Shown here: piece after piece, positions 1 to 64,000 of the stretch
Layout: every line of letters begins with the position of its first letter
Position numbering within the stretch: position 1 is the stretch's first letter
Source of the DNA: Dermabacter sp.
GTDB lineage: Bacteria; Actinomycetota; Actinomycetes; Actinomycetales; Dermabacteraceae
Direction of reading: 5' to 3'
DNA length: 64,000 bases
NCBI GenBank assembly: GCA_030538475.1
Contig: JAUNTX010000006.1
Location: 65,593 to 129,592 of the forward strand
Translations under genes and position numbers: made by a program
The notes under the pieces: generated by a model
The model's database searches: none
What the model was told of the DNA's origin: nothing
What the model saw: only the letters and a program-made list of their open reading frames with translations

Positions 1-1631
1 ACCGCGCGCGGGGCGTATTCGAGCGCGAGGTGCATGTCGTGCGTGATGAGCAGGACCGTGGTGCCCGCCCGGTTGAGCGAGCGCACCACCTCCATGAACT
101 CGGTGTAGTGGCGGAAGTCCTGCCCGGCCGTGGGTTCGTCCAGGATGAGGATGCCGGGGCGCAGTGCGAGGGCCGCGGCGATGCACACGCGCTTCTTTTG
201 GCCGTGGCTGAGCGCGCTGATGGGCCACGTGCGATACGGCAGCAGGCCGCACACCCGCAGGGCGTGCTCGACGCGGGCGGCCACCTCGTCGGCGCCAAGC
301 CCGTGGGCCTCGGGACCGAGCGCCACCTCGTCGCTCACGAGCGGGGAGGAAATCATGTGCCCGGGCTCTTGCAGCACGAACCCCACGTCCATGCCGATCT
401 GGGCGAGGCTCATCGGCGCCGTCGGCTGGCCCAGCACCCGCACCTCGCCCTCGGTGGGGCGGTCGAATCCGGCGATGACGCGGGCGAGCGTGGATTTTCC
501 GGCGCCGTTGTTGCCCACGATGGCGAGCATCTCCCCGCGCTTGATCGTGAGGTTGGCCCCGCGCAGCGCGTGCGTGCCCGAGCGGTCCTTCCCGCCGTGG
601 CGCACGTGGACTCCGCGTAGTTCGATGGCCGGATCGCCCTCTGCGCTCGGCGACGGGACGGCGGGGGAGGGGGCTTCGCCCGATGGGCTGCCCGCCATCT
701 GATCGAGGGCTCGACCCTCGCGCGCCACCTTGCCGCGCCACGTCTCTTCCGCCCACCGCCGCACGTGCCGCGCCTTCTCGGGGTCAAGGCGCAGCGTGGA
801 TAGCCGTGCCGGATGATCCGCCGCCGCGGGTTCGAGACCGGCGTAGGCGAGGGCGCTCAGGTGCAGGGGCCGGCGAATCCCGTGCTCGGCCAGTAGGGGC
901 GAGGCCACGAGCTCATCGGGGGTCGTATTCGCCACGAGCCGCCCGCCCGCCATGAGCAGAATCCGATCCACGTCGCGGTGCAGCACATCCTCGAGGCGAT
1001 GCTCAACGATGATGACGGTGGCGCCCGCCTCGCGGTTCAGATCGTCGGCCAGCTCGATCATCGCGCGGCCCGTGAACGGGTCGAGGCTCGCGAGCGGCTC
1101 GTCGAACAGGAGAATCGGCACGTCATCCACGAGCACGCCCGCCACCGCGACGCGCTGCTTCTGCCCACCGCTCAGATCGTGGGGCGAGGCGGACAGGAGC
1201 GTGCCGAGGCCCACGCGCTCCGCGACGCGCTGCACGAGCGGCGGCATGTTCCCCGTCGGCACCTCCTGGTTTTCGAGCGAGAACGCGATGTCTTCGGCCA
1301 CGGTGAGCGCCACAAACTGCGCGCTCGAATCCTGCAGCACCGTGCCGAGCGTGGCCGAGGTCCGCACGAGCGGGGAGGTCACCGGATCGATCCCACCCAC
1401 GCGCACGCTGCCGCCCACCGCCGCCTCGAAACGGTGCGGGATCAGCCCGTTCATCACGTGCACGAGCGTGGACTTGCCCGAACCGCTGGCCCCCACAATC
1501 GCCACCTTTTCGCCCCAGCCCACCGTGAAGCTCACGCCGGTGACCGACGGGGACTTCTGGGTGCGGTAGTGCACGCTCACGTCGTCGAAGACGACGGCGT
1601 GGGCGGGGCGTTCGGGAACGGGTGAAGCCAT
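1..1631 (-). CDS. ECF-type transporter ATPase with two fused ABC domains (C-terminus cut by window edge)
   Basis: Energy-coupling subunit that hydrolyses ATP for a vitamin- or metabolite-type ECF importer at the membrane. Translating down from ATG at 1631 gives two ABC ATPase domains in one chain. The first has Walker A GASGSGKST near residue 50 and signature LSGGQKQR. The second has Walker A GNNGAGKST and signature LSHGQKKR followed by LILDEPT. The ends of the two domains are separated by a roughly 90-residue linker, as in the double ATPases that accompany UPF0397 proteins. The UPF0397 gene lies 12 bases upstream on the same strand, so they are probably one operon. About 543 codons are present and the stop lies beyond base 1. 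An EcfT transmembrane subunit is expected just outside the window (inference). Confidence 0.93.
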   Translation of the reverse strand, partial: MASPVPERPAHAVVFDDVSVHYRTQKSPSVTGVSFTVGWGEKVAIVGASGSGKSTLVHVMNGLIPHRFEAAVGGSVRVGGIDPVTSPLVRTSATLGTVLQDSSAQFVALTVAEDIAFSLENQEVPTGNMPPLVQRVAERVGLGTLLSASPHDLSGGQKQRVAVAGVLVDDVPILLFDEPLASLDPFTGRAMIELADDLNREAGATVIIVEHRLEDVLHRDVDRILLMAGGRLVANTTPDELVASPLLAEHGIRRPLHLSALAYAGLEPAAADHPARLSTLRLDPEKARHVRRWAEETWRGKVAREGRALDQMAGSPSGEAPSPAVPSPSAEGDPAIELRGVHVRHGGKDRSGTHALRGANLTIKRGEMLAIVGNNGAGKSTLARVIAGFDRPTEGEVRVLGQPTAPMSLAQIGMDVGFVLQEPGHMISSPLVSDEVALGPEAHGLGADEVAARVEHALRVCGLLPYRTWPISALSHGQKKRVCIAAALALRPGILILDEPTAGQDFRHYTEFMEVVRSLNRAGTTVLLITHDMHLALEYAPRA

Positions 1632-1643
1632 GAATGGTGGGGG

Positions 1644-2216
1644 TCAGGCGCCAGCTTCGAGCGAGCCGGTGCGCGTGCGGGTCTTCGCGTACAGGGCGAG
1701 GATGAGGGTGCCGAAGACGCACGTGAGGATCGAGTTGGACACGAACGCGACGAGGCCCTGCACGATCACCTTGTTGAACGGTTCGCCCATGAACGTCACG
1801 TCCAGAATCCACGCGAGCAGGCCCCACGCGACGAAGTGAGCCACGATCACGGCGACGTTGAAGCGGATGGCGGTTGCCCGCGGGAACTCGCCCTCCTGGA
1901 CGCGGTTGCCGAGCATCCACCAGCCCACCAAGAGCCCAAACACCGCCGTCGGGATCTCCCACGACAGCCACACCATGTTGCCGGCGGCGTCGGCGAGGAT
2001 GTGCCCCACGAACCCGGCGATGCCCGCAACGTAGGGGCCGTACAGCACCGCGAAGACCGCGAGCAGCGCGTACTGGAAGGTGATGGCCTGGTTCGGGACG
2101 GGGATCGGGATGGACACGAAGCGGCTGAGCACGAAGAACATGGCGGCGCCGATCCCGATGGCCACCACCTTCGTGACGGGCGAGACCTGGCGGGTGGCGG
2201 GGGCGGTGGATGACAT
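1644..2216 (-). CDS. UPF0397-family ECF transporter substrate-specificity (S) component
   Basis: Integral membrane protein of 190 residues, the usual size of the family, predicted to bind substrate for the adjacent ECF ATPase. The conserved N-terminal block (VAIGIGAAMFFVLSRF, then IPIPVPN and FQYALLAVFAVLYGP) and the GFVGHILADA segment are typical of UPF0397. About five to six hydrophobic helices fill the chain. The start at 2216 is chosen because AGGAG lies 6 bases upstream; a longer reading frame starting at 2420 would overlap the preceding gene. Databases often label this family riboflavin transporter. The neighbouring SAM hydrolase makes a SAM-, adenosine- or methionine-related substrate at least as plausible (inference). 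Confidence 0.88.
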   Translation of the reverse strand: MSSTAPATRQVSPVTKVVAIGIGAAMFFVLSRFVSIPIPVPNQAITFQYALLAVFAVLYGPYVAGIAGFVGHILADAAGNMVWLSWEIPTAVFGLLVGWWMLGNRVQEGEFPRATAIRFNVAVIVAHFVAWGLLAWILDVTFMGEPFNKVIVQGLVAFVSNSILTCVFGTLILALYAKTRTRTGSLEAGA

Positions 2217-2280
2217 GGGGACTCCTCGCGGGCGAGTGGGACGGGGGGAGGGACGGGATGGGTTCAGGGGCCGACGGTGC

Positions 2281-3132
2281 TCAAGGACCGACGGGGGCAA
2301 CCTTCTCGAAGGACACGTGCCACGAGGTGCCGCGGCCCAGGTGGAAGGCGCTCGCGTAGCTGCCGCGGTTGATCGCGACGGCGATGCGGTCGAGCGAGTT
2401 GACGTAGATGAGCGTTTCACCCACCTGGACGTGCGCGAAGCTCGGCGCGTAGACGAGGCTCGTGGCGTGGACGGTCTGGCCGTTGTGTTCGATGGTCAGG
2501 CGCACGTGGTCGCCGTGCTCGATCCCGGCCTCGACGAAGAGGGGGCGGGGGATCGAGGTCCACAGGGAGCCGTAGCGGTTGTCGTGGGCATCGATCGTGC
2601 CTCGGATCACCGCCCCGCTCACGGTGGGTTCCACCACCGGAAGTAGTTCGAGGTCCTCGAGGCTGCGCTCGGGCCCCACCTGGTCGTAGGAGATGACGCC
2701 GCTCGCGAGCCGCGCGCCCGTGTAGGCGTAGATGTCGCGGCCGTGGAACGTGTAGGAATGGGCGGAGCCCTCGCGGCGATTGAACTGTTCGTCGATCACC
2801 CTGATCTCCTGGACCCCGAACAGCTGGTGCACGTGGGTGAGGGTGCCGTTGTTGGGGGTCACCACGAGGTGACCGCCCCGGGTGCGCGCCACGATGCTGA
2901 GGCGATCCGAGCCGACGCCCGGATCCACGACCGAGACGAACACGGTGCCCTCGCTCCAGTACGGCAGCACCTGGGCGAGCCGATAGGAGCCCTCCCAGAT
3001 GTCGTAGGGAGGGATGTTGTGGGTCAGATCGTGCACGCGAAGATCGGGCGTGACGCCGAGCGCCACGCCGTACATGGCGCTGACGGCGCCGTCAACGTAA
3101 CCGAAATCGGACTGGAGGACCAGGGCATTCAC
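2281..3132 (-). CDS. SAM hydroxide adenosyltransferase (DUF62, SAM hydrolase) family protein
   Basis: Predicted to cleave S-adenosylmethionine to adenosine and methionine using water, the activity of characterised DUF62 proteins related to fluorinase/chlorinase. Visible family blocks in order are LQSDFGY at the N-terminus, DLTHNIPPYD, VVDPGVGSDR (with the Asp and Arg of the proposed Asp-Arg-His set), NNGTLT and TFHGRDIYA (His). The length is 283 residues, normal for the family. A GTG start at 3132 is chosen because GAGGAG sits 5 bases upstream. An in-frame ATG at 3174 overlaps a TATACAT box that looks like a -10 element. The gene is first in a same-strand run with UPF0397 and the ECF ATPase. 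Confidence 0.88.
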   Translation of the reverse strand: MNALVLQSDFGYVDGAVSAMYGVALGVTPDLRVHDLTHNIPPYDIWEGSYRLAQVLPYWSEGTVFVSVVDPGVGSDRLSIVARTRGGHLVVTPNNGTLTHVHQLFGVQEIRVIDEQFNRREGSAHSYTFHGRDIYAYTGARLASGVISYDQVGPERSLEDLELLPVVEPTVSGAVIRGTIDAHDNRYGSLWTSIPRPLFVEAGIEHGDHVRLTIEHNGQTVHATSLVYAPSFAHVQVGETLIYVNSLDRIAVAINRGSYASAFHLGRGTSWHVSFEKVAPVGP

Positions 3133-3173
3133 GCGGGCTCCTCGGGGATAGGGGGCACGAACCTCGGTCCTCA

Positions 3174-3180
3174 ATGTATA
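3174..3180 (-). promoter_or_regulatory. candidate -10 element for the SAM hydrolase/ECF operon
   Basis: Reading on the minus strand, TATACAT lies about 42 bases upstream of the chosen GTG start at 3132. A transcript starting some 7 bases downstream could not use the ATG at 3174, which agrees with the GTG start. I see no good -35 match, so this rests on the -10 alone. Confidence 0.3.
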
Positions 3181-3287
3181 CGCGGATCCGGGCCGCCGCG
3201 TTGCCGCGTGACACTATGTGGCCACAGCGCCTCCCCGGACCCGGGAACCGTCTCCGGCAGGCCCCGCCGTCCTCTGTGGGCCGCCCG

Positions 3288-4295
3288 CTACTCGAACCAG
3301 GCCTCGGCCAGCAAGCGCTGGCTCGTGAACCGATCCTCGGGATCGAAGAAGTAGCCGGTCACGATGAACTCGTCGGCCTTGGTCTTTTGCGCGAGCGATT
3401 CGAGTTGTTCCACGACGGTCTTCGGGGAGCCCACCGCGCGCACCTGGAGCGTTGAGCGCACGTGGTCGAGCACCCTTGGCGTGAACACGCTCTCGGTATC
3501 GACGGGCGGCTGGACCAGGGAGCGCTTGCCCATGGAAATCGAGGCGAACAACTGCTCCAGGGTGGAGTACTGGCGCTGTGCCTCGGCGTCGGTGGGCGCC
3601 ACCACGACGTTGACTCCCACCATCGTGCGCGGAGTGTCGCTCTGGGCGGTGGGGGCGGAGGCGTTGAAGGTGTGACGGTACCGGTTAAGGGCCTGTTCGT
3701 AGAAGTACGGTGCGAAGTGGCTCGCGACCGCGAAGGGCAGGCCCAGGCTCGCGGCGATCTTTGCCCCGGCCTCGGAAGAGCCGAGCACCCACATGGGCAC
3801 CTCGGTGCCTTCGGCGATGTAGGCGCCGATCTGGTGGCGCGCGGTTGTGTTTTGGCTGGCCCACGCCTGCATGTCGGCAACGGAACGTTCGAAGTTTTCG
3901 GGATCGGCGCTCCCGCGCCACAGCAGCTGCGAGGTCAGCGGGTCCGTGCCGGGGGCGCGGCCGAGCCCCAGATCGATCCGATCGCCGTGGAACTGCACGA
4001 GCGTGCCGAACTGTTCAATCACCTGGAGTGGGGAGTGGTTCGGGAGCATGATGCCGCCCGAGCCGATGCGGATGCGGCTCGTGCGCGAGGCTGCCCGGTC
4101 CATGAGCAGGGTCGTGGCATTGGAGGCGAGCGCCCGCGTGTTGTGGTGCTCGGCGTACCAGAGCCGCGAGTACCCCTGCTCGTCGGCCAGCTCGGCGGCC
4201 GTCATGGAGACCTCGATGGCTTCTGCCATGGACTGGCCTTCGGACACTCCCACGAGGTCGAGAATGGAGAGCGAGGGGCGGGGCGTGGTGCTCAC
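3288..4295 (-). CDS. LLM-class flavin-dependent oxidoreductase (luciferase-like family)
   Basis: Predicted FMN-dependent monooxygenase/oxidoreductase of the bacterial luciferase superfamily, in the MsnO8/YhbW-like group. The 335-residue chain shows the single-domain TIM-barrel family blocks: SILDLVGVSEG at the N-terminus, YSRLWYAEHHN, IRIGSGGIMLPNHSPLQV and DLGLGRAPGTDP. The last two are the flavin and substrate loops in this subfamily. The start is GTG at 4295 with AAGGA 8 bases upstream. It lies on the same strand as the CDF exporter upstream and the SAM hydrolase downstream, but the 155-base gap before the SAM hydrolase suggests separate transcription. The substrate cannot be inferred. Confidence 0.85.
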   Translation of the reverse strand: MSTTPRPSLSILDLVGVSEGQSMAEAIEVSMTAAELADEQGYSRLWYAEHHNTRALASNATTLLMDRAASRTSRIRIGSGGIMLPNHSPLQVIEQFGTLVQFHGDRIDLGLGRAPGTDPLTSQLLWRGSADPENFERSVADMQAWASQNTTARHQIGAYIAEGTEVPMWVLGSSEAGAKIAASLGLPFAVASHFAPYFYEQALNRYRHTFNASAPTAQSDTPRTMVGVNVVVAPTDAEAQRQYSTLEQLFASISMGKRSLVQPPVDTESVFTPRVLDHVRSTLQVRAVGSPKTVVEQLESLAQKTKADEFIVTGYFFDPEDRFTSQRLLAEAWFE

Positions 4296-4402
4296 GGCAG
4301 GAATCCTTTACAACGGCGGTGGTGGAGAATACGGGGCGCCGAAACGTCTTCCCTGATGCTACCGCCGCCAGCGCCCGCCGCATATGGATCGATGGCCGGT
4401 GT

Positions 4403-5392
4403 TCACCGAAGGCGTGGAACGGCGCGCCCGATGGATTCACCATCGGGATAAATCGTGATCTCCGCCTCCGGGATGTCGTCATAGCTCGCCGGATCGGAGA
4501 TCGGCTCGATGTGGACGAGGGCCTCCATCGACGGGTATTCGGCGATGATCGCGTCCTCCACCTCGTGCGCGAACTCGTGGGCGTGCTGCACCGTCCATTC
4601 GTCGGGCACCTGCATGTGCACGTTCATGAACATTTGCTGCCCGGCCTCGCGGGTCTGCAACCCGTGGAACGTGACCGTCTCGCTCGAATGCTCGCGCAGG
4701 ATCCGCGCCACGGTGTCGTTGTGTTCCTTGTCGAGCGTCTTGTCCAGGAGCCCGGCCACGGACTCGCTCACGAGGCCCACGCCCGTGACGATGATGTTGA
4801 CGCCCACCGCGAAGGCCACGATGGCATCGAGGCGATCCCAACCCGTGAGCCATACGAGGCCCACGCCCACGACGACGCCGACGGAGGTCCACACGTCGGT
4901 GAGCAGGTGTTTTCCGTCGGCCCGCAGGGTGATCGAGCGGTGCTTCTTGCCCGCGCGGATGAGGATGCCGGCCACGACCCCGTTGAGGATGCTCGCGATG
5001 ATCGCCACCACGAGGCCCCAGCCCACGTTCTCGAGTGGCGCGGGGTTGACGAAGCGTTCCGCGGAGACCACGAGGATCACCGCGGCCGCCACGAAAATCA
5101 TGGCGCCTTCGACCGCGGCGCTGAAGTATTCGGCCTTGGCGCGGCCGTAGAGGAAGCGTTCGGTGGCGGGGCGGGCCGCGACCTTGAGGGCGATGAGAGC
5201 CACGACCGCGGCCACGAGGTTCACGGTGGATTCGGCGGCGTCCGACAGCAGGCCCACCGACCCGGTGGCGGCCCACGCACCCGTCTTGAGAGCGATCGTG
5301 GCAATCGCGGTGGCGATGGAGAGCCACGCGTATTTCGTGAGGTCAACCCTCGGGCGGGCGGCGGGCGCCGTGCTCGTTGACGTGTGCGACAT
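4403..5392 (-). CDS. cation diffusion facilitator (CDF) family metal transporter
   Basis: Divalent metal (Zn, Fe, Mn or Co)/proton antiporter in the cytoplasmic membrane. The 329-residue protein has about six membrane helices, then a cytoplasmic C-terminal domain from about residue 215. TM2 carries LLSDAAESTVNLVAA, in which the second metal-site Asp of YiiP is replaced by Asn. TM5 carries ADGKHLLTDVWTS with the His and Asp ligands intact. This mixed site occurs in a large CDF subgroup, so metal specificity cannot be read from it. The start at 5392 gives a typical short, polar, Ser/Thr-rich N-terminus. RBS GGTGG is weak. The gene is divergent from the RNase H gene, only 94 bases away. Confidence 0.88.
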   Translation of the reverse strand: MSHTSTSTAPAARPRVDLTKYAWLSIATAIATIALKTGAWAATGSVGLLSDAAESTVNLVAAVVALIALKVAARPATERFLYGRAKAEYFSAAVEGAMIFVAAAVILVVSAERFVNPAPLENVGWGLVVAIIASILNGVVAGILIRAGKKHRSITLRADGKHLLTDVWTSVGVVVGVGLVWLTGWDRLDAIVAFAVGVNIIVTGVGLVSESVAGLLDKTLDKEHNDTVARILREHSSETVTFHGLQTREAGQQMFMNVHMQVPDEWTVQHAHEFAHEVEDAIIAEYPSMEALVHIEPISDPASYDDIPEAEITIYPDGESIGRAVPRLR

Positions 5393-5486
5393 GCGCTTAT
5401 TCCACCACCCGCCGCCTCTCCGTGCCAATGGCCAGGCGGTGGCGCGAGACGCACCCGGCATCGCCCGGCATGCAAAAATGGGGATC

Positions 5487-6428
5487 ATGACCATCACAGC
5501 TGCCGCCGACGGTTCCGCCCTGGGCAACCCCGGCCCCACCGGCTGGGCCTGGTACATCGACAACGACCGGTGGGCGGCGGGCGGAAGCGCGCATGGCACG
5601 AACAACATCGGCGAACTCACCGCGGTGCTCGAACTGCTCACCTCGAGCGCCCGGGCTGGCCTCGCGGGCGAAGACCTCGTGATCCTCTGCGACTCCCAGT
5701 ACGTCATCAACTCGGTGACGAAGTGGATGCCCGGGTGGAAGCGCAAGGGCTGGAAGAAGGCCGACGGTAAGCCGGTCCTCAACGTCGAGCTTATGAAGGC
5801 GCTCGATGCCGCCATGGCGGGGCGCAGCGTCCGCTTCGAGTGGGTGAAGGGCCACGCGGGCCATCCGCTCAACGAGGCCGCCGATTCCCGCGCGCGGGCC
5901 GCGGCCACCGCCTTCCAGCGCGGCGCCGCCCCGAAGCAGGGCCCCGGGTTTCCCGGCGCGGCCGCGAAGGCGCCGTCGGTCCCCGAGGCGTCCGCGCCCG
6001 CTCCGGCGCCGTCCCCGTCGGCCCCCTCCCAGTTGGATCTGTTCGATCAGGGCGATCCCGACCTGTCCGCGGCCTGCACCACGCAGTTGTCCGCAGCCGA
6101 CGCCGAGCGTGCCCTGTGGCGCCCCCGGTCCTCCTCTCGCGGCGCCGATGCCGCGTGGCGCGAGGGCGTGCTGCACCCCGACGCCCTCCTGATCGACCCC
6201 GAGGGCCGCACCCTCAGCCCCGCCGCCTGGGCGAGGGCCCTCGAGGCCGTCGCCGCGAGCGGCGCCAGAGTCGAATCCCTGACCGAATCCAGCGCGGGCG
6301 CCCCGGGCATCCGCGTGGTCGATGCCGAGATCACCACCCCCACGGCCGCTTACCGCGTGAGCGCCCTGTGGGTCACGAGCGGGAGCGACCCGCTCGTACG
6401 ACTTCACCGATGGAGTGAGACCCGATGA
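5487..6428 (+). CDS. rnhA: RNase HI with an added C-terminal NTF2-like domain
   Basis: Ribonuclease HI degrades the RNA strand of RNA-DNA hybrids. The N-terminal domain (about residues 1-150) starts TITAAADGSALGNPGP and holds all four acidic positions (D in ADGS, E in NIGELTA, D in LCDSQYV, D in EAADSRAR) plus the His of VKGHAGHPLNE. It is followed by a Pro/Ala-rich linker (about 155-185). The C-terminal segment of about 110 residues has a pattern resembling NTF2/DUF4440 folds (LLIDPEGRTLSPAAWARAL, then YRVSALWV). That last assignment is my inference. ATG at 5487 is preferred over 5478 because GGGG lies just upstream and homologues begin at this point. The stop overlaps the next start (ATGA). 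Confidence 0.9.
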   Translation: MTITAAADGSALGNPGPTGWAWYIDNDRWAAGGSAHGTNNIGELTAVLELLTSSARAGLAGEDLVILCDSQYVINSVTKWMPGWKRKGWKKADGKPVLNVELMKALDAAMAGRSVRFEWVKGHAGHPLNEAADSRARAAATAFQRGAAPKQGPGFPGAAAKAPSVPEASAPAPAPSPSAPSQLDLFDQGDPDLSAACTTQLSAADAERALWRPRSSSRGADAAWREGVLHPDALLIDPEGRTLSPAAWARALEAVAASGARVESLTESSAGAPGIRVVDAEITTPTAAYRVSALWVTSGSDPLVRLHRWSETR

Positions 6429-7741
6429 GCCAGCCACCCCCCGGGCCTCCCGCGCCCGCCAACTCCGCAGCGATGCCCGCCCCAGCGCCGAGACCGGCCC
6501 CCGCGCCGGGTGCTGCCCCAGTGCAAACCGCCGGGCGCGATGCCGCCACCCCGCTCTCGCAGCGCGAATGGGGCCCGGACATTGCCCGCGGCATCGCCTT
6601 GCTGGGGATCGCCGTGGCGAACATGTACTACTACCTGCATTCCTCGACCCCGGGGCCGTTCATGAAGCCGGAAGGCTCCACGGGCGCCTCGCTCGGGGTC
6701 GATGTGGCCACCGTGCTGCTGTTCGATAACCGCGGCTTCACGCTGTTCTCGCTCCTGTTCGGCTACGGCATCGGCATGCTCTATGCCCGCTCCCAGCGCC
6801 GCGGAGAATCCAAGGGCCAGTTCATGCTGCACATGCTCGCCCGCCACGGGCTCCTGCTCGCCATCGGCGTGCTCCACGCTGTCCTGCTGTTCGCGGGCGA
6901 CATCATCGTCACCTACGCGCTGCTCGGCATCATCGTGGCCGCGCTCGCCATCGCCCCCCGCTGGGTGCGCATCGTGGTGCTCGTGCTCACCGTGCCCGCG
7001 CTCCTGTTCATGGGCGTCATGGACAGCATGAGCCTCGCCCTCAACGATGATGCCTTTGCGATGTCGGGGCAGCCAGACACTACGGTAACGTTCCTCGGCG
7101 CGCTCGGTTTCCGCCTCATCGCCCTCCTGTTCGTGGTGCTGGGGCTGCCGTTCCTGTCGATCGGCATCCTGGTGCCCATGCTCATCGGGCTCGCGCTGCA
7201 ACGCTGGGGATTCTTCGGCAAGGCGCGCGAGCGGATGGGGCTCATGGCCGGGATCGCCGCGGGAGGCGTCCTCATCTCCCTGCTCGGCGCCCTGCCCGCT
7301 GCCTGGGCCGTGATCGAGCAGCCCCAGCTTGGTTGGCTCGCCGCGAGCGGCATTGGTGCGCTCCACCAGCTCACGGGCCTCGCGGGGGCTGTGGGCTATG
7401 CCGCGCTCGCCGCCATCGTGGGCGTGTGGCGGCCCGCCGTGCTCTTCCCGCTCGCCGCGCTCGGCACCATGAGCATGAGCGCGTACCTGTTCCAGTCGGT
7501 TGTCGCGGTCACGATCTACCCCGCGTGGGCCTTCGGCGTGGGTGGGTGGATCTCCTCGTGGGGCGCGTTCTGGATTTCGCTCGGCACATGGCTCGCCACC
7601 GTCGTCATCGCCACGCTCCTGCTGAAGGCCGGAAAGCGCGGCCCCGTGGAGTGGCTGTTCCGGCGCGTGCTCTACGGCGCTCCCGCCGCCCCCGCGGCGC
7701 CCGCTGCCGCCTCCGTCGATCCACTCGCCGGCCCACGGTAG
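6425..7741 (+). CDS. DUF418-domain membrane protein
   Basis: Multi-pass membrane protein of 438 residues, function unknown. After a Pro/Ala-rich cytoplasmic leader (residues 1-45) comes SQREWGPDIARGIALLGIAVANM, the characteristic DUF418 N-terminal block. About nine to ten hydrophobic helices follow. LFSLLFGYGIGMLYARSQRRG and ALGTMSMSAYLFQSV are family-typical segments. DUF418 proteins resemble membrane acyltransferases, but no substrate is established. The start codon overlaps the RNase H stop by four bases (ATGA), indicating translational coupling. The proline-rich tail (about residues 415-438) is low complexity. Confidence 0.86.
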   Translation: MSQPPPGPPAPANSAAMPAPAPRPAPAPGAAPVQTAGRDAATPLSQREWGPDIARGIALLGIAVANMYYYLHSSTPGPFMKPEGSTGASLGVDVATVLLFDNRGFTLFSLLFGYGIGMLYARSQRRGESKGQFMLHMLARHGLLLAIGVLHAVLLFAGDIIVTYALLGIIVAALAIAPRWVRIVVLVLTVPALLFMGVMDSMSLALNDDAFAMSGQPDTTVTFLGALGFRLIALLFVVLGLPFLSIGILVPMLIGLALQRWGFFGKARERMGLMAGIAAGGVLISLLGALPAAWAVIEQPQLGWLAASGIGALHQLTGLAGAVGYAALAAIVGVWRPAVLFPLAALGTMSMSAYLFQSVVAVTIYPAWAFGVGGWISSWGAFWISLGTWLATVVIATLLLKAGKRGPVEWLFRRVLYGAPAAPAAPAAASVDPLAGPR

Positions 7742-7750
7742 GGGACTCGC

Positions 7751-8446
7751 GTGGGAGTGTGGGCGGATGAGCCTCGCTGGAGGAACCACGGCACCGTGTG
7801 GGGCCACCTCATCTCCGACACGTCGCTTGAGGAACTGCACGCCGCCGCGGCAAGCCTGGGCCTGCACCCGCGCTCGTTCGACCTCGACCACTACGACTTC
7901 CCGTACGAAAGCCTCGGCGCCCTGCGGGACGCCGGGGTGTCGTTCGTGAGCGGCCGCGACCTCGCTCGCATCCTGGGCGCTTCCGGCCTGCGCGTGCCGC
8001 TGCGGGAGCGCCCCGCGGCCCGCAGGCGCCGCACCGACGAAGCTCTCGCCGCGCTCGGTGCGGAGCGAGTGATCGTGGTGGAGGCCGTGCCGGGTACTCC
8101 GAGCCTTCGCATCGTCATCGACGACCTCGTGTGGGGCCAGATCGGGCACGCGGACCCGTTGCCCGCGGGCGCGTCCCCGTCGGCCTTCCACCCAGAGGCG
8201 GGCACCGCGGGCACCGCACCCATAGCTCACGTGCGGTGCGGCCGGGAACCCGATGCCGAGCCGTGGGTGAGCGTCTCAGCCGCCCCGGGCGCCGCATCTG
8301 CCCTCGCGCGCCGCGCCGGGTGGGCGCTGCTCGAGCACCTGGACGCCGCCGCGAATGGTCAGGGCGACACCGGTTTCGTGGGTCAGGTCCTCGCCCGCGT
8401 TCAGGCTCCCGCCCACGCCCAGGCCCAGGCCCAGGCCCCGGCCTGA
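7751..8446 (+). CDS. DUF4031-domain protein
   Basis: Soluble protein of 231 residues, function unknown. The first 75 residues fit DUF4031: WADEPRWRNHGTVWGHLISD, EELHAAAASLG and FDLDHYDFP. The remainder is Ala-rich and not recognisable, ending in a repeat of Gln-Ala pairs coded by tandem CAGGCC units (about 8418-8444). GTG at 7751 is used; GTG at 7757 is also possible. It follows the DUF418 gene by 9 bases and is last in the rnhA-DUF418-DUF4031 run. Its stop lies two bases from the convergent sensor kinase stop, leaving no room for a separate terminator. Confidence 0.8.
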   Translation: MGVWADEPRWRNHGTVWGHLISDTSLEELHAAAASLGLHPRSFDLDHYDFPYESLGALRDAGVSFVSGRDLARILGASGLRVPLRERPAARRRRTDEALAALGAERVIVVEAVPGTPSLRIVIDDLVWGQIGHADPLPAGASPSAFHPEAGTAGTAPIAHVRCGREPDAEPWVSVSAAPGAASALARRAGWALLEHLDAAANGQGDTGFVGQVLARVQAPAHAQAQAQAPA

Positions 8447-8448
8447 GT

Positions 8449-9996
8449 TCAGGCCTCCGCGCCGGGGGCCGCGTCCGGTTCCGTCCCGCCGTCGAGGTTC
8501 GCGGCGGGCAGTTCCACGCGGAAGGTGGCGCCGCCGCCCTCGGTCTGATGAATCGAGATGGTGCCGTTGTGCTGCTGGACGATCGTTGCCGCGATGGACA
8601 GACCCAGCCCGGCCCCGCCGCCCTGGGTTTCCTGGCGCTGCCGGGATTCGTCGGTGCGGAAGAAACGTTCGAAGACTCGTTCGCGCAGCTCGGCGGGGAT
8701 GCCGTCGCCGTGATCGCGGACCTCGATGAGGGCCGTTCCCGAGCGTGAGAGGCCGAGCGCCACCTCCACGGGGGTGCCCTTCGGCGTGTGCCGGTTGGCG
8801 TTGCCCACGAGGTTGAGCACCACCTGGCGGATCCCCTCTTCGTGGCCGAGCACGCCGAGCGGGGCCACGTCGGCCGGGTCGAGCACCGTGCCCGTAAGGT
8901 TCGTGATGCTCACGGTGCGAGTGGGATCGAGGGCCCGCAGGTCTTGGGCCACGTCCTTGACCACCGTGGAAACATCGAAGGGTTCGAGCGTGAGGGTGTG
9001 CTGTTCGTCGAGCCGTGCCAGGCGCAGCAGGTTCTCCACGAGCGAGCCCATGCGCCGCGCCTCGTCCTCGATGCGGCGCATCGCCTGCGTGACGTCCTCT
9101 TCGGTGCGCATCGCGCCCATGCGGTACAGCTCGCCGAAGCCGCGAATCGCCGCCAGGGGAGTGCGCAGTTCGTGCGAGGCGTCGCCCACGAAGCGGCGCA
9201 TCTTCGATTCGGACGCGATGGCCTGAGCCTCGCTCTTGGCTTGCGAAGCGAAGCTCTGCTCGAGCCGCACCAGCATCTCGTTGATGCTTGTGCCGAGCGT
9301 GTGAACCTCTTGCGAGGTGTAGGACACCGGCACGCGCCGATCCAGGGAGCCCGCCGCGATGTGCTTCGCGGTGCGCTCCACGTCCCGCAGCGGTTCGAGC
9401 GCCCAGTGAGAGACGTAGCCGCCCACGCCCACGCCCACGAACACCACCATGGTGCCCACGAGCACGATGATGAGCGCCATCTCGTTCATCGTGTGCTCGA
9501 CGCTGCGCATCGGCAGCGCGATAAACATGATCGGTCCCTCGGGCGCGTTCGAGGCCAGGGCGAGCGTGCGCCAGCGGTCCTGCGCCCCGTCGGTCAGCGT
9601 GAACGGCTCGCCCTGAATGCGAATCACCTGGTCGCGCGTCAGATCGGGGAACGCGAGCTCGAGCTCACCGTCCTGATCCTGCACGATGCGGCGCAGAACC
9701 TGCCCGTCGGCGCTGCGCACCTCCACCACGAAATCCACCGGCGTGTACGCGTTGCTCTCCTCCTGCCCGCCCTCCGACAGGGTCGTGGCATCGCCCGTCA
9801 GAAGGCCGCTATCGGCGGCGCGCATGAGGTCCTGATCGATCGAGTCGATCAGGGTGCGGTTGAGCAGAAACAGCGACAGGGAGCCGGTCACGAGCGTGCC
9901 CGCGATGAGCACGAACGCGATGAGCGAGACGATCCTCGTCCACAGCGACACGGGGCGCCGCGCCCTCGAAGGCGTGCGCAAACTCGACAGGGCCAT
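8449..9996 (-). CDS. two-component sensor histidine kinase (TcrY/TrcS-like)
   Basis: Membrane sensor that autophosphorylates and passes phosphate to the adjacent response regulator. In the 515-residue chain TM1 spans about 20-45, an extracytoplasmic sensing region spans 46-172, and TM2 about 173-197. HAMP covers about 198-250 and the dimerisation/phosphoacceptor domain has H275 in DASHELRTPL. The ATPase domain has an N box (LNLVGNANRHTP, near 397) and G boxes DHGDGIP and GAGLGLSI. A Gly/Glu/Ala tail follows. It is downstream of the response regulator on the same strand, 119 bases away, with a strong hairpin in the gap. The signal sensed is unknown. Confidence 0.92.
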   Translation of the reverse strand: MALSSLRTPSRARRPVSLWTRIVSLIAFVLIAGTLVTGSLSLFLLNRTLIDSIDQDLMRAADSGLLTGDATTLSEGGQEESNAYTPVDFVVEVRSADGQVLRRIVQDQDGELELAFPDLTRDQVIRIQGEPFTLTDGAQDRWRTLALASNAPEGPIMFIALPMRSVEHTMNEMALIIVLVGTMVVFVGVGVGGYVSHWALEPLRDVERTAKHIAAGSLDRRVPVSYTSQEVHTLGTSINEMLVRLEQSFASQAKSEAQAIASESKMRRFVGDASHELRTPLAAIRGFGELYRMGAMRTEEDVTQAMRRIEDEARRMGSLVENLLRLARLDEQHTLTLEPFDVSTVVKDVAQDLRALDPTRTVSITNLTGTVLDPADVAPLGVLGHEEGIRQVVLNLVGNANRHTPKGTPVEVALGLSRSGTALIEVRDHGDGIPAELRERVFERFFRTDESRQRQETQGGGAGLGLSIAATIVQQHNGTISIHQTEGGGATFRVELPAANLDGGTEPDAAPGAEA

Positions 9997-10052
9997 GACA
10001 CCTCACCGGTTCTCGAGGATGGGGACGCCCCAGGGGGCGCCCGCGGGAAGGA

Positions 10053-10105
10053 CGCGAAAGAGGGCGGGCCCACCGTCCTGGCCGACGGCAGCCCGCCCTC
10101 TCGCG
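10053..10105 (-). terminator. long nested hairpin between response regulator and kinase genes
   Basis: The arms 10053-10069 and 10091-10105 pair over about 14 bases (CGCGA..GAGGGCGGGC) with a small bulge. The loop holds a second short stem, CCGTC/GACGG. No T tract follows on either strand. It could act as a partial terminator or mRNA stabiliser that lowers kinase relative to regulator expression (inference). Confidence 0.5.
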
Positions 10106-10115
10106 CGGCGTGAGT

Positions 10116-10835
10116 TTAGCGGGGATCCGCGGGGCGCAGCACGTAGCCGATGCCGCGCTTCGTGTGGATCATCGGTTCGCCCACCACGTCGATCTTGCGG
10201 CGCAGGTAGCTGATGTACGACTCGACAATGCCGACTTCGCCCGACCAGTCGTAATCCCACACGTGGTCGAGGATCTGGGTCTTGGAGACCACGCGGCCCG
10301 CGTTGAGCATGAGATAGCGCAAAAGCTTGAACTCCGTGGGCGACAGGTCAATCGGAGAATCGGCGCGCGTGACTTCGTGGGAGTCTTCGTCGAGGCGCAG
10401 ATCGCCCACCACGAGCGCGCTTTCGCTCGGTTCGCTGATACCCACGTGCGTGCGGCGCAGGACGGCACGGATGCGCGCCACCACTTCTTCCAGGCTGAAC
10501 GGCTTCGTCACGTAGTCGTCCCCACCCACGGTGAGGCCCGCCACCTTGTCCTTCGTTTCATCCCGGGCCGTGAGGAACAGGATGGGGAAGTGGTGGCCCT
10601 TGTCGCGCAAGCGGCGCGTGACAGTGAAGCCGTCCATGTCCGGCAGCATCACGTCCAGCACGATGAGGTCAGGTTCGTTTTCTGTGGCGAGCTTGATCGC
10701 TTCGTTCCCGTTCGATGCCGCGAAGACTTCAAATCCGGCAAAGCGCAGGCTCGTGGCCAGGAGGTCGCGGATGTTCGGTTCGTCGTCGACAACGAGGAGG
10801 CGTGCCTCGAAGTCGTGTTCCTGCTCGATAGTCAT
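10116..10835 (-). CDS. OmpR/PhoB-family response regulator (TcrX/TrcR-like)
   Basis: DNA-binding transcription regulator, partner of the adjacent kinase. The receiver domain (residues 10-125) has the acidic pair D17/D18, phosphoacceptor D61 in VLDVMLPDMDG, T89 and K111 in YVTKPFSL. A winged-helix effector domain follows (LSPTEFKLLRYLMLNAGRV, IVESYISYLRRKID, HTKRGIGYVLR). Overall wording is closest in my memory to the mycobacterial TcrX/TrcR group. The start at 10835 (239 residues) fits family length. An in-frame GTG at 10880 would add 15 residues without a better RBS. It is first of the two-component pair. Confidence 0.93.
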   Translation of the reverse strand: MTIEQEHDFEARLLVVDDEPNIRDLLATSLRFAGFEVFAASNGNEAIKLATENEPDLIVLDVMLPDMDGFTVTRRLRDKGHHFPILFLTARDETKDKVAGLTVGGDDYVTKPFSLEEVVARIRAVLRRTHVGISEPSESALVVGDLRLDEDSHEVTRADSPIDLSPTEFKLLRYLMLNAGRVVSKTQILDHVWDYDWSGEVGIVESYISYLRRKIDVVGEPMIHTKRGIGYVLRPADPR

Positions 10836-10971
10836 GCCGCTATGGTGTCCCCCCACGGTGAGCATTGCCTGAAGATTCACTGTGGTGGGCTCGGAGGATT
10901 GGGGTCGTGTGCGTCACACGCGGCATGGTGCCAGGGTAGGGGTCGAGGTCAGGCGGAGCTGGGCGTCAGTG

Positions 10972-11457
10972 TCACCGGCGCAGGGTGTGCTGCACCTTCT
11001 CCTGTTGCTTGCGGAACTTGCGCACCTGCCAGCTGAGCTGCGCGATCCTCACCGATCCCACGAGCGCCATGATGAGCGCGCCCGCGATAGCCGCCAGCAG
11101 CATCGCCACGCCAAGCGGGAGATCGAACTTCCAGGTCATGTACGTGAAGTTCGCCGGAACATTGTTCTGGATGATGAACACGAGCAAGAGAATGAGCATC
11201 GCCGCGCCGAGAATCAGCGCGGTCCAGATCGCCGCCGTGGTCGAGGCCTTCTTGGTGGGCACGGACTCGTCGGCCGTCGCTGCCGCGGGGGTGGGCGCGG
11301 GTGCGGGCGCCGGGTCGGCAGCGGGAGTGGAGGGGGCGGCGGGTGCGGGGGCCGACGGAGCCGCCGCACGCGAGGCGTGGGGCGCCGGATCGGCGGCCTT
11401 CTGCTCGGGCTGGTCGGAGAAGGAGTCTGAGAAGCCGTCGTATTCCTTGGTGTTCAT
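10972..11457 (-). CDS. LapA-family (DUF1049) small membrane protein
   Basis: Membrane protein of 161 residues. An acidic start and a long Pro/Ala linker (about 25-65) precede two helices (about 75-96 and 113-137) and a basic coiled tail (VRKFRKQQEKVQ). The segment between the helices, FIIQNN.....FTYMTWKFDLPLGVAML, is the LapA/DUF1049 signature. The E. coli relatives LapA/LapB act in lipopolysaccharide control, but actinobacterial versions are uncharacterised and this organism should lack LPS. It lies 83 bases downstream of another membrane protein gene on the same strand, with a hairpin between them. Confidence 0.8.
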   Translation of the reverse strand: MNTKEYDGFSDSFSDQPEQKAADPAPHASRAAAPSAPAPAAPSTPAADPAPAPAPTPAAATADESVPTKKASTTAAIWTALILGAAMLILLLVFIIQNNVPANFTYMTWKFDLPLGVAMLLAAIAGALIMALVGSVRIAQLSWQVRKFRKQQEKVQHTLRR

Positions 11458-11484
11458 TCCCCCAGGTTAACCCACGTGCGCGAA

Positions 11485-11521
11485 CGAGCGCCCCCGTCCA
11501 GTGAAGGAGCAGGGGCGCTCG
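11485..11521 (-). terminator. hairpin between two membrane-protein genes
   Basis: Perfect 10-base arms CGAGCGCCCC (11485-11494) and GGGGCGCTCG (11512-11521) with a 17-base loop lie just after the stop at 11541 of the upstream minus-strand gene. There is no T run, so termination may be partial. Confidence 0.5.
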
Positions 11522-11540
11522 CGGGTGGTGCTAAAGAGAA

Positions 11541-12347
11541 CTACTGTGCGGCGGGCACGCGGCCCGTCGAACGGAGGTAGTTCGAGGAGTGCAGCAGAAG
11601 GGTGAGCTGGTAGACCACGATGATCGGCAGGACGAGAGCGCCAAGCAGGTTCGAGGCGACGCTCGCAATGATGATCGTCAGCAGGGCGAGCACGGGCTTG
11701 TCCAGGGCCGCGCGGGCCGAGGCCTTGATGGCTGCGCCGAGGCCCAGCTTGTCAATCGCGGCGGCGGGCACGGCGTAGGTGAGGAAGAACAGGGCGGCGA
11801 TGGTGCCGAGCACCGGCACGAGGCTCGCGATACCCACGATGATGCCCACCACGATGGCGACGACCATGAGGCGGCCGCTGAAGAAGCCCTGGCTGATCGT
11901 GGGCGTCTCGCCGCGGGCGATCATGCCGATGGCCTTGGCGATGCCGCTGTACCAGGCGGCGGCCACGAGGGCGATGATGAGGGTGAGGAGCACGATGATG
12001 AGGAGGTTGCCCACGCCAAACCCGGTGGTCGGGTAGGACTCCCCGGTGTAGGGGTCGGTCATCCACTCCATGTTCCGAAGCGCGATGACCCCGACGACGA
12101 TGGCAATCGTGGTGAGGGCAAGGATGACGAAGCCCCACACGAGGGTGGGCACGATGAGGACGCCGAGGTTGCGGGTGAACGCCTTCCACATCCAGGAGAA
12201 GGAGCCGCCCAGGTCATCGCCGAGCGAGGACTGCGGGCTGACGGTGCCGAACTGGCCGGCGGCGGGCGCGGCCTGCGAGGCGGCGGTCCATTGGTCGTTG
12301 CTGGGGGGCGGGGTAAAGGAGTTGGGGTTCTGGGGAGCGGAAGTCAT
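11541..12347 (-). CDS. polytopic membrane protein of unknown function
   Basis: A protein of 268 residues. Residues 1-45 are a Pro/Ser/Gln-rich cytoplasmic leader. From SFSWMWKAFTRNLGVLIVP onward there are about five to six hydrophobic helices (near 60-90, 113-133, 160-195 and 217-250). The pattern resembles DUF975 or the membrane domain of glycerophosphodiesterase-like proteins (AIDKLGLGAAIKASARAALDKP), but I do not recognise a defined family. Start ATG at 12347 has GGAGG 6 bases upstream. A TAATTT box on the minus strand at 12368-12363 may be its -10. It is divergent from gnd. Confidence 0.72.
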   Translation of the reverse strand: MTSAPQNPNSFTPPPSNDQWTAASQAAPAAGQFGTVSPQSSLGDDLGGSFSWMWKAFTRNLGVLIVPTLVWGFVILALTTIAIVVGVIALRNMEWMTDPYTGESYPTTGFGVGNLLIIVLLTLIIALVAAAWYSGIAKAIGMIARGETPTISQGFFSGRLMVVAIVVGIIVGIASLVPVLGTIAALFFLTYAVPAAAIDKLGLGAAIKASARAALDKPVLALLTIIIASVASNLLGALVLPIIVVYQLTLLLHSSNYLRSTGRVPAAQ

Positions 12348-12543
12348 GAATCCTCCAATGGGAAATTAGGTCATGCACATGATGACACGTTCACACTAGG
12401 CTCAGGTAGCCGTGCTGGTGGGGAGTTTGCCCCCTGGGGCCGTGCGCCGGGTGCCGGAAGCGGCGTAGGCCACAGAATAGGCCGACGACGGGGCCGCGGG
12501 ACGGGACTCGGGCGCCTCCCCGGCGCCGCTCGGGCAGGGTCCC

Positions 12544-12549
12544 TAGAAT
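12544..12549 (+). promoter_or_regulatory. candidate -10 element for gnd
   Basis: TAGAAT, a good match to the actinobacterial TAnnnT -10, lies 87 bases upstream of the gnd ATG in the 288-base divergent gap (12348-12635). No convincing -35 is visible. The rest of the gap shows nothing else I can name. Confidence 0.3.
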
Positions 12550-12635
12550 GAGACGCGCACAGGGACAGTGCCTCGATGATCGGGCCCGGCGCCCGCCCGG
12601 CACCCCGCTTCGCCGCTCACCAAAGGAGTAGTTCT

Positions 12636-14096
12636 ATGGCCACCTTCGAACCTTCGCCCGCTTCCGTGGCAGATATCGGCGTCACCGGCATGGCGGTGAT
12701 GGGCTCGAACCTCGCCCGCAACCTCGCTCGCAATGGCTTCAAGGTCGCCATTCACAACCGCAGCGTGGGCAAGACCGAGCACGTCATCGATCACTACGGC
12801 ACCGAGGGCGAGTTCTTCCCCTCGGAGTCCATGGACGATTTCGTGGCCTCCCTCCAGAAGCCGCGCGTGGCGATCATCATGGTGCAGGCCGGTAAGGCCA
12901 CCGACGCCGTGATCGAGGAACTCGCCTCCCGGATGGAGGAAGGCGACATCATCGTGGACTGCGGCAACGCGCTGTTCACGGACACGCGCCGCCGCGAGCA
13001 GGACCTGCGCGCGCGCGGCCTGCACTTCGTGGGCACTGGCGTCTCCGGCGGCGAAGAGGGCGCCCTCAACGGGCCCTCGATCATGCCCGGCGGCTCCGCG
13101 TGGAGCTACGAGCGCCTGGGCCCCATGTTCGAGAAGATCTCCGCGCACGTGAACGGCGACCCGTGCTGCACCCACGTCGGCGAAGACGGCGCGGGCCACT
13201 TCGTGAAGATGGTGCACAACGGCATCGAGTACGCCGACATGCAGGTGATCTCCGAGGCTTACGACCTCATGGGCAAGGCCCTCGGGATGAGCGCGTCCGA
13301 GATCGGCCTCGTGTTCGAGGAATGGAACAAGGGCGATCTCGAATCGTTCCTCATCGAGGTGACCGCCGAAGTGCTCGCCCACGTGGACAACGTGACCGGC
13401 AAGCCGTTCGTGGACATCATCCTGGACCGCGCCGCCCAGAAGGGCACGGGCGCGTGGACCACGAAGACCGCCCTCGATCTGGGCATTCCCGTGACCGGCA
13501 TTGCCGAAGCCACGTTCGCGCGCTCGACCTCCGGGTCCGTGCCGCAGCGCGAGGCCGCGCGCGCCGTGCTGCCCGCCGAAACGCAGGACGTTCCCGTGGC
13601 TGACCGCGAGGCGTTCATCGACGATCTGCAGAAGGCCCTGTATGCGGCCAAGCTCGTGAGCTACTCGCAGGGCTTCGATGAGATTGCCGCGGGTGCCGAG
13701 GAATACGGCTGGGACATCAACCTGGGCGACATGGCGAAGATCTGGCGCGATGGATGCATCATTCGCGCCCGCTTCCTCAACCGCATCACCGAGGCGTACG
13801 GCCGCAACCCGAAGCTGCCGCTGCTGCTCGCGGATGAGTACTTCACGAACGAGATCACGGCCTGCATCCCGGCGTGGCGCCGCGTCGTGGCCTTCGCCGC
13901 CGCGACCGGCATTCCCACGCCCGTGTTCGCCTCGACGCTCGCCTACTACGACCAGGTGCGCGCCGAGCGCCTTCCCGCCGCCCTCGTGCAGGCGCAGCGG
14001 GACTTCTTCGGGGCCCACACCTACAAGCGGGTCGATGAAGAGGGCACGTTCCACGTCGAGTGGAGCGGGGATCGCACGCAGACGAAGCAGGACTAA
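12636..14096 (+). CDS. gnd: 6-phosphogluconate dehydrogenase, NADP-dependent, decarboxylating
   Basis: Oxidises 6-phosphogluconate to ribulose 5-phosphate, CO2 and NADPH in the pentose phosphate pathway. The 486 residues match the long dimeric form of the enzyme. The N-terminal dinucleotide fold has GVTGMAVMGSNLARNLARNGF and the coenzyme-selecting HNRS. Substrate and catalytic blocks are GTGVSGGEEGALNGPSIMPGG and HFVKMVHNGIEYADMQ (catalytic Lys and Asn). The C-terminal half has KGTGAWTTKTALDLG. ATG at 12636 follows AAAGGAG. It is a stand-alone gene with a terminator hairpin downstream. Confidence 0.97.
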   Translation: MATFEPSPASVADIGVTGMAVMGSNLARNLARNGFKVAIHNRSVGKTEHVIDHYGTEGEFFPSESMDDFVASLQKPRVAIIMVQAGKATDAVIEELASRMEEGDIIVDCGNALFTDTRRREQDLRARGLHFVGTGVSGGEEGALNGPSIMPGGSAWSYERLGPMFEKISAHVNGDPCCTHVGEDGAGHFVKMVHNGIEYADMQVISEAYDLMGKALGMSASEIGLVFEEWNKGDLESFLIEVTAEVLAHVDNVTGKPFVDIILDRAAQKGTGAWTTKTALDLGIPVTGIAEATFARSTSGSVPQREAARAVLPAETQDVPVADREAFIDDLQKALYAAKLVSYSQGFDEIAAGAEEYGWDINLGDMAKIWRDGCIIRARFLNRITEAYGRNPKLPLLLADEYFTNEITACIPAWRRVVAFAAATGIPTPVFASTLAYYDQVRAERLPAALVQAQRDFFGAHTYKRVDEEGTFHVEWSGDRTQTKQD

Positions 14097-14117
14097 TCCG
14101 CGGCTTAGGACTCGACG

Positions 14118-14154
14118 GGGCGGGGTCTCGCGCTACTGGCGCGGGGCCCCGCCC
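14118..14154 (+). terminator. terminator hairpin after gnd
   Basis: A ten-pair stem (GGGCGGGGTC at 14118-14127, GGCCCCGCCC at 14145-14154, one GU pair) lies 21 bases beyond the gnd stop and is followed by TTA. It sits between convergent genes and may serve both. Confidence 0.65.
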
Positions 14155-14183
14155 TTACGCGTGGGCGGGGGAGGCGCGTGCCC

Positions 14184-16187
14184 TTACCCGTCGGCGCTGG
14201 GGGCGCCGCGCAGGCGCGCGACGGCCTGGGCCGGCGTGAGGTCCACGTGCTGCTGCCAGGGGTCGGATTCGAGCTCGAGTGGGAGCGGGCCCCCGCGCAG
14301 CGTGGCGTGAGGGGTGGAGCCGACCGCGATGCCGCCCGGGCCCAGCAGCAGCGGCGCGAGCTGGGCGGCGCGCACCGTCGCCATGACGAAGCTCGGATCG
14401 GCCGACGTCACCACCACGGTGGGCGCGAGGCGCACGAGGTCAAGACCTGCCGCCTCGGGCGCGGCGAGGAGGCGGTCGATGTGCGCCGCGCCGCCCGTGA
14501 TAAACGCCTTCGCCGCGCCCACGTGGACTTGCCCGAGGCGATCTGCCTCGGCGTGCACGAGCGCGAGGGCGGCGTTCGGAACCCCGCCGGGAGAAACGGC
14601 GGCGAGGTCGGCCAGCAGGGTCTCGGCGTCGAGCCCCGCGTGGATGGCGCGCCCGATCGAGTCGGGGGTGAGGCGTGCCCGTACGCGCGCGCCCCGCTCG
14701 AGGATCTCCGCCCAGTCCAGGACGCGCCCCAGGCGGGCCGAGGGCAGGCCCTCCACGGTCAGGCTTCCGTCCTCGCCGATCACGAGGTGATCGGTGAGCG
14801 GCGGTAGAGAGTTCTCGAGCGTCGCGGCCAGGTGGGCAAGGGCGGCCGGGGCCGCGGCCTCGGTGGTCGTCGCGAGCGCGAGACCGAGCGGGCTCGGCAC
14901 CTGATCCGCGAGGAGGCCGAGGACCGTGGCCTCGGTGAGGAACGCGTCGGCCTCTTCGCGCACCACGGCCCCGGGCACGGTGGGAAACGCCCAGGCAAGC
15001 GAGCGGGTCAAGAAATCAGACGTGACGAGCGCGTCGGGCGTATCGGCCATGAGGCGCAGCAGGTGGCGGCGCCGCACCTTCGCGCCCGGGCGGCCGACCG
15101 CGGCCGACAGCCCCGAGCGCACCTCGTCGGATCCGCGCCTTGCCTCGCCGCCGTGGGCCGCGGTGCCGGTGAGCGAGCCCAGGTAGTTGCTGCGGGCCCA
15201 CGCAAGCGTCAGATCGGCCCAGCGCTCGGGCGCCGGGGCGGCCTGCGCCTCCGAAAAATCGCGCGTGACCTGCCACGTCTCCCCGTCGTGGCCCACGAGG
15301 GAGGCCACCCACGCGGCGTGGACCACCGTCGCCCACGTTGGCAGGTCCGTGCCCGCCGCGCGGGTGAGGCGGCGCGCATCGCGCAAGGGCACCCCGCCGC
15401 TCTTGAGCACCGTGGGAGGATCCGCGGCCCAGCGGTCGAGCGTTAGGGCGAGCGCGTCCGCCGTGAGCGCCTGGGCGATGGCCCGCGCGGCCCGCGGATG
15501 CGCCGCATCCTCGGCGGGGGCGTCGGCCTCCGGCTGGGGCACATGCGCGAACGAGCGATGCACGACGCCCGAGCGCAGCGCCAGGTGGATCGGGCGCGGC
15601 AGCACGAGGCGAGCGCCCGTCGGCGTGGTCTCTCGCTCGGCGATCCCCGCCTCGAGGAGCGCGTGGGCGAGAGGCGAGTCCGGATCCCCGGCCACGAGCG
15701 CGGGACCGAACGCGAGCGCGTCCGCCACCTGCGTTAACGACGCGGGAAGGGCCGCCACCCGGGCCGCGGCCTCGTCGGGGCTCGGATCGGTGGTGCGGGC
15801 GGGGCCGAGGCCCGCCGGGCGCTCGATGATGGCCCGCAGGGCCGCGACGGGAAGCAGGCGGCGGCCCGATTCGTCCGGATAGACGAGCCCGAGCGTGCAC
15901 AGGCGCAGCACGTGGCGGGCAATCTGCTCCGGGGTGGCGCTCACGGCGTGCGCGAGCTCTTCGGGAGTGGATGGGTGCGGCGGCGCCACGAGGGCTTCGA
16001 CCAGTTGCCACTCGGGGCGCACGAGCGAGGTGAGTGCGTCCCTCACCGAAGCATCGCTCGCTGCGCGGCGAGCGAGCGCGGCCATCGTGGGCGGCGGCGG
16101 ATCCAGGAGGTCGTGCCGGGCATCGAACAGTTCCACGAGCCGTTCATCGCTCATGGCTTCCAGTGCGTCCGCCAGTGGTCTCACCAT
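14184..16187 (-). CDS. helicase-associated-domain (XPB/Ssl2-like helicase C-domain) protein
   Basis: A protein of 667 residues from an actinobacterial family annotated as helicase-associated or helicase C-terminal domain 3. The N-terminal segment ALEAMSDERLVELFDARHDLLDPPPPTMAALARRAAS is the family hallmark. A winged-helix-like region follows (TPEELAHAVSATPEQIARHVLRLCTLGLV). The C-terminal part, from about DHLVIGEDGSLTVEGLPS, is the helicase-associated region. I see no Walker A or DEAD/DEAH motif, so it is not itself a recognisable ATP-driven helicase. The start at 16187 has GGAG just upstream. Codon 151 (15737-15735) is a TTA leucine codon, rare in this DNA, in a gene next to the tRNA that reads it. 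Confidence 0.8.
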   Translation of the reverse strand: MVRPLADALEAMSDERLVELFDARHDLLDPPPPTMAALARRAASDASVRDALTSLVRPEWQLVEALVAPPHPSTPEELAHAVSATPEQIARHVLRLCTLGLVYPDESGRRLLPVAALRAIIERPAGLGPARTTDPSPDEAAARVAALPASLTQVADALAFGPALVAGDPDSPLAHALLEAGIAERETTPTGARLVLPRPIHLALRSGVVHRSFAHVPQPEADAPAEDAAHPRAARAIAQALTADALALTLDRWAADPPTVLKSGGVPLRDARRLTRAAGTDLPTWATVVHAAWVASLVGHDGETWQVTRDFSEAQAAPAPERWADLTLAWARSNYLGSLTGTAAHGGEARRGSDEVRSGLSAAVGRPGAKVRRRHLLRLMADTPDALVTSDFLTRSLAWAFPTVPGAVVREEADAFLTEATVLGLLADQVPSPLGLALATTTEAAAPAALAHLAATLENSLPPLTDHLVIGEDGSLTVEGLPSARLGRVLDWAEILERGARVRARLTPDSIGRAIHAGLDAETLLADLAAVSPGGVPNAALALVHAEADRLGQVHVGAAKAFITGGAAHIDRLLAAPEAAGLDLVRLAPTVVVTSADPSFVMATVRAAQLAPLLLGPGGIAVGSTPHATLRGGPLPLELESDPWQQHVDLTPAQAVARLRGAPSADG

Positions 16188-16253
16188 GGCTCCAGCATAG
16201 GCAGTGCGGCTGGGCTCGCCTAGGATGGACCTGCCCGCCACCCGCGGGCACCG

Positions 16254-16330
16254 GCCCCCATAGCCCAACTGGCAGAGGCAGGAGACTTAAAATCTTCCAA
16301 GTGCGGGTTCGAACCCCGCTGGGGGTGCCA
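16254..16330 (+). tRNA. tRNA with anticodon UAA (Leu by anticodon) but short variable arm
   Basis: A complete cloverleaf of 77 bases with encoded CCA (16328-16330). The acceptor stem GCCCCCA pairs with TGGGGGT (first pair GU). The D stem has three pairs (GCC/GGC) with GG in the loop. The anticodon stem GGAGA/TCTTC encloses loop CTTAAAA, giving anticodon TAA. The variable region is only five bases (16298-16302). The T arm is GCGGG-TTCGAAC-CCCGC. The discriminator is G. The anticodon reads the leucine codon UUA, but normal bacterial leucine tRNAs have a long variable arm and A73, so the amino acid it carries is uncertain. Confidence 0.9.
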
Positions 16331-16381
16331 CGGCCACAGCACCACAGCTGTGGCGCCACGAGGAAAGGCAGGACGCGCCGC

Positions 16382-17119
16382 GTGAATGAGCAGACGGCAG
16401 GGCCGGGGGCCACCGACGAGCTGACGCAGCGCGTCGCTCACGTGCACGAGCGCATCGCCCGCGCCCTCGAGGCCGCGGGCCGCGAACCGGCCTCCCTGCG
16501 CCTCCTGCTCGCGACGAAGACCCGCGACGCCCACGAGATTCGCGCGGCCATTGACGCCTTCACTGCCCTCGGCACGCCCGTCGTGGTGGGGGAGAACCGC
16601 GCGCAGGAGATGGCCAAGCACGCCGCCCTCGACGATCTCGCGGCCGCGGGCCTTGAGCGCCACTTCATCGGCCGCATCCAGACCAACAAGGCGCGCGACA
16701 TCGTGCGTTTTTCGGACCTCATACACTCCGTGGATCGCCCCGACCTCATCGATGCGCTCGAGCGTCGCGCCGAGGCCGACGGCATCACGCAGCGCATCCT
16801 CCTGCAGGTCAACACGTCGGGGGAGGACTCCAAGGGCGGGTTCGCTCCCGATCCCGGGCTCATCGCGGAGCAGGTGGCGCGTTGCCGCGCCACGGGCGTG
16901 CTCGTGCCCGAAGGGCTCATGACGATCGGTGCCCACACCACCGATGCCGTGCGCGTGCACGCCTCCCTCGCGCTGCTCGCCTCGCTGCGCGAGCAGGTGG
17001 GCGATCCGACCCTCACCGAGCTGTCCATGGGCATGAGCGGGGACCTCGAGGTGGCCATTGCCGAAGGCGCCACGATTGTGCGGCTCGGCTCCGCGGTCTT
17101 CGGTCCGCGCCCGCAGTAG
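16382..17119 (+). CDS. yggS: YggS-family PLP homeostasis protein
   Basis: Pyridoxal-phosphate-binding protein of the alanine-racemase fold-III family, thought to buffer PLP and influence amino-acid pools; no catalytic reaction is established. The 245 residues include the PLP lysine K46 in LLLATKTRDA, then GENRAQE, HFIGRIQTNKARDIV, LQVNTSGEDSKGGF, EGLMTIG and the phosphate-binding LSMGMSGDLEVAIAEGATIVRLGSAVFG. The start is GTG at 16382, 51 bases after the tRNA. GGA and AGGAAAGG lie upstream. The gap holds a palindromic CCACAGCTGTGG. Confidence 0.92.
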   Translation: MNEQTAGPGATDELTQRVAHVHERIARALEAAGREPASLRLLLATKTRDAHEIRAAIDAFTALGTPVVVGENRAQEMAKHAALDDLAAAGLERHFIGRIQTNKARDIVRFSDLIHSVDRPDLIDALERRAEADGITQRILLQVNTSGEDSKGGFAPDPGLIAEQVARCRATGVLVPEGLMTIGAHTTDAVRVHASLALLASLREQVGDPTLTELSMGMSGDLEVAIAEGATIVRLGSAVFGPRPQ

Positions 17120-17227
17120 CGATTCGCCGCCCGCGCCGGGAATGTCCCGCGTGCACCGCGCGTTAAGCCAGCACCGATACACTCACGAGCGACGACCCCT
17201 GGTCGCCCTCACGTAAGGACTCATCTT

Positions 17228-18139
17228 TTGGCACGTAACAACATCGTGCTGGGCAACGACCCGGCATTCAAGCCCCACAACCAGTACGCCCCCGCGCCGC
17301 AGTACGGGCAGCAGGCCTCCCAGTTCGGGCAGCAGGCGCAGTATGGCCAGAGCCCCCAGTATGGGCAGCAGGCACCCCAGTACGGCGAGAGTGACCTCGA
17401 GTCGATGTACGCGCGCCCGTCGGCCACCGGCCACGACACGGGCCGCCTCACCTGGCGCGATGCCCTCAACGCAATCACCGCGACCCTCGGCGTCATCATC
17501 GTCGTCGGCGCGGGCGTCATGTTCCTGCCCACGATCCTCGGCATCGTCATGGGCCCGCAGGGCGAGCAGCTCGGCTACGCCCTTTCCACCGTCGCGGCGA
17601 TTGTGGGCGCGATTGGCGGCCTCATCGCCGTCCTCGTCGGCGCCTTCCGCAAGCAGCCCAGCATGGCCGTCACGCTGTCCTACGCCGTGTTCGAAGGCCT
17701 GTTCGTGGGCGGTATCAGCGGCATCTTCGAGCGCATGTACCCGGGCATCGTGTTCCAGGCCGTGCTCGGCACCCTCGCCGTGGCAGGCGCGGTCCTCGTG
17801 CTGTTCCGCTCCGGCAAGGTCCGCACGAGCCCCCGCATGAACAAGATCTTCATGGTGGCGCTCGGCGCGTACGTGCTGTTCTCCATCGCGAACCTCGTCA
17901 TCGTCCTCATGGGCGGCGGCAGCCTCCGCACCGGCGCGCTCGGCCTCGTCATCGGCGCCATCGCCGTGCTCATGGCCAGCTACAGCCTCGTCATGGACTT
18001 CGAGCTCGTGCAGAACTCCGTCGAAAACGGCGCCCCCCGCAACTACGCGTGGATGGGAGCGCTAGCGCTCGCCGTCACCCTCGTGTGGCTGTACGTCGAA
18101 ATCCTGCGCATCCTCGCGATACTTCGCGGCAACGATTAG
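17228..18139 (+). CDS. Bax inhibitor-1/YccA family membrane protein
   Basis: Polytopic membrane protein of 303 residues. Relatives act as pH-sensitive calcium-leak proteins or FtsH modulators, but bacterial roles are mostly undefined. Residues 1-55 are a cytoplasmic leader with repeated Q-Y-G-Q units. About seven helices follow from residue 75, including LSYAVFEGLFVGGISGIFE and YSLVMDFELVQNSVENGAPRNYAW, both typical of the actinobacterial Bax1-I family. The start is TTG at 17228 (ARNNIVLGND), with AAGGA 10 bases upstream; no better in-frame start fits. A strong terminator follows. Confidence 0.9.
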   Translation: MARNNIVLGNDPAFKPHNQYAPAPQYGQQASQFGQQAQYGQSPQYGQQAPQYGESDLESMYARPSATGHDTGRLTWRDALNAITATLGVIIVVGAGVMFLPTILGIVMGPQGEQLGYALSTVAAIVGAIGGLIAVLVGAFRKQPSMAVTLSYAVFEGLFVGGISGIFERMYPGIVFQAVLGTLAVAGAVLVLFRSGKVRTSPRMNKIFMVALGAYVLFSIANLVIVLMGGGSLRTGALGLVIGAIAVLMASYSLVMDFELVQNSVENGAPRNYAWMGALALAVTLVWLYVEILRILAILRGND

Positions 18140-18167
18140 CGCCCCGCCTGCGTGAGCGGCGGTGAAG

Positions 18168-18205
18168 GCAGGGGCCGACGGATTCCAGGATCCGTCGGCC
18201 CCTGC
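18168..18205 (+). terminator. strong terminator hairpin after the Bax inhibitor-1 gene
   Basis: Perfect 16-base arms (18168-18183 and 18190-18205) with a six-base loop TCCAGG, followed by TTCGCG. It has few T residues but high stability. Each arm contains GGCCGACGG or its complement. Confidence 0.75.
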
Positions 18206-18311
18206 TTCGCGCGCATGGCGATAGACTCGTGCGAAGCGCTCGCCGCATCCCGGGCATGAGCCCCGGGAGCGGGAAGGAATCGAGCGCGAGTAACGCCGCA
18301 GCAAGGGGACG

Positions 18312-19811
18312 ATGGTGAGTGATATGACCGCGATGATGCGCGAATGGGTGGATCAGATTCTCATCGTCGGCCCCTACGTCTGGTACTTCCTGGAGATCAC
18401 GCTGAGGCTCGTGGCCCTCGTGGTCGTGCCCCGCAACCGCCGGCCCGGCAGCGCCTTCGCGTGGCTCATGGCGATCATGCTGTTCCCGATCATCGCCTTC
18501 CCCGTCTACCTCATGCTGGGCAACACCCGGCTGCCCCGCAAGCGCCGCGAGATGCAAAAAGAGGTCATGGCGGTCATGCGCGAGCGAGCCGAAACGATCC
18601 CCGACGCGATCATCGACGAAGACACGCCCAGCTGGCTGCAGTCGGCGGTCAACCTCAACCGGGAACTCGGAGCGTTCCCCCTCACCGGCAACAACAGCGC
18701 CGAGCTGGAAATTGAGTACTCGCGCTCGATTGCCCGCATGACCGACGACATCCTCACCGCCGAAGAGCACGTGCACGTGCTGTTCTATACCGCGACGATG
18801 GACGAGTGGACGAGCGAGTTCTTCGACGCCCTCGCCGCCGTGCAGGCCCGCGGCGTGAAGGTGCGCCTGCTCTACGACTTCGTGGGCTCCGTGTTCAAGG
18901 GCAAGCATCACCGCCAGATGGTGAAGTTCTGCAAGGACAACGGGATCGAGCACTACTCGATGATGCCCATCCGCCCCTTCCGCGACGGCGCCTTCCAGCG
19001 CCCCGATCTGCGCAATCACCGCAAGCTCGTGATCGTGGACGGCCAGGTGGGGTGGGCCGGTTCGCAGAACCTCATCGCCCCCCACTACGACTCCAAGAAG
19101 AACATTCGCCGCCACCTGCGCTGGCAGGAAACGATGGCCCGCTTCGAGGGTCCCATCGTGACCGAGATGAACCTGCTGTTCGGCATCGACTGGTACTTCG
19201 AGTCGCACGAAACGATCAGCGAAGCCGAACTGGTGCGCGAGGTGGTGAACACGAGTGGCACCTACGAATGCCAGCTCGTGCCGTCGGGCCCCGGCTTCGT
19301 GCAGGAAAACAACCTGCTGCTGTTCAACCAGCTGTTCTACAGCGCTGAACGCAAGATCGTGGCCGTGAGCCCCTACTTCGTGCCCGAGGAATCCATGCTG
19401 CAGGCTATGGTGACCGCCGCGAAGCGGGGCGTGGAGGTGGAACTGTTCGTCTCCGAAGTCGGCGATCAGTTCCTCGTGTTCCACGCCCAGCGCTCCTACT
19501 ATTCGGCGCTGCTCGAGGCCGGGGTGAAGATCTGGCTCTACGAGGCCCCGTTCATCCTCCACGCCAAGCACGTCTCGATCGACGAATCGGTCGCGGTGAT
19601 CGGCTCCTCCAACATGGACATTCGCTCGTTCAACCTCGACATGGAATCCAGCGTCATGGTGGGCGGCGCCGACTTCATGGAGAAGCTGCACGTGGTCGAG
19701 CAGGTGTATCGCGACCGCTCGCGCGAGCTGACCTCCGAGGAATGGGAGTCGCGCAGCTTCGGCGTCAAGGTGCTCGACAATCTCTGCCGTCTCGCCTCCG
19801 CCATCGTCTAG
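18312..19811 (+). CDS. cls: cardiolipin synthase, phospholipase D type
   Basis: Condenses two phosphatidylglycerols to cardiolipin and glycerol at the membrane. The 499 residues are normal for bacterial ClsA. Two N-terminal helices (about 15-38 and 50-70) flank PRNRRPGSAFAWLM. Two phospholipase D domains follow. The first HKD set is H236, K238, D243 in HRKLVIVDGQVGWAGSQN. The second is H417, K419, D424 in HAKHVSIDESVAVIGSSNMD. Both are intact. ATG at 18312 is used; GTG at 18315 or ATG at 18324 are alternatives. It is transcribed alone after the terminator at 18168. Confidence 0.96.
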   Translation: MVSDMTAMMREWVDQILIVGPYVWYFLEITLRLVALVVVPRNRRPGSAFAWLMAIMLFPIIAFPVYLMLGNTRLPRKRREMQKEVMAVMRERAETIPDAIIDEDTPSWLQSAVNLNRELGAFPLTGNNSAELEIEYSRSIARMTDDILTAEEHVHVLFYTATMDEWTSEFFDALAAVQARGVKVRLLYDFVGSVFKGKHHRQMVKFCKDNGIEHYSMMPIRPFRDGAFQRPDLRNHRKLVIVDGQVGWAGSQNLIAPHYDSKKNIRRHLRWQETMARFEGPIVTEMNLLFGIDWYFESHETISEAELVREVVNTSGTYECQLVPSGPGFVQENNLLLFNQLFYSAERKIVAVSPYFVPEESMLQAMVTAAKRGVEVELFVSEVGDQFLVFHAQRSYYSALLEAGVKIWLYEAPFILHAKHVSIDESVAVIGSSNMDIRSFNLDMESSVMVGGADFMEKLHVVEQVYRDRSRELTSEEWESRSFGVKVLDNLCRLASAIV

Positions 19812-19840
19812 GGCCGAATCTGGCCCCGCGCTACCCTCGC

Positions 19841-19879
19841 GGCCCGGCTACGTGCCCTGCCCGGCCCGGCTGCGTGCCC
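19841..19879. repeat. short direct repeat after cls
   Basis: The 17-base unit GGCCCGGCT(A/G)CGTGCCC occurs at 19841-19857 and 19863-19879 (16 of 17 identical), in the 76-base convergent gap between cls and the surface-protein pair. A degenerate third copy continues into the next gene. It is probably simple slippage. Confidence 0.5.
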
Positions 19880-19887
19880 GGTCCGGC

Positions 19888-20688
19888 TTACTTGTCCGGC
19901 CCGGCGGTGAGCCCGGCGAGGGCCTCGGCGGCGCCCTGCACCTGGGCCTCGTTGTTCCCGGCCACGACGGAGCTGAACACCGCGGACCTGCCGTCGGGCG
20001 TGGTGAGCACGACGACCGTCAAGAGGTCGTGCGTCGTCTCCTTCAAGAGCGTCTGGGTGAAGAACAGGGACCCCGTGACCTTGTAGCCGCTCATGCCGTC
20101 GATGGTCACGGCCTCCACCTTCTTATCGTCGAGGCGGCGGCCTGCGGCTTGCGGCTCCCACATCGCTGTGTTCGACAGCATGCAGTCGAAGATGCGGGTG
20201 GCGGCAGCTTGATCGCCCGGGTAGGGCACGCCCTTTTCCCACGTGACGGCGCCCACCGCCAGGGTCGATACCCACTTCTCTTCCGCCAGTGCCGTGGCGT
20301 AGACGTCATCGTCGGTGAAGCGAAGGAAGTGGTTCACCGTCGTGTCATCCGTCGCGTACACCTCGGGGATCGGTACGGAAATCCCACCACCGACGAGTCG
20401 GCCGTCGGCGGCTATCGACGCGCTTGGTCTCGGTGAGCTTCGGATGTGGGTGTAGCAGTAGGAGGCGGCGACGCTCGCCGTCGTGGCCGGGGTGGGCGTC
20501 GGCTCTGATGTGGTGGGCGCCGCGGTGGGGCTCGGGGTCTCGGTGATCGTGGGCAGGGCCGTCGGTTCGTCAGTGGAGTTAAGGCCCCGCACCACGAGCA
20601 CGGCCGACGTGACGCCGACGATGAGCAGGAACACGATGGCGAACGCAATCGCGCCGAGGGCAAAGGGGGTGCGGTACCGGGGGCTCAT
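19888..20688 (-). CDS. membrane-anchored extracellular protein, unknown function (paralogue of its neighbour)
   Basis: A protein of 266 residues. A short basic start (SPRYR) and one helix (about 9-33) act as anchor or signal. A Thr/Pro/Ser-rich wall-spanning linker (38-72) follows, then an extracellular domain. Cys78 and Cys169 are the only cysteines and probably pair. The order GGGISVPIPEV, YPGDQAAATRIFDC, TIDGMSGYKVTGSLFF and LTTPDGRSAVFSSVV matches the upstream gene block by block, so the two are diverged duplicates. Its start overlaps the stop of that gene by four bases (ATGA). I do not recognise the family. Confidence 0.8.
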   Translation of the reverse strand: MSPRYRTPFALGAIAFAIVFLLIVGVTSAVLVVRGLNSTDEPTALPTITETPSPTAAPTTSEPTPTPATTASVAASYCYTHIRSSPRPSASIAADGRLVGGGISVPIPEVYATDDTTVNHFLRFTDDDVYATALAEEKWVSTLAVGAVTWEKGVPYPGDQAAATRIFDCMLSNTAMWEPQAAGRRLDDKKVEAVTIDGMSGYKVTGSLFFTQTLLKETTHDLLTVVVLTTPDGRSAVFSSVVAGNNEAQVQGAAEALAGLTAGPDK

Positions 20689-21692
20689 TCTGTCACTTCC
20701 AGGGAGGCGATGGCGGTCTCGAGGGCTGCCACGTGGGCGGGGCGGTCGGCGGCAACGTCGGAGACGAGGGCGCTCGGGCCGCCCGGGGTATCGACCACGA
20801 TGGCGGTAACCACGGAGGCCTGGGTGGTGCTCAGGGTCGTGGTCTCATCGAACGTATAGGTGGCCTGGACAATCCACGCCTCGTGGCCATCGACCGTGGT
20901 GGCTTCGCTGCGGTAGTCGGTCACCGTGGGGGAGTCCCCAAACTGCTGGGACACGTTGAAGTGCGTCGCGTAGCACTGGAAGAGGATGACCGCCATGGTT
21001 TCGGTGCCGGGATAGGGGCCGTCGGCCGCGGGCCAGTCCAGGCGCCCCACGGAGATGACGCTGTACCACCCGGATTCGATCTGCGTGCCCTGGCCGTTGT
21101 CGTCATACAGGTAGGGGACGTTGCTGTTCTCCCACGGCGTGTTCCATCCTTGGGGCACGGGGAAGGCGAGCCCGCCGCCGCGCACCTGGCTGGCGCTCGA
21201 TGGGATGGACGCGCCCTTGGTGCTCATGGTGCAGGCCGTCGTGGGGGCCTCGGTGAACATTTCGGGCGGCGGCTCCTGGGGGCGCACCGGCATCCACGTT
21301 TCTTCCGCGCGCGAGGGATCTCCCGTTTCCTCGGCGGCCTCGAACGGCTGCAGGGGGTCCTGTTCCACGCTGCGCAGGAACACCTGGGAGACCAGGAGGC
21401 CGACGGCGAGGATGAGGATCGAGCCGATGCCGACGATGCCGACGACGAGGCGGGTGGAGGAGCGTTTCTGGGTGGCGGCGTTCAGATCGGCCGCTTGCGC
21501 GAGTTGGGCATTCACGCGCCGTTCGGCGGTGTCCTGGGAGCGGAAGCCGCCCGAGAAGTCCGGCAGGCCCGCGGGGGTTTGCGGCTGGCCGGGACCGCCC
21601 GTCGGGCCTGGGCCGCCTGCACCAGCGTTTCCCGCTCCGGGACCGCCCGGCGGGCGCGGGGTGGATGAATCGTCATGGCCGGAAGAATGCAC
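20685..21692 (-). CDS. membrane-anchored extracellular protein, unknown function (paralogue of its neighbour)
   Basis: A protein of 335 residues. Residues 1-45 are a Gly/Pro-rich cytoplasmic segment and 46-78 are polar. One helix lies at about 82-104 (VVGIVGIGSILILAVGLLV). An acidic Pro/Glu linker leads to an extracellular domain with Cys154 and Cys240, spaced as in the downstream paralogue (86 versus 91 residues). Shared blocks are GGGLAFPVPQGW, DGPYPGTETMAVILFQC, TVDGHEAWIVQATYTF and VDTPGGPSALVSDVAAD. GTG at 21692 is chosen for AGGAG 5 bases upstream. It is the first gene of a two-gene operon, divergent from the thiamine operon. Confidence 0.8.
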   Translation of the reverse strand: MHSSGHDDSSTPRPPGGPGAGNAGAGGPGPTGGPGQPQTPAGLPDFSGGFRSQDTAERRVNAQLAQAADLNAATQKRSSTRLVVGIVGIGSILILAVGLLVSQVFLRSVEQDPLQPFEAAEETGDPSRAEETWMPVRPQEPPPEMFTEAPTTACTMSTKGASIPSSASQVRGGGLAFPVPQGWNTPWENSNVPYLYDDNGQGTQIESGWYSVISVGRLDWPAADGPYPGTETMAVILFQCYATHFNVSQQFGDSPTVTDYRSEATTVDGHEAWIVQATYTFDETTTLSTTQASVVTAIVVDTPGGPSALVSDVAADRPAHVAALETAIASLEVTE

Positions 21693-21810
21693 GTGCGCTC
21701 CTGCCCCCTCGCTCGTGACGGACGTGGACGGCGAGGTGCCCTCTCGCCTTCGACCATTATGCCGTGAGTGCCCAGGAACCGAGGGGCCACGGCCGTTACT
21801 CTGGTGCCTT

Positions 21811-21948
21811 GTGACATGGGGTGCTGTCCCCATTCGTGCGCTGACCTGCGCACTCGCCTGATCGCGAGTACGGGGCCCGGCGCCGGGGACGGCTGAGAAC
21901 ACACCCATTGAACCTGCCAAGGCCCACCACCTGCGAAGGGATCGTCAC
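21811..21948 (+). promoter_or_regulatory. TPP (thiamine pyrophosphate) riboswitch
   Basis: The sequence contains the conserved THI-box parts in order: GGGGTGC (21818-21824), CGGCTGAGA (21890-21898), ACCCATTGAACCTG (21902-21915) and CTGCGAAGGGATC (21931-21943). Outer strands GTGAC (21811-21815) and GTCAC (21944-21948) close P1. The variable P3 arm is long and GC-rich. The ribosome-binding AAGGG (21936-21940) of thiM is part of the riboswitch core, so ligand binding should hide it: translational off-control of the thiM operon by TPP. Confidence 0.95.
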
Positions 21949-21949
21949 C

Positions 21950-22894
21950 GTGACCCAGCTTGAGACCTCCACCCCCCATTCCGCCCCGAGCCCTGGGCCG
22001 TCTGCCGACGCCGGGGCGAGCGCTCCGGTCAGCGCCGCTGCGAGCGCCGAGGCCATCGCCGCCGCCGTGCGCGCGGTCCGCACGCACGGCCCGCTCGTCC
22101 ATTGCCTCACCAACACGGTCGTGCAGACCGTGAGCGCCAACGCCCTGCTCGCTATCGGCGCCGCGCCCGCCATGGTCGATCACCCGCGCGAAGCCGCACC
22201 GTTCGCCCGCATCGCCGGGGGCGTCCTCATCAACACCGGCACCGTGGCCCCGCACCAGGTGGAATCCATGCCGCTCGCCGCGGCCGCCGCCCGTGAGGCC
22301 CACGTGCCGTGGGTGCTGGACCCGGTGGCCGTCGGCTACCTCCCCGTGCGCACCGAACTGGCCCAGGCCCTCCTCGAGTTCCACCCCACCGCGATCCGCG
22401 GCAACGCCTCCGAAATCTCCGCGCTCGCGGGCGCGGGGGAGGGCGGCCGCGGGGTCGATTCGACGGACAGCGTGGATGATGCCCTGGCCCCGGCGCTCTC
22501 CCTCGCGCGACGCACGGGCGCCATCGTGGCCGTTTCCGGGCACCGCGACCTCATCGCGTGGTCCGAAGACGGCGAGGATCACGCCCTGTGGCTTGAATCG
22601 GGCCACCCGCTCATGCCGCGCGTGATCGGCACGGGCTGCGCGCTCGGCGCCGCCGTGGCCGCCTACCTGGCCGCCCACGCCGCCGATGCCGCCGCCGCGG
22701 ACACCCCGCCCGAAGAACGGATAGGGGGCGCGGCCCTCGCGGTTCTCGCTGCCCACGCCCACACGGGCGCCGCCGGATCGCGCGCGGGGCAGAGCGCCCA
22801 GCACCCCGGATCGTTCGCCGTGGCCTGGATGGATGCGCTCGATGCGCTGAGCGATGCCGAGATCGCCGCCGCGGTGCGGGTGAGCACCGAATGA
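21950..22894 (+). CDS. thiM: hydroxyethylthiazole kinase
   Basis: Phosphorylates 4-methyl-5-(2-hydroxyethyl)thiazole for thiamine salvage. The 314 residues include about 30 extra Ala/Pro-rich residues at the N-terminus. Family blocks are [52 protein letters not shown] (ATP/substrate), [18 protein letters not shown] and [18 protein letters not shown] with the conserved GTGC cysteine. The GTG start at 21950 lies one base after the riboswitch, with AAGGG as its RBS. It is the first gene of thiM-thiE-thiD-tenA, and its stop overlaps the thiE start (ATGA). Confidence 0.96.
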
Positions 22895-23604
22895 CCGAAC
22901 AGCCCCACCCCGCCGCCGCGACGGGACGCGCACGCGCCCAGGCGGCCGACTGGGCCCTCTACTTCGTCACCGACACCGCGATGGCCGGCGGGGTGGATGG
23001 CGTGTGCGCGCAGGTGGCCGAGGCCATCCACGGCGGCGCCCACGTGATCCAGGTCCGCGACAAGCACCTGGACGACGCCGCCTTCACGGACCTCGCGCGC
23101 CGCGTGCAGGGCGTGGCCGCCGAGGTAGGCGCCGAGCACGGCCGCGAGATCCTCGTGATCGTCAACGACCGCGTGCAGATCGCCCGCGAGCTGGGCCTCG
23201 ATGTTCACGTGGGCCAATCGGACGTGCCCGCCGCCGACGTGCGCGCGCTGCTGGGCCCCGGCGCCATCGTGGGACTCAGCGTCTCCACGCCCGCCGAACT
23301 GGAGGCCGCCATCGCCGAGGGCGCCGCCGACGTCGTAGGCATCGGCCCCATCTGGGTCACCGACACGAAGACCGATACCGGGGACGCGGTGGGCCTCGAC
23401 GCCCTGGCCCGCCTCACGGCCCGCGCCCACGAGGCCTCCCTGGTGGCCGTCGCCATCGGCGGCATCGGCATCCGCAACGCTGCGGACGTGGCTGCGACCG
23501 GGGTGGACGGCATCTGCGTGGTCTCCGCGATCGCGCTCGCCGACGATCCCGCCCTCGCCGCAACCTTCCTGCGCCGCCAGTTCGTCATGCACCAGCCGCT
23601 CTAG
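22891..23604 (+). CDS. thiE: thiamine-phosphate synthase
   Basis: Joins hydroxymethylpyrimidine pyrophosphate to thiazole phosphate to give thiamine phosphate. The 237 residues show the ThiE barrel blocks: [76 protein letters not shown] and [28 protein letters not shown] (phosphate site). It overlaps thiM by four bases and is followed 59 bases later by thiD. Confidence 0.96.
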
Positions 23605-23663
23605 GGGCCCGCGACCCGTCGGCCCCACCGAACCTTGCCCGTCGTCTCTACCGAAGGAGCCCC

Positions 23664-24506
23664 ATGCGCCCCCCGATTGCCCTCACCATCGCCGGATCCG
23701 ACCCGAGCGGCGGCGCCGGAATCCAAGCCGACCTCAAGACGTTCACCGCGCTCGGCGTGTACGGCACGAGCGTCATCACCTCGCTCACCGCCCAGAGCAC
23801 GCAGGGCGTGACGGGCGTGTTCACGCCGCCCGCCTCGTTCCTCACCGACCAGATCACGACCCTGCTGGACGACGTGTACGTGGATGCGACGAAGATCGGG
23901 ATGGTGCCGAGCGCCGAGGTGGCCGGGGCGCTCGCGGATACGATTGAGGCGCGCCGCAGCGAGTTCGGCACGATTGTGCTGGATCCGGTCATGGTGGCCA
24001 CCTCTGGCGACATGCTCATGGGCGAGGATGCGATGACCGTGGTGCGCGACCGGCTCGTGCCGCTTGCCGACGTGATCACGCCGAACATTCCCGAGGCGGC
24101 GCTGCTGCTGGGCGCAAACCCCGCGACCGATCCCGAGGAGATGCGGGAACAGGGGCTCGCGCTGCTCGAGCGCGGGGCGAAGGCCGTGGTGCTCAAGGGT
24201 GGGCACTTGCGCGGCAGCGAGCTCGTGGACGTGTTCGTGCACCCCGGCGGCACGGACCTGCTGCGCGGCGCGATGTTTGCGACCCGCAACACCCACGGCA
24301 CCGGCTGCACGCTCAGCTCCGCGATTGCGGCCCAGTACGCGCGCGTGGCCGGAGGCGCCGAAGGCACCGACTTCACGGTGGTGGCGAGCGCGCGCGAGTT
24401 CCTGGCGAGCGCGATTGAGCACGCGATGGAGTGGGAGATCTCGAAGCACCCCGAGACCGGGCACGGCCCCACGAACCACCTCATCACCGTCACCTCGAAC
24501 GGCTAG
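23664..24506 (+). CDS. thiD: bifunctional hydroxymethylpyrimidine kinase/phosphomethylpyrimidine kinase
   Basis: Phosphorylates HMP and then HMP phosphate to give the pyrophosphate used by ThiE. The 280 residues match the family. [20 protein letters not shown] at the N-terminus binds [17 protein letters not shown] and [13 protein letters not shown]-type blocks follow (here [13 protein letters not shown]), and AVVLKGGHL and [18 protein letters not shown] carry the catalytic Cys/anion hole. ATG at 23664 follows GAAGGAG. It is the third gene of the TPP-controlled operon. Confidence 0.96.
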
Positions 24507-24516
24507 GAGCCGCCGC

Positions 24517-25218
24517 ATGAGCCTCATCGCCCCCGCGGGCCCCCACACGGCCCGCATGTGGGAGGTCACCGCCGAGTGCCGCGCCCGCATCGAGCGCCTG
24601 GACTTCCTCACCCAGCTGGCCGACGGCACGCTTGATCCCGAAAAGTTCACGTTCTACATCCAGCAGGACTCCCACTACCTGCGGGCCTATCAGCGGGCCA
24701 TGACCGAGGTTGCGGGCCGCGCTGTGAGCGGCGATGACCTCGCTTTTTGGGCGGCGTCGGCCTCCGAAGCGGTGGGGGAGGAGCAGGCGCTGCACACGCA
24801 GCTTATGGGGGATGCGTTGCTCGCAGCCCACGTGGAAGCGCCTGTTCCCGAAAGCCTCCACACCGCCGCCTATTCCTCGTTCCTGCTGGCCACCGCGGCG
24901 TTCGCCCCCTACGCGGTCGCGGCCGCCGCGGTCCTGCCCTGCTACTGGATCTACGCGGAAGCCGGGGCGCGCATCGCCGCGAGCGCCGAGGCCGCGGCGC
25001 TCGGGCAGCACCCGTATGCCACGTGGGTCCAGGCGTATGCCGACGAGGACTTTCACCGGGCCGCGGCCCGGGCCGTCGGCATCGTGGAGCGGGCGTGCGA
25101 GGAGGCCGGGCAGGCGGAGCGCGAGCGGGCCGTCGAGGCGTTTCGGGCGGCCACGCGGTTCGAGGAACTGTTCTGGGTGCAGCCGATGGCCGCGCCCGAG
25201 GATCGCCTGCTCATCTGA
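24517..25218 (+). CDS. tenA: aminopyrimidine aminohydrolase (thiaminase II)
   Basis: Hydrolyses aminomethyl-HMP from degraded thiamine to HMP, feeding ThiD in salvage. The 233 residues have the TenA helical fold: FLTQLADGTLDPEKFTFYIQQDSHYLR at the N-terminus, the active-site Cys142 in VLPCYWIYAEAG, and a C-terminal Glu pair in RFEELFW. ATG at 24517 follows AGGAG by 6 bases and lies 10 bases after the thiD stop, so it is probably the last gene of the operon. With no thiC or thiG here, the operon looks devoted to salvage (inference from the window only). Confidence 0.95.
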   Translation: MSLIAPAGPHTARMWEVTAECRARIERLDFLTQLADGTLDPEKFTFYIQQDSHYLRAYQRAMTEVAGRAVSGDDLAFWAASASEAVGEEQALHTQLMGDALLAAHVEAPVPESLHTAAYSSFLLATAAFAPYAVAAAAVLPCYWIYAEAGARIAASAEAAALGQHPYATWVQAYADEDFHRAAARAVGIVERACEEAGQAERERAVEAFRAATRFEELFWVQPMAAPEDRLLI

Positions 25219-25229
25219 GGCGATGCCCA

Positions 25230-25286
25230 GGCTCCTTGCGCCGAGGGATCGTTAGGCTGTGGGGGTCCCGATGTAGCGAAGGAGCC
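25230..25286 (+). promoter_or_regulatory. inverted repeat able to pair with the ribosome-binding site of the next gene
   Basis: GGCTCCTT (25230-25237) is the exact complement of AAGGAGCC (25279-25286). The latter contains the AAGGAG ribosome-binding site of the peptidase starting at 25293. The 41-base loop makes the pairing uncertain. Confidence 0.3.
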
Positions 25287-25292
25287 TTCACC

Positions 25293-27428
25293 ATGACGTC
25301 CACCACCCCCGCGAGTCCCGCCCTTCCCGCGCCCGACGGCAGCACCGATCCCCACCAGTGGCTCGAAGAGGTGGAGGGCGAAAAGCAGCTCGCGTGGGTG
25401 CGGGAGCGCAACGCCGTGGCGGAAGCGGACCTCGATGCGGATCCGCTGACCGCCGAGCTCGAGCGGGAGATCCTGGACATCCTCGATGCGAAGGACAAGA
25501 TCCCGGGCGTCACCAAGCGCGGGGACTACCTCTACAACTTCTGGACGGATGCGGACCACGAGCGCGGCGTGTGGCGCCGCACCACGATGGAGGAGTTTCG
25601 CCGCGAGGACCCCGCGTGGGAGGTCCTCATTGACGTGGACGCCCTCAATGCTGCCGAAGGTGAGGACTGGGTGTGGCACGGCGCGTCCGCCCTGCGCCCG
25701 GCCGACGGCGTGAGCTACCGCCACTTCCTCATCGATCTGTCGCACGGCGGCGCGGATGCCGACGTGACGCGCGAATGGGACCTCGAGACCAGGGCGTTCG
25801 TGCCCGCCGAGGACGGCGGGTTCTACCGCCCCGAGGCGAAGGGGTCCGTGAGCTGGATCGACGCCGACACCGTGTGGGTGAGCACGGAGGTGGGCGAAGA
25901 CTCGATGACCACCTCGGGCTACCCGCGCCAGGTGCGCCTGTGGCGGCGCGGCCAGGAGCTCGCCGCGACCCCGGTGGTGGCCGAGGCGAAGAGCGACGAC
26001 ATGGGCGCCTTCATCTACCACGATCAGACCCCCGGCTTCGAGCGGTCGATCCTGCAGGTCATGCACACGTTCTACACCTCCACGACCTCGCTCGTGCAGG
26101 TCCCGCTCGAGGCGCCCGAGGTAGTGGCGCTCGAGCTGCCGGAAGACATGCAGGTGGCCGCCGCGCGCGACCTCCTGGTGCTTGAGCCGCGCTCCGATTG
26201 GTCGGTCGAGGGCCGCGAGTATGCGGCCGGAAGCCTGCTCGTGGGCGGGATCGACGCGTTCCTCGCGGGCGACCGCGCCTTCGACGTGCTGTTCGAGCCC
26301 ACCGCCTCGAGTTCGCTCGCGGGCATGGCGATCACGAAGTCCTGCCTCGTGCTCACGATTTTGGAGGATGTGCGCCACCGCCTCGAGGTGTTCACGCGCG
26401 ATAGCGACGGCGCCTGGGTGCGCGCGGAACTCTACCCGGAGCTCGCGGGCGCGGTGAGCGTGAGCGCCGTGGATCCTGTGGAGAGCGACGAGGTGTGGGT
26501 GAGCGTCACGGACTTCGCGACGCCCACGACCCTCCTGCTCGGCGACCTTTCCGGCGTGGCCGACGGCGATGCGCCGGGCGAGCTGCACGAGATCAAGGCG
26601 ACGCCCGAGCGCTTTGATGCCGACGGGGTGCAGGTGAGCCAGCACTTCGCCGTGAGTGACGACGGCACCCGCGTCCCCTACTTCCAGATCGCCCGCGCCG
26701 TGGAGCCGGGCTCCCCGGATGAGGGCGAGCCGCGGCCCACCCTGCTGTACGGCTACGGCGGCTTTGAAATCTCGCTCACCCCGGCCTACCTGGGTGCGAT
26801 TGGCAAGGCGTGGGTGGAGCGCGGCGGCGTGTATGTCGTGGCGAATATTCGCGGCGGCGGCGAATACGGCCCCGCGTGGCACCAGGCGGGCCTCAAGGAG
26901 AAGCGCCACCGGGTCTACGAAGACTTTTCGAGCGTCGCGAAGGACCTCATCGAGCGGGGCGTCACGGATGCGGCGCACCTCGGTGTGCGCGGCGGCTCCA
27001 ACGGCGGCCTGCTCACCGGCAACATGCTCGTGAGCTACCCCGAGCTGTTCGGCGCCGTCATCATCCAGGTGCCACTGCTCGATATGAAGCGGTTCTCGCA
27101 CCTGCTGGCGGGGGCCTCGTGGATGGCGGAATACGGCGATCCGGACACGGCGGACTGGGAGTTCATTCGAACGTTCAGCCCGTACCACCTGCTGAAGGAG
27201 GGGGCGCAGTATCCGCCCACGTTCGTCCTGACCTCCACGCGCGATGACCGCGTGCATCCGGGCCACGCCCGCAAGTTCACGGCCGCTCTCGAATCCCTCG
27301 GGGCGCGCGTGCTCTCGTGGGAGAACATCGAGGGCGGGCACGGCGGCGCGGCCTCGAACGCGCAAGCGGCGCGCATGAACGCGCTCATCTATTCGTTCCT
27401 GTGGCAGCAGCTGGGCCGGGAGAGCTAG
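25293..27428 (+). CDS. S9-family prolyl oligopeptidase
   Basis: Serine peptidase cleaving short peptides, usually after proline; cytoplasmic, since no signal peptide is seen. The 711 residues comprise an N-terminal beta-propeller region (about 20-430, starting DPHQWLEEVEGEKQLAWVRERN) and a C-terminal alpha/beta hydrolase domain. The catalytic set is Ser in RGGSNGGLLTGNML, Asp in TSTRDDRVHPGHARK and His in EGGHGGAA. YGYGGFEISLTPAY and NIRGGGEYGPAWHQAG are further S9A blocks. ATG at 25293 has GAAGGAG upstream. The next gene starts three bases after its stop. Confidence 0.94.
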   Translation: MTSTTPASPALPAPDGSTDPHQWLEEVEGEKQLAWVRERNAVAEADLDADPLTAELEREILDILDAKDKIPGVTKRGDYLYNFWTDADHERGVWRRTTMEEFRREDPAWEVLIDVDALNAAEGEDWVWHGASALRPADGVSYRHFLIDLSHGGADADVTREWDLETRAFVPAEDGGFYRPEAKGSVSWIDADTVWVSTEVGEDSMTTSGYPRQVRLWRRGQELAATPVVAEAKSDDMGAFIYHDQTPGFERSILQVMHTFYTSTTSLVQVPLEAPEVVALELPEDMQVAAARDLLVLEPRSDWSVEGREYAAGSLLVGGIDAFLAGDRAFDVLFEPTASSSLAGMAITKSCLVLTILEDVRHRLEVFTRDSDGAWVRAELYPELAGAVSVSAVDPVESDEVWVSVTDFATPTTLLLGDLSGVADGDAPGELHEIKATPERFDADGVQVSQHFAVSDDGTRVPYFQIARAVEPGSPDEGEPRPTLLYGYGGFEISLTPAYLGAIGKAWVERGGVYVVANIRGGGEYGPAWHQAGLKEKRHRVYEDFSSVAKDLIERGVTDAAHLGVRGGSNGGLLTGNMLVSYPELFGAVIIQVPLLDMKRFSHLLAGASWMAEYGDPDTADWEFIRTFSPYHLLKEGAQYPPTFVLTSTRDDRVHPGHARKFTAALESLGARVLSWENIEGGHGGAASNAQAARMNALIYSFLWQQLGRES

Positions 27429-27431
27429 CGC

Positions 27432-28757
27432 GTGGACTTTCGAGATCGCCCGGCGGCTGACGACTTCCTTGCCTCACGCAACGATGTCATGACCGTGTAT
27501 CGGGACGTGCAGAGCAGCGAGGGGCGCCTGTTCCCGTTGCGGTACGTGCGCAGCGGGTTCCAGTCGGCGCTGCCCACCGTCATGGTGGTGCCGGGCGGGC
27601 CGGGCAGCGCGAGCGTGTTCCCCTATGAGCTGCTGCGCCGCGACATGACCCACAAGGGCCTGGACGTGCTCATGATGGAGCACCGCGGGGTGGGGATGAG
27701 CCGGGCCGATGCCCAGGGCCGCGACCTGCCCGAACACGTCATGAGCATCCACAACGTGCTCGAGGACATGCGCGCGGTGCTGGATCACGCGGGGGTGCAG
27801 CGGGCGGTGCTCGTCGGCTCTTCCTACGGCGCCCACCTCGTGCAGCGGTTCGCGCTTGCCTACCCGGAGCGGGTCCATGCGCTCGTGCTGGATTCGCCGC
27901 TCACGGGCGTGCGGGACACGGTGGCGTTCACGGAGCAGTTGCGGGCGATGTACTTCGAGGGCACGTATGACCACACGGAGTCGATTGCCCGGGCGATGCG
28001 CAGGCTCGTGCGCGATCAGATCGTGCCGGTCGAGGAAACGGGGCCGGTGCTCGCCGCCGTCCACGAGTACGGCGGGGTCACGGCGGTGCGAGAGCTCGTG
28101 GACCTGCTCGTGCTCGGGCGCGGCCAACTCGCGTGGGCGTCGATCCAGCACATCATCACGAGCCGCGAATGGTTCAACCGGGCGCCCTACGTGTTCGAGA
28201 ACGATCTTGTGGGCCGGATCGGCGCGACCGAACTGGGCCTTGGTTCCACCGCCGATTTCGGGCCGCTGGATCCGCTGACCATCGTGGCCGAACGCGCCCG
28301 CATGTTCCCGCCGTTCGAAGGGGAACTGTTCGATCTGGAGACCGAGCGTTCCCGCATCACCGCGCCAACCCTCGTGCTCGCGGGCGAACGCGATCTCGTG
28401 GTGCCCGCGTGGCGTGCGAAGCTCGCCGCCCAGAGTATCCCGGGGGCCCGGGCAGCCGACGGGAGCCTGCGGCTCATCTCGGTCCCGAACGTGGGCCACC
28501 AGATTCTTGATTCCCACCAGCCGCTCATGGTGGTGGCCGCGCACTGGGCGGCCGCGGGCGCGATTGACGGCCTGCTCGCGCGGGACGTGCGCTCCCTGCG
28601 CGGTGGCGTGGTGACCGAAGCGTTCAACCGCGGTATTCAGGCGGCGCTGCTCGCGGAAAAGTATGCGCCGCTCAAGCTGTGGTCCCGGCGCTCGCTCGCG
28701 CGCGGTCCCCTCGCGGGGGCCGATGCCCGCGGGCCCGGGCGGCTGCTCAGCGTGTAG
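27432..28757 (+). CDS. alpha/beta hydrolase, S33 (proline iminopeptidase-like) family
   Basis: A hydrolase of 441 residues, probably an aminopeptidase or esterase, cytoplasmic. An oxyanion-hole block VVPGGPGSASVFPYELL, the strand LDVLMMEHRGVGMSRAD and the nucleophile elbow VGSSYGAHLVQRFAL are present. The acid is probably Asp in LAGERDLVVPAW and the His is in SVPNVGHQILDSHQP. GTG at 27432 is three bases after the peptidase stop, so the two are translationally linked and may both handle peptides. Its last 11 bases overlap the end of the convergent DUF2079 gene. Confidence 0.85.
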   Translation: MDFRDRPAADDFLASRNDVMTVYRDVQSSEGRLFPLRYVRSGFQSALPTVMVVPGGPGSASVFPYELLRRDMTHKGLDVLMMEHRGVGMSRADAQGRDLPEHVMSIHNVLEDMRAVLDHAGVQRAVLVGSSYGAHLVQRFALAYPERVHALVLDSPLTGVRDTVAFTEQLRAMYFEGTYDHTESIARAMRRLVRDQIVPVEETGPVLAAVHEYGGVTAVRELVDLLVLGRGQLAWASIQHIITSREWFNRAPYVFENDLVGRIGATELGLGSTADFGPLDPLTIVAERARMFPPFEGELFDLETERSRITAPTLVLAGERDLVVPAWRAKLAAQSIPGARAADGSLRLISVPNVGHQILDSHQPLMVVAAHWAAAGAIDGLLARDVRSLRGGVVTEAFNRGIQAALLAEKYAPLKLWSRRSLARGPLAGADARGPGRLLSV

Positions 28758-30312
28758 GCGCCCCGGCGCTGCCCGCCTGGCACACCACCTCGAAGTAGCC
28801 GTTGTTCAGCACGCTCTCGTAGGGGGCGTCGGCGCTGATCTGGACGCTCCCGCCGTTGATCGTGAGGATCTGCGGCGGCGTGCTCACGGGCCACTGCGCG
28901 TTCGCCCACGCGGCATACCCGTGGGGCGCCCACTGCCGTTCCCGATCGCCGAGGCGGCCCACCACGCACTCGGGTGCCCGGCGGGCATCCCCGTGCAACC
29001 ACTGCACGTCGGCCTTTGGCACGAGCGGGGCGAGCAGCACCACGTCCGCGGCGACTGTGGCCCCCTCCGGCACCGCGGCGACAGCCTGGGCGGCGGCGAG
29101 CGCCCCGGGCGAGTCGGGGTCGAACGCCGGGCCGGCGAGCCAGGTGAGCGGTAACGCTGTGCCCAGGTAGGCGGTCGAGGCGAGGCTGAGGCCCACCGCC
29201 GCCCACCGCTTCCAGCGCTCACGCACCGTGGGCAGCAGGTGCAGCAGCGCCCCGAACGCGATGGGCATGAGGATCGAGTTGTAGTGCCACTGCCAGGTCC
29301 AATACGCCTCGACGTTGCCGAGGAAGCGCCACGCAAGGGTGGGCAGCAGCGCCCACGCGAGCGGGCTCATCACGCCGATCCCGCCCATGAACGCGACGAG
29401 CATCGCGAGGGTGACCCACTTGTCCCACGGCCCGATCAGTTGGGCGAGCGAGGCGAAGTTATCGGTGTAGTCGTAGCTGCCCGCGGGGTTCAGGGCGGGC
29501 AGGATCACGAAGGTGGCGAGCACCCACCAGGCCACGCCCCACGCGGCGAGCCACAGCCCGCGCTTCTCCAGCCCACGGAAATCCAGCCTGCGGAGCCTGC
29601 TCGCGGGCCGGGCCGGATCGCGCTGCATCCACGCGAGCGCGAGGCCCAGCATCGCGACCGTGAGCCCCAGATCCTCCTTGACGAACACGAGCAGGCCGAT
29701 CCACACGAGCGCCGCCCGCACGCGCTTTTCCAGGATCGCCGCGACCCCGAACGCGAGCAGCGGCACCGCGAGGGCGTACTCGTGAAACTGCACGTTCTGC
29801 GAGCCCTGCAGGCCAAACGAGAACACGTATCCGGCGCCCGCCACGGCGCCCAGCACCGGGCCCAGCCGCGCCATCGCCACCCGGGTGAGCGGCACGGCGC
29901 TCAGCCCGAACAGGGCGGCCTGAAGCCACAGCAGCGCGAGCGGCGAGGGCCACAGCCACCACACGGGCGCGAGCAGCACCAGGATCGGATGAAAATGATC
30001 CCCGAGCAGGTGGAAGTGATCGCCCTTAATCGTCACGATCGGCGGCTGCAGCGCGGCATACGCCTTCGCCGCTTGCGAGAAAATCCCGAGGTCCCACGAG
30101 GGAAAGAAGAAGCTGTTCCACTGGAGCGTGGACAACGCCCCGTACAGGCCCGTGGCCGCGAGCGCGAGGATCAGCGGCACCGCGACCCGGGGGCTCAGCA
30201 GCCGCGCGAACCGCGACGAGCGGCCGGGAGAGGTCTCGGCAGAAAGCTCTGGGGCCGGCTCGGGTGCCGGCTCAGGGGCCGACGGGGTGGCGGGGGAGGG
30301 CAGGGAAGTCAT
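28747..30312 (-). CDS. DUF2079-domain membrane protein
   Basis: Polytopic protein of 521 residues with a Pro/Glu-rich cytoplasmic leader (1-35), roughly ten helices and a C-terminal extracellular region. FPSWDLGIFSQAAKAYA and GDHFHLLGDHFHPILVLLAP are the DUF2079 signature. The arrangement resembles GT-C glycosyltransferases (acidic loop SWDLG, helix-rich core), and DUF2079 is often grouped with them, but no substrate is known. ATG at 30312 is chosen; GTG at 30330 is possible. Neither has a strong RBS. Its 3' end overlaps the convergent hydrolase gene by 11 bases. Confidence 0.84.
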   Translation of the reverse strand: MTSLPSPATPSAPEPAPEPAPELSAETSPGRSSRFARLLSPRVAVPLILALAATGLYGALSTLQWNSFFFPSWDLGIFSQAAKAYAALQPPIVTIKGDHFHLLGDHFHPILVLLAPVWWLWPSPLALLWLQAALFGLSAVPLTRVAMARLGPVLGAVAGAGYVFSFGLQGSQNVQFHEYALAVPLLAFGVAAILEKRVRAALVWIGLLVFVKEDLGLTVAMLGLALAWMQRDPARPASRLRRLDFRGLEKRGLWLAAWGVAWWVLATFVILPALNPAGSYDYTDNFASLAQLIGPWDKWVTLAMLVAFMGGIGVMSPLAWALLPTLAWRFLGNVEAYWTWQWHYNSILMPIAFGALLHLLPTVRERWKRWAAVGLSLASTAYLGTALPLTWLAGPAFDPDSPGALAAAQAVAAVPEGATVAADVVLLAPLVPKADVQWLHGDARRAPECVVGRLGDRERQWAPHGYAAWANAQWPVSTPPQILTINGGSVQISADAPYESVLNNGYFEVVCQAGSAGAPTR

Positions 30313-30421
30313 CGCCCGCCATTGTCCCACCCGAGAAGGGGGCGGCCTTCACGTCCCGAGGCGCGCGGGTGCCCGGCGGCATAATGGCAGGCAGTCCCCG
30401 CCGCACCACCGAAAGGCTGCC

Positions 30422-32089
30422 GTGAGCCCCGCGCGCCCCTTCCCCTCCCGCCGCTCCTTCCTCCGTGCCGGGGCCCTCACACTCGGAGCCGGGGCGGTCG
30501 CCAGTGGCCCGCTCGCGCTCGCGGGCTGCACGTCGAGTCCCGACAGCACCACCGTCGGGGCCGTTAGCGCCGACGCGTTCGGGGGCACGGGCGCGTCCCT
30601 CGTGGAGCCGCCGACGATCCAGAGCGCAGGGCAGGTGCTCGAGGTGGAGCTCGTGGCCGAAGCCGGTGCCACCGTGGGCGGTCAGGCCACTCGCCTCAGC
30701 GGCTACAACGGCATGAGCCCCGGCCCCACGCTGCGGGCCTGCCCCGGCGACACGCTGAAGATCAGGCTCACCAACCGGCTGGACGAGCCCACGAGCATCC
30801 ACACGCACGGCCTCCACGTCTCGCCCGAAGGCAACGCCGACAACCCGTTCCTCACGGTCGAGCCGGGCCAGAGTCACGACTACGAGATCCCCATTCCCGC
30901 TGATCACCCCGCGGGCACCTACTGGTACCACCCGCATCCGCACGGGCGCGTGGCCCAGCAGGTGTTTGACGGGCTCTTCGGCGCGCTCATCATCGACGGC
31001 GACGACGAACCGACGGTGGATCGGGAGCGCGTGCTGATCATCAGCGACGTGAGCCTCGATGCCGACGGCACACCGGTCACGGCGAGCAGCGACGATGTGA
31101 TGTGGGGCCGCCTCGGCAACACCGTGCTCATCAACGGCCAGAGCCAGCCCCTCATCAGCCTCGCGCCGGGCGGCATCGAGCGCTGGCGCATCGTCAATGC
31201 GTGCGCGAGTAGGCACGTGCGCCTCGCGAACCGCGAGCAGCGCCTCATTGCCATCGGGTTCGATGGGCATCCCGTTGCGGCGCTCGCGCGCGAGGAGTTC
31301 GATCTGGCCTCCGGCAACCGCCTCGACGTGCTCGTGGCAGGCGGCGGGAAGGCCGCGTCACTCGTGAGCCCGGACGTTCCCCGCGGCGGCACCGCCGCCC
31401 TCACCGGGAACGAGCCGCAGCTTCTGCTCGCGAGCATCGAGGGGCTGGATGGACGAAACGGCTCGGCGCAGGACAGCTCAGCGCAGGCCGACGGCGCGGC
31501 GTGGGTGCCGGCCCGGGCGGAGGAATCCCTCGCCGAGGTTACCGTGGATCGCACGAGGGTCCTCGCCTTCACGATGAGCATGCCGGGCGCGGAGCAGGGC
31601 GCCGCCGCATCCACCGACGCCGAGAGCGCCGCCGCGCATAACGGGGATGAGGGGCACGACGGGCATAGCGAGCATGGGGGCAGCGACGGCGGCGGGGCGA
31701 TGGCCGAGATGGTCATGGGCTTCAACGACGAGCCGTTCCAGATGGACACCGTGAACATCACCGTCGAGCCCGACGCGGTGGAGCAGTGGGTGATCCAGAA
31801 CCCTACGGGCATGGATCACCCATTCCACCTGCACGTGTGGCCCATGCAGGTGATGAGCGATTCGTGGGGCGAAAGCGAGGCCCTGAGCGCCGCGTACGCC
31901 GCCCAGGACCCAGAGGTAGGCGCCGCTCATGCCGAGGCGCCCGTGCTGCGCGATGTCATCAACGTGCCCGCGGGTGAGCAGGTGGTGGTGCGAATCCGCT
32001 TCTCCGGGATCACCGGGCGCACCGTGTATCACTGCCACGTGCTCGATCACGAGGACGCCGGGATGATGGGCATCATCGAGACCGCGTAA
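30422..32089 (+). CDS. multicopper oxidase, Tat-exported lipoprotein
   Basis: Copper-dependent oxidase on the outer face of the membrane, likely a CueO/MmcO-type Cu(I) oxidase giving copper tolerance (inference). The 555 residues begin with a twin-arginine signal (R10-R11 in SRRSFLRAG) ending in lipobox LAGC, C36. Copper motifs are complete: HTHGLH, YWYHPHPHG, DHPFHLHVWP and YHCHVLDHEDAGMM. A His/Glu/Met-rich insert (about residues 400-435, HNGDEGHDGHSEHGG then MAEMVM) lies near where CueO has its Met-rich copper-binding insert. The GTG start follows AAAGG. Transcribed divergently from the DUF2079 gene. Confidence 0.93.
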   Translation: MSPARPFPSRRSFLRAGALTLGAGAVASGPLALAGCTSSPDSTTVGAVSADAFGGTGASLVEPPTIQSAGQVLEVELVAEAGATVGGQATRLSGYNGMSPGPTLRACPGDTLKIRLTNRLDEPTSIHTHGLHVSPEGNADNPFLTVEPGQSHDYEIPIPADHPAGTYWYHPHPHGRVAQQVFDGLFGALIIDGDDEPTVDRERVLIISDVSLDADGTPVTASSDDVMWGRLGNTVLINGQSQPLISLAPGGIERWRIVNACASRHVRLANREQRLIAIGFDGHPVAALAREEFDLASGNRLDVLVAGGGKAASLVSPDVPRGGTAALTGNEPQLLLASIEGLDGRNGSAQDSSAQADGAAWVPARAEESLAEVTVDRTRVLAFTMSMPGAEQGAAASTDAESAAAHNGDEGHDGHSEHGGSDGGGAMAEMVMGFNDEPFQMDTVNITVEPDAVEQWVIQNPTGMDHPFHLHVWPMQVMSDSWGESEALSAAYAAQDPEVGAAHAEAPVLRDVINVPAGEQVVVRIRFSGITGRTVYHCHVLDHEDAGMMGIIETA

Positions 32090-32124
32090 AGGGGCGGCTC
32101 GCGTCGGCCTCCCTGCCCGCGACC

Positions 32125-34512
32125 CTACGCGTGCCCGGGGTGGTCTCCCGCCTCGCCAAGCCGCGTCCACGTGGAGACCACGGAGTCGGGGTTGAGGGAG
32201 AGGGAGGCGATGCCGCGCTCGACGAGCCAGTCGGCGAGGTCCGGGTGGTCGCTCGGGCCCTGACCGCAGATCCCGACGTACTTCCCGGCGCGCGTGCACG
32301 CGGTGATCGCCCTCTCCAGGAGGAACCGCACGGCCGGGTCGCGCTCGTCGAACGTGTGGGCCACGAGGCCCGAGTCGCGGTCCAGGCCTAGCGTGAGCTG
32401 CGTGAGATCATTCGAGCCGATGGAGAAACCGTCGAAGTACTCGAGGAACTCGTCGGCGAGGATCGCGTTCGAGGGCACCTCGCACATCATCATCACCTCG
32501 AGGCCATTCTGACCCCGGGCGAGCCCGTGAGTGGCGAGGAGTTCGTTCACGCCGCGCGCTTCGTCGAGGGTGCGCACGAACGGGATCATGATCTTGACGT
32601 TGTCCAGCCCCATGTCTTCGCGCACGTACCGGATCGCCTCGCATTCGAGGGCGAAGCACGCCGCGAAATCCTCCGACAGGTAGCGGGAGGCGCCCCGGTA
32701 GCCGATCATCGGGTTTTCTTCGTGCGGTTCGTACAGGTCCCCGCCCAGCAGGTTCGCGTACTCGTTGGACTTGAAGTCGCTCATGCGCACGATCACGGGC
32801 TCCGGCGCGAATGCCGCCGCAATCGTGGAGACGCCTTCGGCCACGCGCTGCACGAAGAAGTCGCGTGGGCTCGCATACGCGCCGGTGAGGGCGCGAATCT
32901 CGCCCGCGAGCGAGGGGTCCAGGGTGTCGAAGTCCAGCAGGGCCCGCGGGTGGATGCCGATCTGGCGATTGATGATGAACTCGAGGCGAGCCAGGCCCAC
33001 GCCCGCGTTCGGCAGGCGCGAGAACGCGAATGCCTGCTCGGGGGTTCCCACGTTCATCATGATCTTCGTGTCGATCTCGGGCATCTCATCGAGCTCGGTC
33101 TCCACCACGTCGAAGTCCAGTTCGCCGTCGTACACGAAGCCCGTATCGCCTTCGGCGCACGAGACCGTCACGCGGGCCCCGTCGGCCAGGATCTCGGTCG
33201 CATCGCCCGTGCCCACGACCGCGGGAATGCCCAGTTCGCGCGCGATGATCGCGGCGTGGCACGTGCGGCCGCCACGGTTTGTGACAATCGCGCTCGCGCG
33301 CTTCATGATCGGTTCCCAATCGGGATCGGTCATGTCCGCCACGAGCACCTGACCGGCCTCGAAGTCGTGCATCTGCTCGAGCGAGGTGAGCACGCGGACC
33401 TCGCCCGCGCCGATCTTCTGGCCAATCGCTCGGCCCTCCGTGATGACCCGGCCGCGCTGGCCCAGCGTGAACCGCTGCAGCGTCGAGCCGCGGCGCGACT
33501 GTACCGTTTCCGGCCGCGCCTGCAGAATATAGAGCGCCCCGTCAGTGCCGTCGAGCCCCCACTCGATATCCATGGGCCGCCCGTAGTGCTTCTCGATCAC
33601 GAGGGCGTGCCGCGCGAGCTCCTGCACCTGATCGTCGCTCAGGGAGAACCGGCGGCGCTCGGCGGGATCCACCTCGACAAAGTGGGTCGTGGAACCGTCG
33701 GCCCCGTCGGTATAGACCATCTTCGTGGCCTTCGCCCCGAGCGTGCGCGAGAGCACCGCGGCCCGCCCCGCCTCCACGGCGGGCTTGTAGACGTAGAACT
33801 CGTCGGGATTGACGGCGCCCTGCACCACCCCTTCGCCGAGCCCGTACGCGCTCGTGACGAACACGGCGCCATCGAAACCGGACTCGGTATCCATCGTGAA
33901 CATAACCCCGGAACTGCCCACGTCGGAGCGCACCATCTTCTGCACGCCCGCGCTCAGCGCCACCGAGGCGTGGTCGAAGCCGTGATGCACCCGGTACGCG
34001 ATGGCCCGGTCGTTGTAGAGCGACGCGAACACTTCGCGGATCGCCACGAGCACCGCGTCGATCCCGCGCACGTTGAGGAAGGTTTCCTGCTGGCCCGCGA
34101 AGCTCGCATCGGGAAGATCCTCCGCGGTGGCCGACGAGCGGACGGCGAAGCTCGCCTCGTCGCCAGAATCGGCGGCCAGGCGCGCGTACGCCTCGCGAAT
34201 GCCCGCTTCCAGCTCGTCGGGGAGAGCTTCGGTCATGATCGCCTGCCGGATCGCGGCGCCCACCTCGGTGAGCTGACGCGTGTTCTCGGTATCGAGCCCG
34301 TCCAGAAGCTCATCGATGCGGCCCGCGAGCGAGGTCTCGGTGAGGAACTGCCGGTAGGCATCGGCGGTCGTGGCGAAGCCGTCGGGCACGCGCACCCCCA
34401 GCTGCGACAGGTGCGAGACCATCTCCCCGAGGGAGGCGTTCTTGCCGCCCACCTGATCGAGGTCGGCCATGCCGAGTCCGGAAAACCAGCGAATATGCGT
34501 ATGCGTTGTCAT
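32125..34512 (-). CDS. ppsA: phosphoenolpyruvate synthase (pyruvate, water dikinase)
   Basis: Converts pyruvate, ATP and water to PEP, AMP and phosphate for gluconeogenesis. The 795 residues match PpsA. The N-terminal ATP-grasp domain has [10 protein letters not shown] and [23 protein letters not shown]. The swivelling phosphohistidine domain has H419 in [17 protein letters not shown], with the regulatory Thr T417 two residues before. The C-terminal PEP-binding barrel has [29 protein letters not shown] and [20 protein letters not shown]. The ppsR gene, whose product targets this Thr, lies 103 bases upstream on the same strand. Confidence 0.96.
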
Positions 34513-34615
34513 CGAAACATCCTTGTTCTGAAGTGGTCACGAGGGGGGCGAAAGCCACGGGAAAGACGGTACGGGGCCGACGGCGGTGGGACGGGTGGTG
34601 GGGTGAGGTGCGTTC

Positions 34616-35572
34616 CTAGCCACCTCCGCGTGCGGAGGTGTGCATGGCGGGGTTGGCGGTAGCCTGCATGGAGGGGCGCGAGGCGCCGCTTCCGGGCTGG
34701 CGCCTGCCCACGCGGGCGAGGTGCTGCAGGATGATCGCGCTCATTTCCTCGACGGACTTCGCGGACGAGTTCACGCTCGGGATCCGGTGCGTGCGGAACA
34801 TGGCTTCGGCGCTGCGCAGCTCAAAGCTCACCTGCTGGAGGGAGGAGTAGCGGGAATCGGGGCGGCGTTCCCCGCGCACTGCGCTTAGGCGTTCCGCGTT
34901 CGTCACGATCCCAAACAGGCGTTCGCGCAGGTGGGCGATGGGACGGGGCAGGCGGGTGGATTCAAAGTCTTCGTCCACGAGCGGGTAGTTCGCGACGAAG
35001 AGGCCGTGCTGGAGGGCCAGGTACATCGACGTGGGAGTTTTGCCGCAGCGGGAGGGGGCCACGAGGATGATGTCGGCCCGATCCAGGGCCCGCAGGCTCT
35101 GGCCGTCGTCGTGTTCGATGGCGAACTCGATGGCCTGCATGCGCGAGTTGTAGCGCTGGGTATCGCGCAGGGAGTGGAGCTGGGCGGTGTGCCGCACGCC
35201 CGTCGAATCGAGCGCCTTTTCCACGCGCTGCAGGTGGAGGCCGAACAGGTCGATCACCTCGGCGCTGCTCGTGAGCACCACGGCGCGGATCTCATCATTG
35301 ACGGCGGTGGAAAAGACGAGCGGGTGATCCCCCGCCTCCACGCGCGCGTTGATCTCTTCCACGACCTCGCGGGCGGCATCGGGGCTCGTGAGGAACGGGA
35401 TCGTGCGGCGCTCGAACGTGAGGTGGGGGAACTGCACGAGCATCGCGTTGCCCATGGCTTCGGCCGTGATGCCCGTGGAATCGGAGAGGAAGTAGACGGG
35501 CACGGGGCGTCGCCGCTCATGCGCGGTGGCGTCGGCGGCGTCGCTGGCCGCCCGAGCCGGGGAGCTGGTCAT
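34616..35572 (-). CDS. ppsR: PEP synthase regulatory kinase/pyrophosphorylase (DUF299)
   Basis: Bifunctional regulator that inactivates PpsA by ADP-dependent phosphorylation of the Thr near its catalytic His and reactivates it with phosphate. The 318 residues show VYFLSDSTGITAEAMGNAML at the start and the family P-loop VAPSRCGKTPTSMYLA near residue 175, then NYPLVDED, LFGIVTNAERL and IPSVNSSAKSVEEMSA. A Gly/Ser/Ala-rich tail of about 30 residues is not conserved. The start at 35572 is chosen to begin just before the conserved region. The frame stays open far upstream into the aarF region, but that is antisense to a real gene. Confidence 0.93.
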   Translation of the reverse strand: MTSSPARAASDAADATAHERRRPVPVYFLSDSTGITAEAMGNAMLVQFPHLTFERRTIPFLTSPDAAREVVEEINARVEAGDHPLVFSTAVNDEIRAVVLTSSAEVIDLFGLHLQRVEKALDSTGVRHTAQLHSLRDTQRYNSRMQAIEFAIEHDDGQSLRALDRADIILVAPSRCGKTPTSMYLALQHGLFVANYPLVDEDFESTRLPRPIAHLRERLFGIVTNAERLSAVRGERRPDSRYSSLQQVSFELRSAEAMFRTHRIPSVNSSAKSVEEMSAIILQHLARVGRRQPGSGASRPSMQATANPAMHTSARGGG

Positions 35573-35753
35573 TGCCCTCGCCTTCCGTGACGTCGATGTC
35601 TCGAAGCTACCGGCTTTCGCTGCGCCGCGGTGGGTGGTTGCCCAACATTGGGGGTGGCGGCGGCCACTGCCGACGAATGCGTGCATGAATGTGCGCGGAT
35701 CGCGCAGTATTCGCGCGAAAGAGCCCGCCAGCGCGGGCATCAGCACTTTTCGG

Positions 35754-35759
35754 CATAAT
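35754..35759 (+). promoter_or_regulatory. candidate -10 element for the ABC1 kinase gene
   Basis: CATAAT, one base from the TATAAT consensus, lies 60 bases upstream of the ATG at 35819 in the 246-base divergent gap. Two GC palindromes (CGCG..CGCG at 35701-35717 and GCCCGC..GCGGGC at 35723-35738) precede it. The -35 is unclear. Confidence 0.35.
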
Positions 35760-35818
35760 CGAGACGTGAGGAAGACCGCACCGATGCCCTCTCGCCGCTC
35801 GCTGCCAAGGAGATTGAC

Positions 35819-37486
35819 ATGGACCACCACACCGCCCGCATGCGTCAGATCGCTCAGATCCTCACGAAGCACGGTTGGGAGTTGGTCGCGGGGGCCGCGG
35901 CCCTGGACCCCCGCTTCCAGCGCCTCACCGGGGCGGATGCCCGTTCCGAAAGCGAGTCGGTGAGCCGCACCATCGCCAGCTCTCCCGAAGTTGTGCGCGA
36001 GACGCTCGAAGATCTGGGCCCCACCGCCGTCAAGCTCGGGCAGGCGCTCTCCACTCGCCCCGATCTGATCTCTGACGACCTCATCGCGGAACTCGAAAAG
36101 CTCCAGTCCGACGCGCGACCTATCGAGTGGGAGGACGTCCAGCGCACGATCGAAACCGAGCTCGGGACGCCGATGGGCGACGTCTTCGCGCACGTGGAGA
36201 AGGAGCCACTCGGTACAGCCTCGCTCGGCCAAGCGCACGCGGCGCGACTGATCGACGGCACGGAGGTGGTCATCAAGGTCCAGCGCCCCGGGATCGCCCC
36301 CACCGTCGATGCGGACCTGTCGATCCTCGCCGACGCCGCGCGAAGGATCGAGGGCGCCTGGCCCGAGGCCCGCGAACTGGGCCTTGCGGAAGTGGTGGCC
36401 GATTTCGACCGCCAGCTGCGGGCCGAACTGGACTACACGAAGGAAGCGGGCAACGCTGATCGGATCGCCCACAACCTCGCTCACCGCTCCTACGTTCACG
36501 TGCCCCGCATCTGGCACGATCTGACCACGGAGCGCATGGTCACGATGGAGCGCATGTACGGCCTCAACATTTCCGACGCCGAGGCGCTCGATGCCGTGGG
36601 CATTGATCGGCCGCAGCTCGCGAAGAACGCGGCCACGGTCATCCTGGACATGCTGCTGGATGACGGTTTCTACCACGCCGATCCCCACCCCGGGAACCTC
36701 AAGGTCGAAGACGATGGCACGATTGGCCTGCTCGACTTCGGGATGGTGGGTTCGCTCAGCGAACGTCAGCGCGGCCAGCTGATCAGCCTCATTCTGGCCT
36801 TCATGTCGGGTTCGGCGCAGTCCATGACTTCGGCCGTGCTCACCATCGCCCCCGCGAGCGGCCACATCGACATGCACGCCCTCGAATCAGACATCGCCCA
36901 CATGCTGAGCCTCTACTCGAATCGCCCGCTCGGCGAGGTCTCCTCGAGCGATGTCGTGAGCGACCTCCTGGATGTGTGCCGCCGCCACCACTTGCGCCCG
37001 GCGCCGTTCATCACGTCGATTGCCCGCCTGCTCACCATCATCGAGGGGATCGGGCGCGCGCTCGACTCCGACTTCGATGTCAACGCGATTCTTCGCTCCT
37101 ACGTCATTGACCTGGCGAAGCGCCGCCTCACGCCCGAGCGGATCTCGCGCACGCTCGTCACCGACGCGGTGGAAACGGCCCGCTCGCTCGCGGCGTTCGG
37201 GCCGATGCTGAACCGGTTCCTCACGAAACTCGACCAGGACGGCGTGCCGCTCGATATCGATCCGCGCCGCCTCGAACCGAGCCTTCAGCGTTTCTCCGCG
37301 ATTGGGGACCGCATTACCGTGGCCCTCATCGTGGCCGCGCTCATCACCGCCGTCGGCAACCTTGGGGCCACCGATACCCGGTGGCTGGCCAGGCTTCGCG
37401 GGCCGCTGCTCACGCTCGGCACCGCGGGCCTGGCCGCCTCCGGCACCTATCTCCTGGCCTCTCGGCGCCGGGGCGTGAGGTCGTAG
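35819..37486 (+). CDS. ABC1/UbiB (AarF) family atypical kinase
   Basis: Protein-kinase-like ATPase of the ABC1/UbiB family. In other bacteria it is linked to isoprenoid quinone synthesis; here its partner is unknown. The 555 residues show the family's VKLGQALSTRPDLI (the K-x-G-Q motif), the A-S-L-G-Q nucleotide loop (GTASLGQAH), VIKVQRPG (Lys), ELDYTKEAGNA, FYHADPHPGNL (catalytic loop) and GLLDFGMVGSL (metal-binding Asp). Two C-terminal helices (about 500-545, ending near residue 548) anchor it to the membrane, as in UbiB. AAGGAG lies 7 bases upstream of ATG 35819. Confidence 0.93.
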   Translation: MDHHTARMRQIAQILTKHGWELVAGAAALDPRFQRLTGADARSESESVSRTIASSPEVVRETLEDLGPTAVKLGQALSTRPDLISDDLIAELEKLQSDARPIEWEDVQRTIETELGTPMGDVFAHVEKEPLGTASLGQAHAARLIDGTEVVIKVQRPGIAPTVDADLSILADAARRIEGAWPEARELGLAEVVADFDRQLRAELDYTKEAGNADRIAHNLAHRSYVHVPRIWHDLTTERMVTMERMYGLNISDAEALDAVGIDRPQLAKNAATVILDMLLDDGFYHADPHPGNLKVEDDGTIGLLDFGMVGSLSERQRGQLISLILAFMSGSAQSMTSAVLTIAPASGHIDMHALESDIAHMLSLYSNRPLGEVSSSDVVSDLLDVCRRHHLRPAPFITSIARLLTIIEGIGRALDSDFDVNAILRSYVIDLAKRRLTPERISRTLVTDAVETARSLAAFGPMLNRFLTKLDQDGVPLDIDPRRLEPSLQRFSAIGDRITVALIVAALITAVGNLGATDTRWLARLRGPLLTLGTAGLAASGTYLLASRRRGVRS

Positions 37487-37522
37487 CGGACCGGGGCCGT
37501 CGCGCCGTCGGCAATTGTTGCG

Positions 37523-38218
37523 TTACGCGTCCGCCGTGGGCGCGGCATCGAGGCGGCACGCTACCCCGTTGAAGCCGTGGTTGCAGTACCCGCCGGGGTT
37601 GCGGGCCAGGTATTGCTGGTGCTCCGGTTCGGCGATGTAGTAGCGGCCGATCCCGGCGGTGGACAGCGGCGACAGTTCGGTGGTGATGCGGCCGCGGCCC
37701 GCCTCATCGAGCGCGTCCTGGTAGCGGGCGTATGAATCCCTCACCACGGCCTCTTGGGAGGGATCGCACCAGTAGATCGCGGAGCGGTACTCGGTGCCCA
37801 CGTCGTTGCCCTGGCGGTTTTCCGTGGTGGGATCGTGCTGCTGCCAGAACTCGGTGAGCAGCGCGCGCAGGGTGTCGTCGCCGCCCGTGTAGACCACGGC
37901 GACGGCCTCGGTGTGCCCGGTCTTGGAACTGAACACCTCTTCGTACGTGGGAAACGGCGTGTAGCCGCCCGCGTAGACGGCGGCGGTGGTGAGAACGCCG
38001 GGGATCTGCCAGGCGATCCGTTCGATCCCCCAGAAACAGCCGCCCGCGAGCACGATTTCCTGCGCCCCCTCGGGCCGGTCCACATCGAGGATGCTCGTGC
38101 CGAGCACGAGGTGCGAACCCGCGAGCGGGTAGGCGTAGTCCGCGCGTCCGGGAAGGGCCTGGTCCGGTTCCACCATGACCTTCTTGTGCGCGTTGATGAG
38201 ATCCATGATTTGCCACAT
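37523..38218 (-). CDS. msrA: peptide-methionine (S)-S-oxide reductase
   Basis: Repairs oxidised methionine S-epimers in proteins. The 231 residues carry the active site GCFWGIERIAWQIPGV with the nucleophilic Cys, then VYAGGYTPFPTYEEVFSSKTGHTEAVAV, QHDPTTENRQGNDVGTEYRSAIYW and the C-terminal YLARNPGGYCNHGFNG with a resolving-type Cys. The roughly 55-residue N-terminal extension (INAHKKVMVEPDQALPGR) is shared by many long MsrA proteins. Start ATG 38218 or 38206; neither has a clear RBS. It is downstream of the UPF0210 gene on the same strand. Confidence 0.94.
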   Translation of the reverse strand: MWQIMDLINAHKKVMVEPDQALPGRADYAYPLAGSHLVLGTSILDVDRPEGAQEIVLAGGCFWGIERIAWQIPGVLTTAAVYAGGYTPFPTYEEVFSSKTGHTEAVAVVYTGGDDTLRALLTEFWQQHDPTTENRQGNDVGTEYRSAIYWCDPSQEAVVRDSYARYQDALDEAGRGRITTELSPLSTAGIGRYYIAEPEHQQYLARNPGGYCNHGFNGVACRLDAAPTADA

Positions 38219-38307
38219 GGCAGTCAACGTACGCGCCCGCGCGCGAGGACGCACGCCCCGTTCGCCCCGCGCGTAGCGAGTGTGAGCGAGCAAGCATCCC
38301 GTCGGCC

Positions 38308-39699
38308 CTAGTTGCGGAACCCGTGTACGGGGGCGGGGATGAAGCCGCCGCGGCGGATGAACGCGGAGTTGTCCACGGTGTTCACGGGGATCACGGGGGC
38401 GTAGCCGAGCAGGCCGCCGAAGTTGACCTCGTCGCCGGGCTTGGTGCCGGGCACGGGGATCACGCGCACGGCGGTGGTTTTGTGGTTCATGACGCCGATG
38501 GCGGCTTCGTCGGCGATCATTCCGGCGATGAGGCTCGCGGAGGTGTCGCCGGGGATGGCCACCATGTCGAGGCCCACGGAGCAGATGGCGGTCATGGCTT
38601 CGAGCTTGTCGATGGAGATGGCGCCGCTGCGCACGGCGTCGATCATGCCGCGATCTTCGGACACGGGGATGAAGGAGCCGGAGAGGCCGCCCACGCGCGA
38701 GCAGGCCATCATCCCGCCCTTTTTCACGGCGTCGTTGAGTAGGGCGAGCGCGGCGGTCGTGCCGTGCGTGCCTACTTGGGCAAGGCCCATGTGTTCCATG
38801 ATGTGCGCTACCGAGTCTCCGAGTTCGGCGGTGGGGGCGAGGGAGAGGTCCACGATGCCGAAGGGGACGCCGAGGCGCTCGGAGGCGAGGGTGCCGACGA
38901 GCTGGCCCGCGCGGGTGATCGCGAAGGCGGCCTTCTTGATCGCTTCGGCCACCTCGTCGAGGCGGGCGCCGTCGAGGTCGCCGAGGGCGCGGTCCACGAC
39001 CCCGGGGCCGGAGACGCCGACGCTGACGACGCAGTCGGCTTCTTCGACGCCGTGGAAGGCACCGGCCATGAAGGGGTTGTCGCCCACGGCGTTCGCGAAG
39101 ACCACGAGTTTCGCGCACGCGATGGCGGCGCGGTCCGCGGTGAGGTCGGCGGCTTCCTTGATGATCTCGCCCATTGTGCGCACGGCGTCCATGTTGATGC
39201 CGGCCCGGGAGGTGCCGATGTTGACGGAGGAGCAGACCACTTCGGTGGTGGAGAGCGCTTCGGGGATCGAGCGGATGAGGGCCTCGTCGCCCGGTGTCAT
39301 GCCCTTTTCCACGAGGGCGCTGTAGCCGCCGATGAAGTTGACGCCCACCTCGCGGGCGGCGGCGTCGAGGGCGCGGGCGAGGTCCACGGGGGAGCCGTGG
39401 CCGACGGCCTGGCTGAGCAGGGCGATGGGCGTGACCGAGATGCGCTTGTTGACGATGGGGATGCCCAGTTCCGCTTCGATCCGTTCGGCCACGGGCACGA
39501 GGTGGCGGGCCCGCTCGGTGATCTTGGCGTAGACCGCTTCGCACGTGGCGGGCATGGTGGAGCGGATGCAGTCCAGGAGCGAGATGCCCATGGTGACGGT
39601 GCGGATGTCGAGGCGGTAGTTCTCGATCATGTCGAGCACGTCCACGTAGGCGCGGGCGGTGGCGGAGGCGTGCATGGCGTGAGAGGCGTGGAGGGTCAT
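38308..39699 (-). CDS. UPF0210 (PFL-family-like) protein
   Basis: A protein of 463 residues from a widespread family of unknown function, once called PFL-like. Family blocks include [98 protein letters not shown] and [23 protein letters not shown]. It begins four bases after the ACT-domain gene. These two are a conserved pair in many Gram-positive genomes, suggesting the ACT protein regulates or completes this one. Confidence 0.92.
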
Positions 39700-39703
39700 G
39701 GCT

Positions 39704-39973
39704 TCAGACCGTGGTCATCGCGTCGAAAATGGCCTGCGATTGCACGCGGATCACGAGGTTTTCCTTTTCGCCGACGCGGGTCATGGCGGCCTGTACCTCG
39801 GTGATGTCGGCCCGCTCGAGATCGATCTCGGTTTGGAGGATCATCGTGAAGTAGTCGCCCATGAGCGTCTGGGAGACGTTCGTGATGTTCACGCCGAGTT
39901 CGGCGAGCGCGGTGGAGACGGCGGCGATGATGCCCGTGTGGTCCGGGCCGGTGACGGTCATGATGGCGATCAT
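39704..39973 (-). CDS. ACT-domain protein (UPF0237)
   Basis: A single ACT domain of 89 residues, a small-molecule (typically amino-acid) sensing fold. [42 protein letters not shown] is the beta-alpha-beta core, a glycine-cleavage-regulator type of ACT sequence. It lies directly upstream of the UPF0210 gene, and co-transcription is expected. The ligand is unknown. Confidence 0.92.
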
Positions 39974-40039
39974 GGGTCCACGATACGGGACGTGGTGAGA
40001 CGGCCTGGGGGACGTTCAGATACCGGCCACCCGCCGCCC

Positions 40040-41626
40040 TTACGCGAGCACGATGGCCTGCACCACGATGATCTTCACGATGAGCGCCGCCGTGAACAAC
40101 GCCGAAAACCCGGTGTCCGTGCGCTCATCATCCACGAGCGAATGCGCGTGATTGAGCAGCACCGGCTGCCCCACGAAACCCGCGATGGCCCCCGCGGTGC
40201 GGGCCGACGACAGCCCGAGCACGTGCCCGAGCCCCCACATCGCCAGCAGCGCGAGCGCGAGCAAGACGGCGGCGAGCAGCGCGACGGTGAGCCCGGTCAT
40301 CGTGAACGCGGTCGAGGCGAAGGCCTGCCCGCTCGAGAGCCCCACCGCGGCGAGGAACATGACGAGGCCTAGCTGCCGGATCGTGAGGTTCGCCGAATGC
40401 GGCAGCGTCCACACGAACGGCCCCGTGCGGTCCGCCTTGCCGAGGATCAGCCCCACGAGCAGCGGGCCCGCCGACGATCCGAGCGCCAGCTGCGCCCCGC
40501 CCACCGGCAGGGCTACGAGCCCCACCGCCACGCCGAGCGCGATGCCGATCCCGAGCGAAAAGAAATCCACCTCCGTGATCCGCTTCTCCGAATCACCGAA
40601 ATAGGCGGCGAGTTCGGCCCGCTTCGGCGTCGGGAACACCACCCGCACCCGGTCCCCGAGCTGGAGGGGCATGTCGGCGTGGGCGAGCATGTCCCGATCC
40701 CCGCGCCGCACCCGCGTGATAATCCCGCCGAAGCGGTAGGGCACGTGAAGATCGGCCACGGTCCGGCCCGCGAGCGCGGGGTTGGAGACGATGAAGCGGC
40801 GGAAGTTCACGCGCGAACGGTCGTGCGCGAGGTGCTCGCTCACGCGGGTGCCGAGCGCGGCGGCCGCGTCGGTCACGGCCGACGGCTCCCCGACCAGCAG
40901 CACGCGATCCCCCTCCTCAAGCTTCTCGGTGGGGCTCGCCACGCTCACCTCGCCGCCGCGCATGAAGTACGAGACCCGCACCTTGCCCGCGGCGCTGCCC
41001 GGGTTCGTGGCGATCTGCGGGATCTCGCTCACGCGCATCGGGTGATTGACCAGCACCGTGATGTCGAGCAGTTCCCCGCTCGAGACGGGCGCGGGGTCCT
41101 TCGCGCCGCGCATGCGGGAGCGGGTCACGAGCGTAATCATGACCATCGTGAGGACCACGCCGATGGGGTAGGCGATGGAATAGCCGACGGCGGGAAGCGT
41201 CGAGCCGCCCGCGGCGGCCTGCGCGCTCGCGAGCGCGGGAGTGGTGGTGAGGGCGCCCGCGAAGAGGCCGCCGCCCAGTTCGCCGCTGAGGCCCACGTGC
41301 GGGCCTACGAGGATGAGGGTGCCCGCGAACGCCACGAGCAGGACTGCGGCGCCGATCATGAGCGGCGCCTGCTTCCTCAGGTCGCGGAAGAAGGACGCGC
41401 CCGCCGCGATTCCAATCGTGTAGACGAACAGGGTGAGGCCGATGGAGCCGACGAGGCCGAGCCCTTCGCCGAGCCGCGGATCGAGCGCCCCGAGCGCGAG
41501 GCCCACGAACAGCGCGCCTGCCGGGCCGAACTTCAAGCGCCCAAAGGGAATGGCCCCGACCAGCGTGCCGAGGGCAATCGCTGTGAACAGCGTGAGCAGC
41601 GGGGAGGCGGCAAGAATCTCGACCAT
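40040..41626 (-). CDS. AspT/YbjL-type aspartate:alanine exchanger family transporter
   Basis: Membrane antiporter of the AAE family. The 528 residues consist of an N-terminal helix bundle (about 5-180) with GLTLFVYTIGIAAGASFF, two cytoplasmic TrkA-C (RCK-C) domains (about 185-270 and 275-355, seen in LEEGDRVLLVGEP and LQLGDRVRVVFP), and a C-terminal bundle (360-528) with LGLVMFLAAVGLSSGQAF and AGAIAGFVGQPVLL. ATG 41626 is chosen; GTG 41632 is close by. Neither has a good RBS. Substrate could be a dicarboxylate or amino acid; not readable from sequence. Confidence 0.88.
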   Translation of the reverse strand: MVEILAASPLLTLFTAIALGTLVGAIPFGRLKFGPAGALFVGLALGALDPRLGEGLGLVGSIGLTLFVYTIGIAAGASFFRDLRKQAPLMIGAAVLLVAFAGTLILVGPHVGLSGELGGGLFAGALTTTPALASAQAAAGGSTLPAVGYSIAYPIGVVLTMVMITLVTRSRMRGAKDPAPVSSGELLDITVLVNHPMRVSEIPQIATNPGSAAGKVRVSYFMRGGEVSVASPTEKLEEGDRVLLVGEPSAVTDAAAALGTRVSEHLAHDRSRVNFRRFIVSNPALAGRTVADLHVPYRFGGIITRVRRGDRDMLAHADMPLQLGDRVRVVFPTPKRAELAAYFGDSEKRITEVDFFSLGIGIALGVAVGLVALPVGGAQLALGSSAGPLLVGLILGKADRTGPFVWTLPHSANLTIRQLGLVMFLAAVGLSSGQAFASTAFTMTGLTVALLAAVLLALALLAMWGLGHVLGLSSARTAGAIAGFVGQPVLLNHAHSLVDDERTDTGFSALFTAALIVKIIVVQAIVLA

Positions 41627-41780
41627 CGCCACAGGCTACTTCTCGCGTGGGCGCTCGCGCCGCTTCGCGCGGCGCAGTTCACGTCGGTGCTTTTCGTGTC
41701 GGCACCGATGGTCGTCCCCGCCCGCCGACCACCCCGCGCCCGCCACGCTCCGTGCGCTGGTCGAGGCCGCCGCGGGCGAG

Positions 41781-43088
41781 TTAGGCCGGATCGGCGAGGA
41801 TCGCCACCCGCTGCCCCGCCGCGCGGGTGAGGATGAGCGTGGCCGCGCCCGAGGCGCGTTTGTCGAGCTTCAGCTGCGTGCGAAACACCGCCGGGTCAAT
41901 GTCGGCGCCCCGCTTGAGGATCTCCACCCGGCCGATCCCCGCCGCGTGCAGATGCGCGGCGATTTTCTTCGCCCGCAGCGGCAGCACGTCCCGCACCCGG
42001 AAGGCGCGGGCCAGGGGAGTCGAAAGCGTGGGGGCGGTGGCGGCGGCGGTGGCTGCGGCTCGAAGGCTCGCCTCGCTCGCGCTCAGGTAGGCGATGGTCG
42101 GATCGATCGTGTGGGCGCCGAGCCGACGGGCGAGCACGCCAAGCAGCCCGGCCCGAATGATCGCGCCGTCGGGCTCCACGATGAGGTCCGCGATCTCGCC
42201 CACCTCGGGCGTGCGCAGCGCGTCATCATCGCTCGTGTCCGGCAGCACGTGGAGCGGGCGAGTAGAGCCGTCGGCCTGCCGGGCAAAGATGAGGGCGGAG
42301 CGGGCCACGAGCGTGCCCTCGTCAAGCCCCGGCACCGCGGTCTCGGTCCCGGCCGCACCCGCGCGCCGGGCGAGCGGGCCAAAATACGTGCAGGCTTCGA
42401 GCACCTGGGAATGCCAGCTCACCCACTGGGTTTCGGTGCCGGGCGGCAGATCGGCGTGCTGAATCGCGGGGGCGAGCTTCGCGCCCACCGGGCCGATCTT
42501 CCGTGCGGCCTCCCGGATCGCGCTCAGCGGGGGAGAGGCCGCCTCCGGATCGTGGACGCGCACCGAGCGCGCATCGCGGCGCGCCGGATCGAACCAGAGG
42601 CCCTGAACGCGCCCCGGATCGAAATCTTCGGCGGCGCCCAGTTCGATGTGGACGTTCTCAAACACCGAGGTGTTGACGGTGGCCAGCGCCACCGTGAGCG
42701 GATCGAGGTCCACCCCGATCACGCTGAGGCCAAGGCCCGCCTTCGCTATCGTGTCGCCGCCGAGCCCGCAGCCCAGATCGGCCACCTTCTGCACGCCCGC
42801 GTCGCGAAAGCGTGCGGCGTGATGCGCGGCAATCGGCAGGCGCGTGGCCTGCTCGAGCCCGTGCGCCGTGAACAGCATTCGTGCGGCGAAGTCCCCGAAC
42901 TTGTCTCGGGCCTTGGCCCGCAGCCGAGACTGCGTGAGCGCTTCGGCCACGAGGGCCGGGGAGTGCCCGGCCCTGCGCAGCCGATCACCGAGCGCGAGCG
43001 CGGCGTCGTCGCTGTAGTCCGGGAGCGAATCCAGCAGCGCCATCCCGTCCGGGGTGAGGAGTTCGGTGATGGCGCTCGTGGAAGGCAT
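41781..43088 (-). CDS. class I SAM-dependent methyltransferase with THUMP-like C-terminal domain
   Basis: A protein of 435 residues, probably an RNA methyltransferase (inference from the THUMP-like domain). A helical N-terminal region (LVAEALTQSRLRAKARDKFG) precedes the Rossmann domain with VADLGCGLGGDT, VIGVDLDPLTV, GAAEDFDP and LWFDPARRD. The C-terminal 75 residues (FRVRDVLPLRAKKIAAHLHAAGIGRVEILKRG, then KLDKRASGAATLILTR) form the THUMP-like domain. It begins 10 bases after the last sugar-permease gene, so it may ride on that transcript. Confidence 0.87.
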   Translation of the reverse strand: MPSTSAITELLTPDGMALLDSLPDYSDDAALALGDRLRRAGHSPALVAEALTQSRLRAKARDKFGDFAARMLFTAHGLEQATRLPIAAHHAARFRDAGVQKVADLGCGLGGDTIAKAGLGLSVIGVDLDPLTVALATVNTSVFENVHIELGAAEDFDPGRVQGLWFDPARRDARSVRVHDPEAASPPLSAIREAARKIGPVGAKLAPAIQHADLPPGTETQWVSWHSQVLEACTYFGPLARRAGAAGTETAVPGLDEGTLVARSALIFARQADGSTRPLHVLPDTSDDDALRTPEVGEIADLIVEPDGAIIRAGLLGVLARRLGAHTIDPTIAYLSASEASLRAAATAAATAPTLSTPLARAFRVRDVLPLRAKKIAAHLHAAGIGRVEILKRGADIDPAVFRTQLKLDKRASGAATLILTRAAGQRVAILADPA

Positions 43089-43097
43089 CCCCCGATG

Positions 43098-44012
43098 CTA
43101 CTTGAGGGAGCCCGCGCTGAGCCCGCCCACGATCCGCCGCTGGAACGCAAGAACCATGATGATGAGCGGCACCGTCACGATCACACCCGCCGCCATCTTC
43201 GTGCCGTACGGGGTATCGAACTGCGAGATGCCCGTGAACTTCGAGATGGCCACGTTCGCGGTCTGCATGAGCGGGTTGTTCACCATGGTCAGCGCGATGA
43301 GGAACTCGTTCCACGCCGCGATGAACGTGATGATCGCCGTGGTGAAAATGCCGGGCGTGGCGAGCGGCAGAATGATTCGCACGAACGCCCCGAAGCGGGT
43401 GGTGCCATCCACCATCGCCGCCTGCTCGAGCTCCACGGGGAGTTGCCGGAAGAACGCGTTGAGGTTCCACACCGCGAGCGGCAGCGCGAAGCTCATGGTC
43501 GGGATGATCATGGCCTGGTAGGTGTTGATCCAGTTGATCGGCCACCAGTCGTACCCACCGCTGAACAGCTTGAGCAGCGGCACCACGAGGGTGATGACGG
43601 GGAACATCGAGGTGGAGACGATCGCGAACATCACGAGCACCTTGCCCCAGAAGTTCAAGCGGGCCAGGGCGTAGGCGCCGGCCGTGCCGAGCACGAGCAC
43701 GAGCACCGTGGTTCCGCCCGCGACAATGAGGGAGTTCAGCAGGGCGCGGCCGAAGTTGTTCGCGGGATCGAACACGGCCAGGTAGTTGTCGAATGAGATC
43801 GGATTCGGGATAAGTTCGGTCGAGCGGCCCTCGGTGGGAAGGCGCAGCGAGCTCACGAGCATCCAGTAGAACGGGGCCAGGCAGTACACGAGAATGATCG
43901 CCACGCCAACGCCGACGATGATCTTGGCCCCGCGGTTGCTCTTCGCCTTCGCGGCGATGGGGGCGGGCCGCGCCTCGGTGGTGCCGGGCGCGCTCTGGGG
44001 TGCGGCGCTCAT
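43098..44012 (-). CDS. carbohydrate ABC transporter permease, MalG/SugB type
   Basis: Inner-membrane permease half of 304 residues. After a polar leader there are six helices and the EAA loop EQAAMVDGTTRFGAFVRIILPLATPG that contacts the ATPase. Family wording (FGRALLNSLIVAGGTTVLVLVLGTAGAYALARL, WNEFLIAL) fits CUT1 importers such as the trehalose system LpqY-SugABC. It overlaps the upstream permease gene by four bases. No ATPase gene is present in the cluster, so a shared MsiK/UgpC-type ATPase is expected elsewhere. Confidence 0.93.
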   Translation of the reverse strand: MSAAPQSAPGTTEARPAPIAAKAKSNRGAKIIVGVGVAIILVYCLAPFYWMLVSSLRLPTEGRSTELIPNPISFDNYLAVFDPANNFGRALLNSLIVAGGTTVLVLVLGTAGAYALARLNFWGKVLVMFAIVSTSMFPVITLVVPLLKLFSGGYDWWPINWINTYQAMIIPTMSFALPLAVWNLNAFFRQLPVELEQAAMVDGTTRFGAFVRIILPLATPGIFTTAIITFIAAWNEFLIALTMVNNPLMQTANVAISKFTGISQFDTPYGTKMAAGVIVTVPLIIMVLAFQRRIVGGLSAGSLK

Positions 44013-44989
44013 GCCACGCTCCCTTCGGTGACGTTGGTGGTGCGGCTCGCGCGCAGCAGGCGACGCGACTTTCGGTTCGGCTTGACGTCCTGGTCACCCA
44101 GCACGTCGGCCCCGAGCAGCTTGATGAACAGGAAGGCCACGAGGCAGATGTAGCAGAACAGCAGGATCGAATAGGCGCTCGCCATGCCGTACTGGGTTTT
44201 CATCGCCGCGTCCTGGGCGAGCATCGAGAGGGTCTGGCCGGATTCCAGGCGGCCCAGCAGCACGTAGGGCAGATCGAACATGCGCATCGCATCGAGGAGG
44301 CGGAACAGGACCGCGACCACGAGCACAGGCCGGATCATCGGCAGGGTGATGCGCCAGAAGGTCTGCCAGCGGTTCGCGCCGTCCACCTTCGCGGCCTCGT
44401 ACACCTGCTCGTCGATGGTCTGCAGGCCAGCGAGCGTGAGCAGGCCGATGTAGGGGGCGGTCTTCCAAATGTCGGCGATCAGCACGGCGGCCTGCGCCTG
44501 GATACCCTCGGTGGTCCACAGCACCTGCTCGCCGATGAGCCGGTTGGCGATGCCGTTCGCATCGAAGATCAGCTGCCACATGAGGGCCGAGACCACGGTG
44601 GGGATCGCCCACGGCACGAGGATCGAGGCGCGGATCAGGCCGGTGGCACGCAGCGCGCGGGCCATGATGAGCGCCATCGCCACGCCGAGCACGGTCTCGA
44701 TGCTCACGCCCACCACGGTGAAGAGCGTGGTGTTGTAGAACGCGTTCCAGAACCCGGCGCCCGCGCCCGCGGACGTGAACGAATCAATGTAGTTCTGGAA
44801 GCCGACGAAAACATCGCCCTGCTGGAGGAAACCCGTGGCCGGATCGATGCCGCCTTCCGCGCGGAAGAACGACTGCCAGACCGAGAGGACGAGCGGGAAG
44901 CCGACGACGAGAGCGAGGAGTATCAGGGTGGGAAGAAGCAGGAGATACGCGAGGCGTCCCTCTCCTTTGGGGGCTGGCGGGCGGGCCAT
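44009..44989 (-). CDS. carbohydrate ABC transporter permease, MalF/SugA type
   Basis: Permease partner of 326 residues with six helices. ASILVPWAIPTVVSALMW precedes the EAA loop, which reads YEAAKVDGANRWQTFWRITLPMIRPVL. It has a basic C-terminal tail. ATG 44989 starts 103 bases after the binding-protein stop, and the gap is filled by a strong hairpin. It is likely translated from the same mRNA as the binding protein. Confidence 0.93.
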   Translation of the reverse strand: MARPPAPKGEGRLAYLLLLPTLILLALVVGFPLVLSVWQSFFRAEGGIDPATGFLQQGDVFVGFQNYIDSFTSAGAGAGFWNAFYNTTLFTVVGVSIETVLGVAMALIMARALRATGLIRASILVPWAIPTVVSALMWQLIFDANGIANRLIGEQVLWTTEGIQAQAAVLIADIWKTAPYIGLLTLAGLQTIDEQVYEAAKVDGANRWQTFWRITLPMIRPVLVVAVLFRLLDAMRMFDLPYVLLGRLESGQTLSMLAQDAAMKTQYGMASAYSILLFCYICLVAFLFIKLLGADVLGDQDVKPNRKSRRLLRASRTTNVTEGSVA

Positions 44990-45022
44990 AATTCACCATC
45001 CGGGGATCGCGAGGGTAGGGGA

Positions 45023-45063
45023 AGCGGACCCCACCCCTGGCATGGGGAGGGGTGGGATCCGCT
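45023..45063 (-). terminator. intercistronic hairpin in the sugar ABC operon
   Basis: Sixteen-base arms (45023-45038 and 45048-45063, one GU or mismatch position) with a nine-base loop lie between the binding-protein stop (45092) and the permease start (44989). No T run follows. Such hairpins usually stabilise the upstream message or terminate part of the transcripts, raising binding protein over permease. Confidence 0.6.
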
Positions 45064-45091
45064 GGGGTGGGGTGCCGGGAGGGCGGGGTGA

Positions 45092-46411
45092 CTAGTCGGT
45101 CAGGCCCTCAAGGGTGGTCTGCAGGGCGTCGAGCGCAGCCTTGGTTTCCTCCGTACCGGAGAAGACCTTGTAGCCCGCCTCCTGGATGGCCTGCGTGACC
45201 TCGCCGTACTTGACCACCTGGGGGCGAGCCGTACCGCCGTCGATCCCCTCCTTGAGGGTGGTGAAGAACGGGAACTTCTCGAGCACGTCCTTGTCGTCGT
45301 AGACGGCCTGGTTGGCGGGGGCCTGCGAGGTGGCCAGCGTCCATTCCTTCTGGCGCTCAAGTTCCACCATGAAGGCGATGAAGTCCACCGCGGTGCCCAT
45401 GTTCTTCGCGGTGGCGGAGATCGCGTAGTTGAGGCCGCCGAGCGCGGAAGCGCCCGCGTTGCTGCCCACGCCCGGCAGGGGCGCCACGCCGATCTTGCCA
45501 TTGACGCTCGAGGAGCCGTCTTCGGCCTGCGCGAGGTCCCACACGTACGGCCAGTTCTGGAGGAACGCGAGATTGCCGTCCTGGAACGCCTGGCGCGATT
45601 CCTCTTCCTTGTAGGTGAGCGCTTCCTTCGGAATGAAGCCCTTGTCGAAACCATCGCGCACGGCCTGCACGCCGGCCACGGCGCCCTCGTCGTTCGCGGT
45701 GGGCTTGCCCTTGGCATCGAACAGGTCGCCGCCGCCGGACTTCGCGAGGCCGGTCAGCTGCACGGTCAGGCCCTCGTACTTCGAGTACTGGGAGGCAAAG
45801 CCCAGGTTGTTCGCGCCCGCGTCCGTGCCGCGGATCTGCTCGATCAGCTGGTACATCTCCTCGAAGGTCGTCGGTGCGGAATCGGCGCCCACGGCCTCCA
45901 GGAGGTCGGTGCGGTAGAACAGCAGCTCGGCGTTCGAGGTGAACGGCACGGCGTAGAGGCGGTCGAAGTACTTCGCGGTGGCCACGGTTGAGGGGATGAG
46001 GTCATCGAGCGGGAACTTGTCTTCCGGCAGCTCCACGACCCACTGCTGGGCGGCGAACTCGGCGGTCCACACCACGTCGAGGCCCAGAATCGTGTAGGCG
46101 TCCGATCCCGCCTGGGCGTTGTTGATGAACTGCGCGCGCTGTTCGTCGGCGCTTTCGGGAAGTTCGACCAGGGTGACCTTTTCGTCGGCGTGGTCCTTGT
46201 TCCACTGGTCCAGGAACTCCTGGAGCTTGCCGGAGGTGTCCTTGCCGGTGGCGAACGTGATGGGGCCGCGTTCCTCAAAGTTCCCCTTGGCTCCACCGGA
46301 TCCCGAGCCGGAGCCCGAACCAGAATCCGACGACGAGCACGCGGCAATCCCGACGGCGGCCGCGGAGGCGGCCCCGGCAGCAAGGAGAGAACGACGTGTG
46401 GGCTTGAACAT
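45092..46411 (-). CDS. sugar ABC transporter substrate-binding lipoprotein (LpqY-like)
   Basis: Extracellular sugar receptor of 439 residues. The signal has twin Arg (R6-R7 in TRRSLLAAG) and lipobox IAAC with C25, followed by a Ser/Gly linker. The mature part is a family-1 solute-binding fold with KLQEFLDQWNKDHADEKVTLVELP, DVVWTAEFAAQQWV, YAVPFTSNAELLFYRTDLLEA and GGLNYAISATAKN. ATG 46411 has AAGGA 8 bases upstream. It is the first gene of the operon with the two permeases. The sugar could be trehalose or another alpha-glucoside by family resemblance (inference). Confidence 0.92.
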   Translation of the reverse strand: MFKPTRRSLLAAGAASAAAVGIAACSSSDSGSGSGSGSGGAKGNFEERGPITFATGKDTSGKLQEFLDQWNKDHADEKVTLVELPESADEQRAQFINNAQAGSDAYTILGLDVVWTAEFAAQQWVVELPEDKFPLDDLIPSTVATAKYFDRLYAVPFTSNAELLFYRTDLLEAVGADSAPTTFEEMYQLIEQIRGTDAGANNLGFASQYSKYEGLTVQLTGLAKSGGGDLFDAKGKPTANDEGAVAGVQAVRDGFDKGFIPKEALTYKEEESRQAFQDGNLAFLQNWPYVWDLAQAEDGSSSVNGKIGVAPLPGVGSNAGASALGGLNYAISATAKNMGTAVDFIAFMVELERQKEWTLATSQAPANQAVYDDKDVLEKFPFFTTLKEGIDGGTARPQVVKYGEVTQAIQEAGYKVFSGTEETKAALDALQTTLEGLTD

Positions 46412-46464
46412 TCTTGGGTCCTTCCATCTTTCCCGGGGCGTCTTCGCTCCCAGTGACACGGGCC

Positions 46465-46492
46465 ACTTTACTCGCCCGAACGCATTTGTCTA
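46465..46492 (-). promoter_or_regulatory. candidate promoter for the sugar ABC operon
   Basis: On the minus strand TAGACA (46492-46487) and TAAAGT (46470-46465) are separated by 16 bases. This places transcription start about 47 bases before the binding-protein ATG. Confidence 0.35.
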
Positions 46493-46520
46493 CTTAGGTC
46501 CATAGAGAGGCTGAAAGTGC

Positions 46521-46549
46521 AGGTCAGAGCCTCTGCAAACGTCTGACCT
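46521..46549. promoter_or_regulatory. inverted repeat, candidate operator
   Basis: Perfect eight-base arms AGGTCAGA (46521-46528) and TCTGACCT (46542-46549) with a 13-base centre (21-base centre-to-centre, two helical turns) lie in the 263-base divergent gap between the sugar importer and moeA. The spacing fits a dimeric regulator site. A LacI-type site would be more compact, so the regulator is not identified. Confidence 0.4.
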
Positions 46550-46674
46550 CTCGCCTGTCGCGGGGAGGTCGCGGGCCCCGGACTCTGGCCCGCGCCGGTG
46601 GCCCTCGGCGCGGTTTAATGGGGGTGGCGCGGGCGCTGGTTTTCCCGCGCCGTTCACCGATGAAAGGCCGACGG

Positions 46675-48045
46675 ATGCAGCGACGCGAGAATCCGAGCGT
46701 GGACCGACCAGGGGTCGAGGCGCCGCCCGGCGCCTCGGGTGCGCAGGCGCCCTGGCCGTCTGCGCCGTTTGCGCGCCCGAGCCTTGAGGAGTGGCGCGCG
46801 GAGGTTCAGCGGCACGCCCGCCTGGGCGAGCCCGCCACCCGCCTCGTACCCACCGCCGACGCCCACGGTTTCCGCCTCGCGCGCCCCCTGATTGCCGCCG
46901 TCGGCGCCCCCGCGTTCCCCATGAGTGCGATGGACGGCTTCGCCGTGAGCACCGCCCACCTCCGTGGCCTCATCGCAGAGGCCCCCGCGGGGCCCATCAC
47001 CGTGCGGGTGAGTGCCGATATTTCCGCCGGGCACGCGCTCGCCACCGAACTGCCCCCGGGCGCGGCGGCCCGGATCATGACCGGCGCGCCCGTCCCCGCG
47101 GGGCTCGATGCCGTGATCCCCGTGGAACTCACCGACGCCGACCCCACCGCGGCGTTAGCCCCGCCCCGCTTCACGCTCGATCCGCGGATTGCCGAGGACC
47201 CGGAGACTCATCTGGCGCCCGGAAGGCACGTGCGGCAGATCGGCGAAGAGCTCCGGGCCGGGGCGGTCGTGGCCGACGCCGGAAACCTCGTGAGTGCCGC
47301 GCTCGTGGGCATCGCGCTGTCCGTGGGCATCACCGAGGTCCAGGTAGCCGAAGCGCCCCGCGTGGCGGTCATCATGACGGGTGACGAGCTGGTGACTCAG
47401 CTTCCCGGGGGTAGTGACTCCGGTGAGCCGGGGACATCCGGGGCGGTCCTCGAATCCAATGGGCCCATGCTTGCCGCGGCCCTCGCCGACTATGGTGGCG
47501 AGCCCAGCGTGTACCACGTCGGCGATTCTACCGGCGACCTCGTGGGCCTTCTGCGTTCGCTCGCGCCCCGCCACGATCTCGTCGTCACCACGGGCGGCGT
47601 GGGTAGCGGCGCCCGTGACGTCGTGAAGGCTGCGCTCGGCCCCGGCAGCGCGGAGGCGCCCGGCCTCGACTGTTCCCACTTCGCGCACGTGCGCATGCGG
47701 CCCGGTGGCCCCCAGGGCGTCGGCCGCTTCGGCAGAACCCCGATGGTGCACTTGCCCGGCACCCCCGTGGGCGCCCTCGTCGGCTTTCACCTCTTCGTGC
47801 GCCCCCTCCTTGGGACCGGGGCTGCTTCGTTCACCCTCCCCGCCCGCCAGGTGCATCAGCGGGGCGCGTGGCGTGGTGCGGTGGGCGGCGTCACGGTGCG
47901 GCCCGCGCGCCTCAGCGTCGTGGAGGGGCGCCTGGAGGCCCACGAATGCGAGGGTTCACGCCTTGGCCCCTTCGCGGGGGCCGATGCCATGATCGTCACG
48001 GGCGCGGCCGATACAGTAACCGTGATTCCCCTGACGGCTGAGTAG
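46675..48045 (+). CDS. moeA: molybdopterin molybdotransferase MoeA (first copy)
   Basis: Inserts molybdate into adenylated molybdopterin. The 456 residues show FPMSAMDGFAVS, ARIMTGAPVPAGLDAVIPVE, VGEELRAGAVV-type block (IGEELRAGAVV), VIMTGDELV, LESNGPMLAAAL, VTTGGVGSGARDVVK and VHLPGTPVGALVGFHLFVRPLL. A second moeA lies at 58485, in the main cofactor locus. Codon 161 (47155-47157) is TTA, rare here. ATG 46675 has AAAGG 8 bases before; ATG 46660 is an alternative. It is followed by a DUF6457-like gene, also cofactor-linked. Confidence 0.93.
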   Translation: MQRRENPSVDRPGVEAPPGASGAQAPWPSAPFARPSLEEWRAEVQRHARLGEPATRLVPTADAHGFRLARPLIAAVGAPAFPMSAMDGFAVSTAHLRGLIAEAPAGPITVRVSADISAGHALATELPPGAAARIMTGAPVPAGLDAVIPVELTDADPTAALAPPRFTLDPRIAEDPETHLAPGRHVRQIGEELRAGAVVADAGNLVSAALVGIALSVGITEVQVAEAPRVAVIMTGDELVTQLPGGSDSGEPGTSGAVLESNGPMLAAALADYGGEPSVYHVGDSTGDLVGLLRSLAPRHDLVVTTGGVGSGARDVVKAALGPGSAEAPGLDCSHFAHVRMRPGGPQGVGRFGRTPMVHLPGTPVGALVGFHLFVRPLLGTGAASFTLPARQVHQRGAWRGAVGGVTVRPARLSVVEGRLEAHECEGSRLGPFAGADAMIVTGAADTVTVIPLTAE

Positions 48046-48095
48046 CCACCCACCCCGGGCTCGCTGAGGCGCGCCCCCGAGACCGAGGAGCGTGC

Positions 48096-48449
48096 ATGGC
48101 GCCCCGCCGCGACGATCCCGAGATGATCACCGCCCTGCAGCATTTCATCGACGCCCTGCGCGAGGCCGGAGCGATCGACGAATCTTTCAGTGAGCGCGAC
48201 CGCGACCGCATCCTGGGCCTCACCGGCATCGCCGCCCATTCCATCGTGCGGCCCGCGGGCCCCTTCGCGTCGCTTGCCGCGGGCTACCTGCTCGGCGCCT
48301 CGCGCGCGGCCAGCTGGGGCGAGGCCATTGACGAGGTGCAGGGGCTCGTGCGCGCGTACACGCCGGAGCAGCCTGCATCGGCGTCCGACGAGCCCGCGTC
48401 TGCTTCCGAAGAAGCATCCGCCTCCGCGGCTGAGGAGACCGAGGCGTGA
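48096..48449 (+). CDS. DUF6457-like small protein, probably molybdenum-cofactor associated
   Basis: A helical protein of 117 residues. MITALQHFIDALREAG, SERDRDRILGLTGIAAHSIVRPAGPFASLAAGYLLG and the following GEAIDEVQGLV resemble DUF6457, a domain found attached to MobA-type proteins in actinobacteria. The C-terminal 25 residues are Ala/Ser/Glu-rich. It lies 50 bases after moeA and its stop overlaps the next start (ATGA). The role is unknown, and the cofactor link rests on context and family resemblance. Confidence 0.75.
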   Translation: MAPRRDDPEMITALQHFIDALREAGAIDESFSERDRDRILGLTGIAAHSIVRPAGPFASLAAGYLLGASRAASWGEAIDEVQGLVRAYTPEQPASASDEPASASEEASASAAEETEA

Positions 48450-49171
48450 ACCCAGCCCAGCCGCCCGTCGAGCCCGCGGCAAGCGCCCCCACCTACGTGC
48501 TGCGGCCCGTGAGCGCCACCGTGATCCCCGTGCTCACGTGGGCGCTCGTGGCGTACTTCGTGATCGACGCTGTGTGGAAGGGTGGGTACGACTCCCTGTG
48601 GAATCACGGCCCGTTCCTGCTGCTCGCCTCCGTGGCCGCGTGGGTGGTGCTGTGGGCGCCCCGCCTCATCGTGTACGGCGACCGCGTGGAAATGCGGAAC
48701 ATCCTGCACACCTATACCGCGAAGTTTGGCGCGATTGAGAAGGTGGGGATCGGGGCGATGGTCTCGATGATCGTGCGCACGGCGAGCGGCACCACCCGCA
48801 CTGTCACCGCGTGGAATGCCCCCGGGGTGGGGCGCGATAGACCGGCCGACAGGCTCTCGACTATGAAGCGCCACGAGCCCTCTGTTGCCCGTCAGGGCAA
48901 CCTGGCCCGTCGCGCGGGGCCGGGGGAGCGGCTGCGCCAGGACCAGGAGAAGGCCACCTCGTTCGTGCTGTACGAGCGGTGGGAGCGCTGGTGGGATCGG
49001 CACGAGGCCGAACAGAAGCGCGCCGAGGTGTCGCGGAAGGGCCGGGCCCCGAAGGCGGGAACTGAGGCGGCTGACGAACAGTTGCCCGTGCTGGAGACGC
49101 GCTACAACGTCCCCCAGATCATCGCGCTCCTCGTGAGCGCCGCCCTCGTGGTCCTCACGCTCGCGATCTGA
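48446..49171 (+). CDS. membrane protein with bacterial PH-like domain
   Basis: A protein of 241 residues, unknown function. A helix pair (about 27-45 and 53-68) is followed by APRLIVYGDRVEMRNILHTYTAKFGAIEKVGIGAMVSMIVRTASG, the pattern of a small bacterial PH domain. A long charged region rich in Arg/Glu (130-210) and a C-terminal helix (about 222-240) complete it. It overlaps the DUF6457-like gene by four bases and ends the moeA run; a bidirectional terminator follows. Confidence 0.8.
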   Translation: MNPAQPPVEPAASAPTYVLRPVSATVIPVLTWALVAYFVIDAVWKGGYDSLWNHGPFLLLASVAAWVVLWAPRLIVYGDRVEMRNILHTYTAKFGAIEKVGIGAMVSMIVRTASGTTRTVTAWNAPGVGRDRPADRLSTMKRHEPSVARQGNLARRAGPGERLRQDQEKATSFVLYERWERWWDRHEAEQKRAEVSRKGRAPKAGTEAADEQLPVLETRYNVPQIIALLVSAALVVLTLAI

Positions 49172-49250
49172 GGCGGGGGCGGCCCCGGGATCGGCTGAAT
49201 GAGCCGCGCTGCCCGCCCAGAGGCGATGGGAATGTACCGCCATTCATGAG

Positions 49251-49286
49251 CGATGGGGCCCGTGGACGAATCCACGGGCCCCATCG
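49251..49286. terminator. bidirectional terminator hairpin
   Basis: Perfect 16-base arms (49251-49266 and 49271-49286) around a CGAA tetraloop, followed on the plus strand by GCGCTTCTGCTCTT. It lies between the convergent PH-protein gene and the peptide-binding protein gene. Confidence 0.8.
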
Positions 49287-49357
49287 GCGCTTCTGCTCTT
49301 CCCTGCCCGTCACCGCCTCACGTGCTGCGGGGGCGGGCAGGGATTATTGGCGAGGGA

Positions 49358-51070
49358 TCAGGCCTTCTTGTAGCCCACCGCGGTGTAGTCGTAGGACTCG
49401 AACTGGGCGGCGCCGTAGTTCACGAGGCCCTCCTTGACGGCGAATACTACGGGAGTCGCGTAGAACGGCAACACCGTGTACTCATTCGCCACCTTGGTGG
49501 AGAACTCGTTCGCGAGCTTCCGGCGCTCTTCCTTGTCCATCTCCGACTGAACCTTGGCATCGAGATCGACGAGCGATTCGTCCTTGAAGTTGGTGTAATT
49601 CTGAGCCGACTCCGGAAGGAAGATGTTCGTTCCCGTCAGCTCCGGCAACCGGGTGCCGCGCCACGAGAAGGTCACGAGTGAGTAGGTCTTCGGCAGAACG
49701 TAGTCCGTGAAGTACTTGTCGCTCGGCACCGTCTGCAGGTCAACCTTGAAGCCAATCTCGTTGAGGTTGGTCATGACCTGACGTGCTCGGTCCTCGTTCG
49801 ACTTCGTTTCGGCCGGGATGACGATCGAGAAGGCCAGCTGCTTCCCGTCCTTTTCCCGCACGTCGCCGTTGAGGGCCCAGCCGGCATCGTCAAGAACCTT
49901 CTTGGCAGCTTCCTGATCGAAGGTGAGCTTGCCATCGAAGGAATCCTCGTAGCCCGCCTGACCCGGCATGTAAATGTAGTTGTTCTGGTCGATGACGGGA
50001 GCCTCAAGCGGGTTCACCACGGCCGAGGCCACGGCGTTGCGGTTAACGCCCCTGAAGATCGCCTCGCGCACCTTGACGTCACCCAGCACGCCATCGGCGC
50101 CCGTGGTGTTGATCGTCAGGTGCGTCCAGGTGCGGCCGTTCGACTTCTGCATCACGGCATCGCTGCGGGTCTTCGCCTGACCGTAGGTGTCGCCGTCCGC
50201 GATGTCGATCGCATCCAGCTCGCTGTTCGCGAACGACTGCGGCATGTTCTGCTGCGTGGTCACCTTGAAGATGATGCGGTCGAGCTTCGGGGTGCGGCCC
50301 CACCAGAGCGGGTTGCGCTCGAGGGTCACGACGCCACCCGTGGCATCCACGTTGGCGACCTTGAACGGGCCGTTACCCGGCTGCGGCTCGGTCTTGTGAG
50401 CATCGTTCCATGCTTCCGGGGTGGCCGAGGCGGAGGCGGGCATCGAGGGATACAGGTAGCCCATCCAGTCGGCGAAGGCGCTGGAGAACTCGATCTCCGC
50501 TTCGTAGTCGCTCTTCTTGCGAATGTCGGAGATCAAGGAGATGCCCTGGGTGGAGGTCACGGAGAAGCCGGCATCCTCGGGAGCCGTCATGGCCTTCCAC
50601 TGAGAAATGAAGTCATCGACCACCACGGGGGTGTCGTTGTCCCACTTGGCCTTCTCGTTGTACTTCACGGTGACGATCTGGGGATCCTCGCTCGTGAGCT
50701 CCGCTGATTCGATGTAATTCGGATCGAGCTTCGGAGTACCGTTTTCCTCGTACGTCAGGCCGCCACCGGTGGCCTCGTAGATCCAGGTGAGGGACACTTC
50801 GTTGCCGTCCGGATGGCTGTTGTTCCAGTTCGCGGGGATCTGGTTGATCACGAGGTTGAGGGTGCCGCCTTCGGCCACCTCATCGTATTCCGCCCGCTCC
50901 CACCCGGTCGACGGCAGCGCGAGCTGGTCATCGGCGGCCTTCGAGTTGGCTTCGCTGTTCTGGCCTGCTTGTTCATCACTGCTCTGCTGGGAGCAGCCGG
51001 CGATGGCTGCGGCAACACCGGTTACGGCCGTGCCCTGCAGGAAAAAGCGGCGAGTGCTCGTCATGGTCAT
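49358..51070 (-). CDS. peptide ABC transporter substrate-binding lipoprotein (family 5)
   Basis: Extracellular oligopeptide receptor of 570 residues. The signal has twin Arg (R7-R8 in STRRFFLQG) and lipobox IAGC with C26, then a Gln/Ser/Asn-rich linker. Family-5 blocks include GGTLNLVINQIPANWN, GGGLTYEENGTPKLDPNYIESAELTSEDPQIVTVKY-type text (first block near residue 105), KWDNDTPVVVDDFISQW and NPLWWGRTPKLDRIIFKV. ATG 51070; GGAAG lies about 11 bases upstream. It is the last gene of the oppB-oppC-oppDF operon, 32 bases after the ATPase gene. Confidence 0.93.
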   Translation of the reverse strand: MTMTSTRRFFLQGTAVTGVAAAIAGCSQQSSDEQAGQNSEANSKAADDQLALPSTGWERAEYDEVAEGGTLNLVINQIPANWNNSHPDGNEVSLTWIYEATGGGLTYEENGTPKLDPNYIESAELTSEDPQIVTVKYNEKAKWDNDTPVVVDDFISQWKAMTAPEDAGFSVTSTQGISLISDIRKKSDYEAEIEFSSAFADWMGYLYPSMPASASATPEAWNDAHKTEPQPGNGPFKVANVDATGGVVTLERNPLWWGRTPKLDRIIFKVTTQQNMPQSFANSELDAIDIADGDTYGQAKTRSDAVMQKSNGRTWTHLTINTTGADGVLGDVKVREAIFRGVNRNAVASAVVNPLEAPVIDQNNYIYMPGQAGYEDSFDGKLTFDQEAAKKVLDDAGWALNGDVREKDGKQLAFSIVIPAETKSNEDRARQVMTNLNEIGFKVDLQTVPSDKYFTDYVLPKTYSLVTFSWRGTRLPELTGTNIFLPESAQNYTNFKDESLVDLDAKVQSEMDKEERRKLANEFSTKVANEYTVLPFYATPVVFAVKEGLVNYGAAQFESYDYTAVGYKKA

Positions 51071-51102
51071 GGATTTCTCACTTCCTGTGATGACTGTGGC
51101 GC

Positions 51103-53202
51103 TTAGGATGCCACGGTCGAGATTTCAGGCTGGCCGTCATCAAGACGACCGATGTGCTCCGCGTGGTGGCATTCCACCCGCGCAGCGCCAATCTGCCGGC
51201 CCGACGGGCTGGAAGTTCGGCACAGCTGTTGCTGGTCTTCGTCAAGCACCTTAAAGAGGGGGCAGCGCGAGGCGAAGTTGCAGCCGGTGATATCTTCCGT
51301 GGGGCTCGGGAGGTCCCCCTCGAGAAGAATGCGGGTGCGCGAGCGTTCGACCACCGGGTCCGGGACCGGAACGGCCGACATGAGCGCGCGCGTGTACGGA
51401 TGCTTCGGGTGGTCGAAAACATCCTCCACGGGTCCGTATTCCACAATACGGCCCAGGTACATGACCGCGATGTGATCGGCAATTTCCCGCACGATGGCAA
51501 GATCGTGAGCCACGAAAAGATAGCTCAGGCCGAGTCGATCACGGAGGTCTTCCAGCAGGTTGATTACGCCGGCCTGAACGGACACGTCCAGGGCCGATAC
51601 GGGCTCATCCAACACAAGAAGCTTCGGTTCGGTGATGAGCGCGCGCGCAATACCGATGCGCTGGCGCTGACCGCCGGAGAATTCGTGGGGGTAGCGATCC
51701 GCCATCTCGGGATCCAGGCCCACCGTTTCGAGCAGTTCGTAGACCTTGCGATAGCGCTCCGCGCTCGGCACACCGTGCACGGTGAGCGGTTCGGCGATGA
51801 TGTCGCCCACGGGCATGCGGGGATCCACCGCCGCCATCGGGTCCTGGAACACGATCTGCACGTCCTTGCGCAGGGCAAGACGCTCCTTCGAGTTCCGCAG
51901 CGAGGCCACGTCGGTGCCGCTCACTTCGAGCGTGCCCTTCTGGGGCTTGATGAGTTCGAGGATTTCGAGGCTCGTGGTGGACTTTCCGGAGCCGGATTCG
52001 CCCACGAGGCCCAGCGTTTCGCCGGGCTTGACCTGGAAGTCCACGCCGTCCACGGCCTTGACCACGCCCACCTGGCGGCGGAACACCGATCCCTTGTAGA
52101 GCGGGAAGTGCCGCTGGAGGCCCTCCGCGCGCACGATGGGCTCGAGACTCGAGGTGTCCTTGATGACCCGCTCAACGTGCGGCGGCCGCGGGAAGATATC
52201 CGAGGCGCCGAGGGTTCCGGCGGCGATCTCGGGCGCCCGGTGGCACGCCGCCTCGCGGGGATTGCCCGGGGTGTGCGCGATGAGCTCCGGTTCCTTTTCG
52301 CGGCACACGTCAATGGCGGCGGGGCAGCGATCCGCGAACGGGCAGCCCGGCTTGAGGTTCGCGGGGCTCGGCGGGCGGCCTTCGAGCGGCACGAGCCGTT
52401 CCTTGCCCGCGGTAAGCATGTTCGGCACCGAACGCAGTAGGCCCATCGTGTACGGCATCTGCGGGGTGGCGAAGATATCGTGCACCTCGCCCTTTTCCAC
52501 GAGCTTGCCCGCATACATCACGGCCACGCGGTCCACGTTGCCCGCCACAACCCCGAGGTCGTGGGTAATGAGCACGACCGCGGCGCCCGTGACGTCCTTC
52601 GCCGTCTGCAGCACCTCTAGGATCTGCGCCTGAATGGTGACATCGAGGGCGGTCGTGGGTTCATCGGCGATGATGAGCTTCGGATCATTCGCCATCGCGA
52701 TGGCGATCATGGCGCGCTGGCGCATGCCGCCCGAAAACTCGTGCGGGAAGGCCTTAACGCGGCGTTCCGCCCCGGGAATGCCCACGATCTTCAACAGTTC
52801 GATGGCCCGCTTGTGGAGGGCCTGAGAGCTCATGCCCCGATTGTGCAGGGTGAGGGCCTCTTCGATCTGCTGCCCAATCGTGTAGACGGGCGTCAGCGCG
52901 CTCAGCGGGTCCTGGAAGATCATGGAGATCTCGCGGCCGCGAAGATCGGACAGCTGGCGGTCGCTCTTGTCCAGCAGCGATTCGCCGCGGTAGGTGATTT
53001 CGCCGGTGATCTTTGCGGACGAGGGCAGAAGCCCCATGACTGCCATCGAGCTGACGGACTTGCCGGAACCGGATTCGCCCACGATGCCGAGGAACTCGCC
53101 CTCGTGCACCTCGTAGTTGACGCCGCGCACAGCCTTGACCGCGCCGCTCGGATTCGGGAACGAGACGGTGAGGTCTTTGACGGAGAGAAGTGGTTCAGGC
53201 AC
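51103..53202 (-). CDS. fused oligopeptide ABC transporter ATPase (OppD-OppF)
   Basis: Powers peptide uptake with both ATPases in one chain of 699 residues. The first domain has [11 protein letters not shown], signature [12 protein letters not shown] and [12 protein letters not shown]. The second has [13 protein letters not shown], signature [12 protein letters not shown] and [12 protein letters not shown]. Each ends with an oligopeptide/dipeptide C-terminal extension containing a Cys cluster ([15 protein letters not shown] and [11 protein letters not shown]), which in OppD/DppD binds an iron-sulfur cluster. GTG 53202 overlaps the permease stop by eight bases, with GAGG as RBS. Confidence 0.95.
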
Positions 53203-54187
53203 GGTTGACCTCACTCGTGGGATCGATGGCGTCACGCAGGGCGTCGCCGATGAGGTTGACGGAGGTCAGGAGGGCGACCAGGAAGGACGCCGGGAACAGG
53301 AACAGCCACGGCCTCGTCATGACGGCGTTCTGCCCGCTCGAGATGAGGGTGCCGAGCGAGACGTCGGGCGGCTGGATGCCGAGCCCGAAGAAGCTCAGGG
53401 CGGTCTCCGAGAGGATCGCCCCGCTCACGCCGAGCGCCGCATCGATGATGAGCAGCGAGGCCACGTTCGGGATGATGTGCCGGTACAGGATCGTGAAGGT
53501 GCCAACACCCATGTAGCGGGCGGCCTTGACGTATTCGCGGTCCTTGAGCGACTTGGTCTGGTTCTTGACGATCTGCGCCATGATCATCCAGCTGAAGCCG
53601 GCGATGGCGATCACGAGGACGATCCAGCTCATGTTGGCCAGCAGCGGCGAAACGATCATGAGCACGTAGAACACGGGCAGCACGAGCAGGAGGTTGATGA
53701 GCCAGTTGATCGCCATCTCGATCCAGCCACCCAGGTAGCCTGCGATCGATCCCATGAAGGCGGCGATGACCGTGGCCGCGGGGGCCGCGATCAGGCCGAT
53801 CAACAGAGACTTGCGCAGGGCTTCGACCATGCTGGCGTACAGGTCCACCCCGATGGAGTCGGTGCCGAACCAGTGCTGCCCGCTGGGCGGGGAGTTGAAG
53901 TTATACGGATCGGCCTCGCCCACCGAGTAGATGTTCGGGATATTGCCGAAGAGGGCGAACAGGACGATAGCACTGAGGATGATGCCGCCGATCCAGAAGT
54001 TCGGCTTGCGCTTGAGGCGCCGCCACACGAGGCCGGCCCGCGAGGAGGGACGGTTCTTCTTTTCGCGATTGGCCTTCTCTTCGCGCGTGCGGCCCTTCTT
54101 GCCTCCGGCGAGCGTGGACGTGCCGGGGAAGTTTTCGGGAAGGTTCTTCGCCTGGTCGGCGGGGGGCTGTGCGTTGGTTGCGCTCAT
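53195..54187 (-). CDS. oligopeptide ABC transporter permease, OppC type
   Basis: Permease half of 330 residues. A long charged cytoplasmic leader (1-60, KKGRTREEKANREKKNR) precedes the N-terminal OppC helix and HWFGTDSIGVDLYASMVEALRKSLLIGL, followed by five more helices. The EAA-type loop KDREYVKAARYMGVGTFTILYRHIIPN and ETALSFFGLGIQPPDVSLGTLIS are diagnostic. It starts three bases after the oppB stop. Confidence 0.94.
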   Translation of the reverse strand: MSATNAQPPADQAKNLPENFPGTSTLAGGKKGRTREEKANREKKNRPSSRAGLVWRRLKRKPNFWIGGIILSAIVLFALFGNIPNIYSVGEADPYNFNSPPSGQHWFGTDSIGVDLYASMVEALRKSLLIGLIAAPAATVIAAFMGSIAGYLGGWIEMAINWLINLLLVLPVFYVLMIVSPLLANMSWIVLVIAIAGFSWMIMAQIVKNQTKSLKDREYVKAARYMGVGTFTILYRHIIPNVASLLIIDAALGVSGAILSETALSFFGLGIQPPDVSLGTLISSGQNAVMTRPWLFLFPASFLVALLTSVNLIGDALRDAIDPTSEVNRA

Positions 54188-54190
54188 GGC

Positions 54191-55186
54191 TCACACCCTC
54201 ACTCTCGGGTCGAGGGCTGCGTAGAGCACTTCGGACATCATGGACGAGAACAGGAGAACCACGGCGGTGAAGCACACGTTTCCGGCCAGGGCGTTGATAT
54301 CGGACTGCTGGACCGCGTTGATGCCGTACTGGCCCATGCCGGACCACGAGAACACGATTTCGAGGAACGCCGATCCAGCCACGAGGGTGCCGAAGGAGTA
54401 GGCGAAGTAGGTGGACATGGGGATCAGGGCCACGCGCACACCGTGCTTGAGCAGCGCCCGGTTGCGGGTGGCGCCCTTGGCCCGGGCGGTGCGGATGAAG
54501 TCGCTGCCCAGGACGTCGAGCATGATCGAGCGCTGATAGCGCGAGTAGCTCGCCGCGCTAAAGGCCGCGAGGGCGATGGTGGGCAGCAGGAGGTGAATCG
54601 CCGCATCCGACAGCTCGCTCCAGAAGCCTGTGCCCTGGAGCGAGGGCGTGTAGGACCCGCTGAAGCGAATGATCTGCGTGCCCATGAGCTGATTGAACTG
54701 GGTGGCCAGCACCATGAGCAGGATGCCGCCCACGAATGTGGGCGTGGAGATGAGCACGAAGCTCGCGTAGGAAATGACCTGATCGCTGAACTTGTACTGG
54801 CGCACCGCGCCCCACACGCCGAGGCTCACGCCGATGATCGCGCCCAGTAGGGCGCCGATGATGAGCAGGCGGAGGCTCACTCCCGCGCGGGTGAAGAGTT
54901 CCTCCATGACCCAGTTACCGCCGAGGTCGCGACCGAGCTTCTCGCCCAGGGGCGCGGTCACGATGTCGCGCAGCCAGATGAACGTGCGCTCAAGCACCGG
55001 AACCTTGTCATTCATGTTCACGGCGTCCAGCAGGGTATCCACGGACTTTTCGGGAATGGGCGGGTTTTGGCCGAGGTAGCGGCGACGGGGGTAGAAGAAG
55101 CTCGAGGCCGCGATGTAGGCGAACAGGGTCGCCAGCATCGTCAGGATCGAGTAGTTCGCAAACCTGCGAAGGAGGTATGTGGTCAC
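54191..55186 (-). CDS. oligopeptide ABC transporter permease, OppB type
   Basis: Permease half of 331 residues and first gene of the peptide-import operon. YLLRRFANYSILTMLATLFAYIAASSFFYP is the N-terminal helix, the EAA loop is GSDFIRTARAKGATRNRALLKHGVRVALIPM, and VFSWSGMGQYGINAVQQSDINAL is the C-terminal family block. The GTG start at 55186 has a GGGGG stretch upstream but no classical RBS. The 358 bases upstream are shared with the divergent moeB gene. Confidence 0.93.
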   Translation of the reverse strand: MTTYLLRRFANYSILTMLATLFAYIAASSFFYPRRRYLGQNPPIPEKSVDTLLDAVNMNDKVPVLERTFIWLRDIVTAPLGEKLGRDLGGNWVMEELFTRAGVSLRLLIIGALLGAIIGVSLGVWGAVRQYKFSDQVISYASFVLISTPTFVGGILLMVLATQFNQLMGTQIIRFSGSYTPSLQGTGFWSELSDAAIHLLLPTIALAAFSAASYSRYQRSIMLDVLGSDFIRTARAKGATRNRALLKHGVRVALIPMSTYFAYSFGTLVAGSAFLEIVFSWSGMGQYGINAVQQSDINALAGNVCFTAVVLLFSSMMSEVLYAALDPRVRV

Positions 55187-55544
55187 GTCTGTGCCCCCAT
55201 CCGCGCAACACTGCGCTCAATGAGGGCCCCCAGACGCGCGCGCCGGCGGATCGCCGACGTCAAAGCATGTGCTCCGCCGCGAGAATCAACAAGGGTCACG
55301 GGATATTCCTTTGTGAACTCACTGCCCGGTTGGGGCTATTGGACCTAGGGGGTGACCAGTACTGTAACCGGTCTGCGCTCCGCCGACGGGGTTCGTCGGA
55401 TCGTGGTCCCGGAGGTTACGGTGAGGTAACACTACGGTGTGTGGAACGCCTAGAACCTTACCTCATGTGAGGTGGTTCACCGCCCCATTCTGCACACATT
55501 CGTCCAACCTCCGGCTCTCAGGCCCCGGTGCAAAGATGCTGCTC
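55187..55544. promoter_or_regulatory. divergent regulatory gap with clustered inverted repeats
   Basis: This 358-base gap between oppB (minus) and moeB (plus) holds no convincing gene. It contains GTTAC/GTAAC arms (55416-55430), TGAGGTAA (55422-55429) with TTACCTCA (55458-55465), and ACCTCA-TG-TGAGGT (55460-55473). All are built from the same TGAGGT half-site. A further short palindrome GTGAGTTCAC reads on the minus strand near 55313-55322. TAGAAC (55451-55456) could be a -10 for moeB. Confidence 0.4.
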
Positions 55545-56801
55545 ATGAATACCTATGCGCCTCAACCCGCTGGACGCAGGCGTGCGCGGGAGCCTCGGGA
55601 GCGCTTGACGGGCCCAGAAATGCGACGCTACTCACGCCACCTTCTGCTGCCTGGACTGGGTGAATCGGGGCAGCTGGCCCTCGTGAACGCCCGCGTCGCG
55701 GTCGTGGGAGCGGGCGGTCTCGGGTCCCCGATCCTGCAGTACCTAGCCGCGGCCGGGGTGGGGGAGCTGACCGTGATCGACCCCGATCTGGTGGATGAAT
55801 CCAACCTCCAGCGGCAGGTTATTCACTCCGAAGACTCGGTGGGCACCGCGAAAGTGCGCTCCGCAGTCCGCGCGGTGGCCGCCCTGAACTCGTCGGTGCG
55901 CGTAACAGCCATCGACCAGGCGCTCACGCCCGCAAACGCCCTTGAGGTGCTCTCCGGGCACGATGTGGTGCTGGATGGTACCGACAATTTCCCCACCCGG
56001 TACCTCGTTTCCGACGCGTGCGAGATTCTCAATATCCCGCTGGTGTGGGGCTCCATCCTCGGCTTTCACGGCCAGGTCTCGGTGTTCTGGGGCAATGGTG
56101 GCCGGGGGGTCACCTACCGCGACCTGCACCCCCGCCCCCCGAGGCCCGGCGAGGTGCCCAGCTGCGCCGACGCCGGAGTGCTCGGCATGCTCGTGGGCGT
56201 CATCGGTTCCACGATGGCGATGGAAGCGGTCAAGATCCTCACCGGCCTCGGCACACCGCTGCTGGGTAGAGTCCAGGTGTATGACGCCCTCGCGGGCACG
56301 TGGTCCAGCATCGAGGTCGAGCGAACCCCGGGCCGTGCGCCGGTCACGCAGATTGAGGACCTGGTGGTCACGTGCGGCTTCCCGCCGCTGCCCGGCCCGG
56401 CATCAACCGCCCGCCCCACAGCCACCGCTCGTTCCACTCCTCCCGTCGGCCCCGCGGCGACGGATCACGGAGCACTGGAAGAGGGCAGCATCCTCACCCC
56501 TGCCGAGGCGCTGGATCAGGCAGAGCGCGGGCGTCTGCTGATTGACCTGCGCGAGGATCACGAGGTGGCCGCGGGAATGCTGCCCGGCGCGATCCACATT
56601 CCGTTCGGCGCCCTGCTGGCGCTGGCCCGCGGGGAGGCGGAAGCAGCGGGCCCGCTCACGACGCCCGAGCAGATTAGCGGAGCGATCGTGCACTGCCAGG
56701 GCGGTAGTCGCAGCGCCCGCGCTCAGAGCCAGCTCGCCGAACTCGGGATCGCGGTCAGTGACATGGCCGGAGGGTATCGAGCCGCCACCGGGACGCTGTA
56801 G
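55545..56801 (+). CDS. moeB: molybdopterin-synthase adenylyltransferase with C-terminal rhodanese domain (MoeB/MoeZ type)
   Basis: Activates the C-terminal Gly of MoaD (or ThiS) by adenylation, and the rhodanese part can supply sulfur. The 418-residue chain has the E1 domain first: YSRHLLLPGLGESGQ, VVGAGGLGSPILQYLAAAGVG, DPDLVDESNLQRQVIH and DGTDNFPTRY. Rhodanese domain follows from about residue 315, with active Cys in IVHCQGGSRSA. Only one Cys of the usual zinc pair is seen (PSCADAGVLG), so this is probably a zinc-free form. ATG 55545 or 55536; the RBS is weak. Confidence 0.92.
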   Translation: MNTYAPQPAGRRRAREPRERLTGPEMRRYSRHLLLPGLGESGQLALVNARVAVVGAGGLGSPILQYLAAAGVGELTVIDPDLVDESNLQRQVIHSEDSVGTAKVRSAVRAVAALNSSVRVTAIDQALTPANALEVLSGHDVVLDGTDNFPTRYLVSDACEILNIPLVWGSILGFHGQVSVFWGNGGRGVTYRDLHPRPPRPGEVPSCADAGVLGMLVGVIGSTMAMEAVKILTGLGTPLLGRVQVYDALAGTWSSIEVERTPGRAPVTQIEDLVVTCGFPPLPGPASTARPTATARSTPPVGPAATDHGALEEGSILTPAEALDQAERGRLLIDLREDHEVAAGMLPGAIHIPFGALLALARGEAEAAGPLTTPEQISGAIVHCQGGSRSARAQSQLAELGIAVSDMAGGYRAATGTL

Positions 56802-56863
56802 GAACCGTACCCGTCCGCGCCAGACACCGTGACCGCCCGCGGTCGGCGCATTTCCGCCCGCGC

Positions 56864-57130
56864 CTACCCGCCCGCGAAGGGCGGCATCACGTCCACGCGG
56901 GCGCCGTCGGCCAGGGGTGTGGCCGGATCGCTCGCGCTCACTCGGTCCACGAGGAAACTGCAGCGGCCCAGCACCGTGGGGGCATCATCCGTGGCCCCCG
57001 GCGCCGCCCCGTGGGTGAGGGCGTGCAGCGCGGCGCCGAGCGTGGCCTGATCGCCCAGGGTGAGGGAGAGGCGGTCGGTGCCGAAGGCTTCGGCGGCTCC
57101 GGCGAAGAATCGCACGTCGATGGTGGTCAT
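56864..57130 (-). CDS. moaD: molybdopterin synthase small subunit (MoaD/ThiS family)
   Basis: Ubiquitin-like sulfur carrier of 88 residues that delivers sulfide to molybdopterin synthase after thiocarboxylation. TTIDVRFFAGAAEAFG is the first strand, LADGARVDVMPPFAGG ends with the required Gly-Gly. ATG 57130 has AGGAGG-like GGAGG (complement of CCTCC at 57138-57142) upstream. It lies 92 bases downstream of moaA on the same strand and is convergent with moeB, which should adenylate it. Confidence 0.93.
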   Translation of the reverse strand: MTTIDVRFFAGAAEAFGTDRLSLTLGDQATLGAALHALTHGAAPGATDDAPTVLGRCSFLVDRVSASDPATPLADGARVDVMPPFAGG

Positions 57131-57222
57131 GGTCGGCCTCCTGAAGATGGTGGAAAACACGGGTGATCGTGGGAAAAACGCGGGCGACGGCGAGACGGCG
57201 GGCACGGCGAGGGGAGTGGCTG

Positions 57223-58371
57223 CTATCCGCCGATGGCGCTCATGGGGCGTTCGGGCTGCACGAAGTCACTGCGGTGCATCCCGTGCCCGGCCTGCTTGCC
57301 CCACTGGGCGGCGCGCCACCTCTGGGCGATCTCCTCGTCGCTCGCGCCCGAGCGCATGAGGGTGAGCAGGTCGGTCTCCGAGTGCGAGAACAGGCACGTG
57401 CGCACGCGGCCCTCGGCGGTGAGGCGAGTGCGGGTGCACGCGGCGCAAAACGGGCGGGTCACGGACGCGATGATGCCGACGCGGCCGAGCGGCCCCTCGC
57501 CGGGGCGGGGATCGCGCGGGGCGGGCTCGGCAGGGCCCGGAGCGTGCTGGAAATCGCTGGCCGTGCGCGGCCATACGTCGAACAGTTCGGCGGGGGCGCC
57601 CTCGCGCGGCTCGGTCGCGGGCCGCAGGATGAAGCGCGGCGAGAGCAACTGGAACACGTCGCCCGCGGTGATCATGCCCGTGCGCGTCCAACGGCCGTCG
57701 CCATCGAGCGGCATGTACTCGATGAAGCGCAGCTCAAAGCCGCGCTCGAGGCACCACGCCAGCAAATCGGGCGCTTCAGCCTCGTTCACGCCCGGCTGCA
57801 GCACGGCATTGATCTTGATGGGGGAAAGGCCCGCGGCCACCGCCGCATCGATCCCGGACAGCACGCGGGCAAGAAGCGGGCGCCTGGTCATGGTCTCGAA
57901 CGTTTCCGCCTGCACGGAATCGAGCGACACGTTGACCCGATCCAGACCCGCCCGCACGAGGCTTTCGGCGCGCGCATCGAGGCCGATCGCATTGGTGGTG
58001 AGCGAAATATCGGGCCGGGGTTGAAGCGCCGCCACCCCCGCAATGATGTCGGGAAGATCGGCGCGCGTGAGGGGTTCGCCGCCCGTGAACCGCACCTGCG
58101 TGATGCCCAGGTGCTCGACGCCGATCCGCACGAAGCGCACCACTTCTTCCACGCTCATGAGCTGAGAACGCTTCAGGAACTGAAGGCCCGCCTCCGGCAT
58201 GCAGTACGTGCAGCGGAGGTTGCAGAAATCGGTGAGGGACACGCGAAGATCGGTCGCGCTGCGGCCAAACGTATCCACGAGAGCGCCCGTGGCGGGGCGA
58301 CCCTCGGTGCTGAGGTCTCCGGCCACGGGGTCCATGGCGCGGACCTTCGGGATTCCTAGCGGGGTGGGCAT
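57223..58371 (-). CDS. moaA: GTP 3',8-cyclase
   Basis: Radical-SAM enzyme that starts molybdopterin synthesis by cyclising GTP. The 382 residues hold the SAM cluster C50-C54-C57 (FCNLRCTYCMPE), the GTP-binding FTGGEPLTR region, and the second cluster in FCAACTRTRLTAEGRVRTCLF. The C-terminal Gly-Gly (PMSAIGG) needed for activity is present. ATG 58371 has AAGGA 4-5 bases upstream; GTG 58383 is less likely. It is divergent from moeA at 58485. Confidence 0.96.
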   Translation of the reverse strand: MPTPLGIPKVRAMDPVAGDLSTEGRPATGALVDTFGRSATDLRVSLTDFCNLRCTYCMPEAGLQFLKRSQLMSVEEVVRFVRIGVEHLGITQVRFTGGEPLTRADLPDIIAGVAALQPRPDISLTTNAIGLDARAESLVRAGLDRVNVSLDSVQAETFETMTRRPLLARVLSGIDAAVAAGLSPIKINAVLQPGVNEAEAPDLLAWCLERGFELRFIEYMPLDGDGRWTRTGMITAGDVFQLLSPRFILRPATEPREGAPAELFDVWPRTASDFQHAPGPAEPAPRDPRPGEGPLGRVGIIASVTRPFCAACTRTRLTAEGRVRTCLFSHSETDLLTLMRSGASDEEIAQRWRAAQWGKQAGHGMHRSDFVQPERPMSAIGG

Positions 58372-58484
58372 GTGGTCCTTCACGCTCGCGGCGGCAACAC
58401 TGGGGTGGCCGATGGTGAAACCAGCCTAGTGCGAGGGCGCGCGATACGCTGAGAGCCCTGCCCGAATGGAGAGGAGACGCACCC

Positions 58485-59786
58485 GTGAACGAATCCGCTC
58501 CCGGACGCATCAGCGTGAGCGAACATCGCCGCGCGGTGCGCGACCTCATGGCTGCCGTGGCGAGCAGCCCACACGCCCCCGGCACGGAACACGTGGAACT
58601 GTCCGAGGCGCTCGGGCGCACCCTCGCTGACGATCTGCGCGCGGGCGTCAACGTGCCCCCCGTGCACAACTCCCAGATGGACGGGTTCGCCTACGCCGCC
58701 TCGAGCCTCGCCACCGTGAGCAATGGCGAGACGGCCCGCCTCGAGCTTGGAGCCCTCATCGCCGCGGGAAGCGCCCCCACCGCACTCGCCCCGGGAACGT
58801 CGCGGCCCATCATGACGGGCGCCCCTCTGCCCGATGGAGCCGACGCCGTGATCGCCGTGGAAGACACGGACCTCGGGCGCTTTTCCCCGTCGGCCCCCCT
58901 CCCAGGCGCCGTGAGCTTCACCGTGGCCCCCGCCCATCGCGAGGCGGGCCGTTTCGTGCGGGCCGCCGGCTCCGACACCCGCCAGGGCGACACCGTGGCG
59001 CGCGCGGGCACCGAGCTGAGCCCGGCCCTGCTCGGGCACATCGCCTCCGTCGGCATCCACAGCGTCCCCGTGAAAGAGCGCTACCGGGTGATCGTGGTCT
59101 CCACCGGCAGCGAGCTCGCAGACCCGGCCCGGCCCGGTGCTGGCGACGCGAGCGACGCGGCCATTTTCGACGCCAACGGGCCCGCCCTGACCGCCGCCCT
59201 CACAGACCTCGGGCTCGACGTGTGCGCCCAGCTGCGCGTGCCCGACGATCCGCGGGCGCTCGTGGACACCCTCACCCTCGCCCTGCGCGAAACCTCCGCC
59301 CACCTCATCGTCTCAACCGGGGGAGTGAGCGCAGGCGCGGTCGAACCCGTGCGCCAAGCCGCCGACCTTCCCGGCGCACCACTGCGTCTCGCGTTCCAAT
59401 CCGTCGCCATGCAGCCGGGCGGCCCCCAGGGCCTCGGCGTCTTCGACGGACCCGCAGGCGAAGTAGGCTGGATCGCGCTGCCCGGCAACCCCGTCTCCGC
59501 GCTCGTCAGCATCGAAATGTTCGTCCGCGACGCGCTCGGCGCCCCCGCCCGGCCCCGCCTCGCCCTGCCGATCCGCACCCAGACCGGCGAGCCGGAACCC
59601 TCGCCCGTCGGCCTCCTCCAAGTGCGCCGCGCCCGCCTCACCAGCGCCTCGACCGCCCGGCTCGTGGGCGGCCCCAGCTCCCACCTGCTCGGTGCGCTCG
59701 CCCTGAGCGACGCCCTCGTGCTCGTTCCCGAACACACCGACACCCTGACCGATGGCGACAAACACGACGTGGTGATACTTCGATGA
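58485..59786 (+). CDS. moeA: molybdopterin molybdotransferase MoeA (second copy)
   Basis: Molybdate insertion enzyme of 433 residues in the main cofactor operon. NSQMDGFAYA, RPIMTGAPLPDGADAVIAVED, VVSTGSELADP, FDANGPALTAALTDLG, VSTGGVSAGAVEPVR, QPGGPQGLG and LPGNPVSALVSIEMFVRD are the MoeA blocks. The catalytic Asp position after GGVSxG is Glu here, as I recall for other actinobacterial MoeA. GTG 58485 starts after GGAGAGG. Its stop overlaps the moaC-mogA start (ATGA). Confidence 0.95.
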   Translation: MNESAPGRISVSEHRRAVRDLMAAVASSPHAPGTEHVELSEALGRTLADDLRAGVNVPPVHNSQMDGFAYAASSLATVSNGETARLELGALIAAGSAPTALAPGTSRPIMTGAPLPDGADAVIAVEDTDLGRFSPSAPLPGAVSFTVAPAHREAGRFVRAAGSDTRQGDTVARAGTELSPALLGHIASVGIHSVPVKERYRVIVVSTGSELADPARPGAGDASDAAIFDANGPALTAALTDLGLDVCAQLRVPDDPRALVDTLTLALRETSAHLIVSTGGVSAGAVEPVRQAADLPGAPLRLAFQSVAMQPGGPQGLGVFDGPAGEVGWIALPGNPVSALVSIEMFVRDALGAPARPRLALPIRTQTGEPEPSPVGLLQVRRARLTSASTARLVGGPSSHLLGALALSDALVLVPEHTDTLTDGDKHDVVILR

Positions 59787-60814
59787 CCCCCCAGCCCACC
59801 GGCCCCTCCCTCTCCCACGTCCGCGCCGATGGCACGAGCCACATGGTCGACGTGAGCGCCAAGCAGGTGACCGCCCGCGAAGCCACCGCCGCCTCGCACC
59901 TGCGCACCCGCGAGGACGTCATCGACCGCATCCTGAGCGGCGACCTCCCGAAAGGCGAAGCCCTCGGCGTGGCCCGCATCGCCGGAATCTCCGCCGCCAA
60001 ACGCACCCACGACCTCATCCCGCTGTGCCACCCGCTGCCGCTCACGGGCGTGAGCGTGGACTTCACGCGCAGCGCCCCCGGCGAAATCACCATCCACGCG
60101 ACCGTGCGCACCACGAGCCGCACCGGCGTGGAAATGGAGGCGCTCACCGCCGCGAGCCTCGCCGCCCTCACCCTGTACGACATGATCAAAGCCGTGGACC
60201 ACCTTGCGGTGATCGGCGAAACGATGGTGCTCGCGAAGTCGGGTGGCAAGAGCGGCGACTGGGCGCGCGACGGTGCAGACCCGGGGGCCGACGGTGACCT
60301 GGTGCGGGCCGACGGGGCCGACGCTCCCGCCGAGGCCGAAGAACCGATCAGCGCGCGCGTCATCATCGCCTCGACTCGGGCCGCCGACGGCACCTATGAG
60401 GACCGCACCGGCCCGATCCTCACCGCGTGGCTCGACGAGCGGGGCTATGCGGTCTCGCGCGTCGTGGTCCCCGACGGCCCCAAGGTGGGAGCGGAGATTC
60501 AGGCGGCGCTCGCCGCGAGGGCGGACCTCGTGCTGACCTCCGGCGGCACGGGCATCACGCCGAGCGACGTGACCCCCGAACAGAGCGCCCCGTACATTCT
60601 CACGCCCATGCCGGGCATCAGCGAGGCGATCCGTCGGGCAGGCGAGGCCGCCACCCCGCTCTCGAACATGAGCCGCGGCCTCGCGGGCATGAACGGCCGC
60701 ACCCTCATCGTCAACCTGCCTGGTTCGCGCGGCGGCGTGCGCGACGGTATTGCCGTGCTCAGCCCCCTGCTCGATCACTTGTGGGACCAGCGCGACGGCG
60801 GAGGCCACGCATGA
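59783..60814 (+). CDS. MoaC-MogA/MoaB fusion: cyclic pyranopterin monophosphate synthase plus molybdopterin adenylyltransferase
   Basis: Two cofactor steps in one chain of 343 residues. Residues 11-158 are MoaC, forming cPMP: SAKQVTAREA, LIPLCHPLPLTG (78-89), GVEMEALTAAS and D133 in LYDMIKAVDH. Residues 159-188 are an Asp/Gly/Ala linker. Residues 190-343 are MogA/MoaB, which adenylates molybdopterin: TSGGTGITPSDVTPE (252-266), MPGISEAIR and LPGSRGGVRDGI. ATGA overlaps join it to moeA upstream and moaE downstream, so all three are translationally coupled. Confidence 0.95.
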   Translation: MTPQPTGPSLSHVRADGTSHMVDVSAKQVTAREATAASHLRTREDVIDRILSGDLPKGEALGVARIAGISAAKRTHDLIPLCHPLPLTGVSVDFTRSAPGEITIHATVRTTSRTGVEMEALTAASLAALTLYDMIKAVDHLAVIGETMVLAKSGGKSGDWARDGADPGADGDLVRADGADAPAEAEEPISARVIIASTRAADGTYEDRTGPILTAWLDERGYAVSRVVVPDGPKVGAEIQAALAARADLVLTSGGTGITPSDVTPEQSAPYILTPMPGISEAIRRAGEAATPLSNMSRGLAGMNGRTLIVNLPGSRGGVRDGIAVLSPLLDHLWDQRDGGGHA

Positions 60815-61335
60815 GCGCCCCGCAGGACGCCCATGATCGTCAGGACGCTCGCGAGCCACGGAGCGCCCGCGAACCGCAGGATGCGCGCGACCCGCTCCTC
60901 GGCGCCGCTCCCGAGCGCGCCCGCGCGGCGGGCGTGACCCGCGAGCCGCTGTCGCTCGCCCACGTGATCGCCGCCGTCCAGGATCCCCGCTGCGGCGCCG
61001 TCGTCACCTTCGACGGCGTGGTGCGCAACCACGACGAAGGCCGCGGCGTCACCCTCCTCGAATACACCGCCCACCCGAGCGCGCCCGAGGTCATGACCCA
61101 GGTGATCGGGGAAGCCACCGAGCGCTTCCCCGACGTGATCGTGGCCGCCCAGCACCGCTACGGCCCGCTGCAGATCGGCGACTCCGCGCTCGTCGTGGCC
61201 GTCGCCGCTCCGCACCGCGCCCGCGCCTTCGAGGCGTGCGCCCACGTGGTCGATACCGTCAAGGAACGCCTGCCCATCTGGAAAAACCAGGTGTTCGACG
61301 ACGGTACGCACGAATGGGTCGCGGCCCTCGGGTAG
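60811..61335 (+). CDS. moaE: molybdopterin synthase catalytic subunit
   Basis: Large subunit that inserts two sulfurs into cPMP with MoaD. The 174 residues begin with a charged, non-conserved 40-residue extension. CGAVVTFDGVVRNHDEG, HRYGPLQIGDSALVVAVAAPHR and the catalytic lysines K151 and K158 in KERLPIWKNQ follow. It is last of the moeA-moaC/mogA-moaE run. Confidence 0.95.
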   Translation: MSAPQDAHDRQDAREPRSAREPQDARDPLLGAAPERARAAGVTREPLSLAHVIAAVQDPRCGAVVTFDGVVRNHDEGRGVTLLEYTAHPSAPEVMTQVIGEATERFPDVIVAAQHRYGPLQIGDSALVVAVAAPHRARAFEACAHVVDTVKERLPIWKNQVFDDGTHEWVAALG

Positions 61336-61413
61336 CGGACCCGCAATTCCGCACGACTCTCTCGAACCCGCACCCGCCGCGAGGCCAGACCACGAGCACG
61401 ACCAGGGGGCACG

Positions 61414-62409
61414 ATGCGCATCCTTCACCTGAGCGACACCCACGTGATCGACCCGCAGGCCCCGCTCACCGAGCGCCTGCACTACGGGCGGATCGATGCC
61501 GCCGCCGCGCTCGCGGGCGTGCTCGAACGGCTCGGCGCCGTCGGCCCTCTGGACGCGATCGTGCACACGGGCGATGTGAGCAACGACGGCTCGGCCACCT
61601 CCTACCGGCTCGTCCACGACGCCCTCGCGGCGTTCGCGCGCGAGCACGGCGATCCGCCACTCGCGGTCGCGATGGGCAATCACGATCAGGCGGCGCCGTT
61701 CGCCGAGGTGTTCGGGCCGGGCGAAATACGGGAGTTCGGCTCGCGCGGTCAGCGCTTCCTGGACCGCGTGGTGCCCCTGGCAGGCGGCGGCAGGATCGTG
61801 GTGCTCGATACGTCCGTGCCGCGCGCGGGCTGGGGGACGCTCGAAGAGCCGCAGCTCGCGTGGCTCGACGCCGCTCTGGCGGAGCGTGCCGAGGGGCCGA
61901 CGCTCATCGCTCTCCACCACCCGCCCGTGCGAGTGCCGAGCCGCCTGTTTCAGGGACTCAGCCTGGGCAGCGAGACCGAGGACTTAGGCGGCGCGTATGC
62001 CGCCGACCTGGCGCGGCTCGTGGAGGGGCGCGCCGACGCGATCCTTGCCGGGCACCTGCACTACGCGCTCGCGAGCCAGTTCGCGGGGATCCCCGTGCAC
62101 GTGGCGCCGGGCGTCACGAACGTCGTGGATCCCGCCGCGCCGCTCGGGACGCCGGAGGTGGAGCGGGCCCTCGCGCTCAGCGGGGCGAGCATCCTGGAGA
62201 TCGATACCTCGCACGCCGTGGTGAGCGCTGCTTCGCACTGGCCGTCGGCGGGGGACACATGGGCGGCGAGCGAGCCGGACTTGGGCGCGCAGGCGTCGGC
62301 CTTTAGCCACGTACCGGTCTACAGCTTCGATGCCGCAACCATCACCGCGATCCTCGCCGAGGCGGGACGAAAAAACTCCGCCGCCCGGAACATTCGGACG
62401 GCGGAGTGA
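61414..62409 (+). CDS. metallophosphoesterase (CpdA/GpdQ-like)
   Basis: Two-metal phosphodiesterase of 331 residues; substrate could be cyclic AMP or another phosphodiester. All motifs are present in order: LSDTHV, HTGDVSNDG, MGNHDQ, LIALHHPPV and ILAGHLHY. The final residues (GRKNSAARNIRTAE) are encoded by DNA that doubles as the terminator of the opposite-strand small gene. ATG 61414 lies 78 bases after moaE and may be a separate unit. Confidence 0.9.
   Translation: MRILHLSDTHVIDPQAPLTERLHYGRIDAAAALAGVLERLGAVGPLDAIVHTGDVSNDGSATSYRLVHDALAAFAREHGDPPLAVAMGNHDQAAPFAEVFGPGEIREFGSRGQRFLDRVVPLAGGGRIVVLDTSVPRAGWGTLEEPQLAWLDAALAERAEGPTLIALHHPPVRVPSRLFQGLSLGSETEDLGGAYAADLARLVEGRADAILAGHLHYALASQFAGIPVHVAPGVTNVVDPAAPLGTPEVERALALSGASILEIDTSHAVVSAASHWPSAGDTWAASEPDLGAQASAFSHVPVYSFDAATITAILAEAGRKNSAARNIRTAE
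62375..62407 (-). terminator. intrinsic terminator of the small gene, inside the 3' end of the metallophosphoesterase gene
   Basis: Nine-base arms ACTCCGCCG (62375-62383) and CGGCGGAGT (62399-62407). Read on the minus strand the stem is followed at once by a T run (complement of the A run ending at 62374), the classic intrinsic form. It lies 16 bases past the stop at 62423. Confidence 0.85.
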
Positions 62410-62422
62410 AGAGTGCGGGGGA

Positions 62423-62596
62423 TTAGCGGTTCAGGCCCAGCTTCGTGATGCCCTGCGAGCCGTGCACCTGCGAGATGGCGGCGAAATCGCCACCGGCGCG
62501 GTTCTTGTGCACGGCGTTGCGGCGCTCGACGTCCTGGCCGGACATGCGCGCGGACATGCGATCGAAGGCCGAGAAGAACGAACGGACGATGCTCAT
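62423..62596 (-). CDS. small protein of 57 residues, unknown function
   Basis: ATG 62596 is preceded by AGGAG 8 bases upstream, and the frame runs 57 codons to TAA. The product starts SIVRSFFSAFDRMSARMSG, an amphipathic-looking helix, then DVERRNAVHKNRAGGDF and ends HGSQGITKLGLNR; it is basic and has no membrane helix or Cys. A promoter candidate upstream and an intrinsic terminator downstream complete a self-contained unit. Codons show the same GC-ending bias as the neighbours. I do not recognise the family. It is divergent from groES. Confidence 0.82.
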   Translation of the reverse strand: MSIVRSFFSAFDRMSARMSGQDVERRNAVHKNRAGGDFAAISQVHGSQGITKLGLNR

Positions 62597-62677
62597 GGGG
62601 TGACTCCTAGTCGTTGAAGTGAGCGCACAACGAAAGGCGGCTACGAGCGCGCCGCCAGTGGTCGTGTGGATACCTCA

Positions 62678-62707
62678 AGTCTACGTATGTGAGACTCCCT
62701 TTTCCAA
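62678..62707 (-). promoter_or_regulatory. candidate promoter of the 57-residue gene
   Basis: On the minus strand TTGGAA (62707-62702) and TAGACT (62683-62678) are 18 bases apart, giving a leader of about 75 bases before the ATG at 62596. Confidence 0.4.
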
Positions 62708-62809
62708 GCGATTTTCGTGTGATATGCGCGTGTGACTCAGGCGGCATGGGCGATGGTGGGTAGTTCCGGGACCAAGAGCCCGGTCGTGAGCGCCGGGCGG
62801 AAGGTGAGC

Positions 62810-62883
62810 GCCGCCGTCGGCCAGGGTTCGGGCGGGGGTGGGGACGGTGCCGGAGGTGAGTGGGAGTGCCGCCGTCGGCCAGG
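62810..62883. repeat. 16-base direct repeat in the groES upstream region
   Basis: GCCGCCGTCGGCCAGG occurs at 62810-62825 and 62868-62883. The stretch 62708-62913 shows no gene I can support beyond this repeat. Confidence 0.6.
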
Positions 62884-62913
62884 TCTGCTTCGCGCTTCGC
62901 TCACGGTGAACGT

Positions 62914-62940
62914 TTGGCACTCCCCTTTGACGAGTGCCAA
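62914..62940 (+). promoter_or_regulatory. CIRCE element 1 (HrcA operator)
   Basis: TTGGCACTC-N9-GAGTGCCAA, perfect nine-base arms with the standard nine-base spacer, overlapping the groES -35 box. HrcA would block transcription here until heat or misfolding stress. Confidence 0.95.
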
Positions 62941-62955
62941 TCGGGGCAATAGAGT
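62927..62955 (+). promoter_or_regulatory. groES: groES-groEL promoter
   Basis: TTGACG (62927-62932) and TAGAGT (62950-62955) are separated by 17 bases, a good housekeeping-sigma promoter. It lies between and within the two CIRCE elements and leaves a leader of about 135 bases before groES. Confidence 0.8.
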
Positions 62956-62963
62956 GAAGCGCG

Positions 62964-62990
62964 TTGGCAGTCTCCCGTGGAGAGTGCCAG
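62964..62990 (+). promoter_or_regulatory. CIRCE element 2 (HrcA operator, two mismatches)
   Basis: TTGGCAGTC-N9-GAGTGCCAG, the same layout as element 1 with two unmatched arm positions, placed just after the transcription start. Two HrcA sites suggest tight, cooperative repression. Confidence 0.88.
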
Positions 62991-63097
62991 CGAGGCTCGC
63001 CAGAGGAATCGGCACCGCGACGACGATCCCTCACCCCGGGCGATGCCCCTCAGTCATTTCCGTGCTCTGATTCTCAAACAGAAGGAGAGAGGTCGAT

Positions 63098-63394
63098 ATG
63101 TCGGTCTCCATTAAGCCCCTCGAGGACCGTGTCGTCGTTCGCCCGCTCGAAGCCGAGCAGGTCACTGCTTCGGGCCTGATCATCCCCGACACCGCCAAGG
63201 AAAAGCCCCAGGAAGGCGAAGTTGTCGCCGTGGGCGACGGCCGCTTCGACGACAAGGGCAACCGCGTTCCCCTCGACGTCAAGGTGGGCGACAAGGTGGT
63301 GTTCTCCAAGTACGGCGGCACCGAGCTCACGTTCGGCTCCGAGGACTACCTCGTTCTGAGCCAGCGCGACGTGCTCGCCATCATCGAAGGCTGA
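63098..63394 (+). CDS. groES: co-chaperonin GroES
   Basis: Lid of the GroEL folding chamber, 98 residues, usual length. [43 protein letters not shown] includes the mobile loop (residues about 17-32). [36 protein letters not shown] is the standard C-terminal part. ATG 63098 follows GAAGGAGAG by 9 bases. It is first in the groES-groEL operon. Confidence 0.98.
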
Positions 63395-63402
63395 AAGGCT
63401 GA

Positions 63403-64000
<598 letters not shown>

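Follow-up and report, generated by a model that had tools for sequence, protein, structure and literature searches.

A short-arm tRNA gene with a UAA anticodon

The window, the whole 64,000-nucleotide stretch of Dermabacter sp. DNA that was analysed, contains a single tRNA gene, which ARAGORN identified as tRNA-Leu(taa) (Table 1). The Rfam model RF00005 covers positions 16254-16327 with 54.7 bits against a gathering score of 29 (E 5e-9), and on these values a match by chance is excluded. Read directly, the RNA is GCCCCCA-UA-GCCCAACUGGCAGAGGC-A-GGAGA-CUUAAAA-UCUUC-CAAGU-GCGGG-UUCGAAC-CCCGC-UGGGGGU-G-CCA. In this 77-nt molecule U8 and A9 join the acceptor stem to the D arm, A26 follows the D arm, the anticodon stem is GGAGA/TCTTC, and the T arm is GCGGG-TTCGAAC-CCCGC. 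The initial annotation had described a 77-base tRNA of the class I form that has a UAA anticodon, a five-base variable region, G73, and an encoded CCA, and this description is confirmed by ARAGORN, RF00005, and the sequence.

Table 1. Features of the tRNA-Leu(UAA) locus (positions in the window)
Feature	Position	Strand	Evidence and remarks
tRNA-Leu(UAA), class I body, encoded CCA	16254..16330	+	ARAGORN, Rfam RF00005; kept in genus and order
Acceptor stem, 5' strand GCCCCCA	16254..16260	+	Partner 16320-16326 (TGGGGGT), G1.U72 wobble; sequence and alignment A1
D arm GCCCAACTGGCAGAGGC	16263..16279	+	C12 C13 A14 A15 G18 G19 A20a, signature of the short-arm leucine subtype
Anticodon UAA in loop CUUAAAA	16288..16290	+	ARAGORN
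Variable region CAAGT, 5 nt	16298..16302	+	Sequence; U48-A15 Levitt pair
Discriminator G73	16327	+	Nearly all relatives have A73, as do all scored viral copies among the matches listed
Encoded CCA	16328..16330	+	Sequence
TAGGAT, possible -10 element, weak	16221..16226	+	About 28 nt 5' of the tRNA; sequence

Valid structural evidence for this tRNA comes from conservation and the covariance model and not from the minimum-free-energy fold. When computed from the sequence alone, that fold is not a perfect cloverleaf and is no better than those of shuffled sequences (z -0.74); a poor fold of this kind is not unusual for tRNAs.

The tRNA departs from canonical class II tRNA-Leu in two respects, since that class has a long variable arm of at least 10 nt and A73, and this molecule has the 5-nt region CAAGT and G73. 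The core determinants of tRNA-Leu (A14, A15-U48, G18G19, and A20a) are all present in its sequence and conserved in alignment A2, in which U48 is invariant, and the D-arm signature C12 C13 A14 A15 G18 G19 A20a is invariant or nearly so in alignments A1 and A2. It also has the D arm GCCCAA-GGYAGAGGC and the short variable region ending in U48 that define a short-arm subtype; A73 is usual but not invariant in this subtype and was not used as a defining feature.

A helicase-C-domain protein is encoded on the opposite strand next to the tRNA gene, and downstream lies a gene for a protein that we take to be YggS-like from its family, Ala_racemase_N. No prophage or mobile-element features were seen in the adjoining genes, no strong flanking gene was shared between this locus and those of relatives within 1.5-kb flanks that would indicate conserved synteny with yggS, and a scan found no consensus promoter or terminator near the tRNA gene. 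TAGGAT could be a -10 element of the actinobacterial type, and a similar element, TATACT, lies 5' of the tRNA in most loci of a family in our sample, f34.

The host genome (2.53 Mb in 13 contigs, scored 100% complete) contains 47 tRNAs by an Rfam tRNA scan with ARAGORN run on each, and the gene described here is the only one among them with a UAA anticodon. The search for a second, class II tRNA-Leu(UAA) that the initial annotation had proposed found none among the 47 tRNAs, and the class II UAA pattern had no match in the genome. The other four leucine tRNAs (CAA, CAG, GAG, and UAG) are class II, 83-87 nt long, and have A73. One LeuRS scored above the family cut-off, and the remaining matches were weak.

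Distribution and leucine specificity of the short-arm body

By BLAST, the tRNA has matches in 54 of 58 relatives, and a pattern search identified a class I gene in one further genome that BLAST had missed (G010). For two of the relatives, G048 and G054, neither UAA pattern (class I or class II) gave a match, and their UAA tRNA may be divergent or missing. In all 30 of the relative loci that were fetched, the anticodon is UAA and the variable region is short. The general short-arm form is also present in Nocardia farcinica and, by BLAST, in Nonomuraea and Arthrobacter. The initial annotation had suggested, with reserve, that similar genes exist in other actinobacteria and had called for a comparison across them; the suggestion was right, as homologs occur across the order and the phylum, and the comparison showed that the short-arm UAA tRNA is widespread.

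Nearly all of the 30 loci have A73. G73 is found throughout the genus (all four members) and in one further member of the family. Among named organisms, it is carried by Dermabacter hominis, Helcobacillus massiliensis, Brachybacterium equifaecis, a Nostocoides, Pseudokineococcus, and Quadrisphaera. Because these carriers sit in several lineages, G73 probably arose several times. In genome G053 (locus L285, G053:C20; 1483-1567 and 1608-1700, minus strand), a class II tRNA-Leu(UAA) with G73 adjoins an odd tRNA-like gene, which ARAGORN calls Ile(UAU) and whose anticodon and T arms are separated by an insertion of unusual length.

The amino acid specificity of the body was analysed by a search with an open anticodon, in which the body GCCCAA-GGYAGAGGC plus a short variable region was sought in the Actinomycetota sample and in viral contigs. 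In the phylum sample, 50 of 50 body matches have leucine anticodons (UAA, CAA, or UAG). Among the viral matches listed, leucine anticodons are present in 86 of 86 copies (80 loci kept; UAA 38, UAG 23, CAA 19, CAG 3, and GAG 3), so that all five leucine isoacceptors and no other anticodon occur on these viral bodies, and every listed copy with a well-formed acceptor stem has A73. Genes of this kind, in most cases annotated as tRNA-Leu, are present in sequenced phages of Escherichia, Bacillus, Enterococcus, Pseudomonas, Rhodococcus, and cyanobacteria. These data show that the short-arm body is leucine-specific across genomes and viruses.

Two further observations concern the allocation of body plans. 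Some of the viral contigs (loci L303-L382) carry two or three class I leucine tRNAs (L348, L355, L364, L366, and L373). Six genomes of family f45 (G087, G124, G145, G167, G199, and G210), have class I tRNAs with CAA and/or UAG together with a class II UAA tRNA, the reverse of the allocation in the Dermabacter genome.

In a sample of 246 genomes from the phylum, the class I UAA pattern was found in 36, the class II UAA pattern in 104, and both in none (Fisher p 2.9e-10, indicative only because the genomes are related). The other 106 genomes match neither pattern, and, since the patterns are deliberately strict, the absence of a UAA tRNA from them is not implied. The rule on which the initial annotation relied, that leucine tRNAs of bacteria belong to class II and have A73, thus fits the four remaining leucine tRNAs here but is not general, because class I UAA tRNAs occur in 36 genomes and the short-arm bodies of both the phylum sample and the viruses have leucine anticodons only.

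The family f34 contains both UAA forms, sometimes within one genus, where G280 has the class II form and G249 and G260 have the class I form. The loci in this family are orthologous, with upstream proteins identical in kind and distance; between G280 and G260/G249, these proteins have 91-94% identity at -1481 and 72-77% immediately upstream. The two forms share the acceptor stem GGGGGCG/CGCCCCT, the T stem, and A73. They differ in the variable arm, in the D stem (G9 G12 G13 in class II versus A9 C12 C13 G23 in class I), and in the anticodon stem. Across the UAA leucine tRNAs that were read, C12 C13 is constant in class I, and class II has G12 with G or A at position 13; from established tRNA tertiary structure, one would expect the variable region to be coupled to position 9 and to the pairs 12-23 and 13-22. 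As the locus is syntenic and the acceptor stem, T stem, and A73 are common to both, one form appears to have been converted into the other in place, through mutation or recombination and whichever of the two came first.

Meaning of UUA and alternative roles for the tRNA

The meaning of UUA was assessed by comparing 824 kb of this genome with 1.6 Mb from a sister species, whose tRNA also has G73. This comparison used 327 non-overlapping homologous gene pairs (best pairs kept, median identity 68%) with 98,016 well-aligned codons; 11 of these are UUA here and 30 in the sister species (0.11 and 0.31 per 1000 codons, respectively). Where UUA stands opposite another codon, leucine is found at 27 of 37 informative sites against a background of 10.1% (binomial p 1.7e-19), a conservation close to that of other leucine codons (76-83%); the next-best residues are found at 2 sites each, and serine at 0 of 37. 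From the leucine at 27 sites and the absence of serine, we conclude that by codon alignment UUA is leucine in this G73-bearing lineage, with the qualification that the result rests on 37 sites and shows what UUA means and not which tRNA delivers it.

Based on these comparisons, this gene, the only one in the genome with a UAA anticodon, very probably encodes an elongator tRNA-Leu for UUA, one that belongs to a short-arm subtype widespread in bacteria and phages. This agrees with one option of the initial annotation, a UUA reader. The departure from the textbook form that the initial annotation had noticed is real, but the tRNA is a member of this widespread subtype and the departure is not a sign of recoding.

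The same annotation had considered that charging might be weak. If the tRNA were poorly charged or inert, UUA could be read inefficiently as a regulatory rare codon, like the one served by bldA in Streptomyces. The extreme rarity of UUA and the expected weakening of LeuRS recognition by G73 are consistent with this view, but the high GC content also explains the rarity, conserved genes still contain UUA, and all four members of the genus have kept the tRNA with G73. We consider this explanation unlikely.

SerRS requires a long variable arm, which this tRNA lacks, and serine is absent from the 37 sites. Both points argue against ambiguous decoding, in which a G73 tRNA would be partly charged with serine or otherwise mischarged, leaving UUA mostly leucine with some noise. 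The idea draws on the presence of G73 here and on human tRNA-Leu, in which the change of A73 to G73 is by itself enough to give serine acceptance (work cited in the review PMC9976931) and A73 keeps SerRS off; we regard it as very improbable.

A phage tRNA of recent acquisition that serves outside translation, for example as a decoy for an anticodon nuclease, would fit the presence of the same body in phages and a match of 97.5% over 40 nt to Pseudomonas phage PHB09. Such an origin has still less to recommend it, as conservation of the tRNA extends across the order, where it is the only UAA tRNA, the form is mutually exclusive with class II, and its helicase-like and yggS-like neighbors show no prophage features; the non-translational role raised by the initial annotation thus found no support.

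Recoding of UUA, in which another synthetase charges the tRNA and UUA specifies a different amino acid, could be suspected from a sole UAA tRNA whose class I body and G73 are unlike canonical tRNA-Leu, but we rejected it as scarcely credible, because UUA aligns with leucine, the body carries only leucine anticodons, and class I replaces class II at the orthologous f34 locus.

Leucylation, G73, and relation to known tRNAs

The initial annotation held that LeuRS uses both the long arm and A73. According to a review (PMC9976931), E. coli LeuRS uses A73, A15-U48, G18G19, and A20a but not the anticodon; leucylation in E. coli does not correlate with long-arm sequence or folding, and human mitochondrial LeuRS charges a tRNA-Leu that lacks the arm. 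The arm is thus dispensable in E. coli, but the premise about A73 is right for that organism, where A73 is crucial and the G73 of tRNA-Ser is an anti-determinant for LeuRS (PMC9976931). Because that premise is right for E. coli, G73 remains the only truly odd feature of this tRNA, one that recurs in several lineages. By analogy with E. coli, G73 would count as evidence against the leucine-tRNA reading.

The short-arm tRNA keeps every listed LeuRS determinant except, in this gene, A73. We infer that the single LeuRS would charge it through the acceptor end and the D-loop and core nucleotides A14, A15-U48, G18G19, and A20a, without a long arm. More speculatively, because SerRS could not bind in the absence of a long arm, the need for A73 may be relaxed, and G73 may then have drifted in within some lineages. 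The class II UAA tRNA with G73 in G053 is a counter-example to the simplest form of this idea, in which only the lack of competition from SerRS matters.

A broader reading is possible, and we put it forward tentatively: bacterial leucine tRNAs may have two interchangeable body plans, between which a single gene can switch in place as the variable arm is lost or gained together with coupled changes at 9, 12-23, and 13, and the relaxation of A73 without competition from SerRS may have led to a second leucine identity set in entire actinobacterial orders.

Annotation software, tRNA-seq pipelines, and identity studies all build on the rule that the tRNA-Leu of bacteria is class II, and isotype models may flag short-arm tRNA-Leu genes as misfits. 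Whole actinobacterial groups depend on a class I tRNA-Leu for UUA. The near-identical class I and class II pairs at one locus within one genus are natural experiments on LeuRS recognition, and the G73 lineages allow one to ask whether the main role of A73 is to exclude SerRS. Engineered LeuRS/tRNA pairs might also be built on short-arm leucine tRNAs.

In the open-licence literature we found no explicit description of a class I bacterial tRNA-Leu, although an earlier one may exist elsewhere; the exception is a passing mention of a short-loop tRNA-Leu(TAG) in Mycobacterium mucogenicum (PMC6582537). The tRNA-Leu(TAG) of M. mucogenicum and M. phocaicum resembles the present one in its short variable loop, leucine anticodon, and actinobacterial host, but it is supernumerary, lying in a tRNA cluster that includes an HNH gene while a normal class II copy is also present (PMC6582537), whereas the Dermabacter gene is chromosomal and the only UAA gene.

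Among other known systems, the class II tRNA-Leu(UAA) of the Streptomyces bldA type shares with the short-arm form the anticodon UAA, the loop CUUAAA, A14, A15-U48, and, in most, G18G19, as well as the f34 locus with its acceptor and T stems and the inferred function. The Dermabacter tRNA differs from it by the absence of a long arm, by C12 C13 with G23 in place of G12 with G or A13, by A9 where class II has G9 as a rule, and by G73 in place of A73. Metazoan mitochondrial tRNA-Leu(UUR) likewise lacks a long arm and is charged by LeuRS using A73 and A14 (PMC9976931), but it is organellar, with a degenerate cloverleaf, A73, and a separate origin. The allo-tRNAs (8/4 and 9/3 cloverleaves) are also unusual tRNAs and candidates for recoding; identity with them was rejected from the RF00005 alignment, in which the Dermabacter tRNA has a 7-bp acceptor stem and a 5-bp T stem, making a normal 12-bp branch, and it has no long arm.

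The phage class I tRNA-Leu genes (for example those of wV8 and Bacillus phage P59) have the same D-arm signature and A15-U48 and occur in UAA, UAG, CAA, CAG, and GAG versions, but they have A73 throughout and lie in tRNA arrays. Streptomyces phage Wofford carries a second short-arm tRNA-Leu(UAG) (L082, 281-356) that has the D arm GGCAAATTTGGCAAAGCC and A73 and falls outside the subtype.
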